Source of the DNA: a virus
DNA length: 36,278 bases
Reading direction: 5' to 3' (one strand)
Virus record (IMG/VR): IMGVR_UViG_3300042090_001311
Coordinates: 1-36,278 of that record
The notes below the pieces were generated by a model. That model was not told where the DNA came from, ran no database searches, and worked only from the letters and a program-made list of their open reading frames with translations. The position numbers were made by a program, and so were the translations under genes. This document shows, one piece after another, positions 1-36,278 of this stretch; position 1 is the first letter of the stretch; the number at the start of each line of letters is the position of its first letter.

Positions 1-86
1 GGACCCCAGGTGGCCCGTGAGCGGACCCTGATGTCCCGGGCCGTCACCTCCACGGTCACGACCCGCGTCTTCTCTGAGTCTCCCAT
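1..86 (-). CDS. Small minus-strand protein, partial at the left end
   Basis: A minus-strand ATG at 86-84 is preceded by a good Shine-Dalgarno (GGGAGG, about 10 nt upstream) and opens a frame of 28 codons that runs off position 1. The visible start is MGDSEKTRVVTVEVTARD. If the window ends are joined, the frame continues through 36278 with PRTHEDCD and stops at TAA (36256-36254), giving a 36-residue protein one base before the GTG of the next minus-strand gene (36252). No family is recognised. An in-frame ATG at 176 would give a longer form, but its arginine/tryptophan-rich extension and missing ribosome site make it less likely. The gene would be first in the leftward operon that ends at 35245. 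Confidence 0.5.
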   Translation of the reverse strand, partial: MGDSEKTRVVTVEVTARDIRVRSRATWG

Positions 87-259
87 AGTTGTTCTGCCTC
101 CCGGGAGCCACCATGCTCTCGCCCTTGCTCGTCCGCGAGGCCAGGTGCTCGACACGGACCATACCGGCGACCCCATCAGACGCGTGCCGCTGCACCGACC
201 GTCTGAGGCGGACCCACCGAGGTCCGCGCGCCCAGGAGAGAGCATCGCTCCCTAAATCC

Positions 260-292
260 CTTATACCTACCATATCCTGCTCGCTTTAGCAA
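260..292 (-). promoter_or_regulatory. Candidate leftward promoter (outward-facing motif copy 1)
   Basis: On the minus strand TTGCTA (292-287) is followed after 17 nt by TAGGTA (269-264), with a better -10 match, TATAAG, at 265-260 (spacer 21). The same strand carries an 18-bp motif (295-278) that matches the rightward promoter motif at 783-800 in 16 of 18 positions. It would drive the leftward genes starting at 86 and, across the ends, the 36252-35245 operon. The -10 is imperfect, so this rests mainly on the paired motif. Confidence 0.35.
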
Positions 293-295
293 GCA
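278..295. repeat. Stem-loop, inverted partner of 783-800
   Basis: TGCTCGC-TTTA-GCAAGCA forms a 7-bp stem with one G-T wobble and a TTTA loop. Its reverse complement is nearly identical to the stem-loop at 783-800, so the two copies face outward from the region between them. Confidence 0.6.
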
Positions 296-299
296 CCCC

Positions 300-396
300 C
301 GACCGACTCCTATCCCCAGACTTATCCACAGGCCCCCTCGCGCGCCCGCGCCTGCCCAACCTCGACCGACTCCCACACGTCACCTCGACCGACTCC
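300..396 (+). repeat. Three 11-bp direct repeats (iteron-like)
   Basis: CGACCGACTCC occurs at 300-310, 363-373 and 386-396. The last two copies share a longer match (CTCGACCGACTCCCA at 361-375 and 384-398). Spacings are 63 and 23 bp. They surround the DnaA box and resemble initiator-binding iterons, although no initiator gene is recognised in the window. Confidence 0.55.
310..330 (+). promoter_or_regulatory. DnaA box pair
   Basis: TTATCCACA at 322-330 is a perfect match to the bacterial DnaA-box consensus. CTATCCCCA at 310-318 matches 7 of 9 positions in the same orientation, 12 bp away. Together with the flanking repeats this marks a candidate origin using host DnaA. A single perfect 9-mer can occur by chance, so context carries most of the weight. 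Confidence 0.45.
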
Positions 397-417
397 CATA
401 GGGACAATAGGTACACC

Positions 418-431
418 TCACTCGTGAGTGA
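418..431. repeat. Palindrome, possible operator
   Basis: TCACTC-GT-GAGTGA is a 6-bp inverted repeat with a 2-nt centre. It could be a dimeric repressor site. Nothing in the sequence identifies the binding protein. Confidence 0.35.
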
Positions 432-620
432 ATGTCTTGGATGGCTCCGTGAAGGTGATTGGACCGGTCTGCCCACACCTGCCCCACACCCTGTGCGGAG
501 CCCCTGTATTCCTGCCAGACCAAGCAGGCCGTCGACACAGCCGACCATTATTCCTGCCGGCCGAGCGTCGTGGTACGTGCCACGGGCCCAGGCGTATATA
601 AAGGAAGGCGGACACCGCGA

Positions 621-644
621 TAGCATGCTGCGTAGTATGCTACG
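621..644. repeat. Tandem 12-bp palindromic repeat
   Basis: TAGCATGCTGCG (621-632) is followed directly by TAGTATGCTACG (633-644), 10 of 12 identical. Each unit is centred on AGCATGCT or its near-match AGTATGCT. A longer inverted repeat, TAGCAT...ATGCTA, spans 621-642. This looks like a double binding site for a dimeric DNA-binding protein. Confidence 0.45.
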
Positions 645-760
645 AGCAGGCAAGCGGCCTCCACCCAGGGCTGACACCCCCCTCCCCTCCCCTCCAGAGG
701 GGCAGCGGCCGACCGAGCGAAGCGAGGGCTTCTGGGGCGGTAACTAGAGAAATAATAACA

Positions 761-776
761 AACTATAACGATAGTT
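761..776. repeat. Inverted repeat just upstream of the rightward promoter
   Basis: AACTAT-AACG-ATAGTT is a perfect 6-bp inverted repeat with a 4-nt spacer. It ends 10 bp before the -35 element at 786, a typical place for an activator or operator site. It lies in the only AT-rich stretch nearby. Confidence 0.4.
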
Positions 777-782
777 GCAAAC

Positions 783-800
783 CGCTTGCTTTAGCGAGCA
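783..800. repeat. Stem-loop, inverted partner of 278-295
   Basis: CGCTTGC-TTTA-GCGAGCA folds into a short stem with a TTTA loop. It overlaps the -35 of the rightward promoter and is the second, oppositely oriented copy of the motif at 278-295. Confidence 0.6.
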
Positions 801-814
801 CAGTGCGGTACACT
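786..814 (+). promoter_or_regulatory. Candidate rightward sigma70-like promoter
   Basis: TTGCTT (786-791), a 17-bp spacer, then TACACT (809-814). The predicted start near 821 leaves an 80-nt leader before the well-placed ribosome site and ATG of the gene at 901. The -35 lies inside the stem-loop motif, so binding there could regulate it. Confidence 0.5.
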
Positions 815-900
815 AGGGGTGAGCGGCGCCGACGGACGCAGCCATCGCCTCAGAGGTGGGAATCCCCGCTCCGGCCCACACACCTACAGAAGGAGACCCA

Positions 901-1140
901 ATGGCGAACAGTCACAGCTCTGGCCCCGTTTCATCCGGGGCGCCAGCTTCGCGAGCGGTGCTACCTCATGAGGGTGAGCCGCTCGGTATGCGCGTTCACA
1001 GCATCGAGGTGGAGTTGGAGAACCATCGCAGCATCACGCGAGAAGTCCTGGACTCCTTGCTTCAGCGGGTGTGCTCGCTAGAGCGCGAACTACGTGGCGA
1101 CCCGCCGAAAAGCGCGGCCACCCCAGCACGTTCCTACTGA
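901..1140 (+). CDS. Small protein of unknown function
   Basis: A 79-residue protein starting MANSHSSGPVSSGAP. The start at 901 was chosen because AAGGAG lies a few bases upstream (about 889-894); an upstream in-frame ATG (856) has no such site. The N-terminal half is serine/proline/alanine-rich and probably disordered. Residues from about 32 on (VHSIEVELENHRSITREVL...) look helical with coiled-coil spacing. First gene of the rightward operon. Function not recognised. Confidence 0.6.
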   Translation: MANSHSSGPVSSGAPASRAVLPHEGEPLGMRVHSIEVELENHRSITREVLDSLLQRVCSLERELRGDPPKSAATPARSY

Positions 1141-1161
1141 GGAGACTCCCACATCGACCCA

Positions 1162-1341
1162 ATGACTCACCAGTGGGTAACCGTCTGGGTTTGGGGACAG
1201 TGGCCTCCCCAGCAGGACGACCCTCCGCAGCCCGCTGGCGATCGCTCGCCCTTGGTGCCGCCAACGCCCACCCGCAGCGGCGGAGCTGCACTGATCATTC
1301 CGCGACCCTACGTGGTGGTCGGTGAGGGCTCGGAGAAGTAG
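1162..1341 (+). CDS. Small proline/tryptophan-rich protein
   Basis: A 59-residue frame starting MTHQWVTVWVWGQWPPQQ, with GAGGAGA about 15-20 nt before the ATG. It contains four Trp in the first 15 residues, then a Pro-rich stretch and a hydrophobic end (AALIIPRPYVVVGEG). Its TAG stop overlaps the GTG start of the next gene by one base (TAGTG), the usual spacing for coupled phage genes. Family unknown. Confidence 0.4.
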   Translation: MTHQWVTVWVWGQWPPQQDDPPQPAGDRSPLVPPTPTRSGGAALIIPRPYVVVGEGSEK

Positions 1342-1493
1342 TGCCACATCGGTGCTGGGACTGTCCACGACTCATCAGCGGGCGCAAGTTTGTGTGCAAG
1401 CCGTGCGCGCTTGCCCGTAGGCGACTGCGAGTGAGGGCCCAGCGCCGAGCGCTGCGTGAGCGCCAGGAGCAGACCGAGGAGGACCGTGGCTAA
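1341..1493 (+). CDS. Tiny zinc-ribbon-like protein
   Basis: A 50-residue frame from GTG at 1341. It has CWDC at residues 5-8 and CKPC at 19-22, a C-x2-C/C-x2-C arrangement expected to bind one zinc ion. The C-terminal half is a highly charged arginine/glutamate helix (RRLRVRAQRRALRERQE). It overlaps the next gene by 8 nt. DNA or RNA binding is plausible for such a ribbon plus basic helix but is inferred only. Confidence 0.5.
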   Translation: MPHRCWDCPRLISGRKFVCKPCALARRRLRVRAQRRALRERQEQTEEDRG

Positions 1494-1815
1494 GAAGAAG
1501 TCGCCCAAGGCCCAGGCTGGTAAGCTCGGTGGCTCTGCGACCGTCCAGAAGTACGGCAAGGAGTATATGCGGGCTATCGCGGCGGCCGGTGGGCGCAAGC
1601 GCCAGGAGAACCTGCGTGCACTCGTCGCCCAGGTCGATGCGCTGGAGAGCCGCCTCTCGCAGGTACCCTCCCAGCCGGAGGATCAGCCAGCCCCCTTGGC
1701 GGAGCAGCCCGTAGAGCTGACGCGCCAGGTAGCCCCAGGAGAACCCTACATTCGCAGACCCCGGCCACCCCAGGCCCTAGAGCCGCGGTGGCCCCCAGAG
1801 AAAGAGGCAGATTAG
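1486..1815 (+). CDS. KGG-motif (stress-protein-like) small protein
   Basis: A 109-residue protein. GTG at 1486 is preferred over 1456 because GAGGAGG precedes it by about 5 nt. Residues 1-35 (MAKKKSPKAQAGKLGG, then ATVQKYGKEYMRAIAAAGG) resemble the KGG repeat found in bacterial general-stress proteins, with paired GG turns bracketing a KYG-E helix. Residues 40-58 look coiled-coil. The remainder is proline-rich. The role in the phage is unknown; the similarity is to a short motif only. Confidence 0.55.
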   Translation: MAKKKSPKAQAGKLGGSATVQKYGKEYMRAIAAAGGRKRQENLRALVAQVDALESRLSQVPSQPEDQPAPLAEQPVELTRQVAPGEPYIRRPRPPQALEPRWPPEKEAD

Positions 1816-1919
1816 ATGAACGTACGAATAGAGAATTCATCCAACGTGTGGACAGTGAGCTACACGTCAAGCCAATCTGGTTCGAGCTGGACATCCCCAA
1901 GAAGTACCTGCGTGCCTAG
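1788..1919 (+). CDS. Small overlapping protein of unknown function
   Basis: A 43-residue frame from GTG at 1788, overlapping the end of the previous gene by 28 nt in another frame. The end (ELHVKPIWFELDIPKKYLRA) has a balanced, protein-like composition unlike other frames here. Its TAG stop shares CTAG with the stop of the convergent minus-strand gene at 1916, which supports both. No strong ribosome site, so the start is uncertain. Confidence 0.4.
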   Translation: MAPRERGRLDERTNREFIQRVDSELHVKPIWFELDIPKKYLRA

Positions 1920-2374
1920 TCCACGACCGGCAGTGGGCTCTGATGACTCGACTGGGGTATGGTATTGCCTGTGCTGGGCGCATCATACGCGGATCGAGTC
2001 GTTCGGCGAACCAGGTTCCGCAGGCGGATCGCGTGACGAGCAGCTTCCCGGCGAATCTCCAGCTCGATCCAGCACACCCGACAGTAGCCACGGTGACCCG
2101 GACCCGTCATGATGGTGCCGCAGTCCTTGCCCCGGCAGCGGCGCACGGACTGGGCGGCGGGGATGGAGTCGATGCCGGGGAAGGTCGTGCGGACGGCCTT
2201 GCCCTGGCGGACGGCCTCCCGATAGAGGTCGTTGCAGCGCTTGGAGCAGTAGAGCGTGATCCTGCGCGAGTGCTCTGGCGGCATGAACAGCACTCCGCAG
2301 TAGGCGCACGGGCGTTCGATCGGTTCGAGCGCCGGCCGCTCTGTGATCGCCCGGAGGACAACGCGCTTGGACAC
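1916..2374 (-). CDS. Double zinc-finger protein
   Basis: A 152-residue minus-strand protein from GTG at 2374. A first treble-clef-like finger uses C23 and C26 (CAYC) with C43 and C47 (YCSKRC). A second uses C80, C85, C98 and C101 (YCRVC). The regions after each finger are arginine-rich, typical of nucleic-acid binding proteins. The YCSKRC type of finger occurs in many small phage DNA-binding or HNH-related proteins, but no nuclease motif is visible. Head-to-head with the LexA-like gene (starts overlap by 8 bp) and tail-to-tail with the gene ending at 1919. Confidence 0.6.
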   Translation of the reverse strand: MSKRVVLRAITERPALEPIERPCAYCGVLFMPPEHSRRITLYCSKRCNDLYREAVRQGKAVRTTFPGIDSIPAAQSVRRCRGKDCGTIMTGPGHRGYCRVCWIELEIRREAARHAIRLRNLVRRTTRSAYDAPSTGNTIPQSSHQSPLPVVD

Positions 2375-2867
2375 CCCAGCCCCTTCGCGCCAGCTTCCCC
2401 AGCGCCCTATCGTGCGACCGCTCTTCCCCGAGCGGGTGGCCCGGCGGGACCGCCAGTTCCTGCTGCGCGCGATGGCGGGCTTCCTTACCCGCTACGGGTA
2501 CTACCCCACCCACAACGAGCTGGCGAGCGCGACCGGCGCTCAGCGCGCCGCCGTCTACGCGTGCCTGGAGGACCTCGTTGCGTTGGAGGTCATCGAGCGG
2601 TTCAACCCCCCCGGCCGCCGTCCGCCGTACTGGCAGCTCACCCCCAAGGGCTGGCAGGTGCTGGGCCTGCGGCCAGTGCAGCCGTGGGTGCGCCGGCCCA
2701 GCAAGCCGCTCGACCGCTTGGTCTACCGGGTCGCGATCAGCTTGGCGGACGTGGAGGCCGCCCAGCGCAAGCTCGACCAAGAGCTACCTGGCCGGATCGC
2801 GCACGCCGGCAAGCGCCGCCGGATCGTGGACCCCGCCGACGCCGCCCCGACCGAGAAGCTGTGGTGA
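2367..2867 (+). CDS. Winged-helix regulator, LexA N-domain-like
   Basis: A 166-residue protein. TTG at 2367 was chosen because GGAGG (2353-2357) sits 9 nt upstream; GTG at 2343 is in frame but has no ribosome site. Residues about 35-80 (FLTRYGYYPTHNELASATG, then AAVYACLEDLVALEVIERF) match the winged-helix pattern of the LexA DNA-binding domain, including the G-x-PT-x-x-E turn. No LexA serine protease domain follows; the C-terminal half is charged. Likely a transcriptional regulator of the phage. Candidate targets are the palindromes at 418-431, 621-644 and 761-776 (inference). Confidence 0.55.
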   Translation: MDTPAPSRQLPQRPIVRPLFPERVARRDRQFLLRAMAGFLTRYGYYPTHNELASATGAQRAAVYACLEDLVALEVIERFNPPGRRPPYWQLTPKGWQVLGLRPVQPWVRRPSKPLDRLVYRVAISLADVEAAQRKLDQELPGRIAHAGKRRRIVDPADAAPTEKLW

Positions 2868-2868
2868 C

Positions 2869-2897
2869 TTGCGCCCGCGTGCTCGCTAGGATACCAT
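2869..2897 (+). promoter_or_regulatory. Candidate promoter for the 2904 operon (possibly leaderless)
   Basis: TTGCGC (2869-2874), 17-bp spacer, TACCAT (2892-2897). The -10 fits TANNNT and ends 6 nt before the ATG at 2904, the geometry of leaderless mRNAs common in Actinobacteria and Deinococcus. The -35 hexamer is the same as at 15144. Confidence 0.45.
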
Positions 2898-2903
2898 AGC
2901 GCC

Positions 2904-3218
2904 ATGGCAGAGGTTCTCACTATCGCCGGCTTCCTGGGCTGGGCCGCGACGCTCACCGCTCTCAGCTTTGCGCTTCTGCCGATGGCGAGGGCTCTGGCGA
3001 TTCAGCAGCGGATCAATCGCGAGTTCGATGACCGGGTTATTGCTGTCGTCTCGCGCTCGCGCGCGATCAAGCCGCAGCCTGCCGGCCCGCCACCGCCGCA
3101 GGCACCGCCTGCCAGCAGTGTCGAGGAGGCCCTGGCCCGCGCGTTCGCCTCCCAACAGGCCGAGCCCGTCTACGAGCAGCCCTCCGCTGATGAGGGCTTG
3201 GAGGTCATCGACCAATGA
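2904..3218 (+). CDS. Small membrane protein, single N-terminal TM segment
   Basis: A 104-residue protein starting MAEVLTIAGFLGWAATLTAL. Residues about 4-30 form a hydrophobic membrane segment. This is followed by a basic helix, a proline-rich linker (PAGPPPPQAPP) and an acidic tail. No signal-peptidase site is evident, so it is likely anchored in the host inner membrane with the tail in the cytoplasm or periplasm. Ends with an ATGA overlap into the next gene. Not recognised as a known holin or exclusion protein. Confidence 0.6.
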   Translation: MAEVLTIAGFLGWAATLTALSFALLPMARALAIQQRINREFDDRVIAVVSRSRAIKPQPAGPPPPQAPPASSVEEALARAFASQQAEPVYEQPSADEGLEVIDQ

Positions 3219-3433
3219 AGATGCTGCGCGAATACGACCATCGTTTTGGAATCTCCGCTACCTGCTCGTGTGGGGAGTGGGGTGGTGGGGTGGTGGGGGT
3301 ACCGCCGAACCTCCTCACCACTTACGCCAAGGAACACATCGAGGAACGAGAAGACCACGTGGTGACGATGACGCTCTCGTTCCACCGTGAACCCTTCGTG
3401 GACCTTCCTAGACTGAAGCCCGATGCCCCGTAA
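3215..3433 (+). CDS. Small unknown protein with CSCGEW motif
   Basis: A 72-residue protein whose ATG overlaps the previous stop. It has CSCGEW near residues 17-22, a glycine/valine stretch encoded by a G-quadruplex-like tract (3272-3299), and a charged C-terminal half (YAKEHIEEREDHVV). Overlaps the next gene by 11 nt. Function unknown. Confidence 0.5.
   Translation: MKMLREYDHRFGISATCSCGEWGGGVVGVPPNLLTTYAKEHIEEREDHVVTMTLSFHREPFVDLPRLKPDAP
3272..3299 (+). other. G-quadruplex-forming tract
   Basis: Four runs of four or five G separated by 3-4 nt (GGGG-AGT-GGGG-TGGT-GGGG-TGGT-GGGGG) on the coding strand, inside the 3215-3433 gene. It fits the canonical intramolecular G4 pattern and could form in the non-template strand or the mRNA. 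Confidence 0.6.
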
Positions 3434-4025
3434 GAAGGCCAAGGACGTAGAGCAGACGCTCGACGCTCCTATCCAAATCCGCCTAGCCCAGCGGGCGCAT
3501 CACAGGCACGAGCACGAGATTGACCCCTATCAGTCGCCGCCGGGGTCCGTCAAGACGCTGCGCTCACAGCCCCTCGACCGCCCGCTGGCCGGTTCAGAGC
3601 TGGCGCTGCGGGACGCCGCTCGCCAAGAGCAACGTGATGCCTCGATGCGGTACACGGTGTACCTGGACATGCTGGGTCACTTCGGCGGCAACCGCGTCAA
3701 GGCGCTCGCCGTCGCTTACGCCTCAGGAGTCGACCCCGATGGCCACGCGATACTCATGCCCGAGGAGCAGGTCATTGCCAACTTCCCCGAGCTGCTCGCC
3801 GACGTACGGAAGGGCTTGGTCTCTACGTCTCTCGCTGACATGCTCGAAGAGGAGGGACTTGACCTGCGGGCGCGTGTGTCGCGCTACCGCCAGCACGTCT
3901 ACTCCGACAACCCCGCCGCCTCGCTCAAGGCGCTCGAAGCGGTGGGTGAGCTTGAGGGCAACCGCAACGATGCGGGCTCGTTCGAGAACTACCTGCGCCT
4001 GGTCAAACAGCAAGGCAGTAAATGA
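3423..4025 (+). CDS. Probable terminase small subunit
   Basis: A 200-residue protein. After a basic, disordered N-terminus, residues about 75-100 (YLDMLGHFGGNRVKALAVAY) resemble the N-terminal helix-turn-helix of small terminases, where a GN-x-x-A helix recognises the packaging site. The C-terminal part (NPAASLKALEAVGELEG) matches the conserved LKALE-x-x-G helix of such proteins. It would bind phage DNA and recruit the large terminase. It is 6 kb from the large terminase gene (10030-12051) and on the other strand, which is unusual. Assigned by motif only; another DNA-binding protein is possible. Confidence 0.5.
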   Translation: MPRKKAKDVEQTLDAPIQIRLAQRAHHRHEHEIDPYQSPPGSVKTLRSQPLDRPLAGSELALRDAARQEQRDASMRYTVYLDMLGHFGGNRVKALAVAYASGVDPDGHAILMPEEQVIANFPELLADVRKGLVSTSLADMLEEEGLDLRARVSRYRQHVYSDNPAASLKALEAVGELEGNRNDAGSFENYLRLVKQQGSK

Positions 4026-4216
4026 CACTCACCCCTGGTGATGGGAGCACCTGCGAGACGGCCAAGCCCGTCCGTGACCGCAACCGTCCGCATCACTTTC
4101 ACTTTGGCGAGGACGGCGTCGTGCGCGTCTATCGAGGCACCCAAGAGGACTGCCCCGAGTTTCGCAAGTACCGCACCGCCGACGACCTCCTCTCTGGCCG
4201 CACCGTAGGAAGGTAG
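4022..4216 (+). CDS. Small unknown protein
   Basis: A 64-residue protein in ATGA overlap with the previous gene. Composition is basic with a His/Phe motif (RPHHFHFGEDGVVRVYRG), probably a small beta fold. No family recognised. Confidence 0.5.
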   Translation: MTLTPGDGSTCETAKPVRDRNRPHHFHFGEDGVVRVYRGTQEDCPEFRKYRTADDLLSGRTVGR

Positions 4217-4225
4217 CAACCGACC

Positions 4226-4843
4226 ATGGCTATCAATATCAAGCCAGGCGAAAACTGGCCGCCCCGCATCACGCCCTCCGCCCCCAGCGGCTCGCGTTAC
4301 AGGCTCCCGCTCCACACGATCGCCCCCGAGGACATCACGCCCAACGGCGACCGCTATCTCATCGAAATCATCGACGTGGAGGACACCCTCCAGCTCGGCC
4401 AGCTCCTCATCGTCACTCAGGACCCGAATGTCAACCCGATGAATCCGCAGGCCGACCCCACTGTCGAGGCGCGCGGCGTGCTCGTCGGCGTCGTGCTCAC
4501 TGCCGGCAACGGCCACCTGCTGGGCTTCCCCGACCCCGCGCTCGTCACGCCGAGGTACGAAGAAGTCATCCACGACTTTCCTAAGGGCTCGCGCGATGCC
4601 ATCGAGCATGTTCAGACCGGGCATGACATCGAGCGCGAGTGGGCCAACGTCACCATGTTCTACGAGCCGGGAGATGTGGTGCTGGTCGACCGCAACGCGC
4701 GGGGGCGCAACCTGCGCGTGGTCAATCGGGAAATCCGCATCATCGGCCAGATCGACGTTCTGGCCAAGATCGAGGGTATCCGCCTCACCCGCGTCGGTGA
4801 TACATGGGAGCCCGAAGAGGTGGAGGTCGATGCACAAGAGTGA
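4226..4843 (+). CDS. GroES-like co-chaperonin domain protein
   Basis: A 205-residue protein with GGAAGG upstream of ATG 4226. The order of beta elements matches Cpn10/GroES: NGDRYLIEIIDVEDTLQLGQ (the P-x-DR-x-L-V-E strand), ARGVLVGVVLTAGNG (the G-x-V-x-A-x-G strand), YEPGDVVLVDRNARG (the GD-V strand) and IIGQIDVLAKIEGI (the DILA terminal strand). GroES is about 95 residues; here about 55 extra residues lie between the second and third elements. Phage GroES homologues (T4 gp31, RB49 CocO) work with host GroEL to fold capsid protein. Whether the mobile loop is functional cannot be judged. A GroES fold without chaperonin activity remains possible. Confidence 0.5.
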   Translation: MAINIKPGENWPPRITPSAPSGSRYRLPLHTIAPEDITPNGDRYLIEIIDVEDTLQLGQLLIVTQDPNVNPMNPQADPTVEARGVLVGVVLTAGNGHLLGFPDPALVTPRYEEVIHDFPKGSRDAIEHVQTGHDIEREWANVTMFYEPGDVVLVDRNARGRNLRVVNREIRIIGQIDVLAKIEGIRLTRVGDTWEPEEVEVDAQE

Positions 4844-5102
4844 AATCACGATCGACCCCTGGCGCGACAACGCCAACGAGCTGACCAAACGCACGACCAT
4901 ACACTATCGGCGCGATGGTCAGCCTGAGGTGTCGATGGACGTTACTGTCACTGATCTGGAGTTCGGCGACTTCGACATCTTCTCACAAAAGATGCACATT
5001 TGGATCGAGCTGCTCAAGCAACGAGCAGAAGGAGAAACGAAGCAAGATGAAACCCCTCGTCCACCAGGACTCCAGTGGCTTCGTCCCTCTGCCGGACGGT
5101 GA
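4830..5102 (+). CDS. Small unknown protein
   Basis: A 90-residue protein from ATG 4830 (GGAGG at 4822-4826). The N-terminal 60 residues look like a two-sheet domain (TTIHYRRDGQPEVSMDVTVT...) followed by a helix (MHIWIELLKQRAEG) and a proline-rich tail. It overlaps the previous gene by 14 nt and the glycosyltransferase gene by 56 nt. Function unknown. Confidence 0.55.
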   Translation: MHKSEITIDPWRDNANELTKRTTIHYRRDGQPEVSMDVTVTDLEFGDFDIFSQKMHIWIELLKQRAEGETKQDETPRPPGLQWLRPSAGR

Positions 5103-5943
5103 TGTCGTCATCACCTCTGGCCCGCTTGGTGGCTTAGGGGATATTCTCATCTACTCGACGCTCGCAGAGCGGTTCGCCCAGATGGGACGCCGCGTCTATA
5201 TAGACGAGGACAACACCGCCCGCTCGAAGGAAGTGCTGGACCTCGTCTGGGGCGCTAACCCCCACATCATCGGCACCTGCAAGCTCAAGCCGAACGCCGG
5301 CTACGTGCGCCAGGGCCTCTTCTACGAGATCGCCAACCGCTACCCGCTCGGCTCCATCGAGGCGATGGAGCGCGCACATGGCCTGCCGCCGCCATATGGT
5401 CTGGCACCCAAGCTCTACTACGCGCCCAAGCCTTTTCACATCGACCTCTCCAATACGATCCTGGTCGACTTCTCAGCCGTCTCGTCCAGCATCGGCACGG
5501 AGGGCATCCTCGATGCCATCCGCTTCGCGCGCGGCAAGTTCCGCAACGCTCCGATGCTCCAGGTCTTCTTCAAGAGCCACGTCGCGACAGAGCCTCCGCG
5601 CATCGCAATGGACTCCTACCAAGTCCAGTCGCTGCGTGAGTATATCGACATGATCGCCGCCGCGCGCGGTTGGATCGGCTCCGAAGCCGGTGGCCAGGCC
5701 CTGGCCTCGGCGGTCCGCCAGGCCGATGTCTACGACCTGGGCGCCAGGCCGGAGGTGCTGGTTACCGCCTGTCCGCCCACGTTCAATAGCCGGGGCTACA
5801 CGTTTCGCACCAACGACTACCGAGTCACCTCGCACGGCGACATCCCTGGCGACTACTTCGACCCGACCGAGGTCAAGCAGTACGTCTACGAGTTGCGCTC
5901 GCGCATGGAGACCGACAAGCACCTGCGGGATGAGCCGGCATGA
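5047..5943 (+). CDS. Glycosyltransferase, GT-B fold, heptosyltransferase (GT9)-like
   Basis: A 298-residue protein. Residues 21-47 (VITSGPLGGLGDILIYSTL...) carry the glycine-rich GGLGD loop that opens GT9/ADP-heptose transferases. A later segment (around 205-230) with EYIDMIAAARGWIGSEAGG then QALASA resembles the sugar-nucleotide binding helix of the second Rossmann half. ATG 5047 follows AAGGAG. No membrane segment, so it acts in the cytoplasm. It opens a cassette of sugar-related genes with overlapping stops and starts. Donor and acceptor are unknown; host surface glycan or virion protein are the likely acceptors. Confidence 0.6.
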   Translation: MKPLVHQDSSGFVPLPDGDVVITSGPLGGLGDILIYSTLAERFAQMGRRVYIDEDNTARSKEVLDLVWGANPHIIGTCKLKPNAGYVRQGLFYEIANRYPLGSIEAMERAHGLPPPYGLAPKLYYAPKPFHIDLSNTILVDFSAVSSSIGTEGILDAIRFARGKFRNAPMLQVFFKSHVATEPPRIAMDSYQVQSLREYIDMIAAARGWIGSEAGGQALASAVRQADVYDLGARPEVLVTACPPTFNSRGYTFRTNDYRVTSHGDIPGDYFDPTEVKQYVYELRSRMETDKHLRDEPA

Positions 5944-6635
5944 GGGTCTGCGTCATCTCCAGCGCGCCACGCTCGTGGCGTGAGCTGACTGACATCACCT
6001 GGCCGGCGCTAGCGAAGTATTGTAAGCGACACGGGTACGACCTGCACACGGATGTCTCTGAGGTCACCGAGCGCGTCGGCTTTCCCACCTGGGGGGCGAA
6101 CCACCCGGAGTTCATCCCCATACGCGGGTTCATTAAGCTCGACCTCTTCATGCGGTTCATGGAGTACGCTGAGCCTGAGTACGACTACCTCGTGTGGTTG
6201 GACGCTGACTGTCTCATCACCAACTTCGAGAAGAGGCTGGACAGCTTCCTGGGATACTCGTCTACCCTGGCACCTTGCGTGACGATGACCTACGACTACA
6301 ACGGTCACAACGCCACGTACATAGCGGTGTCAAGCGACAAACTCATCCACGATTATCTGTGGGCGTGCCGCAACGCTGGATGGCGCATGTTCGGCTGGCA
6401 TGACTGGGGCGAGATGGAGGCAATGCTGCGGTTCTCGCAGGCCCCTCCGTACAAGGACATCATCCGGTACGTCTCGGTACAAGAGCTATGCGCCCTGCCG
6501 CCGAACGTCTATCCGACGCCAAAGTGCATCGCCGAGTCTTACGAGTGGACACCCGACTCGCTCTCGGTCCACTTCTCGGCCCTCTCGATCCCCGAGCGCG
6601 TGCGTCTCGCCAGAGAGTGGGCAGCGCGTGCATAA
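5940..6635 (+). CDS. Glycosyltransferase, GT-A fold (paralogue 1)
   Basis: A 231-residue protein in ATGA overlap with the previous gene. The N-terminus (MRVCVISSAP) is a Rossmann strand. WLDADCLITN holds the metal-binding DXD motif at D88-D90. The arrangement resembles galactosyltransferases of the GMA12/MNN10 (GT34) group. The C-terminus ends in a motif shared with the genes at 7612 and 8286 (SIPERVRLAREWA). Soluble. Probably transfers a hexose from a nucleotide sugar; substrate unknown. Confidence 0.65.
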   Translation: MRVCVISSAPRSWRELTDITWPALAKYCKRHGYDLHTDVSEVTERVGFPTWGANHPEFIPIRGFIKLDLFMRFMEYAEPEYDYLVWLDADCLITNFEKRLDSFLGYSSTLAPCVTMTYDYNGHNATYIAVSSDKLIHDYLWACRNAGWRMFGWHDWGEMEAMLRFSQAPPYKDIIRYVSVQELCALPPNVYPTPKCIAESYEWTPDSLSVHFSALSIPERVRLAREWAARA

Positions 6636-6993
6636 GCCAGACTGCCACTGCGCTATTCATGGCGGACGACCGAAGCAGTCGCGACCAGCGACCGAGCGGT
6701 TCTGGCTCTACGTCGTGCCAATGATGGACGACCGTGGCTGCTGGGAATGGGCAGCGAAGATATGCCGCAACGGCTATGGCATGATAAGCGTCGAGAAGCA
6801 TCGGTCAAAGAAGCTCTTAGCTCACAGGCTATCCTATGAGATGCACTTCGGACCTATAGCTCCTGGGCTTGTCGTCTGCCACCGCTGCGATAACCCGAGC
6901 TGCGTGAATCCTCATCACTTGTGGCTCGGGACCCAGGACGAGAACATGGCCGACATGAAACGCAAAGGCAGGGCTTGGCGCCGTGGCGTTTGA
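6628..6993 (+). CDS. HNH homing-type endonuclease
   Basis: A 121-residue protein from GTG 6628, overlapping the previous stop. Residues 84-102 (CHRCDNPSCVNPHHLWLGT) are the hallmark HNH/zinc motif, followed by DENMADMKRKGR. AHR at 65-67 provides the first histidine. This is the usual form of free-standing phage HNH endonucleases, which nick or cut specific DNA and spread between phages. It sits between two glycosyl/methyl genes and overlaps both, so if inserted it is now integrated into the overlapping gene chain. Confidence 0.8.
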   Translation: MHKPDCHCAIHGGRPKQSRPATERFWLYVVPMMDDRGCWEWAAKICRNGYGMISVEKHRSKKLLAHRLSYEMHFGPIAPGLVVCHRCDNPSCVNPHHLWLGTQDENMADMKRKGRAWRRGV

Positions 6994-7615
6994 TATCAAG
7001 GCGTTCGATGAGAAGCGGTACAGCCAGTTCGGCGAGGACGGCATCACCCATGCGCTGATCCGTCGTTTGGACCCGCCGCACAGCTTCCTGGAGATCGGCT
7101 GCGGCGATGGGACCGAGAACTGCACGCGCATCCTCACCGACTTCAAGTGGACGGGTTTGTGGGTCGACCGCGACCCGGCCAACGCTAGCCTAGCTATAGA
7201 GGTCGGCACGCCGCTTGGGGTGCGCGTCATATGCGCGCACGTCTCCTTGAGCAACATCGCGTTCTACCAGGGCCAAGTTCCACAGGAGCTAGGCGTCCTC
7301 TCCATCGACGTTGACGGCAACGACTACCACCTCTGGAAGGGGCTCTGCGTGGGACCGTACGCGCTACGGCCGTACATCGTCATCATCGAGGCGCTCATCG
7401 TCAACGAGGACGGCTTCCGCTCAGATGACGACTACTACGTCATGCCGTACATCCCGGAGTACGTCTGGGACCAGCGCGACCATTCCTCGGGGTCAACCGT
7501 AGCTGCTCTCAAGACGTTGGGAGGTGAGCTGGGCTACACGTACTTGGGACGGCCGGCAAACCCGCACTCGCCCAACTGCTTCTTTATCCGTAACGACTTG
7601 CTGGAGAGGCTATGA
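6983..7615 (+). CDS. SAM-dependent methyltransferase, FkbM-like
   Basis: A 210-residue protein from GTG 6983. It contains QFGEDGI then FLEIGCGDGTENCTRIL (residues 35-51), the SAM-binding motif I, and VDRDP (61-65), the acidic end of strand beta-2. LGVLSIDVDGNDYHLW matches motif IV of FkbM-type sugar O-methyltransferases. In the surrounding cassette it would methylate a sugar added by the neighbouring transferases (inference). Overlaps its neighbours at both ends. Confidence 0.7.
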   Translation: MAFDIKAFDEKRYSQFGEDGITHALIRRLDPPHSFLEIGCGDGTENCTRILTDFKWTGLWVDRDPANASLAIEVGTPLGVRVICAHVSLSNIAFYQGQVPQELGVLSIDVDGNDYHLWKGLCVGPYALRPYIVIIEALIVNEDGFRSDDDYYVMPYIPEYVWDQRDHSSGSTVAALKTLGGELGYTYLGRPANPHSPNCFFIRNDLLERL

Positions 7616-8289
7616 GCAAGGTCTGCGTCATCACCGCTCACGACGCCCGCTACGCTGAGATGGCCTCGATCACGATGCCATCGCTCATGCGGTACTGCGC
7701 TAAGCACAACTACGAACTGTGGGTTGACGACAACATCGACCCACGCGAAGGCGACTTCTGCAAGATTCGCCTTTTCCGAGAGCTATACGCTACCGGCAAC
7801 TATAGTCCAGACGACTTCTGCTTCTGGATCGACACCGATGCGCTCGTTATGAACAGCGAGGTCAAGCTGGAGGATGTGTCTCACCACTGGCTAGACTATG
7901 TGACAAGCTCTACGCTATGGGGTAACACCCAAGGTCACTACCTAGTCGGCTATGATCCCAATGGCATTAACACCGGAACCTGGCTTGCGCGGTTCTCCTC
8001 GAAGGCAGAGCACTTCCTGCGGGTGGCGACGGAGACCAGCGCCAGCATGGGCTGGGCCGATCAGGTCGGTCTACTGATGACGGCGCTCCAGCCGACGTTC
8101 AGGGACATCGTGCGCTATTGCCCCGGCAGGGTGATGAACTCCATGCCATACCGCCTCTATGGCTGGAACTGGCAGCACGGCTATGAAATTAACGCCTACG
8201 AGGACGGCAATTTTGTAGTACACTTGCCAGCGATCGAGCTTCCTAAGAGGCTAGAATTATTGCGCGAGTACGCGAGAGGCGCCAAGTGA
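7612..8289 (+). CDS. Glycosyltransferase, GT-A fold (paralogue 2)
   Basis: A 225-residue protein starting MSKVCVITAHDARYAEM, in ATGA overlap with the methyltransferase. The DXD motif is D74-D76 in FWIDTDALVMN. C-terminal IELPKRLELLREYA matches the end motif of the genes at 5940 and 8286, so these are tandem paralogues. No membrane segment. Substrate unknown. Confidence 0.65.
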   Translation: MSKVCVITAHDARYAEMASITMPSLMRYCAKHNYELWVDDNIDPREGDFCKIRLFRELYATGNYSPDDFCFWIDTDALVMNSEVKLEDVSHHWLDYVTSSTLWGNTQGHYLVGYDPNGINTGTWLARFSSKAEHFLRVATETSASMGWADQVGLLMTALQPTFRDIVRYCPGRVMNSMPYRLYGWNWQHGYEINAYEDGNFVVHLPAIELPKRLELLREYARGAK

Positions 8290-8993
8290 AGACGGCGCTC
8301 ATCACTGTCCAAAATGACCTCTACAAGCCGATCGGCGAGATCACTCTGCCGCTGATGACAAGATACTGCGAGAGGCGTGGCTATCACTTTCGCTGTGGCC
8401 AGTACCACACGAACCCCTCTGACCTCCCAACCTACGGCGACCGTGGGAAGGTCGAGCTGTTCAACCGCTTCTACTTGCAAGGGTACGATTACGTCATGTT
8501 CCTGGACTTGGACGTGGTCATTATGAACAGCGACATGCCTGTGCAGACGATGCTAGGCTTCCGGCCGTTCCTGTGGACATACGACCACAATGGACCCCTC
8601 AGTGGGTTCTGGATCGCTAAGTGCGAGCCGCAAGTCTACATGACGATGAACGCGATTAAGAACGGCGCTCCGGCGGCCGGCAAAATCAGCGTGACCGAGG
8701 ATGTGGGACCTCCGCACGGAGTGAACCTGCGCCTGGAGCCGCACGGCGCGAGCGACCAGATGATGATGCGCTCGCTGATGAACATACCCCCCTTCGGCGA
8801 GGTGCTTGGTGAGCACAACTGCTTGCCCGGTGGCCAGGTCGGTCACACCTACCCGCGTGAGGTGATGAAGCTGCCGAAGGAGTTTCCCAACATTAACGAC
8901 TACTACGAGGGGGCGTTTTGCGTCACGTTCCCTGGCGTACCCCTCCAAGAACGCATCGAGCTATGCCGCCAATGGGCGGAGAGGGCAGTATGA
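8286..8993 (+). CDS. Glycosyltransferase, GT-A fold (paralogue 3)
   Basis: A 235-residue protein from GTG 8286 (GTGA overlap). The DXD motif is D74-D76 in FLDLDVVIMN. The C-terminal VPLQERIELCRQWA is the shared paralogue motif. Compared with paralogues 1 and 2 it differs in the acceptor half (about residues 95-200), consistent with a different acceptor. Confidence 0.65.
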   Translation: MKTALITVQNDLYKPIGEITLPLMTRYCERRGYHFRCGQYHTNPSDLPTYGDRGKVELFNRFYLQGYDYVMFLDLDVVIMNSDMPVQTMLGFRPFLWTYDHNGPLSGFWIAKCEPQVYMTMNAIKNGAPAAGKISVTEDVGPPHGVNLRLEPHGASDQMMMRSLMNIPPFGEVLGEHNCLPGGQVGHTYPREVMKLPKEFPNINDYYEGAFCVTFPGVPLQERIELCRQWAERAV

Positions 8994-9229
8994 AGGCGCG
9001 TGTTATACGTGTACCTGCAACTTCAGCGTCAGTTTACATCGAGGTAGACTTAAGCACTAGCCCATGTATGTTTCAGCCCGATGGGCCATCAGTTAAGAAA
9101 CGTGAAGAGGGTGGAGTGTTGTCAGCTACCCGTTATATTCAGTACCTTACGGGTACACCTGGACAGTTCAAGTCTCTGCGTCGCCGTATAGATGAGGCAC
9201 TTGCGCAGTTGAAGGACGGAGAAGAGTGA
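8990..9229 (+). CDS. Small unknown protein with atypical codon use
   Basis: A 79-residue protein starting MKARVIRVPATSASVYIEVD, with GGAGAGG before ATG 8990. Codons such as GTT, CGT, ACT, TCA, TTA and TAT are frequent, clearly lower in GC than the flanking genes. The C-terminal half (SLRRRIDEALAQLKDGEE) is helical. Likely acquired separately. Function unknown. Confidence 0.55.
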   Translation: MKARVIRVPATSASVYIEVDLSTSPCMFQPDGPSVKKREEGGVLSATRYIQYLTGTPGQFKSLRRRIDEALAQLKDGEE

Positions 9230-9816
9230 GCAAGGGTCAGCAGCCGCTTTGTGAGCCGGAGCTGTTCGAGCCGCTCCAGGAGCTGGTCAAGCGCTACGGC
9301 ATCGTCAACCTGGTGGAGACCGGCACCGGCCCGTCCTCCTCTGGTCTCGAAGCCGCCAAGCGGCTGGGCTTGCGGGGGTACTCGTGCGATGTCTTTCGGC
9401 CGTGCGTCGAGCGTGCCGCGCACATGTACCCCGGCTCGCTCTGCTTCCACGGCGAGAGCCTGGGCTTCTTCGCCCACATCCTGCCGACGCTTGTTGGCCC
9501 GACGTTCTTCTGGCTCGACGGTCACTGCCCAACAGATCAGGCGTGCCTGCCTGGACCCATCTTCCCGCCGTACGAAGAGATGCTGATGATCCGTAGCCTC
9601 AAGCGCGGCTACGAGCACGACGTGCTGTGGATTGACGACATCGCCATGATCGACGTACCCGACAACCCGACCGCCTCACGCTGGGACGTTGACCTCGCCG
9701 GCATCCGCTGGCAGGGTGCCAAAGAGCACTCATGGGAGGACTACCTATCGCTCATGGCTGGCACGCACGACTACGAGGTCAACGACTGCATGCTGCGCCT
9801 AACGCCGAAGACGTGA
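9226..9816 (+). CDS. Class I methyltransferase-like protein
   Basis: A 196-residue protein from GTG 9226 (GTGA overlap). Residues 28-40 (NLVETGTGPSSSG) form a motif I-like loop, YSCDVFRPCVERA gives the following beta-2 region, and PTFFWLDGHCP the motif IV position. LWIDDIAM is a further strand. This resembles methyltransferases of sugar and antibiotic pathways. Catalysis is unproven since motif I is divergent (ETGTG instead of E/DxGxG). Last large gene of the sugar cassette. Confidence 0.55.
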   Translation: MSKGQQPLCEPELFEPLQELVKRYGIVNLVETGTGPSSSGLEAAKRLGLRGYSCDVFRPCVERAAHMYPGSLCFHGESLGFFAHILPTLVGPTFFWLDGHCPTDQACLPGPIFPPYEEMLMIRSLKRGYEHDVLWIDDIAMIDVPDNPTASRWDVDLAGIRWQGAKEHSWEDYLSLMAGTHDYEVNDCMLRLTPKT

Positions 9817-10067
9817 CCATCGTGCTCGTCCAGGAGTTGTGCGCCATGCTCAAGCGCGGCTCCGAAGGTCGCTGCCTTGATGGCGCTGCCATCCTCCAGC
9901 AGTTCCTCGACGCGCACCCCGAGGTTGACCCGATCGAGGCTCGACGGACGGCGCTGTTGGTCGGCCGCACGCCGTTCCCCTCAATCGACGGCAACCCGCC
10001 AGTCTTCCGTGACCGCCCGTTCTACGACGCTAGATATTGGAGAGGTCGGGACGGTTCGTCTGCTTGA
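9813..10067 (+). CDS. Small unknown protein at the end of the cassette
   Basis: An 84-residue protein. GTG 9813 is preferred because it overlaps the previous stop (GTGA), like its neighbours. It starts MTIVLVQELCAMLKRGSEG and is mostly helical. Its 3' end overlaps the 3' end of the minus-strand large terminase by 38 bp. No family recognised. Confidence 0.45.
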   Translation: MTIVLVQELCAMLKRGSEGRCLDGAAILQQFLDAHPEVDPIEARRTALLVGRTPFPSIDGNPPVFRDRPFYDARYWRGRDGSSA

Positions 10068-12051
10068 CCTCAGTCACCCAGCGGAACGCCTGCTCGAACT
10101 CGGGTCGGCGTTCCTCTGCTTCCTGCTCGCGCGTGCGACGGTGCATCCCACTGTAGCCGTCCCGCGCGATGCAGAGCGCGATGCAGAGCGCGTCGTAGTG
10201 GTCGTCGTGCGAGCCGCTTTTAGCTTTGAACGCGCCGGACGGTTGGCGCATGAGCTTGGTGACCTCGTCAATCGTCTTCTCGTCCGGTATGATGATGTCG
10301 GGGTCGGCTCGCCCGGTCTCTGGGTGCTTGCGGCAGAGCAGCTCCGTGAACGTCTGGTCCATGAGTGGGCGAGTTTTCTCGTTGGTCTCCCAGCCAGGGT
10401 AGTCTGAGGGCAGCGCCGTTCCAGGCTCACGGTCCAGCCGCTTCCAGTAGTACACGTTCCGCATCCCCATGTCCATGCAGGAGCGAATCATCTGATATCC
10501 CATGCCCTTGAGTTCAATCGCGTAGTAGCAGTTGAAGTACCAGCGGTACATATAGTAGAGCTGCTTGCGGACGATGTAGTCTGGAGCACGGCACTCGAAG
10601 GTGCAGACGACCTTGTTGTCGCGCCAGCGCACGACCTGCGCCACCGTCGCGTCCGAGTTCATGGACTCGTACGCGATGTCAGTGTCGACGCCCATCGTGT
10701 ACTTCTCGCCGCTCTGCGGTGGAGCATAGATGCGGACCTGCTGCCACTCGTTGTCAGCCCCCTGGTGGAACTGGTCCTCCCCTTCAAAGAGCCCAGTCAC
10801 AAGCGGCGGCTTCTCCATCGCACGCAGTGCGTCCATCGCCATGCGGTCAAAAGGAACGGTGCCGGAGTCGATGAAGGCCGAGTCGATCGTGTGGAGAAAT
10901 TCCTGCCTGAACGCTAGTAGCTTCATGTCCTGCGTTGGTAGCTTGTAGCCGTCGATCTTCCGACGCCGCCAGAACAGGCGAGAAAGTGAGACGCCGTACT
11001 TCTCATGCAGCTCCTTCTCTTCCTCATCACCGTAGCGCGCCAGAGTCCCCAGCGTCTGCTTCATCTCTTCAAGCTGCGCCTTCGTGATGGGTCGCAGCTC
11101 GGCGTGTGGGTTCTCGCGGGAGCGGCAGTCGTACTCCTCGTGATAGCGCCACGGGCAGACGGCCGGGATGAACACGCCAGGGTAGCCTTTGGCGACCGCA
11201 TCCGGCAACCCCAGTGCCCCGTTCAGCACGTCGGAGGCGCGCAGCTCCCCCTTGTGCTGCTCCAGGCGCTTTGTCCACTTGGGGTTGTCGGCGACGGCCT
11301 CACGGACCATCGGCTCGTAGGAGTCATCGAAGCCGTTGGGCGTCGTGTCCACGATGAACCAGGACTCCGGGCGCATCGGCATGGCCGAGACGATGCCCGT
11401 CTGAATCGCTATCTGACGCTCGGTGGTCATGTGCGCGTACTCGGATGCGATGACAAGCCCAGGCGCCTCGCCACGAAACGAGGAGGGAACAGTGATCTGG
11501 ATTGCCGAGTTCAGGCCCGGGTTGTCCAGACGGTCCTTCGGGTTAGGGTTATCGAAGATGTAGTGCTTGATATTCTGAATGCGGCGCATCGGCTGCATCC
11601 ACGCCGGGAGGTTATTGAGCATCGTCCCGACGTTGGTGGCCTGGTCGGCGGCGACATCCTCGTCATCGACTAAGATCAGCGCACGGTGGTTCTCATCGAG
11701 CACGTACCACATGGCGTCGGCGATGTTGTCAGTCGTCCACCCGAGCTGCCGGGCCTTAATCTCCACGATTCGCACCGGCAGCTCGTTACGGTACTGCGAC
11801 TGCTTAGCCACATTCAGGATGGCCTGCCCGACCCACGGCCGCAGTAAGACGAGGTTCTTCTGCTTGTTGACGACGTAGGCGAAGTTGCGCTTGAAGAACA
11901 GCGGTGAGAGGTGCATCATGCGCGTCAGCTCGACGCGCCAGAGGTCCTCGTGGCCCTTCGGGCACGCGTCGGTGCCGAACTTCGCTTGGAAGAACTGCCC
12001 AACGTCGAGCAGCTCCTCGGGCTCGAACAAGGAGGTCGCCATCACGCGCAC
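10030..12051 (-). CDS. Terminase large subunit (DNA packaging ATPase/nuclease)
   Basis: A 673-residue protein. The ATPase half has a divergent Walker A (IKARQLGWTT, K99-T107) of the K-x-R-Q-x-G-x-T/S type, and Walker B LVIASE (199-204) with catalytic E204. The nuclease half has GVDTD (454-458), AIELKG with E513, and HDDHYDAL (615-622), the RNase H-like acidic triad. The segment FLHTIDSAFIDSGTVPFD is the linker typical of these enzymes. It drives DNA into the prohead through the portal and cuts the concatemer. GTG 12051 or ATG 12042 could be the start. It is the only packaging/structural gene on the minus strand. Confidence 0.9.
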   Translation of the reverse strand: MRVMATSLFEPEELLDVGQFFQAKFGTDACPKGHEDLWRVELTRMMHLSPLFFKRNFAYVVNKQKNLVLLRPWVGQAILNVAKQSQYRNELPVRIVEIKARQLGWTTDNIADAMWYVLDENHRALILVDDEDVAADQATNVGTMLNNLPAWMQPMRRIQNIKHYIFDNPNPKDRLDNPGLNSAIQITVPSSFRGEAPGLVIASEYAHMTTERQIAIQTGIVSAMPMRPESWFIVDTTPNGFDDSYEPMVREAVADNPKWTKRLEQHKGELRASDVLNGALGLPDAVAKGYPGVFIPAVCPWRYHEEYDCRSRENPHAELRPITKAQLEEMKQTLGTLARYGDEEEKELHEKYGVSLSRLFWRRRKIDGYKLPTQDMKLLAFRQEFLHTIDSAFIDSGTVPFDRMAMDALRAMEKPPLVTGLFEGEDQFHQGADNEWQQVRIYAPPQSGEKYTMGVDTDIAYESMNSDATVAQVVRWRDNKVVCTFECRAPDYIVRKQLYYMYRWYFNCYYAIELKGMGYQMIRSCMDMGMRNVYYWKRLDREPGTALPSDYPGWETNEKTRPLMDQTFTELLCRKHPETGRADPDIIIPDEKTIDEVTKLMRQPSGAFKAKSGSHDDHYDALCIALCIARDGYSGMHRRTREQEAEERRPEFEQAFRWVTEVKQTNRPDLSNI

Positions 12052-12073
12052 ACGTTCGCAGGAACCGACCCCA

Positions 12074-12089
12074 CGCCCTGCGAAGGGCG
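12074..12089 (+). promoter_or_regulatory. GNRA-loop hairpin covering the ribosome site of 12096
   Basis: CGCCCT-GCGA-AGGGCG is a perfect 6-bp stem with a GCGA tetraloop. Its 3' arm is the only purine-rich sequence (AAGGGCGG) before ATG 12096. A competing stem, GGGC-GGC-GCCC, starts in the same arm. Confidence 0.4.
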
Positions 12090-12095
12090 GCGCCC

Positions 12096-12824
12096 ATGTT
12101 CGACTGGCTGCGCCGCCTCGCCGACCCCCGGGGACCGCTGGGCGAGGTCGTCTCGCCCGCGATCGTGTTCAAGGAGCGCCAAGGGCTCCCAATCGCGGCC
12201 CCGCACACACAGCGCGCCCCAGCCCGCTTCATCGCCGCTGCCGACGCCATCGACGTGCCGATCGAGCGCGTCCGCCAGGTCTCAGCGACGCTCGAAGAGG
12301 TGTGGGAACCCGTCTATCGGCCGATCGACTCGACCGACCTCTTCACCCTCCTACACACCCAGCCCGAGCTGCTCGGTTGGAACGTCACCACGCGCGCCCT
12401 CACGCGCGCCCGCCGCTACCTGCGGGACGAGGAAGAGGAGCGCATCCAGTCGCTCCAGGTGATCCCGAGCGACGCCTACTACAACGGCATCTACGAGACG
12501 ATCCCGGGCAACGATCCGATCGTGCTCGACGGCGAGGTGCTGCGCGGCACCCCCACCTACAACCCCGATGGCTCGATCAAGCACGACGGCATCCTGCGCG
12601 GGACGGTCATCACCGGCGGACGGGCCGAGTACCGCCGCCGCACCAAGGGTTTCGTCCACTGGGACAAGGGCTTCGTCGCAGCGCGCGAAGCCGCCCAGGC
12701 CGAGATGGCCTCGCGCCCGGTCCGCAACGTGCGCCGCGCGCTCGAAGCGACCGCCGCCCGGTGCCTACCAACCTGGCAGCCGGTCGGCATCAATCCGCGC
12801 CGTGACCGGACCCGAGCGGTGTGA
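12096..12824 (+). CDS. Unknown protein between terminase and portal
   Basis: A 242-residue protein starting MFDWLRRLADPRGPLG. It contains an acidic helical segment (ATLEEVWEPVY...TDLFTLLH), RYLRDEEEERI, and a C-terminal basic/alanine helix. No membrane segment. Position next to the portal suggests a packaging or head-assembly role, but no family is recognised. It starts 45 bp from the divergent terminase. Confidence 0.6.
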   Translation: MFDWLRRLADPRGPLGEVVSPAIVFKERQGLPIAAPHTQRAPARFIAAADAIDVPIERVRQVSATLEEVWEPVYRPIDSTDLFTLLHTQPELLGWNVTTRALTRARRYLRDEEEERIQSLQVIPSDAYYNGIYETIPGNDPIVLDGEVLRGTPTYNPDGSIKHDGILRGTVITGGRAEYRRRTKGFVHWDKGFVAAREAAQAEMASRPVRNVRRALEATAARCLPTWQPVGINPRRDRTRAV

Positions 12825-13078
12825 TGCTATCTAAGCACCCGAAGATCGTGGCCGTCTACTGGGAAGACGCCGCGTTCGTCCAGGGCAACAACATGTCGCG
12901 ACGCGAGGTGCATGAGCTAGAGCCGACGTTTCAGACATCGGTCGGCTTTCTCATGGAACGCTCAAAGGAGCGCATCATTCTTGCCGGGTCGATCGTAGAG
13001 TCTGGTGAGGAGACCGGCTACAACGACATCCTTACCATCCCGAGCGCTATGGTGCGTTCGGTGAAGTTCCTGCGATGA
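12824..13078 (+). CDS. Small unknown protein before portal
   Basis: An 84-residue protein from ATG 12824 sharing one base with the previous stop (TGATG); GTG at 12821 is an alternative. Beta-rich composition (IVAVYWEDAAFVQG, ERIILAGSIVES, MVRSVKFLR). Ends 4 nt into the portal gene. Function unknown. Confidence 0.6.
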   Translation: MLSKHPKIVAVYWEDAAFVQGNNMSRREVHELEPTFQTSVGFLMERSKERIILAGSIVESGEETGYNDILTIPSAMVRSVKFLR

Positions 13079-15141
13079 ACGCCTCCAACCTCTTCGGCCC
13101 CGACGCTCCGTCCCTGGGCCAGGGCGCTCGTCCGGCGGGCGGCTGGCTCGGCGGCGAGCCGCCCGGTGGCGGCAAGCCCCAGCGGCGCAGCGCCGAGCCC
13201 GAGACGAAGATGGTGCAGTGGTGCCGGCGCACCGCTGCGACGCTCAAGCGTGAGGCCCAAGAGCGCCTGGAACGCCAGAAGCGCAACACGAATCTCTCGC
13301 AGGGTGGGACGCCCTGGTGGCGCGATCGGCCGCGCTGGAAGCTCGGCACCAACCTGATGTTCCCGGCCACCATCCCGCTTCAGTGGACGGCCATCCTGTG
13401 CGACGCGCAGCCGACGCTCACGTACCGCACGCAGGACCGCAAGAAGCAGAAGCGCGCCGACATCGCGACTGCCGCTTGGAACAAAGCGTACGAAGACGGC
13501 CACTGGGAGCAGGTCATCCACGACGCAGTGCTTGTGTCACGGGTCCAAACGAAGGCGTACCTCTCTCTTCGGCCTAAGGTCTCTGGCTCTCAGGTAACTG
13601 CTGACTTGCGGTTCTTCAAGGGTGAGCAGGTCTTCTTCAACCAGAACGCGCGTGGCCCACTCGATGCCGAGGTCAGTCTCATCGAGTACCCCGAGAGCTA
13701 TGGCTCCCTTTGCGCTCGGTTCAAGGACCTCGAAGAGAAGATCGCCCGCAAGTACGACAAGCCGCGCACGGAGAGCCAGCCGCAGCGCCAGAGCGTGCTG
13801 GCGCCTCCCTCGTCCTACCAGATGCCGACCGGCGGCAGCCCGATCAACCTGCCTGCCTACGCCGCCTCCTCCAACCCACCGGACACCTACTCCGGCTCGG
13901 CGGGCCTCAAGGTGCAGGAGTGGTGGACGATGCCGCACGCGACGGTCAAGGTCAAGGAGCCCCAGTTCCTTGCGACCGGCGAGCCAGCGACGCGCCCCAA
14001 GCTCTACGAGACAATCGACCCAGCCGACTCCGAGCCCCTGCGGCGGGTCGTCACCGAGGGCGGCGTCATCTATGAGCTGCCTGCCTCGCTTGTCGCCGCC
14101 ATGATCGACGCCCAGGACAACGGCGGCATCCGCATCCTCTCCAACCAGCCTGCCTTCGAGGTAGTCCTCACGGAGGTAGAGTACCCGCTCTACCCCGATG
14201 GGCGCCTAGTCGTCATTGTGGACGATGACCTCCAAGTTGAAGATCGGATGAACCCGTTCGGGTTCGTTCCGCTGGCCGAAATCGTCGCCAATTCCGACCC
14301 CGGCGGTGGGCAGGTGGGGCCATCGGACATCGACCTCATCGCCTCCCCCTTCGAGCAGCTCGTTCGCATGGTGGCGCTCGTCGGCGATACTGCGATCATG
14401 ATGGGCAACCCAGCTTGGCGCATCTGGGCGGACGACCCGCTCCAGAACGATGATGTGACCAACGCCGCCGGTATGATCCTGCGCGAGTCTATCATGTCGC
14501 TGCGGTACTCCAAGCGTGAGCCAGCGCCCAACATGCCGCCGTACATCCAGAACCATATCAAGTTCCTCATCGACACGATCAAAGAACTCTCTGGGCTCTC
14601 GGATATTGCGGTGGGCAAGATGCCAGCCAAACCGCAGATCGCAACTGAGACGATGACGATGGCCCAGGAGGCATCAGGTGTCCGGTTCCGCGACTCCCTC
14701 TCGTCCCTCTCGATGGCCATTAAGATCGTAGGCGAACAGTTCCTAGAGTTCATGGCACGCTTCTACACGAGTCCGGTGGTTGTCCAGATCAAGAACGAGG
14801 CGGGAGTCGAGGAACCGGTCCCAATGCTCGGCGCGTACCTCACCGAGCCCATGATCGTCGAGGCCAAGGCCGGCTCGCGCCAGCCCTCCGGTCCCAGCGC
14901 CCGCCTCAACACACTGCTCTCGCTCAAGAACGCCGGTGTTCCACTCGACATCGAGACGGTCTACCAGATTCTCGAAGAGCTGGGCTCGATCCCATCCGCC
15001 TCAGCGGCCTTGCGTCGGATCGAGGAGCTGATGAAAGACCCGCGCCAGAAGTGGAAGCTCCTTACTGCGCCGAACGGTGGGAACCAGCCCAAGAAGCCGG
15101 GCAGCAAGGCTTCTCGGAAGGCGGGCAAACCTGCCGCGTAG
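13075..15141 (+). CDS. Portal protein
   Basis: A 688-residue protein. Size, position after terminase and before scaffold/capsid, and several features fit a short-tailed phage portal: an N-terminal disordered Gly/Pro arm, KLGTNLMFPATIPLQWTAIL and THP-like QPTLTYRTQDRKK near residues 90-125, and the helical crown region (PYIQNHIKFLIDTIKELSG then LSDIAVGKMPAKPQIATETM), a pattern common in P22-like portals. The C-terminus is basic (KKPGSKASRKAGKPAA). It forms the dodecameric ring at one capsid vertex through which DNA enters and leaves. ATGA overlap with the upstream gene. Confidence 0.8.
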   Translation: MNASNLFGPDAPSLGQGARPAGGWLGGEPPGGGKPQRRSAEPETKMVQWCRRTAATLKREAQERLERQKRNTNLSQGGTPWWRDRPRWKLGTNLMFPATIPLQWTAILCDAQPTLTYRTQDRKKQKRADIATAAWNKAYEDGHWEQVIHDAVLVSRVQTKAYLSLRPKVSGSQVTADLRFFKGEQVFFNQNARGPLDAEVSLIEYPESYGSLCARFKDLEEKIARKYDKPRTESQPQRQSVLAPPSSYQMPTGGSPINLPAYAASSNPPDTYSGSAGLKVQEWWTMPHATVKVKEPQFLATGEPATRPKLYETIDPADSEPLRRVVTEGGVIYELPASLVAAMIDAQDNGGIRILSNQPAFEVVLTEVEYPLYPDGRLVVIVDDDLQVEDRMNPFGFVPLAEIVANSDPGGGQVGPSDIDLIASPFEQLVRMVALVGDTAIMMGNPAWRIWADDPLQNDDVTNAAGMILRESIMSLRYSKREPAPNMPPYIQNHIKFLIDTIKELSGLSDIAVGKMPAKPQIATETMTMAQEASGVRFRDSLSSLSMAIKIVGEQFLEFMARFYTSPVVVQIKNEAGVEEPVPMLGAYLTEPMIVEAKAGSRQPSGPSARLNTLLSLKNAGVPLDIETVYQILEELGSIPSASAALRRIEELMKDPRQKWKLLTAPNGGNQPKKPGSKASRKAGKPAA

Positions 15142-15143
15142 TC

Positions 15144-15172
15144 TTGCGCGCCGAGCGTCCGCGTGCTATACC
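15144..15172 (+). promoter_or_regulatory. Candidate promoter after portal
   Basis: TTGCGC (15144-15149), 17-bp spacer, TATACC (15167-15172) with an extended -10 TGC. It begins 3 nt after the portal stop. The predicted start near 15179 is at an ATG (15180) that opens an 8-codon frame ending at TGA 15204-15206, 3 nt before the GTG of the next gene. Confidence 0.5.
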
Positions 15173-15209
15173 GATGGTGATGTCGCCCCAAGCCGAGGCT
15201 CGCTGACCC

Positions 15210-15707
15210 GTGGCAATGGGACCCCCAGGAGGGCCGGGGCCTGGTGCCCCGCCGCCGCGTCCACCAATGGGGGCACCCCCACCGCCGCCAGCAGCACCGC
15301 CTCCTGGCGCTCCCCCGGGAGCGCCTCCGGGGGCTCCGCCCCCACCACAACCGCCGCCACCACAAAACAGCGGCACGGGCCTTGGGGCGGCATCGGCTCT
15401 TGCTGCGCTGTTGACGGACCTGCCGAGCCATCTCGGCCCCGGCTGGCAGAACGTCGACGTTGGCATCCGCGCCCTGCGCCTGGCGCTGCGATCGACTGAC
15501 TTCCAGCAGTTGCCCAAGGTCGTCGCGGTCCTCCAGTCGGAGGTTTCCACCTTGACCAAGCTCGTCGCCACCTACACGGAAGCGACTGCCGGTGGGACGA
15601 GCACGCCCAGCGTCGAGCCAGCCCAGAGGGAACCGGGCTCGCTTGGCGAAACGTCGGCCGATGCCGACAGCCAGCCGGCACCGACCGGCGGCGACGACGA
15701 GACCTAA
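15210..15707 (+). CDS. Proline-rich head-associated protein of unknown function
   Basis: A 165-residue protein from GTG 15210 (ATG 15216 is an alternative). Residues 1-50 are an extreme Pro/Gly/Ala tract (repeated PPGAPPGAPPGAPPPP). Residues 55-125 form a helical domain (VDVGIRALRLALRSTDFQQL...VVAVLQSEVSTLTKLVATY). The tail is acidic and disordered. Lying between portal and scaffold, it may be an assembly factor, but no family is recognised. Confidence 0.55.
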   Translation: MAMGPPGGPGPGAPPPRPPMGAPPPPPAAPPPGAPPGAPPGAPPPPQPPPPQNSGTGLGAASALAALLTDLPSHLGPGWQNVDVGIRALRLALRSTDFQQLPKVVAVLQSEVSTLTKLVATYTEATAGGTSTPSVEPAQREPGSLGETSADADSQPAPTGGDDET

Positions 15708-15734
15708 CGCTGGACGGAGAGGAGGGTTAGAGGC

Positions 15735-15830
15735 ATGGCAAAGCGTCACAAGGGTGTCATGGGCCATATCAAGGGGCTCAAGAAGCACCACAAGAAAGGG
15801 CACAAGGGCCACAAGCGCCACAAGCGCTAA
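15735..15830 (+). CDS. Tiny His/Lys-rich cationic protein
   Basis: A 31-residue frame starting MAKRHKGVMGHIKGLKKHHK and ending in HKR repeats. A strong ribosome site (GGAGAGGAGGG then AGAGG) precedes ATG 15735. More than half of the residues are Lys, Arg or His. Such a peptide could neutralise DNA or RNA, or line the capsid interior. It is one of three very basic small proteins in the structural region (also 20651 and 21897). Function inferred only. Confidence 0.55.
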   Translation: MAKRHKGVMGHIKGLKKHHKKGHKGHKRHKR

Positions 15831-15848
15831 GCCCGCTCCGACCGTGAC

Positions 15849-15883
15849 GGCCTAACCGTGCTCGACTTCGAGACGGTTAGGCC
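15849..15883 (+). terminator. Strong hairpin between basic peptide and scaffold genes
   Basis: GGCCTAACCGT pairs perfectly with ACGGTTAGGCC (11 bp). Inside, CTCGA and TCGAG extend the stem by up to 5 bp past a one-base bulge. Only TT follows, so it is not a standard Rho-independent terminator. An RNA processing site, partial terminator or mRNA stabiliser is possible. Confidence 0.45.
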
Positions 15884-15906
15884 TTCACACATCCTGAGGA
15901 ACACCG

Positions 15907-17277
15907 ATGCCGCCTGAGACCAAAACTCCGCCGAAGTCGTTCCGCGAGCACATCGAGAGCGTCGTCGCCGACGCCACGAAGGACGCCCCGCAAGACGCGA
16001 AGGCCGCTGCGCTTGCGGGCTCGATCCCCGCGTTCTCCAAGGGAACGCTGCCGATCGACCCGGCTACGCAGCAGCCGCTCGAACCGCCGACGTTCGACTC
16101 GACGCAGGTCGCGCTCCCCGAGGACAAGCCTGCCGCCGCGCCCCCCGCCGCTGTTGCCCCTACCGCCCCTGCCACAGCGCTTGCTCCGCCCTCCGCGCCG
16201 GCGGCCACGGCGGTCGCGCCGAGCGACCAGCCGACCGCTCCGGCCGCCGTTACGCCCGCTGCCGCCGCTGCTGCCGGTGCCGCAGTGGAAGCGGCCATCC
16301 CGGATGTGTGGTCCGACGCCGTCGACTTCGAGTTCGAGGACCTGGACCTCTCCGAGGGCGGTAGTCCGGTCAAGGTCCCGATCCGGGTCCCCAAGGCCTA
16401 CGCCGAAACGGCCAAGCGCGGCTACGGCCGCCGAGCCGCCTACGACCGCGCCATCTCACGCTTCAACCAAGCTGATCGGACACTGCGGCCCCTCATCGAG
16501 GACGGTCGCATGGCGCGCATCCTGCCGCTCATCGAGCGCGCCTTCGCCGACCCTGAGTACGGGGAGCTGGTGTGGCGGGCGTACGAGCGGCGCGTCGCGG
16601 GCCTGCCCGCGATCGACCAGCCTCGCCCCACCCAGGCACCGCCAACCCAGGCCGCCGTCGCTGCGCCGGGCGCCCCGCCCGAGCTGGACGATCCCTACCT
16701 CTCACCGTATCTCACCCCGCTGCAAGCCCAGCTCCAAGAGGTCCGCCAACAGCTCTCGACGCTCACCCAGTCCCAGCAGACAGCCGAGCAGCAGCGCCAG
16801 GCGGCGCAGCGCCAGCAGGCCCTTCAAGCGGAGCAGCAGCGCCAGGCTCACCAGCACCTTGCGAGCATGTACCCGGGCATGTACCGGCCGGACCTGGCGG
16901 GCAACGACCCGACCTTCAACCGGGCCATCCAGTTCGCCCGTGACGCTGGCTACTTCCAGCAGTACGACCTCAAGGCCGCCATCATCTTCGGCGCCCAGGG
17001 CGTGGCCGCGATCGAGGCCGAGCGCGCGGCGCTCTCCGGCTCTCCCGCCGCCGAGGTGCTCCAGACGATCGAGGCTCGCCAGCTCGCTGAGGCCAGCGCC
17101 CAAGCGGCTGCCTCAGCCCGAGCGGGCGCGGGCGGCGCCGTCGCCGCACCTGGCCCCGCGCTCCCGGCGGGCCCGGGACCCAAGCCTTCCACCAAGCGTG
17201 CGGACGGCAGCCTCAAGGCGCCGGATGAGTACATGTCCGAGGTCGCTGCCTGGGTCCAGCGCGGTGGCGGTCGTTGA
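15907..17277 (+). CDS. Scaffolding-like protein
   Basis: A 456-residue protein directly upstream of the capsid gene. Residues 50-135 are a low-complexity Ala/Pro linker. Residues about 136-230 form a charged domain (FEFEDLDLSEGGSPVKVPIR). About 265-320 is a Gln-rich coiled coil (LQEVRQQLSTLTQSQQTAEQ). The rest is helical and alanine-rich. Position, acidic/helical composition and length are as expected for a scaffolding protein that templates capsid assembly and then leaves. No protease gene was found, so removal without cleavage is expected. Assignment by context. Confidence 0.55.
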   Translation: MPPETKTPPKSFREHIESVVADATKDAPQDAKAAALAGSIPAFSKGTLPIDPATQQPLEPPTFDSTQVALPEDKPAAAPPAAVAPTAPATALAPPSAPAATAVAPSDQPTAPAAVTPAAAAAAGAAVEAAIPDVWSDAVDFEFEDLDLSEGGSPVKVPIRVPKAYAETAKRGYGRRAAYDRAISRFNQADRTLRPLIEDGRMARILPLIERAFADPEYGELVWRAYERRVAGLPAIDQPRPTQAPPTQAAVAAPGAPPELDDPYLSPYLTPLQAQLQEVRQQLSTLTQSQQTAEQQRQAAQRQQALQAEQQRQAHQHLASMYPGMYRPDLAGNDPTFNRAIQFARDAGYFQQYDLKAAIIFGAQGVAAIEAERAALSGSPAAEVLQTIEARQLAEASAQAAASARAGAGGAVAAPGPALPAGPGPKPSTKRADGSLKAPDEYMSEVAAWVQRGGGR

Positions 17278-17286
17278 CGGCCATGG

Positions 17287-17292
17287 TATACT
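17287..17292 (+). promoter_or_regulatory. Extended -10 promoter before the terminator
   Basis: TGGTATACT (17284-17292) is a near-consensus extended -10 with no good -35. Transcription would start near 17299, only about 65-70 nt before the terminator at 17326-17366, so its product may be a short RNA. Confidence 0.4.
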
Positions 17293-17325
17293 AGAGGTCG
17301 GAACGAAGTCTCCTGTGGGCAACCT

Positions 17326-17366
17326 GAAACCGCCACCCGATTCTGCCCGGGTGGCGGTTTCGTTTT
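17326..17366 (+). terminator. Rho-independent terminator upstream of the capsid gene
   Basis: GAAACCGCCACCC (17326-17338) pairs over 13 bp with GGGTGGCGGTTTC (17349-17361); the loop is 10 nt and TTTT follows after one G. This ends transcripts coming from the scaffold gene side. Confidence 0.8.
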
Positions 17367-17377
17367 GCCCCCAGCGC

Positions 17378-17407
17378 TTGACAGGTTCCCAGGCCCCATG
17401 GTATTCG
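17378..17407 (+). promoter_or_regulatory. Capsid gene promoter candidate
   Basis: A perfect -35 TTGACA (17378-17383), an 18-bp spacer and TATTCG (17402-17407) with an extended TGG. It lies just after the terminator and about 120 nt before the capsid ATG, allowing separate, strong expression of capsid protein. Confidence 0.55.
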
Positions 17408-17528
17408 TTACCCAAAGCCAGCCGTAGGACTCTGACCGCCAGCGGGACGCTCTGCCCCCGCACCAAGCGCGAGACGGACTCCGAGAGCGAGGCGCACACG
17501 CTGCGTTTCTTCTTGGAGTTTTCGCCAT

Positions 17529-18548
17529 ATGCCAGCCGGGCTCGGGGGATACGACCAGGCCTCTGCGATTCTCGCGGAGTCGTTCGCGCCCTACGTCTCA
17601 GACGCGGTCTTTATCGGCAACCGCGTTGTCACCGTCTTCTGGGAACACGCCCGCAAGCACGACGAGGGCCGCTTCCTCGCGATCCCCGTGCTCGGCCAGA
17701 AGAACGACACCGCCGAAGCCTTCGGCCAGTACGACCAGCTCTCCAGCGGGCCACAGTCGCTCTACGACGTGGCCTCGATGCCGTGGTCGTGGTACCAGAC
17801 CGCTGTCTCGCTCGACTACATCACGGTCAAGCTCGTGCGCGGCCCGAACATGCGCGTCGACAACCTGGTCGTCCAGCAGGAGACCGCCATCGGGTCCATC
17901 ACGGACCTGCTCGGCCAGGACACCTGCTCGGTCACCAAGGGCCGCTCGACGCAGCACGGTAACAACCTGGTCGGCATCTTCGAGGCGACCGACAACGGCA
18001 ACACCTTCGATGTCTACGCCCAGCTCGCGCGTCTGGGCACTGGGTCCCTCGCCACTTGGGCCGGACAGGTTATCTCGCTCCCCAACTCCGGCATCGGCAC
18101 CGCCTCCAACGACGCCTCGCGCTCGCAAATCCTGCGGAACATGGCCGCCTGCGTCGTCGGCGACGCCTCACCGTCCCACATCATGGGCCGGCAGCAGGCT
18201 GTGGCCTCCTACATGTTCACGATGGACTCCCAGGTCCGCGTCTCGCCGGGTGACTCGGCCAACCCGTACCTGGGCAACCCGCACTTGCTCGCAGCGGTAT
18301 GGGTCGGTGACGACCACTTCGACGTGTACTCCAACGGCAGCTCGCTCGGCTACAACATGTTCTATGTCAACGCCGACCATCTGTGCTACCGCTACTTCGG
18401 CGAGAAGGGCTTCGACTTCATCCCCTGGATCGACACCCCCAACGTGCTGGAGAAGACCTGCCGCTACGTCATCGGCTTTGCCTGCTGCTCGGACAACCCG
18501 CGTCTGACAGGGTGGTACGGCGCGTTGAACGACCTTCTCAACCTCTAA
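17529..18548 (+). CDS. Major capsid protein
   Basis: A 339-residue protein. Position after portal and scaffold, size and composition fit an HK97-fold capsid protein. The middle shows an N-arm/spine-like helix (MRVDNLVVQQETAIGSITDLL), and glycine-rich beta segments follow (SPSHIMGRQQAVASYMF). The C-terminus has VLEKTCRYVIGFACCSDNP. ATG 17529 has GGAG 10 nt upstream. It builds the icosahedral shell. Its private promoter (17378) and the upstream terminator agree with a need for high expression. No specific subfamily could be assigned by eye. Confidence 0.7.
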   Translation: MPAGLGGYDQASAILAESFAPYVSDAVFIGNRVVTVFWEHARKHDEGRFLAIPVLGQKNDTAEAFGQYDQLSSGPQSLYDVASMPWSWYQTAVSLDYITVKLVRGPNMRVDNLVVQQETAIGSITDLLGQDTCSVTKGRSTQHGNNLVGIFEATDNGNTFDVYAQLARLGTGSLATWAGQVISLPNSGIGTASNDASRSQILRNMAACVVGDASPSHIMGRQQAVASYMFTMDSQVRVSPGDSANPYLGNPHLLAAVWVGDDHFDVYSNGSSLGYNMFYVNADHLCYRYFGEKGFDFIPWIDTPNVLEKTCRYVIGFACCSDNPRLTGWYGALNDLLNL

Positions 18549-18568
18549 GGTGATGGAGAACTAAGAAC

Positions 18569-18793
18569 ATGGCCGCCGAACGCTCTCGCCCTGGAAGCCA
18601 CTCCGTCCGTAAGGGGAAGGCTGTGGGGCCGGACTATCCAGAAGCACGGTACCGCAACCCGTTCGATGACGAGCGGGACCACTACACCGGCGGCGAGGGA
18701 GAGAAGACGCTCTACTCGCCGGTCAACACGCCATCGGGCATCCCAAGTGAGCTGCACCACGGCTACAACGACTACTGGGAGAAGGGAAAATAA
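18569..18793 (+). CDS. Small unknown structural-region protein
   Basis: A 74-residue hydrophilic protein (MAAERSRPGSHSVRKGKAVG...), rich in Asp, Glu, Tyr and Gly, with RNPFDDERDHYTGG in the middle. It is likely disordered. It lies 20 nt after the capsid stop and so is probably co-expressed with it. Function unknown. Confidence 0.6.
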   Translation: MAAERSRPGSHSVRKGKAVGPDYPEARYRNPFDDERDHYTGGEGEKTLYSPVNTPSGIPSELHHGYNDYWEKGK

Positions 18794-18799
18794 AAGCAG

Positions 18800-19390
18800 A
18801 TGCCGTTGCACCGCCTTTATAACCTCGTCACTGGGACCTACAACCCCTCCAGCATGACGGGCACCTTGCCTGGCGGCGCCGGCTCGGCGACCTCCGGTAC
18901 GGCAGTCCAGCCGGGTATCTCCGCGCCTCGGCTGGAGGAGTCGGTCATCGAGGTGCTCGACGCGACCGCGTCCGTCTCCATCCCGACGCCGGTCTCCGCC
19001 GGCAAGCTGCTGGTGATGACACCGCAGTATGGGGCGTTCGGCGCCATCTGGCAGCAGAGCACGCGCTACCAGCAGCCGATCCCGCGCGGCCAGTACGGCA
19101 TCGTCATGGTGCCCGGCAAGGCGAACGAAGAGACGGCGGCGCTCGGCGTCGCGACCGGGACCAAGGCAATCGTCATGTACGACGGCCCGATCCAAGCGTT
19201 CGTCACCACTGGACCCAGCAACACCACCGCCATCTCGGCCGGTATGCCGCTGACGGCTGACGGCTCGGGCAACCTCACCTACGCAGGTGCCTCTCCGGCC
19301 GCCGGCACGGTGCTGGCCACCGCCGCTGGCGCCATGGCGACCAACATCTCGACGCCAACGCTGCTCAATGTCTACGTTGGGGGCTACTGA
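18800..19390 (+). CDS. Possible head decoration protein
   Basis: A 196-residue protein, Gly/Thr/Ala-rich and beta-prone, with no charged helices. The segment SAGMPLTADGSGNLTYAGAS then AAGTVLATAAGAM resembles the repetitive beta surface of small phage cement or decoration proteins (DUF2190-like). Its place directly after capsid supports a head role. The resemblance is weak; a head-completion or fibre protein cannot be excluded. Overlaps the next gene by one base. Confidence 0.4.
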   Translation: MPLHRLYNLVTGTYNPSSMTGTLPGGAGSATSGTAVQPGISAPRLEESVIEVLDATASVSIPTPVSAGKLLVMTPQYGAFGAIWQQSTRYQQPIPRGQYGIVMVPGKANEETAALGVATGTKAIVMYDGPIQAFVTTGPSNTTAISAGMPLTADGSGNLTYAGASPAAGTVLATAAGAMATNISTPTLLNVYVGGY

Positions 19391-20103
19391 TGGGAGCGAA
19401 GGACCTCGCCGTTTGGCTGGACTTGCAGAACAACCCGCTCGGCACCAAGGCGGGTGAGAACTTTCGCGTCCCGTCCAACTACCAGATTCCCAAGGCTCGC
19501 ATCTATGTCGTGAACCACTCACGCACGCGCATTTGGAAGCGGATCGCTGTGCCGATGTCGGCCAAGCGCGGGGCGGAAGAGGTGCTCGTCTACGACAAGA
19601 AGCACGAGATGGAGCTGGTCGATATCTACAACGTCGAGCTGCTCTACCGCGCGGCCGAGAATGGGCGCGACATGAACCGCTACGAAGAGACGGTCAAGCC
19701 GGTCGTCTACGCCTTCCACGTCGGCCAGACGTACTACGCTATCCCCCCGGCGCGCGAGAAGGAGCCGGGTCAGAAGGAGCCAGCGCTGCCACGCGTCGAG
19801 GTCAAGGAAGGGGCCTGGGACCTGTACCTGGGCAACTATGATCGGATGCGCGCCGTCGACCCCAAGACCGGCCGGCCCGACATGCGCGTGCGCCAGGACG
19901 AGATGGAGAAGCTGGGCGTCTACTGGCGCGGGCGCAAGAACCCCGTCTTCCGGTACACCGACGATGGCGTCTCGACCAACGTCGAGGTCGACGGTAAGCC
20001 CAACCCGTACGGGTACCTGGAGTTCATCCGTGAGACGGTCAAGCCGTCGATGGAGCAGATCGACAAGGAGTACCTCACCGCACTCGACCTTATCGAAGCA
20101 TGA
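19390..20103 (+). CDS. Unknown virion-region protein
   Basis: A 237-residue protein in single-base overlap with the previous stop. Charged, mixed alpha/beta, with EGAWDLYLGNYDRMRA and VYWRGRKNPVFRYTDDG. No membrane segment. It lies among head genes and may be a head-completion or internal protein; no family recognised. Confidence 0.55.
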   Translation: MGAKDLAVWLDLQNNPLGTKAGENFRVPSNYQIPKARIYVVNHSRTRIWKRIAVPMSAKRGAEEVLVYDKKHEMELVDIYNVELLYRAAENGRDMNRYEETVKPVVYAFHVGQTYYAIPPAREKEPGQKEPALPRVEVKEGAWDLYLGNYDRMRAVDPKTGRPDMRVRQDEMEKLGVYWRGRKNPVFRYTDDGVSTNVEVDGKPNPYGYLEFIRETVKPSMEQIDKEYLTALDLIEA

Positions 20104-20117
20104 TGGTGGATGACTAA

Positions 20118-20363
20118 ATGGCGCGACGCATCTCAGCCGTTTTCCAGGTGACCGAGGACAAGCGGAGCGAGGGGTTCCTGGAGTTCGCGGACCCCTCGAC
20201 GCGGGTGATGACCTCCAACACCCACATCTGTGAGGACTTCAAGGCCGACAACGCCAAAGGGACCTCGAACGGCTTCAACTCGCCCGGCCGCTGGGATCGT
20301 AGCGGCACCACCATGTGGGCCCGGATGAACCGCGCCCGAGGAGTGAGCGACGATGGCGAGTAG
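20118..20363 (+). CDS. Small unknown protein
   Basis: An 81-residue protein starting MARRISAVFQVTEDKRSEGF. Polar with a glycine-containing C-terminus. Overlaps the next gene by 11 nt. Function unknown. Confidence 0.5.
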   Translation: MARRISAVFQVTEDKRSEGFLEFADPSTRVMTSNTHICEDFKADNAKGTSNGFNSPGRWDRSGTTMWARMNRARGVSDDGE

Positions 20364-20649
20364 CGCGATTAACGTCTCCAACCCCGTCACGAACCCCACG
20401 GCGGCACAGCTTGCGCAGATCGCCGCGAACATCGCTACGGTCTTGGGGGCCGGCTCCAGCCGAGGCAGTTACATCGACCTCTACGACTGCGTTACTGATC
20501 TTGCCGCGGCGATCAACTGTCTGGCGCAGGCGCTTTTGACGATCAACAACTCGACCGCAAGCTCGGTCGGGTCGGTTAGCACGCGCAACGCGTACGCCTT
20601 GGGGGCGACCGCCACCATTCCTACGATCATTAACACCGCGGCGGTGTAA
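20353..20649 (+). CDS. Small Ala/Asn/Thr-rich structural-type protein
   Basis: A 98-residue protein (MASSAINVSNPVTNPTAAQL...) with an amphipathic helix (LAQIAANIATVLGAG), a central helix (LAAAINCLAQALLTINNSTAS) and a beta-like Thr-rich end. The INNS-x-(T) region is also present in the 84-residue protein at 20840, suggesting a duplicated pair flanking a basic gene. Probably virion-associated; function unknown. Confidence 0.5.
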   Translation: MASSAINVSNPVTNPTAAQLAQIAANIATVLGAGSSRGSYIDLYDCVTDLAAAINCLAQALLTINNSTASSVGSVSTRNAYALGATATIPTIINTAAV

Positions 20650-20650
20650 C

Positions 20651-20839
20651 GTGGGCCACAAGAAAAAGAGCAAGAAGCTGGGCGGCGGGGGCCGCTTCGC
20701 TGCGCTCAAGGAGAAGCTGGAGAAGCGCGGCGGTGTGAAGGACCCTGGCGGTCTCGCTGCCACCATTGGGCGTAAGAAGTTCGGCCGTAAGGGGTTTGCC
20801 AAGCTCGCCGCACGCGGCAAGCGGCACCGGAGGGGCTAA
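20651..20839 (+). CDS. Small highly basic protein (GRKKFG motif)
   Basis: A 62-residue protein from GTG 20651, one base after the previous stop. It starts MGHKKKSKKLGGGGRFAAL. The segment KDPGGLAATIGRKKFGRKGF matches a pattern seen in small phage proteins near structural genes. About a third of residues are Lys or Arg. A nucleic-acid-binding or capsid-internal role is plausible but not shown. Confidence 0.6.
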   Translation: MGHKKKSKKLGGGGRFAALKEKLEKRGGVKDPGGLAATIGRKKFGRKGFAKLAARGKRHRRG

Positions 20840-21094
20840 ATGGCGAACACGGCAACGCAGCTCGGTCAGTACGCGCTGAACGTGGCGGTGGCTGTCCAAG
20901 AGCAGATCATCACCGGGCAAGTGGAAGGGGCCTCGAAGGGGCTCTGGACGACGGTGTTCGGCTGCATCATCCTCCTGGCTGAAGCCGTCATCGTCATTAA
21001 CAACTCCAGCACTGGCGGTGGGACAATCCCTAACGCGCTCATAACTGGGAAGTATTCGGCTACGCAGCCTTCCACGACTGCCATTCAGGTGTGA
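20840..21094 (+). CDS. Small protein with hydrophobic segment
   Basis: An 84-residue protein (MANTATQLGQYALNVAVAVQ...) with a hydrophobic stretch GLWTTVFGCIILLAEAVIVI (about residues 34-53) followed by NNSSTGGG, similar to the 20353 protein. The hydrophobic segment could be a membrane or core helix. It starts right after the previous stop. Function unknown. Confidence 0.5.
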   Translation: MANTATQLGQYALNVAVAVQEQIITGQVEGASKGLWTTVFGCIILLAEAVIVINNSSTGGGTIPNALITGKYSATQPSTTAIQV

Positions 21095-21095
21095 T

Positions 21096-21893
21096 GTGCG
21101 TAAGTTGCGAGCAATTCTTCTTGGACTGGCTCTATTCGGCCTAACTGCTCAGTCTCCGCCAATCACTCAGTACGGCTCGGGCAACTGGAGCCCGTCCTGC
21201 ATCGTCAACCCGTTCAACTACCCGACGACCGCGGGGACGTTTTGGTACCCGTCATGTTCGTCCACCGGGCAACTCTCGGTCACCGGCGGCTCTTCTGTGC
21301 TGCCGTACACGTACACGTCAACGCAAACTGCGGTTGCAGCTTCGTTCTTGGGGATCGGTGGATACGACGGGACGAACTATCAGCCTGCGTTCTACGACGC
21401 AAGTGGCGTTGGACGTGTCGCGGTTTGTAATGCTCTCACCGCGAACTGCGCCTCCGTTTCGACTATCAACGCCGATAGCATAGTGAACACGACCCAAACG
21501 GTGGCCGGACGCTCCTTCAACTACGCCTTCAACGGCACTACGTGGGACCGACTGCACAAGGACACCTACGCAGCGGGTCCCATCTGGGCGGCCGAGGGCG
21601 GCTCTACGACGACGACCATCGCGGCTGCTACGGCAGGGCCAACGGTTATCAAGGGCAGCGCTGGTCGCCTCTCGACCGTCGTCATCACGACCGCTGGGAC
21701 TGCGACGGCCGTTACGTTCTACGACAACGCCTCGGCGTGCTCGGGCACGATCATTGGCATCATCCCGACGACTGCGACGCTCTCGGCGGCCGTCGCGGGC
21801 GCTCCGCCGTACGTCTTCAACATGCCGGCGGCCAACGGCATCACCGCGTGCGGCGGCACAACGAGTGCTGCTGTGACCGTGTCGTATTGGTGA
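21096..21893 (+). CDS. Beta-rich protein with N-terminal signal peptide-like segment
   Basis: A 265-residue protein from GTG 21096. The N-terminus MRKLRAILLGLALFGLTAQS has a basic n-region, an 11-residue hydrophobic core and a small-residue cleavage site (TAQ-S), like a Sec signal peptide. The rest is Thr/Gly/Ala-rich, beta-prone, with six or more cysteines (for example PSCIVNP and YPSCSS), consistent with disulfides formed outside the cytoplasm. FNYAFNGTTWDRL is seen in some tail or receptor-binding proteins. It could be an exported decoy/receptor-blocking protein or a virion fibre. Unclear. Confidence 0.5.
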   Translation: MRKLRAILLGLALFGLTAQSPPITQYGSGNWSPSCIVNPFNYPTTAGTFWYPSCSSTGQLSVTGGSSVLPYTYTSTQTAVAASFLGIGGYDGTNYQPAFYDASGVGRVAVCNALTANCASVSTINADSIVNTTQTVAGRSFNYAFNGTTWDRLHKDTYAAGPIWAAEGGSTTTTIAAATAGPTVIKGSAGRLSTVVITTAGTATAVTFYDNASACSGTIIGIIPTTATLSAAVAGAPPYVFNMPAANGITACGGTTSAAVTVSYW

Positions 21894-21896
21894 TGT

Positions 21897-22085
21897 ATGC
21901 CGTTAGAGCCTGGAGGTTCACCTTCCAAGACGATCCCAGAACTGCACTCAGGCCGTACCTTCAAGCGTACTAAGCGCAAGTACGGTAAGAAGCGCGCTCA
22001 GAAGCAGGCCATCGCCATCGCGCTTGCTAACGAGCGCAAGGGCAAGAAGCATAGTCGATACAAGCGCCGTCATAGGAGAGACTAG
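21897..22085 (+). CDS. Small highly basic protein (DUF6496-like)
   Basis: A 62-residue protein (MPLEPGGSPSKTIPELHSGR...). The order PGGSPSKTI-x-EL then QKQAIAIALANERKGKK resembles a family of small phage/bacterial proteins with S-x-x-TI-x-x-NI ... QAVAIAL ... AR pattern (DUF6496-like). The end is KKHSRYKRRHRRD. Third of the small basic proteins in this region. Its last base is shared with the GTG of the adaptor gene. Confidence 0.55.
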   Translation: MPLEPGGSPSKTIPELHSGRTFKRTKRKYGKKRAQKQAIAIALANERKGKKHSRYKRRHRRD

Positions 22086-23215
22086 TGGCCACCCCAACGG
22101 GATACTCCGGCGCTTCCGCTATCGCGATGGTCCAGAACCTCACGAACGAGTCGAGCCTGCCATCGACCAGCGTCATCCTCACCTTCCTCAATAAGGGGCT
22201 GGAGGAAGTTTGTCGCTTGGTGGGTGGGCCGCGCCTGTGGGCCGCATACCCAACGGAGAATAACCAGACCTCCGTCCAACTGAACGCGGACGTAGAGGAA
22301 GTGCTCTCGCTGAACTTCTCCTCGGGGGCGAACAACTCCAGCGGCTTCATCACGACATCCTCGCCGCTCTCGCAGGGGACGCTGGTCTACCCGATGGTGC
22401 TCCTGGAGCAGGCGACGTTCATGGATGCGGCGGCCGGTTTCCCGGCGGTCGGGTATGGGCCGCCGCAGGCTGCCTTCGTCTATCAGGATCAGGGCACAGC
22501 CCCGACGACGACGCTGCCCACCCCCGACGCCGCCGCCTTCGCCTACCAGAGCGGTACGTCCAACGGCGTCGCCTACACGGTCGTGCTCACCTACACGAAC
22601 GCGGCGGGCGAGACGAGCGCGGGTGCCACGTCGAGCTACTCCCCCTCGACAACTGAGCAAGGGGTTGTCAACTCGCCTGCCGGCGTCTCCAACGCGACGG
22701 GCTACAACGTCTACGTCGGCACGAGCGCCGGTCCGTACTACCTCCAGAACACCTCGCCGATCGCGCTGGGCTCGACCTACACGCTGCCGGGCACCCCGAC
22801 GCTCTCGGGCACCCAGCCGCCCGCCACCAACACCGCGACCGGCGCCGGCACGGGCGGCGCGCTCTGGCTCCAGCTCTACCCGGCCGCTATGATCGGGCAG
22901 GTCAACGTCTACTACAAGGCGCGTCCCCAGCTCTGGGCCGACACGACGACCAACTCCTGGACGAACCTGGACACCTCGGCGCAGCAGGCCGCCGTCCTCT
23001 TCGGTGTCATCTGCGTGCTCTACAACCGTGGCCGTGGGGATGAGGCAAAGCAGCTCTGGGAGCCTCAGTACAAAGACATGGTCGGCGATGGCTCTGAGAA
23101 GCCCGGCTCCCTGACTGCGGCGCTCAATCGGCGCACAGTTGCGCGTTCGGGCCAAGTACGAGACGTGCGTGACCGCTCGTTCCCCAGTGCGCCGTGGTGG
23201 CTAACGAGCCCGTAA
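22085..23215 (+). CDS. Head-tail adaptor protein with an inserted Ig/FN3-like domain
   Basis: A 376-residue protein from GTG 22085. The N-terminal 60 residues (VQNLTNESSLPSTSVILTFL then NKGLEEVCRL) and the C-terminal 110 (YPAAMIGQVNVYYKARPQLW, then QAAVLFGVICVLYNRGRGDE) look like the two halves of the helical adaptor of short-tailed phages (P22 gp4 / T7 gp11 role). Between them, about residues 155-250, is a Thr/Ser-rich domain (VVLTYTNAAGETSAG, YNVYVGTSAGPYYL) with a fibronectin III/Ig-like strand pattern. It would connect portal to tail hub; the insert may contact the host surface or stabilise the tail. Confidence 0.5.
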   Translation: MATPTGYSGASAIAMVQNLTNESSLPSTSVILTFLNKGLEEVCRLVGGPRLWAAYPTENNQTSVQLNADVEEVLSLNFSSGANNSSGFITTSSPLSQGTLVYPMVLLEQATFMDAAAGFPAVGYGPPQAAFVYQDQGTAPTTTLPTPDAAAFAYQSGTSNGVAYTVVLTYTNAAGETSAGATSSYSPSTTEQGVVNSPAGVSNATGYNVYVGTSAGPYYLQNTSPIALGSTYTLPGTPTLSGTQPPATNTATGAGTGGALWLQLYPAAMIGQVNVYYKARPQLWADTTTNSWTNLDTSAQQAAVLFGVICVLYNRGRGDEAKQLWEPQYKDMVGDGSEKPGSLTAALNRRTVARSGQVRDVRDRSFPSAPWWLTSP

Positions 23216-23216
23216 C

Positions 23217-25088
23217 ATGCCGCTGCTCAAGTTCGGCCGCTTTCAGCGTGGGACGCCGTACTCTTCGGAGTTCGGCTTCTATGGCTTTGCTGGCGGTCTG
23301 AACGTCAAGGGCGCCCCGCAACTCCTGGCCGACAATGAGCTGACACAAGCTCTGAATGGCTACTTGCGACCCGATGGCGCCTTCCAGATGCGCAACGGTA
23401 TGAGCGCGTATGGAACGACGCAGTCCGGCACGGGGATGACCATTCTCGCCCGGTTCTACCAGGACGTGAAGAACGGCGTCGTTCAGACGCCCGAGACAGT
23501 CAAGCTGCTCGCCGACTTCAACGGCACGCTCTACAGCGTTCCCGTTGCGAGCACTCCTCCTCCGGCTACGTGGGCCACCATTGGCTCGATCGGTGGCTCG
23601 TCGGCGAACCCGATGACCTGGGTCCGCGTCCAGAACCCCGACGATCAGAACTTCGCATTCTCCGGCACGTCGAGCGCTACGAGTTCGACCACGCTCACGG
23701 ACTCCTCGGCGTCGTGGACGACCAACATCTTCGCCAACTCCATCGTGACCTCCGGTAGCTCGACCGGCATCGTGGCCTCCAACACCGCGACGGTGCTCAC
23801 GCTGACGGCAGCAGGCTGGACGGGCGGAACGCCATCGTCTGCGCAAGCATTCACGATCAGCAACAACGGCCAGACTGACTGCATGGTCATCTGCACTGGC
23901 GTCGGCGGACCGTACGTCTATGATGGGCAGACGCTCTACACGCCAGCAGGCTGGGCGGCGGCGACGAACGCGTCCTGGTGCGCGCTGGTCAACGGGATTC
24001 TCTGGTTCGGAGGTATCCCGCTTACACCGAACCAGATATTCGGCACGGGCGATGGCATCATCGCTTCGATGGAGACGCTGCCAGCCTACCGCAACTTCGT
24101 CCTCTCCGCCCCCGTGACGGGCCTTGTGGCGCAGGGATCAGGCGCGACGGCGACGCTGGTCATTGGGCGCAACTCTGGGCTCTCTGTGCTCTACGGCACA
24201 GGTCCATCGACGTTCTTCTTGCAGGACATCCCGTTCCAAGATGGCGTGACTTCAGGCCGCTCGATGGTCTCGGCATACGGGAACGTCTACTTCCTTGGTC
24301 ACATGGGCTATTACGTCTTCGATGGTCAGTCCATTCCGCAACAGATTAGCCAGAAGATCGAGCCGTGGGTACTGAATGACCCACTCGTAGCTGTAAGTGG
24401 CTACCCGATGACTCAGAATTGGGAGCTGACCTGGGCACAGATTTACAACAACCGACTGCATCTTGGCTACTGCTCGAACGCGACGACTCCCAACGTCATC
24501 CTCGTCTATGATCTCATTGTGCAAGGATGGACGGTGCTCGTCACGACGCCTGGCGTTGCTTCGATGATCCTCCTGGACGCGCCGAGTGATGCGAACCCGT
24601 ACGTCGCTCTTGTGGGCTCCTCCACCACTGCCCAGGTCTACACTTGGGACTATGTTCCGTCAGACTCCCAATCAGAGGCTCTCGATGGCGCAACCCCGGT
24701 CCTGGCGCAGGTGCAGTCGAAATACTTCAAGATCGGCGTGCCGGGGACGAATAAAGCCCTCATGAGGTTCTATCCCGAGTTCCTTGTTGCTGGCCCATTC
24801 GCGACGACCTTCGCTATCACCACCGACTACGGTCAAACAGTCACGAACGCTCTGACCACAAACCCAGCCCAGTTGGCGACGGAATTAGTGTGGGACGTTG
24901 GAGCGTGGGATCAAGCCGTGTGGGGAGGAGACTTCGGCTTCTCCTCATTTGGGCCGCCGGCAAGTCGAATTGACCTCGCGGGACTCGAAGGCGAGGCGTT
25001 CTCCTTCGGCGTCTCGATGACGCAGGCACTTGCGCCGTGGATTTGGTCTGGCGGCAGCGGCGTTATCCAGCAGCGAGGGAGAACCTAA
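23217..25088 (+). CDS. Tail hub / stabilisation protein, beta-propeller-like
   Basis: A 623-residue protein. The N-terminus FAGGLNVKGAPQLLADNELT then NGYLRPDGAFQMRNGMSAYG is the hallmark opening of the tail-stabilising hub protein of podoviruses (P22 gp10/T7 gp12-type nozzle). The rest has repeated beta motifs with G-x-Y/F and a run of W/G blades (VYFLGHMGYYVFDGQS), as expected for a propeller. It closes the tail tube below the adaptor. Starts 1 nt after the previous stop. Confidence 0.6.
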   Translation: MPLLKFGRFQRGTPYSSEFGFYGFAGGLNVKGAPQLLADNELTQALNGYLRPDGAFQMRNGMSAYGTTQSGTGMTILARFYQDVKNGVVQTPETVKLLADFNGTLYSVPVASTPPPATWATIGSIGGSSANPMTWVRVQNPDDQNFAFSGTSSATSSTTLTDSSASWTTNIFANSIVTSGSSTGIVASNTATVLTLTAAGWTGGTPSSAQAFTISNNGQTDCMVICTGVGGPYVYDGQTLYTPAGWAAATNASWCALVNGILWFGGIPLTPNQIFGTGDGIIASMETLPAYRNFVLSAPVTGLVAQGSGATATLVIGRNSGLSVLYGTGPSTFFLQDIPFQDGVTSGRSMVSAYGNVYFLGHMGYYVFDGQSIPQQISQKIEPWVLNDPLVAVSGYPMTQNWELTWAQIYNNRLHLGYCSNATTPNVILVYDLIVQGWTVLVTTPGVASMILLDAPSDANPYVALVGSSTTAQVYTWDYVPSDSQSEALDGATPVLAQVQSKYFKIGVPGTNKALMRFYPEFLVAGPFATTFAITTDYGQTVTNALTTNPAQLATELVWDVGAWDQAVWGGDFGFSSFGPPASRIDLAGLEGEAFSFGVSMTQALAPWIWSGGSGVIQQRGRT

Positions 25089-25658
25089 GTGTCAACGCTC
25101 ACTATTCCTAACAGCTTCACGGCAGGCACGACCGCACTCTCAGCTTCGGTGAACGCGAACTTCACCGCTATCGCGACGTGGGCGAACGGGAACGTCGATA
25201 GCACGAACATCGGGTCGTTTGGTATTTATGCCTCCCAGATCATCCCGACAAGTGTGGCCACTGCAACGTTTGGCGGGACGCAGAACTATACGTTCCCTGC
25301 CAGTCTTGTGCTCGCCAACACGACGGCTACCGCCATCTCCTCGGCGGCGACGGGCTCCACGGCGGGACTCTCTCTCAATAGCACCAACGGGACCATCACT
25401 GTCGCAACGCCGATCGTCAACTTCCAGCTCAGTGGGGTCACGAAGGCTCTCGTCGCGGTGGACGGCGGCTTCGCGCCAGGTGCCGGAACAGGCACGGGCC
25501 CTGGCACCGCTAAGTACTACAGCGGCTCGGGGGCGCCGACGTTCTCAGCGCCCAACGGCTCGCTCTACACGCGGTATGACTCCACGACAGTCCTGTACGT
25601 CAACACCTCAGGGGCGAGTAGTTCTGGGACGACCTGGACTGCCGTGACTGTACCGTGA
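25089..25658 (+). CDS. Tail fibre-like protein
   Basis: A 189-residue protein from GTG 25089, directly after the hub gene. VNANFTAIATWANGNVDSTN and a repeated Gly/Ser/Thr/Ala pattern precede GTAKYYSGSGAPTFSAPNGS, LYTRYDSTTVLYVNTSGASS, a C-terminal motif common in phage tail fibre tips. It probably trimerises and binds the host surface, though it is short for a complete fibre. Confidence 0.55.
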   Translation: MSTLTIPNSFTAGTTALSASVNANFTAIATWANGNVDSTNIGSFGIYASQIIPTSVATATFGGTQNYTFPASLVLANTTATAISSAATGSTAGLSLNSTNGTITVATPIVNFQLSGVTKALVAVDGGFAPGAGTGTGPGTAKYYSGSGAPTFSAPNGSLYTRYDSTTVLYVNTSGASSSGTTWTAVTVP

Positions 25659-25660
25659 TG

Positions 25661-25816
25661 CTACTGGCAGGCTTGAATGTCTCCCGCCGGGTACTCGCAG
25701 GCAGTGATCGACTGCACTTGAGACTGGTTGACGTAGGTCCAAGGGGAGGTTCCAGTCGGGAGGTTCAGGCGCACAAGGGTGCCCGAAATGAGGAGAAATG
25801 TCCATAGAATCCACAT
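25661..25816 (-). CDS. Small minus-strand secreted/membrane peptide
   Basis: A 51-residue minus-strand frame from ATG 25816 fills an otherwise gene-free gap. It starts MWILWTFLLISGTLVRLNLP, a hydrophobic signal-like segment, and continues to ITACEYPAGDIQACQ with a Cys pair. The ribosome site is weak. It overlaps head-to-head the plus-strand gene starting at 25798 by 19 bp. Function unknown; a small exported or membrane peptide. Confidence 0.35.
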   Translation of the reverse strand: MWILWTFLLISGTLVRLNLPTGTSPWTYVNQSQVQSITACEYPAGDIQACQ

Positions 25817-25995
25817 GTCCCAAGTGTACCACATCTGCCGCTGAAGTGGAAGCCAAGATCGCCAACCACCTGGCGGAGGCCCAGACCATAGCCGAGCGCG
25901 TCAACGCGCGCAACGCCGCGAACGCTGAGGACCTACGGGCGCTGCACCAGCGCGAGGGCGCGGTTATCGCTCTACGGGAGTTGCTGAATGCGTAA
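25798..25995 (+). CDS. Small zinc-knuckle/coiled-coil protein
   Basis: A 65-residue protein (MSIESTCPKCTTSAAEVEAK...) with GAGGAG before ATG 25798. CPKC near the N-terminus is a single CxxC pair; the rest is an alanine/glutamate-rich helix (AEAQTIAERVNARNAANAED). One CxxC alone would need to dimerise to bind zinc. Overlaps the next gene by 8 nt. Function unknown. Confidence 0.55.
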   Translation: MSIESTCPKCTTSAAEVEAKIANHLAEAQTIAERVNARNAANAEDLRALHQREGAVIALRELLNA

Positions 25996-26296
25996 TACGG
26001 CAAATGCCGGCATCGACGCCTTCCGGCAAGTTTCCCAGCTTGGCATCCCCATCACAGCGCCGCTGGTAGACAACACGCCCGTTGGCTCGTTCTGGTGCCG
26101 GGTTGGCATCACCGTCCTGTCCACGCCGACCAACATTCCGATCCAGCTCACCCGCGTCCCATCGGGATGTATCACCATACGTACGAGCAATGGGGCCGTG
26201 ATCTTCCAGGAGGCAGCCGACGTTGCGGCCTCGTCGGGCTCGGTCTTCGTCTGCCGAGCAACAAAACAATCAATGTTCACGCTGCTCATTGGTTAG
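25988..26296 (+). CDS. Small beta-rich protein of unknown function
   Basis: A 102-residue protein (MRNTANAGIDAFRQVSQLGI...) with alternating hydrophobic strands (GITVLSTPTNIPIQLTRVP, GCITIRTSNGAVIFQE). Composition resembles small virion surface proteins. Follows in overlap with the previous gene. No family recognised. Confidence 0.5.
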   Translation: MRNTANAGIDAFRQVSQLGIPITAPLVDNTPVGSFWCRVGITVLSTPTNIPIQLTRVPSGCITIRTSNGAVIFQEAADVAASSGSVFVCRATKQSMFTLLIG

Positions 26297-26304
26297 GAGG
26301 AGAG

Positions 26305-26760
26305 ATGCGCAAGAGCGTCCAGGTTCGACCGATCACTCCCGACGACGCCGCCGGGGTGCTGGCGATCGTGCGTGAGTGCAATCTGCCTCGCGGGTGGCAC
26401 TGGCCCGAGGGGGTGCCGGGCCTGGTCGCGGAGGGCGAGCATGGCGTCGTCGCGTTCTGCGCGCTGCGGGAGTGCCCGTATGGCCTGGTCACCGAGGAAC
26501 TGTGGTCGCTCTCGACGCGCGCCGGGTACGCGGGCCTCGCCGCCCTAGCCAGCGCGCTGGAGCGGATCGCGCAGGGGCTCGCGAACCAGCGCGGCGAGCC
26601 GCTCTCGCTGGGCGGGATCATTCGGCACGAGCGCTGGCGGCACATCCGCGCGCTCGAAGGCCGGGGCTACAGCCACGAGGCGACCGTCATGTCGAAGACC
26701 TTCCAGCCGTGTGCTACGATACTCGCGGCAGAGGAAGCAATGGCTGGAGCAAGCAAGTGA
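26305..26760 (+). CDS. GNAT-family acetyltransferase-like protein
   Basis: A 151-residue protein with TAGGAGGAGAG before ATG 26305. The start VQVRPITPDDAAGVLAIV is the classic GNAT N-terminal strand and helix, HGVVAFCALRECPYGLV gives the central strands, and STRAGYAGLAALASALERI occupies the CoA-binding R/Q-x-x-G-x-G/A loop and helix. GNAT-like proteins occur beside ejection proteins in some short-tailed phages. The substrate is unknown and the CoA loop (RAGYAG) is only a partial match. Confidence 0.6.
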   Translation: MRKSVQVRPITPDDAAGVLAIVRECNLPRGWHWPEGVPGLVAEGEHGVVAFCALRECPYGLVTEELWSLSTRAGYAGLAALASALERIAQGLANQRGEPLSLGGIIRHERWRHIRALEGRGYSHEATVMSKTFQPCATILAAEEAMAGASK

Positions 26761-27113
26761 ATCTCTTCTCAAGCCCCTCAAAACAGGCGCAGTCGGTTGC
26801 CAACGCCGACGAGGGAATCACCTCGACGGAGATGCAGCAAGGCGAGCAATACTACAACACCGCCGAGAGCAATATGCGCTCGGCGCTCACCGGCTTGCCC
26901 AACCCGTTCGCTGGGGCCTCGCCCTCGGCGTGGAACTACGCGGTCAACCCCCAGAACGCCGCCGCCTTTGGGCAGGAGGGTCCGTCAGGTACGACGAGCG
27001 GGCAGCCCACGGCGGGCACGAACCCGTTCGCGCCCACCCAATCAGCCCCGCCTGGACAGGTGCGGACGACGCAGCCTGTTGCGCGCAGTAACGGCGCAGG
27101 GCAGCCGATCTGA
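26757..27113 (+). CDS. Small Ala/Gln/Pro-rich virion-type protein
   Basis: A 118-residue protein from GTG 26757 (GTGA overlap). It starts MNLFSSPSKQAQSVANADEG with a helical N-terminus (STEMQQGEQYYNTAESNMRS); the rest is Pro/Gly/Thr-rich and disordered. It precedes three large ejection-type proteins and its helix composition is similar to theirs, so it may be a small internal virion component. Overlaps the next ATG by one base. Confidence 0.5.
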   Translation: MNLFSSPSKQAQSVANADEGITSTEMQQGEQYYNTAESNMRSALTGLPNPFAGASPSAWNYAVNPQNAAAFGQEGPSGTTSGQPTAGTNPFAPTQSAPPGQVRTTQPVARSNGAGQPI

Positions 27114-28582
27114 TGCTCAATCCTTTCGTGAGCGGCGCCCCGGTTGCCGACGATCCTCAGTTTGGACCCGACCCTAACATCCTCGACGCATCTGACGACT
27201 CGGGAGGTGAGGGTAGTGGAATGCCGCCGCTGATGAGCGGGGCGCCGGTCCAAGCTGACCCGCAACTGGCGGGCACGGTCGGCACCGCCACGGTCGCGCA
27301 GCAGCCGTCGTCCGGGGGGTACCAGCAGTTGGTGGATGACGGGGTTTCGCCACAAAATGCGGCCCAGGTCCTAAGTGGTGTCGCCAACACCGCGACCCAG
27401 GCGCAGGCTCCGCCGACCTCAGGTTCGCCGGTTACGGGGTTCGTTCCTGACTCCTCCTCCTCGGGCACGACCGGGTCGTATGCAGGTTGGCAGCTCACGC
27501 CGAGCGAGATTTCCTCTTACGCGCCAGTTCCTATTCAGGACCTTGGGCCTACGCCCTCGGTCTCGCCGACGTATGCCCAGTCCGCCCAGGCGACGACTCC
27601 AAGCGCTCCAAGCGCCTTCATTGCCAGCACGCCATTTGCAAGCGCGGCGCAGCAGGGGTACTCGACCACGGCTGCTGCCCAGCAGGGCTACGCAACGACG
27701 GGCTCCGCTCAGCAAGGGTACACGACGGTCAATCCGCAGCAGTCGCAGCAGTACCTCAATCAGTACGAGGCGCTGAACGCCGCTGCACTGGCACCTACGT
27801 TCCAGCAGCAGCAGATGCAGCTTCAGGACTCCAGCGCCGCGCGTGGTATCTCGAACTCCGGCGCGGCGAGCTACCTCCAGGGCAACCTTCAGGGGCAGCA
27901 GGCTTCTGCACTCGCGTCCGCCGACGCTCCGCTCGTCTCGCAAGAGGCTGGGTACAGCCAGTCTGACATCGCCGCGAACCAGGCTGCTGCGAACTCTGCT
28001 CAAGCTGCTAACGCCGGGTACCAGCAGCAGTCACTCTTGGCGAACGCTGGCTATGCGAACACGGCTCTGGGCGCGAACGCGGGGTACCAACAGCAGGCGA
28101 ATCTGGCCAATGCCGGGTACGCCAACACGGCGCTGGGGGCCAACGCTGGCTATCAGCAGCAGACGAACTTGGCTAACCAGAGCGCTGGGTTGCAGACGAA
28201 TCTCGCCAATCAGAACGCGATCAACTCGCTCCTTTCTCAAGGGTACTCCTACCAAGAGGCAGTGACGCTGGCCAACCAGTCGAACCAGCAGGCGACGAAC
28301 CTCGCGAACCAGAGCGCCGCTAACACCGCGTCCGCGACGAACGCCTCCTACTACGACCAGGCGCTCACGGGGAACGCCCAGGCATACGACGCGTATCAAG
28401 GTCAGCTACTCTCTGGCGCTGAAAACATCTACGGCACGGACCTAAGCGCCTATCTCAATAGCTACGCTCCGAGCACAGGCGTAGAGTCGATCATTAACAC
28501 CGGAACGAGTGGCGCTGAGAGTGGCTACAATAACATCTACGGCAGTGCCACGAGCAACCTCTTTGGTTGGCTAGGCATCTGA
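27113..28582 (+). CDS. Ala/Gln/Asn-rich repeat protein, probable ejection protein
   Basis: A 489-residue protein. After a disordered 180-residue N-terminus it has three AQQGY(S/A/T)TT units (around 27650-27725), then 22-residue repeats GYQQQ-x-NLANAGYANTALGANA in tandem (28016-28081, 28082-28147, partial third) and NLANQSA-type variants. This glutamine/alanine-rich helical repetition with position after tail genes resembles DNA ejection proteins of short-tailed phages (P22 gp7/16/20 or T7 gp14-16 role), which leave the capsid to form a conduit across the envelope. Assignment by composition and order. Confidence 0.45.
   Translation: MLNPFVSGAPVADDPQFGPDPNILDASDDSGGEGSGMPPLMSGAPVQADPQLAGTVGTATVAQQPSSGGYQQLVDDGVSPQNAAQVLSGVANTATQAQAPPTSGSPVTGFVPDSSSSGTTGSYAGWQLTPSEISSYAPVPIQDLGPTPSVSPTYAQSAQATTPSAPSAFIASTPFASAAQQGYSTTAAAQQGYATTGSAQQGYTTVNPQQSQQYLNQYEALNAAALAPTFQQQQMQLQDSSAARGISNSGAASYLQGNLQGQQASALASADAPLVSQEAGYSQSDIAANQAAANSAQAANAGYQQQSLLANAGYANTALGANAGYQQQANLANAGYANTALGANAGYQQQTNLANQSAGLQTNLANQNAINSLLSQGYSYQEAVTLANQSNQQATNLANQSAANTASATNASYYDQALTGNAQAYDAYQGQLLSGAENIYGTDLSAYLNSYAPSTGVESIINTGTSGAESGYNNIYGSATSNLFGWLGI
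28016..28192 (+). repeat. 66-bp tandem repeats inside the ejection-type gene
   Basis: Two complete 66-bp units (28016-28081, 28082-28147) and a partial third encode GYQQQ...ALGANA repeats of 22 residues. The codons differ between copies while the protein is kept, so they are under protein-level selection rather than a fresh duplication. Confidence 0.75.
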
Positions 28583-30255
28583 TGAGCTATCAGTCGCCGT
28601 ACGCGAACATCGTCCCACCGCCGCCGACGACGGCCCCGATCGGGCCGCCGGGGCCGCCCACGCCCATCCCGCCCGCTGTGGACGCGGCGCTGCCGCCGGG
28701 GATCGCAGGCGGGCCCAACCCAGCGTCGGCCGTGCGGGCGCGCACGCGCGAGAACGCCAAGCGCGACCAGCGGCGGCGCGACGATGCCAAGATCGCGCGC
28801 CAGGTCAAGGGCTCGCCGCAGCCGCCGCCTGCGACGCCGCCGAACTCGACCTCGGATCAGCCGCCGCAGCTCGCTCAGCCCGCCGCGCCGGTCCCGCAGA
28901 TGACGGCGCCGACGATGCAGCAGCCGAGCTACCAGAGCCCATTCAGCGACCCGCACACGCGAGGCCTAGAGTACGCCGCAATCGGGCTCTCGCTCTTGTT
29001 TCCCGGCTCGCCCATCTCGCACTTGGCTGCTGGCGCTGCCCATGGGCTCAAGCAAGGCGCCGATGAGAAGTACGCGCGCGACGAGCAAGCGGCGCAGCAG
29101 AAGTACCAAGTCGCGCGCGAGCAGGCCCAGAGCACGTTCCAGAACCAGGAGGAGGCCTACAAGGCGGCCCAGCTCCAAGCACAAACGAACTTCCAGAACG
29201 CCCAGGTCAAGTACGAGCAGGATCAGCAGCTCCGCAACCAGGGCATCGACCCGCGCACGGGTAAGCCGTTCAACGTGCCGCCAGTCCTCCAGCGCATCGT
29301 ACCGCCGGGCCAAAACCGCCAGCCAACGCTACAGGACTACGAGAACCACGAGCGCGGCCTTGCGAACTTCTACACCTCGGTCGGTGCCAAGGCCCTAGCC
29401 TCCGAGCATGACGAAGCGGCCAAGGCGTACAACGCCCAGGCCGTGGAAGCGCAGCGGGAGGCCGCCGCCTGGGCGAAGGAGATGGCCACCCTGCGGGCCG
29501 AGTTCATGCGCCAGGACCGCTCGATTGCCGCCGCTGACGCGCGTGCTGCACGGTCGGAGGCTGCTACAGCGGGGCGCGAGCAGGCGAACCAAGCCGAGCA
29601 CGAGGATTTCGAGATGCGGATGCACATGCTCGACTTCAACGTGACCAAGCGCCCCGAGTACCTCGACAAGGCGGCCAACGACTCGAAGGCGTGGTCGCAG
29701 TCCTGGCTCAAGGCCATCACGCCTGGGACGCCCAAGCCCGTGATGGGCAGCCTCTACGCCAAGCCCGATGGCACGACGACCCCCGATAAGCGCCAGGCAG
29801 CGCCGGTTCCCCCTGCCCTCACGCCCGAGCAACAGAAGGTCGCCCAGGGCTACTTCAGCATGATCGACAAGGCGAACGACCCAGTCGGCATGGCGCAGTG
29901 GCTCTCGGAGCATACCTCCATCGCCGACAACTCTTCGCGGGGCGGCACAACGCTCCAGACCCTCATGGAGGAGCGCGGCCGTGCTGCGCAGTGGCGCCGG
30001 CTTGCGAACTACCTGCCCATCACCCAGAACACCTACCCGACGCTGCCCAAAGGCGGGACGGCCAGTGGTGGGAGCAAGCAGCCCGACACGGCAGCCTACC
30101 GCCAGGCGGTGGCGGCGGGGACCGCCAAGGCCAAGGCGGCTGGCCTTGACCCGAACGACCCACAGGTCAAGAAAGCGATCGAGGACGACGCGCGTAGCCA
30201 GAGCAGCACGCAGGCGACGCCGACACCACTCGGAACGGCGCCGGCCACTCCGTGA
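28582..30255 (+). CDS. Helical internal virion / ejection-type protein
   Basis: A 557-residue protein from ATG 28582, directly overlapping the previous stop. The N-terminal 130 residues are Pro-rich and disordered. A hydrophobic segment (AAIGLSLLFPGSPISHLAAG, about residues 133-152) is followed by a long Gln/Ala/Lys coiled coil (QQKYQVAREQAQSTFQNQEE...). The C-terminal half is helical. Such a mix of one membrane-like segment and long coiled coil is expected for a protein ejected across the envelope. No enzyme motif was seen. Confidence 0.45.
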   Translation: MSYQSPYANIVPPPPTTAPIGPPGPPTPIPPAVDAALPPGIAGGPNPASAVRARTRENAKRDQRRRDDAKIARQVKGSPQPPPATPPNSTSDQPPQLAQPAAPVPQMTAPTMQQPSYQSPFSDPHTRGLEYAAIGLSLLFPGSPISHLAAGAAHGLKQGADEKYARDEQAAQQKYQVAREQAQSTFQNQEEAYKAAQLQAQTNFQNAQVKYEQDQQLRNQGIDPRTGKPFNVPPVLQRIVPPGQNRQPTLQDYENHERGLANFYTSVGAKALASEHDEAAKAYNAQAVEAQREAAAWAKEMATLRAEFMRQDRSIAAADARAARSEAATAGREQANQAEHEDFEMRMHMLDFNVTKRPEYLDKAANDSKAWSQSWLKAITPGTPKPVMGSLYAKPDGTTTPDKRQAAPVPPALTPEQQKVAQGYFSMIDKANDPVGMAQWLSEHTSIADNSSRGGTTLQTLMEERGRAAQWRRLANYLPITQNTYPTLPKGGTASGGSKQPDTAAYRQAVAAGTAKAKAAGLDPNDPQVKKAIEDDARSQSSTQATPTPLGTAPATP

Positions 30256-33200
30256 GCGCCCTTGACGCGCTGATCCGCGCAAAACAGACGGCCAAGCCCG
30301 CAACCGTGACCCCCCCGGCGCCAAAGCCCGCTGGAGGTGCGCTCGATGCGCTCATCTCGCGGCACACTGCGCCGCAGGAGGACCCGCTCGCGGCCCAAAC
30401 TGGCCTGCATGGCTCGGACCTGAGGGCGGCGCACATCCGGCAGTCAGAGCAGAGCGCTCTGGCAGCAGCACCTGGCGGAAAAGGGCCAGATGCGCTCACG
30501 CTCGCAACAGACTACCTTGGCACACCGGAGTACCTGCTCGATGCTTTTGGGCGGGGGGCGGTAGGAGGCGGCCTTAAGAACCAGGTGCGGGCGACAGGGG
30601 AGAATCTTGGAGATGTGCTCTCTCACCTGGACCCCTCCCACATTGACGAGATTCGCAAGCGGTACTCCATCTTTGGGCAGGAGTCGCTACAAGCAGCGGC
30701 ACGCAGCGGCGACCCAATCGCGAAGTGGTTCCTCACCGGCCACGCTACGCAGGCCGCTGGACTGCGCGGAGCAGCCGCAGTTATGCCTCCCAGCGCTGGC
30801 GCCCTAGCTGGAGCCGGTGCAGCGGCGCTTGAACATGCTCCTGGCGCTGCCGAGGCCGCCCTTCAATTCCCGATGGGAGCAATGGCCGGCGGCGCCGCCA
30901 AGGGCCTCTTGAGAGCCGCTGACTGGGCGGCGCCCTACGTTGACGCTGCGCTCAATCGCGTGCCGGGGATCGCGAAGTTCGACCAGGGCGCACGCGAGGT
31001 GCAGTACGGCTTTAACCGCTCCTTCCGGCCCTTCGCCAATGTGCGGATCGAGGCAGCCCGCAAGGCCGCCGCCAAGGGGGCGACGCCCCAAGCGGCCCGC
31101 GCGGCTGGCGCGCAGGCCGAGCACGCGGCGCGCACGATCGCAACCGCCGCGCAGGAGGGAAGCGGCAAGGCGCACCAGCTCCTGGCCCCCGTGTGGCGCG
31201 GGACGACGCCGGCCGAGCGGGTCGAGATTGAGCGCCGCTCGGAGGGTCTGGCCTCCAGGCCCGCCACCGGCAAGCTCGGTGATGCGGAGCTGGACTCCCG
31301 CGCGCAGCAGTACCGCGCGCTCTTGCAGCAGCGCGACCACGATCGGGTAGCAGCGGGTCTGACCGACCAGCAGAAGCTCGTGCAGGGCTTCACTCCCCGG
31401 CCGCTCGCGCACGCAGGCTACTCCCAGACGGCGGCCACCGATTACGACCGGGCCAAGGGCCTGGGGCTTCTGCCCGAGGACTACGACCCGGCCAATAACG
31501 CGATCCGTGCCTTCAGCGACACCTACGCCCAGATCGAGCAGCAGCAGGCCGGTGAGACTCTGCGGGCGCTGGGGCTCTCGACGCCCTTGGAGTACAAGAC
31601 GGCTAGCGGCACCTCGATGGGCTACGGCACCCCTGGTCGGCGTGCGGCGAGCAACTACGCTGGCCGTGAGGGCAACCAGGCGGCGCTCTTGCGCGCTGGC
31701 CAGGAGCTGGGCATCCCCACCCGGCAGACGGCCGCCGGGCAGACGGAGCTGGTGGGAGTGCCGCGCGCCCACGCGACCGGCGAGGACCTCGCGCGAGTGG
31801 CCGAAGCGCGGCGCTCGGGCGCCCAGCTCGGACGCTACGCGCAGCGCGTCCAGGGCGCCGCTACGCAGAGCGGCCAGCGGGCAACTGCTGCCTTGGACGC
31901 TCAGCACGCCAAGCTGGTCGCCGACGCTCAGCGCACGCTGCGCTCGGCCACCGCCACGGCGGCCCAGAAGGTGCGCGCCCAGGCCGACCTCCAGCAGGCG
32001 GCCCTGGCTCGCCAGCGCGCGGTTGCCGAGCAGCGCTTGGGCGCCAAGCTCCCGCAGCACAACCCGGCGTTCGATCCCGAGGCGAGCGGCCCCGGCCCGC
32101 GCTTGACGCCGGAGCAGACCACGCTCGCTAAGGTGCTCGCGCCGGTCTCGCGCCTCGGGGAGCAGGCAGGCAACACGGTCGACGCGATCGAGAAAGCCGG
32201 CCAGAGCGCGGCCGAGGGTCTGGCGGCCCGTGCCGCGCGCCAGGCGGCCCGCACCCCCGCGCAAGCGGCGGCGATCACGGCGCCCGTGCGAGTGGTTGCC
32301 AGCGCCATCCTCAAGGGCGACGCTGCGGCGCAGGCGCGGGTGGCGAAGCTCTCGCTCCAGTACGCCTCGCGCCGCATGGAGCGGGACCTGGCGACCACGC
32401 TGCGCCAGCGGCAGGCGGCCCTGCGGCCCCGCGCGATCGAGGACATCCGCGCGCCGATGATGACGGGCGCCAAGGCAGCGGCCAAGGCCGCTGGTTACGA
32501 GACGACGCGCACGCCGGGGGGCTTCGGCTCGCTGCCGGTGTTCCAGGACTCGGCCCTCACCCGCTCGCTGGCTGACTTCCTCGAAGACGAGGGCGCCCGG
32601 CCCCCGGAGGCCAAGGGCATCGCCTCGTTCTTTGACCGGCTCAATTCAATGGCGCGCGTTGGGATCATCGCCAACCCGACCGTCCACGTCCTGTGGAACT
32701 ACAACAACCAGTTCCTTGCGGCTGGGGGGTCCCCAGCGGACTTGGTCGACATCTACAACTTCACCAAGCCCTTCGACCAGAGGCTCATTGACGAGGCGCG
32801 TGAGGCAGGAGCGATCTTGCCCCACCAGCGCCTCGGCGAAGGGGTGCTCGGTGGCGACTACGCCACCATGATCGGGTCCTCTGAGGGACTCTCGCTCGCC
32901 CAGAAGATCGACCGTGGACTCACGGGCGCCTGGAACGCGAACCAACAGCTCGTCTTCAAGACCTTCGAGGAGCGCTATGCGGCCAAGCTCTACCAGCGCT
33001 TCGTCCAGCATGGCCTCACCCCAGAAGAAGCAGGGGTGGCAGTGCGTAAGGCTCTCGGTGACTATCAGAATGTCGCACGGCACGGTCCAGAGCAGTTCTT
33101 CTCGCGTGCGTTTTTTTTCTACCCTTGGCTCAAGACTATTGTACCGTTCTGGACGCAGACGCTTATCGAAGCTCCACAGTACGTGACGGCACCCATCCGC

Positions 33201-33833
33201 GGGCTCCAAGTCAATAACGAGGGCGACCCCAACGCCGACGCCATCTCACCCTACACGGTCGCCTGGGGCGGCGGCAACTACACCTCGCTGCCGTTTCCGC
33301 AGCGCGTGCTGGAGCAGTTCGCGCCGCTGCTCTCTGGCGACTTCCAGGCGGTCACGCGGGGCCTCGCCAACATCGCCGAGAGCCACGCGACGCCTCTGGC
33401 TGGCGCGGCGATGGACACGTACGGCACCCTCTCTTCATCGGCCCAGGAGCCGCAGCCAGGCGGTCACATCCTTTGGAACAAGGACGCGCCGACTGAGCAG
33501 CGCAACGAGCAGCTCGTGGGGAACGAGGCGGAGCGTGCCCTGCCGCTGCCGATCCAAGCCCGCTCGCTCATCGACTACGCCAAGGGCCTGCCCTCCAACC
33601 CCAACCCCTTCCAGAGCCTGGGGGGCATCGGAGCGACCTCGATTGTTGGGGGCACAAGCTACCGCCGGCCCTCGCCTGAAGCCTCACGCGCCATCTGGCA
33701 GGTCCAGGACGAGATGGAGGATACCCTTGCCCAGATGCGCCGCTCTGGCTCCTCGCAAGAAGAGATGGAGAGCGTCTACCAAACGTACCTCAAAGCCCTA
33801 CACGGCCTCCAGAAGTCACTGACGGGAGAGTGA
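30252..33833 (+). CDS. Large internal virion / ejection-type protein (1193 aa)
   Basis: The largest protein in the window (GTG 30252, overlapping the previous stop). The N-terminus carries the short helix ALDALI twice (residues 3-8 and near 34). The middle (about 250-780) is Ala/Arg/Gln-rich helix, probably coiled coil. The C-terminal 400 residues have MARVGIIANPTVHVLWNYNN, then FFFYPWLKTIVPFWTQTLIE, a membrane-like amphipathic segment, and a helical tail. The last region looks like those found at the ends of very large phage polyvalent proteins (LPD38-like). It likely leaves the capsid with the genome. No lysozyme motif was recognised. Confidence 0.5.
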   Translation: MSALDALIRAKQTAKPATVTPPAPKPAGGALDALISRHTAPQEDPLAAQTGLHGSDLRAAHIRQSEQSALAAAPGGKGPDALTLATDYLGTPEYLLDAFGRGAVGGGLKNQVRATGENLGDVLSHLDPSHIDEIRKRYSIFGQESLQAAARSGDPIAKWFLTGHATQAAGLRGAAAVMPPSAGALAGAGAAALEHAPGAAEAALQFPMGAMAGGAAKGLLRAADWAAPYVDAALNRVPGIAKFDQGAREVQYGFNRSFRPFANVRIEAARKAAAKGATPQAARAAGAQAEHAARTIATAAQEGSGKAHQLLAPVWRGTTPAERVEIERRSEGLASRPATGKLGDAELDSRAQQYRALLQQRDHDRVAAGLTDQQKLVQGFTPRPLAHAGYSQTAATDYDRAKGLGLLPEDYDPANNAIRAFSDTYAQIEQQQAGETLRALGLSTPLEYKTASGTSMGYGTPGRRAASNYAGREGNQAALLRAGQELGIPTRQTAAGQTELVGVPRAHATGEDLARVAEARRSGAQLGRYAQRVQGAATQSGQRATAALDAQHAKLVADAQRTLRSATATAAQKVRAQADLQQAALARQRAVAEQRLGAKLPQHNPAFDPEASGPGPRLTPEQTTLAKVLAPVSRLGEQAGNTVDAIEKAGQSAAEGLAARAARQAARTPAQAAAITAPVRVVASAILKGDAAAQARVAKLSLQYASRRMERDLATTLRQRQAALRPRAIEDIRAPMMTGAKAAAKAAGYETTRTPGGFGSLPVFQDSALTRSLADFLEDEGARPPEAKGIASFFDRLNSMARVGIIANPTVHVLWNYNNQFLAAGGSPADLVDIYNFTKPFDQRLIDEAREAGAILPHQRLGEGVLGGDYATMIGSSEGLSLAQKIDRGLTGAWNANQQLVFKTFEERYAAKLYQRFVQHGLTPEEAGVAVRKALGDYQNVARHGPEQFFSRAFFFYPWLKTIVPFWTQTLIEAPQYVTAPIRGLQVNNEGDPNADAISPYTVAWGGGNYTSLPFPQRVLEQFAPLLSGDFQAVTRGLANIAESHATPLAGAAMDTYGTLSSSAQEPQPGGHILWNKDAPTEQRNEQLVGNEAERALPLPIQARSLIDYAKGLPSNPNPFQSLGGIGATSIVGGTSYRRPSPEASRAIWQVQDEMEDTLAQMRRSGSSQEEMESVYQTYLKALHGLQKSLTGE

Positions 33834-33874
33834 TGTGAAAGCGATCCGTAAGAGCGCCGTAAGCGGGGTGATGT

Positions 33875-34213
33875 ATGGCTGATGGGACTGCTGCCAATCG
33901 GCCAGCCGATACATTCGTCACCTATCGGGATGCGATGACTATGTTCGCAACGAAGGACGAGCTGCTTGCCATGCGGCAGAGCATCGATGCTATCCAGACG
34001 CTTGTCAGCTCGCTGCCGACCCGCAACGAGTGGCAACTTCGCTCTGAGTTTGACGACGCCTTTCGGGCTGAGACTAAGAGAGCACAAGAGGAGAACAAGG
34101 ACGCCTTGGAAGCGCTCCCAGGCAAGTTCCTTCGCACAGTTGGGGTGATGGTTGGTACCATCGTCTCCATCGCTACTCTTGCCAACTTCCTGCTTCAGCA
34201 TTGGAAGCCATGA
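33875..34213 (+). CDS. Holin-like membrane protein (XhlA-like architecture)
   Basis: A 112-residue protein (MADGTAANRPADTFVTYRDA...). Residues 20-80 form a charged, probably coiled-coil cytoplasmic helix (KDELLAMRQSIDAIQTLV). Residues about 87-106 (RTVGVMVGTIVSIATLANFL) are one membrane segment, followed by the short tail LQHWKP. A C-terminal anchor after a coiled coil resembles XhlA-type accessory holins. It lies immediately before the endolysin gene (ATGA overlap), where a holin is expected. Confidence 0.5.
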   Translation: MADGTAANRPADTFVTYRDAMTMFATKDELLAMRQSIDAIQTLVSSLPTRNEWQLRSEFDDAFRAETKRAQEENKDALEALPGKFLRTVGVMVGTIVSIATLANFLLQHWKP

Positions 34214-34716
34214 GCAGGTGGGGTGTCAGCGGGGCTCAGGTCCTGCCCGACCTGCCGTACGCGGTCGATGTCACCTCCGCGTGCTCGGCCGTCCGCAACG
34301 GCTTCCCGGCGTGCTTCGCGTACGCGATCGCCTGGCGCGAGACGATCCGCGAGTACGGGGCGGACGCCGCTGGCCGGCTCCAAGACGGCTGGGAGACGCT
34401 GCCAGCGAACGAGGTCGGTCACGGCCTCTTCCAGCTCACGGCGAGCTACCCGACGAGCTGGGCCGATCCGATCGCGAACACCAAGTGGGCGATCGCGCAC
34501 TTCCTGCTCCCGGATGTGGCCTTCATGCTCGACCAGGGGCCAGCGCTCTCCGGCCTCACGCTCGTCAAGCTCGTCGCCGCCGCGTTCAACGCGGGTCCCG
34601 GCCGCGCGTGGCAGGCGCACCTGGAGGGCGACGTTGACCTTGCGACGACGAACGGCTACGCTGCCGATGTCGCCTCCATCTATAGCCAGCTCATCGCTGG
34701 CGTCCATCCTCGCTAA
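34210..34716 (+). CDS. Endolysin, lytic transglycosylase (SLT/goose-lysozyme-like)
   Basis: A 168-residue protein from ATG 34210. The catalytic glutamate is probably E44 (AIAWRETIREYG). GHGLFQLT (70-77) and AFNAGPG (125-131) are the two other conserved motifs of the soluble lytic transglycosylase fold. It cleaves the glycan strands of peptidoglycan. There is no signal peptide or cell-wall binding domain, so it needs the upstream holin-like protein for export. Confidence 0.8.
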   Translation: MSRWGVSGAQVLPDLPYAVDVTSACSAVRNGFPACFAYAIAWRETIREYGADAAGRLQDGWETLPANEVGHGLFQLTASYPTSWADPIANTKWAIAHFLLPDVAFMLDQGPALSGLTLVKLVAAAFNAGPGRAWQAHLEGDVDLATTNGYAADVASIYSQLIAGVHPR

Positions 34717-34739
34717 CTCGCTTACCGAAAGGACCAACC

Positions 34740-35042
34740 GTGGCAACGCTTGCACAGGACCTCGACATCGGCCTGCTCATCCTGGAGAACCTCGAAGCCT
34801 TCCTCGGGGGCCAGCCGGTCTCCAAGACCGTGCCGCTCGGGAAGGGGTCGCTCGCGCTTCAGGCGGTGCGGATCAGCGGCCCCGACACCCAGTACCCGGC
34901 CATCACGGGCTCCGTGACGACCATCCTCTTCCAGGTGCTCGGCGACTTCCTCGAAGAGACCTCCGGTGCCCCCGTCACCTTCGCCGAGAAGGTCGGCGGG
35001 ACGTGGCTGGGCTGGACGTTGACCTACACCGTCCCGGCCTAA
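34740..35042 (+). CDS. Small unknown protein after endolysin
   Basis: A 100-residue protein from GTG 34740 (AAAGGA upstream). MATLAQDLDIGLLILENLEA is an N-terminal helix; the rest is beta-rich (GSLALQAVRISGPDTQYP, TWLGWTLTYTVPA). No membrane segment. It may be a lysis or virion accessory protein; not recognised. Confidence 0.5.
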   Translation: MATLAQDLDIGLLILENLEAFLGGQPVSKTVPLGKGSLALQAVRISGPDTQYPAITGSVTTILFQVLGDFLEETSGAPVTFAEKVGGTWLGWTLTYTVPA

Positions 35043-35063
35043 GATGAACGAAAGGCCGCCGGG

Positions 35064-35194
35064 GTGCATCCCGACGACCTCACGTTCCTACCCTCCCCCG
35101 CATCGAGCGGTTCCAGGCGCTCTGCGCCAGCGGCTCAACGGGGCTGGACCCGCGCCACTGCGCGTGGTGTCGGTTCCCGACCCCACGATCGTAG
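35064..35194 (+). pseudogene. Small Cys-containing gene broken by a one-base frameshift
   Basis: GTG 35064 (AAAGG 7 nt upstream) starts MHPDDLTFLPSP, but in that frame the sequence soon turns to low-quality Ser/Arg-rich translation. In the -1 frame, immediately after the CCCCC run at about 35096-35100, it continues RIERFQALCASGST then GLDPRHCAWCRFP and stops at TAG 35192. One extra C in the run would give an intact 43-codon gene with CAWC. Either an assembly/sequencing error, a real frameshift mutation, or translational slippage on the C run. Confidence 0.4.
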
Positions 35195-35233
35195 CAAAAG
35201 ACCCCCAGCCTTGACGGGCTGGGGGTCTTTTGC
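35194..35233. terminator. Bidirectional Rho-independent terminator
   Basis: GCAAAAGACCCCCAGCC (35194-35210) pairs perfectly over 17 bp with the sequence ending at 35233, with a 6-nt loop and A4/T4 flanks on both sides of the GC core. It separates the rightward lysis operon from the leftward operon ending at 35245 and works in either direction. Confidence 0.85.
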
Positions 35234-35244
35234 ATCACTCTGCT

Positions 35245-35640
35245 TTAGGCCGTCTTCGGCTTCTTGGGAAGTAGGCCCTGCAAGGTCGTGATCGCGTAGC
35301 GGATGGCGAGCGTGCGCTCGGGCTCCGCGTAGGTGACACCGTCGCGCGCGCGGTCGAACTGCTCCCGCACGATCGCAGCAACGTCCGCCTTCTGTTCGGC
35401 GGTGAGCTGCGGGCGACCGGGCTTGCGGATCAGCTTGAGCTGGAGGGCCTTGGCGATGGCACGCTCGGGCGTGTGCGCGGCACCGGGGGCGCTGTAGACC
35501 TCCTGGAGGTACTCGACGGCGTCGGCGTACGAGGCCGTTCCGAGACTGGCGACGGCGACGCCCAGGTCGATGATGGCCCGCTCGGTCCAGACGGTGGGCT
35601 TGGTGCGCGCCTTGACAGGCTTGGTGGCGGTTGTGGTCAT
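35245..35640 (-). CDS. Unknown helical protein
   Basis: A 131-residue minus-strand protein. ATG 35640 was chosen because AAAGGACATCATCCC precedes it. Starts MTTTATKPVKARTKPTVWTE; helical segments (AIIDLGVAVASLGTASYADA, ADVAAIVREQFDRARDG) and a basic KPGRPQLT loop suggest DNA binding. It ends in LPKKPKTA, 12 bp before the terminator. Family not recognised. Overlaps the VRR-NUC gene by 4 bp. Confidence 0.6.
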   Translation of the reverse strand: MTTTATKPVKARTKPTVWTERAIIDLGVAVASLGTASYADAVEYLQEVYSAPGAAHTPERAIAKALQLKLIRKPGRPQLTAEQKADVAAIVREQFDRARDGVTYAEPERTLAIRYAITTLQGLLPKKPKTA

Positions 35641-35909
35641 GGGATGATGTCCTTTACGTCCTGAAGGGAGTAGGCGACGATGGTCACGGCGCCGGGAGGG
35701 AGACTTTGTAGGAACCGTTCTTGCAGTTCCGTGAGCTGGTTCCCCTCCACCTTCGCTTCGATGGCTAGGAACCTGCCATCCATCATACACCCAATGATAT
35801 CAGAAAGTCCAGCCGGAGCATACGGCCCAGCCCCCTGCCTCCAGCAGATGATGCCCCGAGACCGCAGGTGCTTCACGATCGCAGTCTTGAGCCTGGCCTC
35901 GGGCCCCAT
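35637..35909 (-). CDS. VRR-NUC domain nuclease
   Basis: A 90-residue protein that is essentially one VRR-NUC domain: GLSDIIG (D37), FLAIEAK (E51, K53) and Q63 in LTELQERFLQSL, followed by GAVTIVAYSLQD. This is the PD-(D/E)XK arrangement of the virus-type replication-repair nucleases, which act on branched or damaged DNA (Holliday-junction type activity has been shown for some). Small stand-alone VRR-NUC proteins are common in phages. It is the only recognisable DNA-metabolism enzyme in the window apart from the HNH and terminase genes. Confidence 0.75.
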   Translation of the reverse strand: MGPEARLKTAIVKHLRSRGIICWRQGAGPYAPAGLSDIIGCMMDGRFLAIEAKVEGNQLTELQERFLQSLPPGAVTIVAYSLQDVKDIIP

Positions 35910-36005
35910 CTAGGGAGTGCAGAGCGCCCAGACTGCGAGCGCGATGGCCCACGCGGCCGAGAGAGCGATGAGGCCGAGCATCCCGTAGAACGCTCGGCCC
36001 TTCAT
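35910..36005 (-). CDS. Tiny membrane protein
   Basis: A 31-residue protein (ATG 36005) starting MKGRAFYGMLGLIALSAAWA, followed by a hydrophobic end (IALAVWALCTP): a single membrane segment with a basic N-terminus. It abuts the VRR-NUC start directly. A longer form from an upstream start (36110) is rejected because the extra residues have low-complexity composition and overlap the gene above. Function unknown. Confidence 0.5.
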   Translation of the reverse strand: MKGRAFYGMLGLIALSAAWAIALAVWALCTP

Positions 36006-36006
36006 C

Positions 36007-36252
36007 TCAGGTTCCAAGGTCGCCCCCCCTCTCCAGGAGCTTGCCGACCTCAAAGTGCTGGGTGTATAGCTCCTTCTGGAGCTGGGTTTGGGCCCGTGCG
36101 AGGCCGCCACGCGCGACTGCCTCGGCCGCCCGTGAGACGACTAGGCTGCGGCGCGTGTCGGCGACCAGGCTCACGGCGAGGCACCAGAGGGCGACGGCGG
36201 CAGGCACCCCGAAGGCCAAGCACACCAAGAAGAGGATGAACGCGACTAGCAC
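36007..36252 (-). CDS. Small membrane protein with C-terminal cytoplasmic helix
   Basis: An 81-residue protein from GTG 36252 (GAGG about 12 nt upstream). Residues 1-31 (MLVAFILFLVCLAFGVPAAV...) are a membrane segment; the rest (SRAAEAVARGGLARAQTQLQ) is an amphipathic helix. Start is one base after the stop of the gene that crosses the window ends. Function unknown; a bilayer-anchored accessory or exclusion protein is possible. Confidence 0.55.
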   Translation of the reverse strand: MLVAFILFLVCLAFGVPAAVALWCLAVSLVADTRRSLVVSRAAEAVARGGLARAQTQLQKELYTQHFEVGKLLERGGDLGT

Positions 36253-36261
36253 GTTAGTCGC
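36242..36261. repeat. Inverted repeat over a start codon
   Basis: GCGACTA (36242-36248) and TAGTCGC (36255-36261) form a 7-bp inverted repeat with a 6-nt spacer. It covers the GTG start of the 36252 gene and the stop of the gene crossing the ends, so it could affect translation in the leftward mRNA. Confidence 0.4.
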
Positions 36262-36278
36262 AGTCCTCGTGGGTGCGG

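Follow-up and report, generated by a model that had tools for sequence, protein, structure and literature searches.

Introduction

Very few phages are known to carry glycans on their particles. The glycans on the capsid and tail tube of mycobacteriophages are on record in a passage of PMC12619734 that cites Freeman 2023. The Mycobacterium phage Che8 carries, at the right end of its genome, three tandem overlapping glycosyltransferase genes with an HNH gene nearby, which encode gp108 (a GT2 enzyme fused to a Methyltransf_24/TylF methyltransferase domain), gp109 (GT2) and gp110 (GT25). In the eukaryotic algal chlorovirus PBCV-1 (A064R/A061L), mostly soluble, virus-coded transferases build a capsid-protein N-glycan with a conserved core and a variable outer part (PMC9614988, PMC7826918). 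Its capsid-glycan enzyme A064R combines a GT34-fold first domain (A064R-D1) with a third domain that is a sugar O-methyltransferase (PMC9614988). Among bacterial enzymes, the autotransporter heptosyltransferases TibC and AAH act on protein with a GT9-type GT-B fold. GT9 enzymes are best known from the LPS inner core, and we know of none in the chlorovirus system. Finally, the cyanophages P-TIM68 and S-T4 have glycan gene clusters that include sugar-nucleotide synthesis genes.

The cassette described here lies on the plus strand, at positions 5047-9816, of a 36-kb IMG/VR record of an uncultivated bacterial virus. The complete record of 36,278 nucleotides is referred to as the window. Judged from its genes, the cassette is of the same kind as that of Che8, built from other enzyme families: GT2 and GT25 there, GT9 and GT34 here. 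No homology between the Che8 transferases and this cassette was detected, either by hhalign (probability 0.2-0.3%, compared with 99% for a true relative) or with Pfam. An earlier note on this DNA could name no known phage system of exactly this make-up, which is literally true of the systems we found but overlooks the likeness to Che8.

Results

Gene layout

The cassette encodes one transferase of GT9 fold, three GT34-like GT-A paralogues, a pair of methyltransferase-like proteins and an HNH endonuclease, each from an uninterrupted open reading frame at the coordinates first listed for it. While the cassette was correctly named, its extent was incomplete, as two small reading frames, sm1 (8990-9229) and sm2 (9813-10067), had been overlooked; with these, the full chain comprises nine genes and runs to 10067. 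Adjacent genes overlap by 4-11 bases: 4 bp at GT9L/GTa, 8 at GTa/HNH, 11 at HNH/MT1, and 4 at each of MT1/GTb, GTb/GTc, GTc/sm1, sm1/MT2 and MT2/sm2. On the plus strand of 5047-10067 we observed seven reading frames of at least 190 aa, compared with 0.28 (maximum 2) in 200 Markov shuffles.

The cassette proteins have no transmembrane segment (maximum 19-residue Kyte-Doolittle value 1.58), in agreement with the proposed lack of a flippase. The cassette likewise has no Gtr-type seroconversion set (membrane flippase plus membrane-bound transferase), no other membrane-bound transferase and no acceptor-lipid enzyme. Neither PF00483 (NTP_transferase) nor PF01370 (epimerase) was matched in the window and seven other records, as expected if sugar-nucleotide synthesis is not encoded. 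Overall, the description of the locus as a glycan-building, methylating unit is supported.

Glycosyltransferases

GT9L (5047-5943, plus strand) is the most conserved enzyme of the cassette, with 47-60% identity across six related virus records. Its GT9-like label found no support in Pfam, where no model, including that of GT9, was matched up to E 1 (four orthologues), and a PDB profile search returned no glycosyltransferase. What backs the label is the AF2 fold model, itself of modest confidence (pLDDT 58). The best Foldseek match of this GT-B model is TibC (4rap, E 1.8e-6), and GT9 enzymes take the top ranks in VIA-align, with Z scores of 10.6 for the GT9 structure 3tov, 10.4 for TibC and 9.4 for WaaC. 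In contrast to TibC and AAH, GT9L lacks the four-cysteine iron finger, having only two cysteines in the window, and the N-terminal beta-barrel. A protein of the P-TIM68 glycan cluster, AIR93524, is 33% identical to GT9L, and a pattern-limited search found no GT9L in bacterial genomes.

The GT34-like enzymes are GTa (5940-6635), GTb (7612-8289) and GTc (8286-8993), all on the plus strand, with the DxD motif present as LDAD, IDTD and LDLD, respectively, and found in 24 of 24 sequences examined. GTa (25.8 bits) and GTb (5e-8, 33.4 bits) pass the 23-bit cut-off of PF05637 (GMA12/MNN10), the Pfam model of GT34, as does the GTd protein of one relative, G004 (64.4 bits). GTc falls below this cut-off and is a paralogue of the other two, as seen from its BLASTP match to GTb (1e-15) and the DxD motif in common. 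GTa forms a single branch with orthologues from six other viruses (support 100/99), and the GTc orthologous group has a branch support of 98/97. The fold matches of the GT34-like model (AF2/Foldseek/VIA-align) are A064R-D1 and XXT1. The GTb model has a pLDDT of 86.7, and its closest solved structure is PBCV-1 A064R-D1 (2p73, Z 21.2, rmsd 2.4, 192 aligned), although sequence identity is only 14%; the GT34-like profile singles out the same domain. All three enzymes are probably retaining and metal-dependent. They have no detectable match in the P-TIM68 and S-T4 clusters. Searches of phages by tblastn with these three and with MT1 gave no match, and NCBIfam matched none of the window's enzymes.

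Methyltransferase-like proteins

MT1 (6983-7615, plus strand) has an EIGCGDG motif of the SAM methyltransferase type, a Methyltransf_23 match below cut-off (0.0034) and no match in a profile search of the PDB; an orthologue with 47% identity is present in the cassette of relative G009. MT2 (9226-9816, plus strand) is SAM-fold-like, with VETGTG and WLDGH motifs, and matches no Pfam family. Its relatives are found in G001 (38%), G004 (two copies), G009 and the heptose-containing glycan cluster of cyanophage S-T4 (gp117, 28.7%). A HemK-like identity was not adopted for MT2, as the best PDB profile match reached only E 0.15. The two proteins had been called methyltransferases outright; this is favored by the SAM-type motifs, by the setting in the cassette and by relatives that carry true methyltransferases in the same slot, whereas family matches are weak or absent, and the sequences thus weakly suggest that both are methyltransferases.

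HNH gene and small reading frames

The HNH endonuclease gene (6628-6993, plus strand, GTG start) matches PF13392 (HNH_3; 1.9e-12) and phrog_826 (3e-29). Its inclusion as a cassette member is refuted by the relatives: the site is empty in every scorable one, and G010 has a 54% identical gene at another junction. The GC3 of the gene is 0.69 compared with about 0.8. We therefore reject it as a functional part of the pathway and regard it as a hitchhiking mobile gene whose position shifts between relatives. The plus-strand frame sm1 (79 aa) is lineage-specific, has a foreign composition (GC3 0.42) and matches no Pfam or PHROG family; it may be non-functional. Also on the plus strand, sm2 encodes an 84-aa protein with a PFPSI..G motif and has homologues within the cassettes of relatives, which marks it as a core component.

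Genomic context and relatives

In the window's lineage, the cassette lies between a GroES-like co-chaperonin gene (4226-4843, plus strand) and the inverted, convergent gene of the terminase large subunit, TerL (10030-12051, minus strand). The former (phrog_3188, 0.021) has GroES as its best PDB profile matches, in two collinear weak segments, and is 43-53% identical in relatives; the latter (phrog_2, 1.1e-9) is 60-62% identical in G002-G004. With TerS, GroES-like and TerL genes as neighbors, the cassette is in the packaging/head region, a position that is a weak pointer to the target of the glycan.

DNA-level search of a phage collection gave no match, nor did IMG/VR scans with single proteins, while scans with alignments did find relatives. 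Related virus records from two lineages share a conserved core of GT9L, GTa, GTb, GTc and sm2. All relatives whose terminase is at least about 49% identical and whose DNA extends beyond TerL have this core; L030 and L033, which end within TerL, were left out of scoring. The second lineage (G001) also has the core, though its capsid protein is unlike that of the window. Comparison with relatives shows that the four transferases and sm2 are kept and that the methyltransferases (MT1, MT2, FkbM, Methyltransf_24) are the variable part, exchanged between relatives. In G002 and G009, GTc and an FkbM methyltransferase form one polypeptide (fusions L009 and L034).

Outside the cassette, G001 and the window have in common the proteins at 25089-25658 (N-terminus) and 34740-35042. 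Co-occurrence is their sole link to the cassette, and they were not adopted as glycan acceptors. Nor did we assign a host, as a 75% capsid-protein match on a 3.3-kb MAG contig is too weak. Tyrosine integrases are encoded in G009 and G010, and from these genes some relatives may be temperate.

Discussion

With a probability of about 0.58, the cassette encodes a soluble pathway that uses host sugar nucleotides to build an O-methylated glycan of about four sugars, probably on a virion protein. Sugar nucleotides would be drawn from the host; GT9L would probably set the first, conserved sugar, and GTa, GTb and GTc would then add up to three further sugars in turn, an order that we infer. O-methylation would fall on the outer sugars, most likely on that added by GTc. 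Methylation is favored by the GTc-FkbM polypeptide, since A064R and Che8 gp108 also join a glycosyltransferase and a methyltransferase, although here the arrangement occurs only in relatives. The acceptor would most likely be one of the phage's own virion proteins, as the fold of GTb is nearest to a capsid-glycan enzyme, the cassette is in the packaging/head region and no flippase is present. Released particles would then have a methylated oligosaccharide coat with a fixed base and a tip that varies between phages.

Given that GT9 enzymes are best known from the LPS inner core, host LPS is a possible target, and the cassette might act from the cytoplasmic side on a host surface glycan, either the LPS core or the capsule, and so keep out superinfecting kin or stop progeny from re-adsorbing to debris. 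The typical reaction of GT9 enzymes is the addition of heptose to the LPS core, the GT9L model aligns with WaaC, and the nearest annotated relatives of GT9L belong to sugar clusters of cyanophages that include heptose genes. The two integrases would also allow surface modification in lysogens. However, the location of the cassette within the packaging/head region in all collinear relatives, the lack of membrane-bound transferase, flippase, acceptor-lipid enzyme or Gtr-type set, and the capsid-glycan fold of GTb argue against a surface target, which we consider doubtful. It is more improbable still that a host protein or small molecule is glycosylated and methylated during infection, as a take-over or counter-defence measure. 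Soluble enzymes without a fixed acceptor and the conserved small protein sm2 would suit such a target, but four successive transferases with capping methylation are a polymer-building rather than a single-hit design, and the cassette is located with late genes. Glycan hypermodification of the phage's DNA bases by successive glycosyltransferases, for which phages with several DNA-acting glycosyltransferases offer a precedent (Pyle 2024, as cited in a passage of PMC12619734), is rejected as very improbable, because thymidylate synthase/hydroxymethylase (PF00303) is absent from the window and seven other records, with working controls, and two of those records are probably complete since end repeats are present.

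Returning to the virion glycan, we tentatively suggest a phage protein O-glycosylation that is initiated by a GT9-type, heptosyltransferase-like enzyme, extended by three GT34-like enzymes and capped by exchangeable methyl groups. Its design would be convergent with the capsid glycans of chloroviruses and mycobacteriophages, and the base-fixed, tip-variable unit would be passed between lineages. A compact, always-present cassette of this kind in a family of small podovirus-like environmental phages, made up of enzyme families other than those known, would suggest that virion glycosylation has several origins, and its layout of conserved core and variable cap would allow diversifying selection on the phage coat to be tested.

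Organization of the cassette

All seven genes named in the earlier note lie where it placed them and are in frame: the GT9-fold transferase GT9L (5047-5943), the GT34-like GT-A enzymes GTa (5940-6635), GTb (7612-8289) and GTc (8286-8993), the methyltransferase-like MT1 (6983-7615) and MT2 (9226-9816), and an HNH endonuclease (6628-6993). Seven ORFs of at least 190 aa lie on one strand, compared with 0.28 expected by chance. The chain has two further members, sm1 (8990-9229) and sm2 (9813-10067), and six of the eight junctions between 5047 and 10067 are 4-bp ATGA/GTGA overlaps, while the two junctions of the HNH gene have overlaps of 8 and 11 bases. The interpretation of the earlier note stands in part: the HNH gene is a passenger in the cassette and not part of the pathway, and a virion target is probable only. 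For sm1, which has 4-bp overlaps at both ends, GC3 is 0.42 compared with ~0.8 in its neighbours, and no homologue of this ORF was found.

The window (whole IMG/VR virus record, 36,278 bases, G+C ~64%) also encodes a P22-type portal (13075-15141), a major head protein (17529-18548), an SU10-type adaptor (22085-23215) and, on the minus strand, the terminase large subunit TerL (10030-12051). TerL is inverted relative to the small subunit TerS in cassette-bearing phages, whereas the cassette-free relatives (L031, L032) have TerS-TerL-GroES on one strand. The window had no DNA-level match among 50,697 phage records, and no end repeat was found in it, so the record may be incomplete. In two related records classed as linear by IMG/VR, the ends repeat exactly, over 127 bp in G001 (L007/L008) and 99 bp in G004 (L022-L024); both are probably complete circular assemblies. 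The sole host hint, a weak one, comes from a 3.3-kb contig (L051, CAIYET010000454.1) binned with Candidatus Hydrogenedentes, which encodes a major head protein of 75% identity.

Transferases

GTa and GTb pass the Pfam GT34 cut-off, GTc is their paralogue, and the DxD motif is present in 24/24 related sequences. For GTb (AF2 model, pLDDT 86.7), the nearest fold is PBCV-1 A064R domain 1 (Foldseek E 9e-12; VIA-align Z 21.2, rmsd 2.4 over 192 residues, next family Z 17.4), and A064R is likewise the top match of the GT34-like sequence profile (E 5e-4). A064R contributes a rhamnosyltransferase (domain 1) for the PBCV-1 capsid glycan and a sugar O-methyltransferase (domain 3); secretory pathway signals are missing from most PBCV-1 capsid-glycan transferases (PMC9614988). 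GTa, GTb and GTc each form an old group of their own in the tree (support 100/99, 94/88 and 98/97, respectively). An extra GTc-like gene of the related record G010 clusters with GTc of G001 (98/98), which points to exchange of the last transferase.

No Pfam family matches GT9L. Its model has modest confidence (pLDDT 58) and ranks with TibC, WaaC, WaaF and a Veillonella GT9 protein. The four-cysteine iron finger of TibC is absent, which places GT9L outside the TibC-type protein heptosyltransferase family, even if it works alike.

Relatives and distribution

Alignment-based scans recovered G001 (L002/L011), G002 (L009), G003 (L010), G004 (L012), G009 (L034) and G010 (L035), and L027, L029 and L036 as fragments. 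The window, G002, G003, G004, G009 and G010 share the order TerS-like, GroES-like, GT9L, GTa, GTb, then GTc/sm2/methyltransferases, then inverted TerL. A GroES-like co-chaperonin gene precedes the cassette in the window (4226-4843) and in all collinear relatives; its profile matches to GroES chains consist of two weak segments that are collinear. Cassette genes are present in every scorable relative with terminase identity of at least about 49%. In two remoter relatives (terminase 43-47%), TerS, TerL and GroES-like genes are consecutive on one strand, and no cassette transferase was found anywhere in one of them, a 48-kb record. Cassette arrival and TerL inversion may have been one event.

G001 is a different phage, with 24% terminase identity and no capsid-protein match to the window. 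Its cassette order is nevertheless that of the window (identity 50% for GT9L, 34-44% for GTa-c, 38% for MT2, 52% for sm2). As the cassettes are alike despite different head genes, the cassette has either been shared by lineages or stayed much more conserved than their head genes. An SPFH/prohibitin-like membrane protein gene (L002:7549-8364) lies immediately upstream of the G001 cassette. Dual specificity phosphatase-like proteins with a CxxGxSR signature occur at L035:12804-13481 (minus) and G001 17606-18115, one of them inside a cassette, and early-region proteins with long Ala-rich repeats (YAADAAAYA; SAAWSARSA) at G001 8450-9313 and G002 45643-46011.

Target and nearest known system

The probable target of the cassette product is the virion. 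Action on the host surface may apply instead, given tyrosine integrase genes in G009 (32257-32721) and G010 (42169-42666); the search gave no such gene in any other related record that it covered. Thymidylate synthase (PF00303), NTP_transferase (PF00483) and epimerase (PF01370) had no match in eight records, with controls working, and no cassette protein has a TM segment. These absences disfavour both Gtr-type seroconversion and DNA modification, and make it likely that the host supplies the sugar nucleotides.

A passage in PMC12619734, citing Freeman 2023, describes mycobacteriophage capsid and tail-tube subunits as bearing glycans. The known system nearest in kind is that of Mycobacterium phage Che8, in which gp108 fuses GT2 to Methyltransf_24/TylF and gp109 and gp110 are GT2 and GT25 enzymes, respectively; the genes overlap, and an HNH gene lies close by. 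Freeman 2023 reportedly includes Che8. The Che8 proteins showed no homology to the window transferases (the positive control worked); thus the window cassette is a Che8-like layout in other enzyme families, and it differs further in belonging to small podovirus-like phages with a wide set of exchanged methyltransferases.

Conserved and variable parts

Across the window and G002-G004, capsid proteins are on average 80% identical, portals 67% and TerL 66%, compared with 57% for GT9L and GTb, 44% for GTa and 42% for GTc. MT1 carries the motif EIGCGDG, and its orthologue in G009 is 47% identical; MT2 belongs to no named family but recurs in cassettes of several relatives and in one cyanophage heptose cluster. 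The methyltransferases are MT1 and MT2 in the window, Methyltransf_24 and MT2 in G001, FkbM in G003, a GTc-FkbM fusion in G002, the same fusion besides MT1 and MT2 in G009, and an MT2-FkbM fusion in G010; G004 has FkbM, a fourth GT34 and two MT2. The GTc-FkbM fusions probably tie methylation to the GTc-added sugar. Collectively, from gene content, we read the cassette as encoding a glycan whose base is conserved and whose methylated tip varies.
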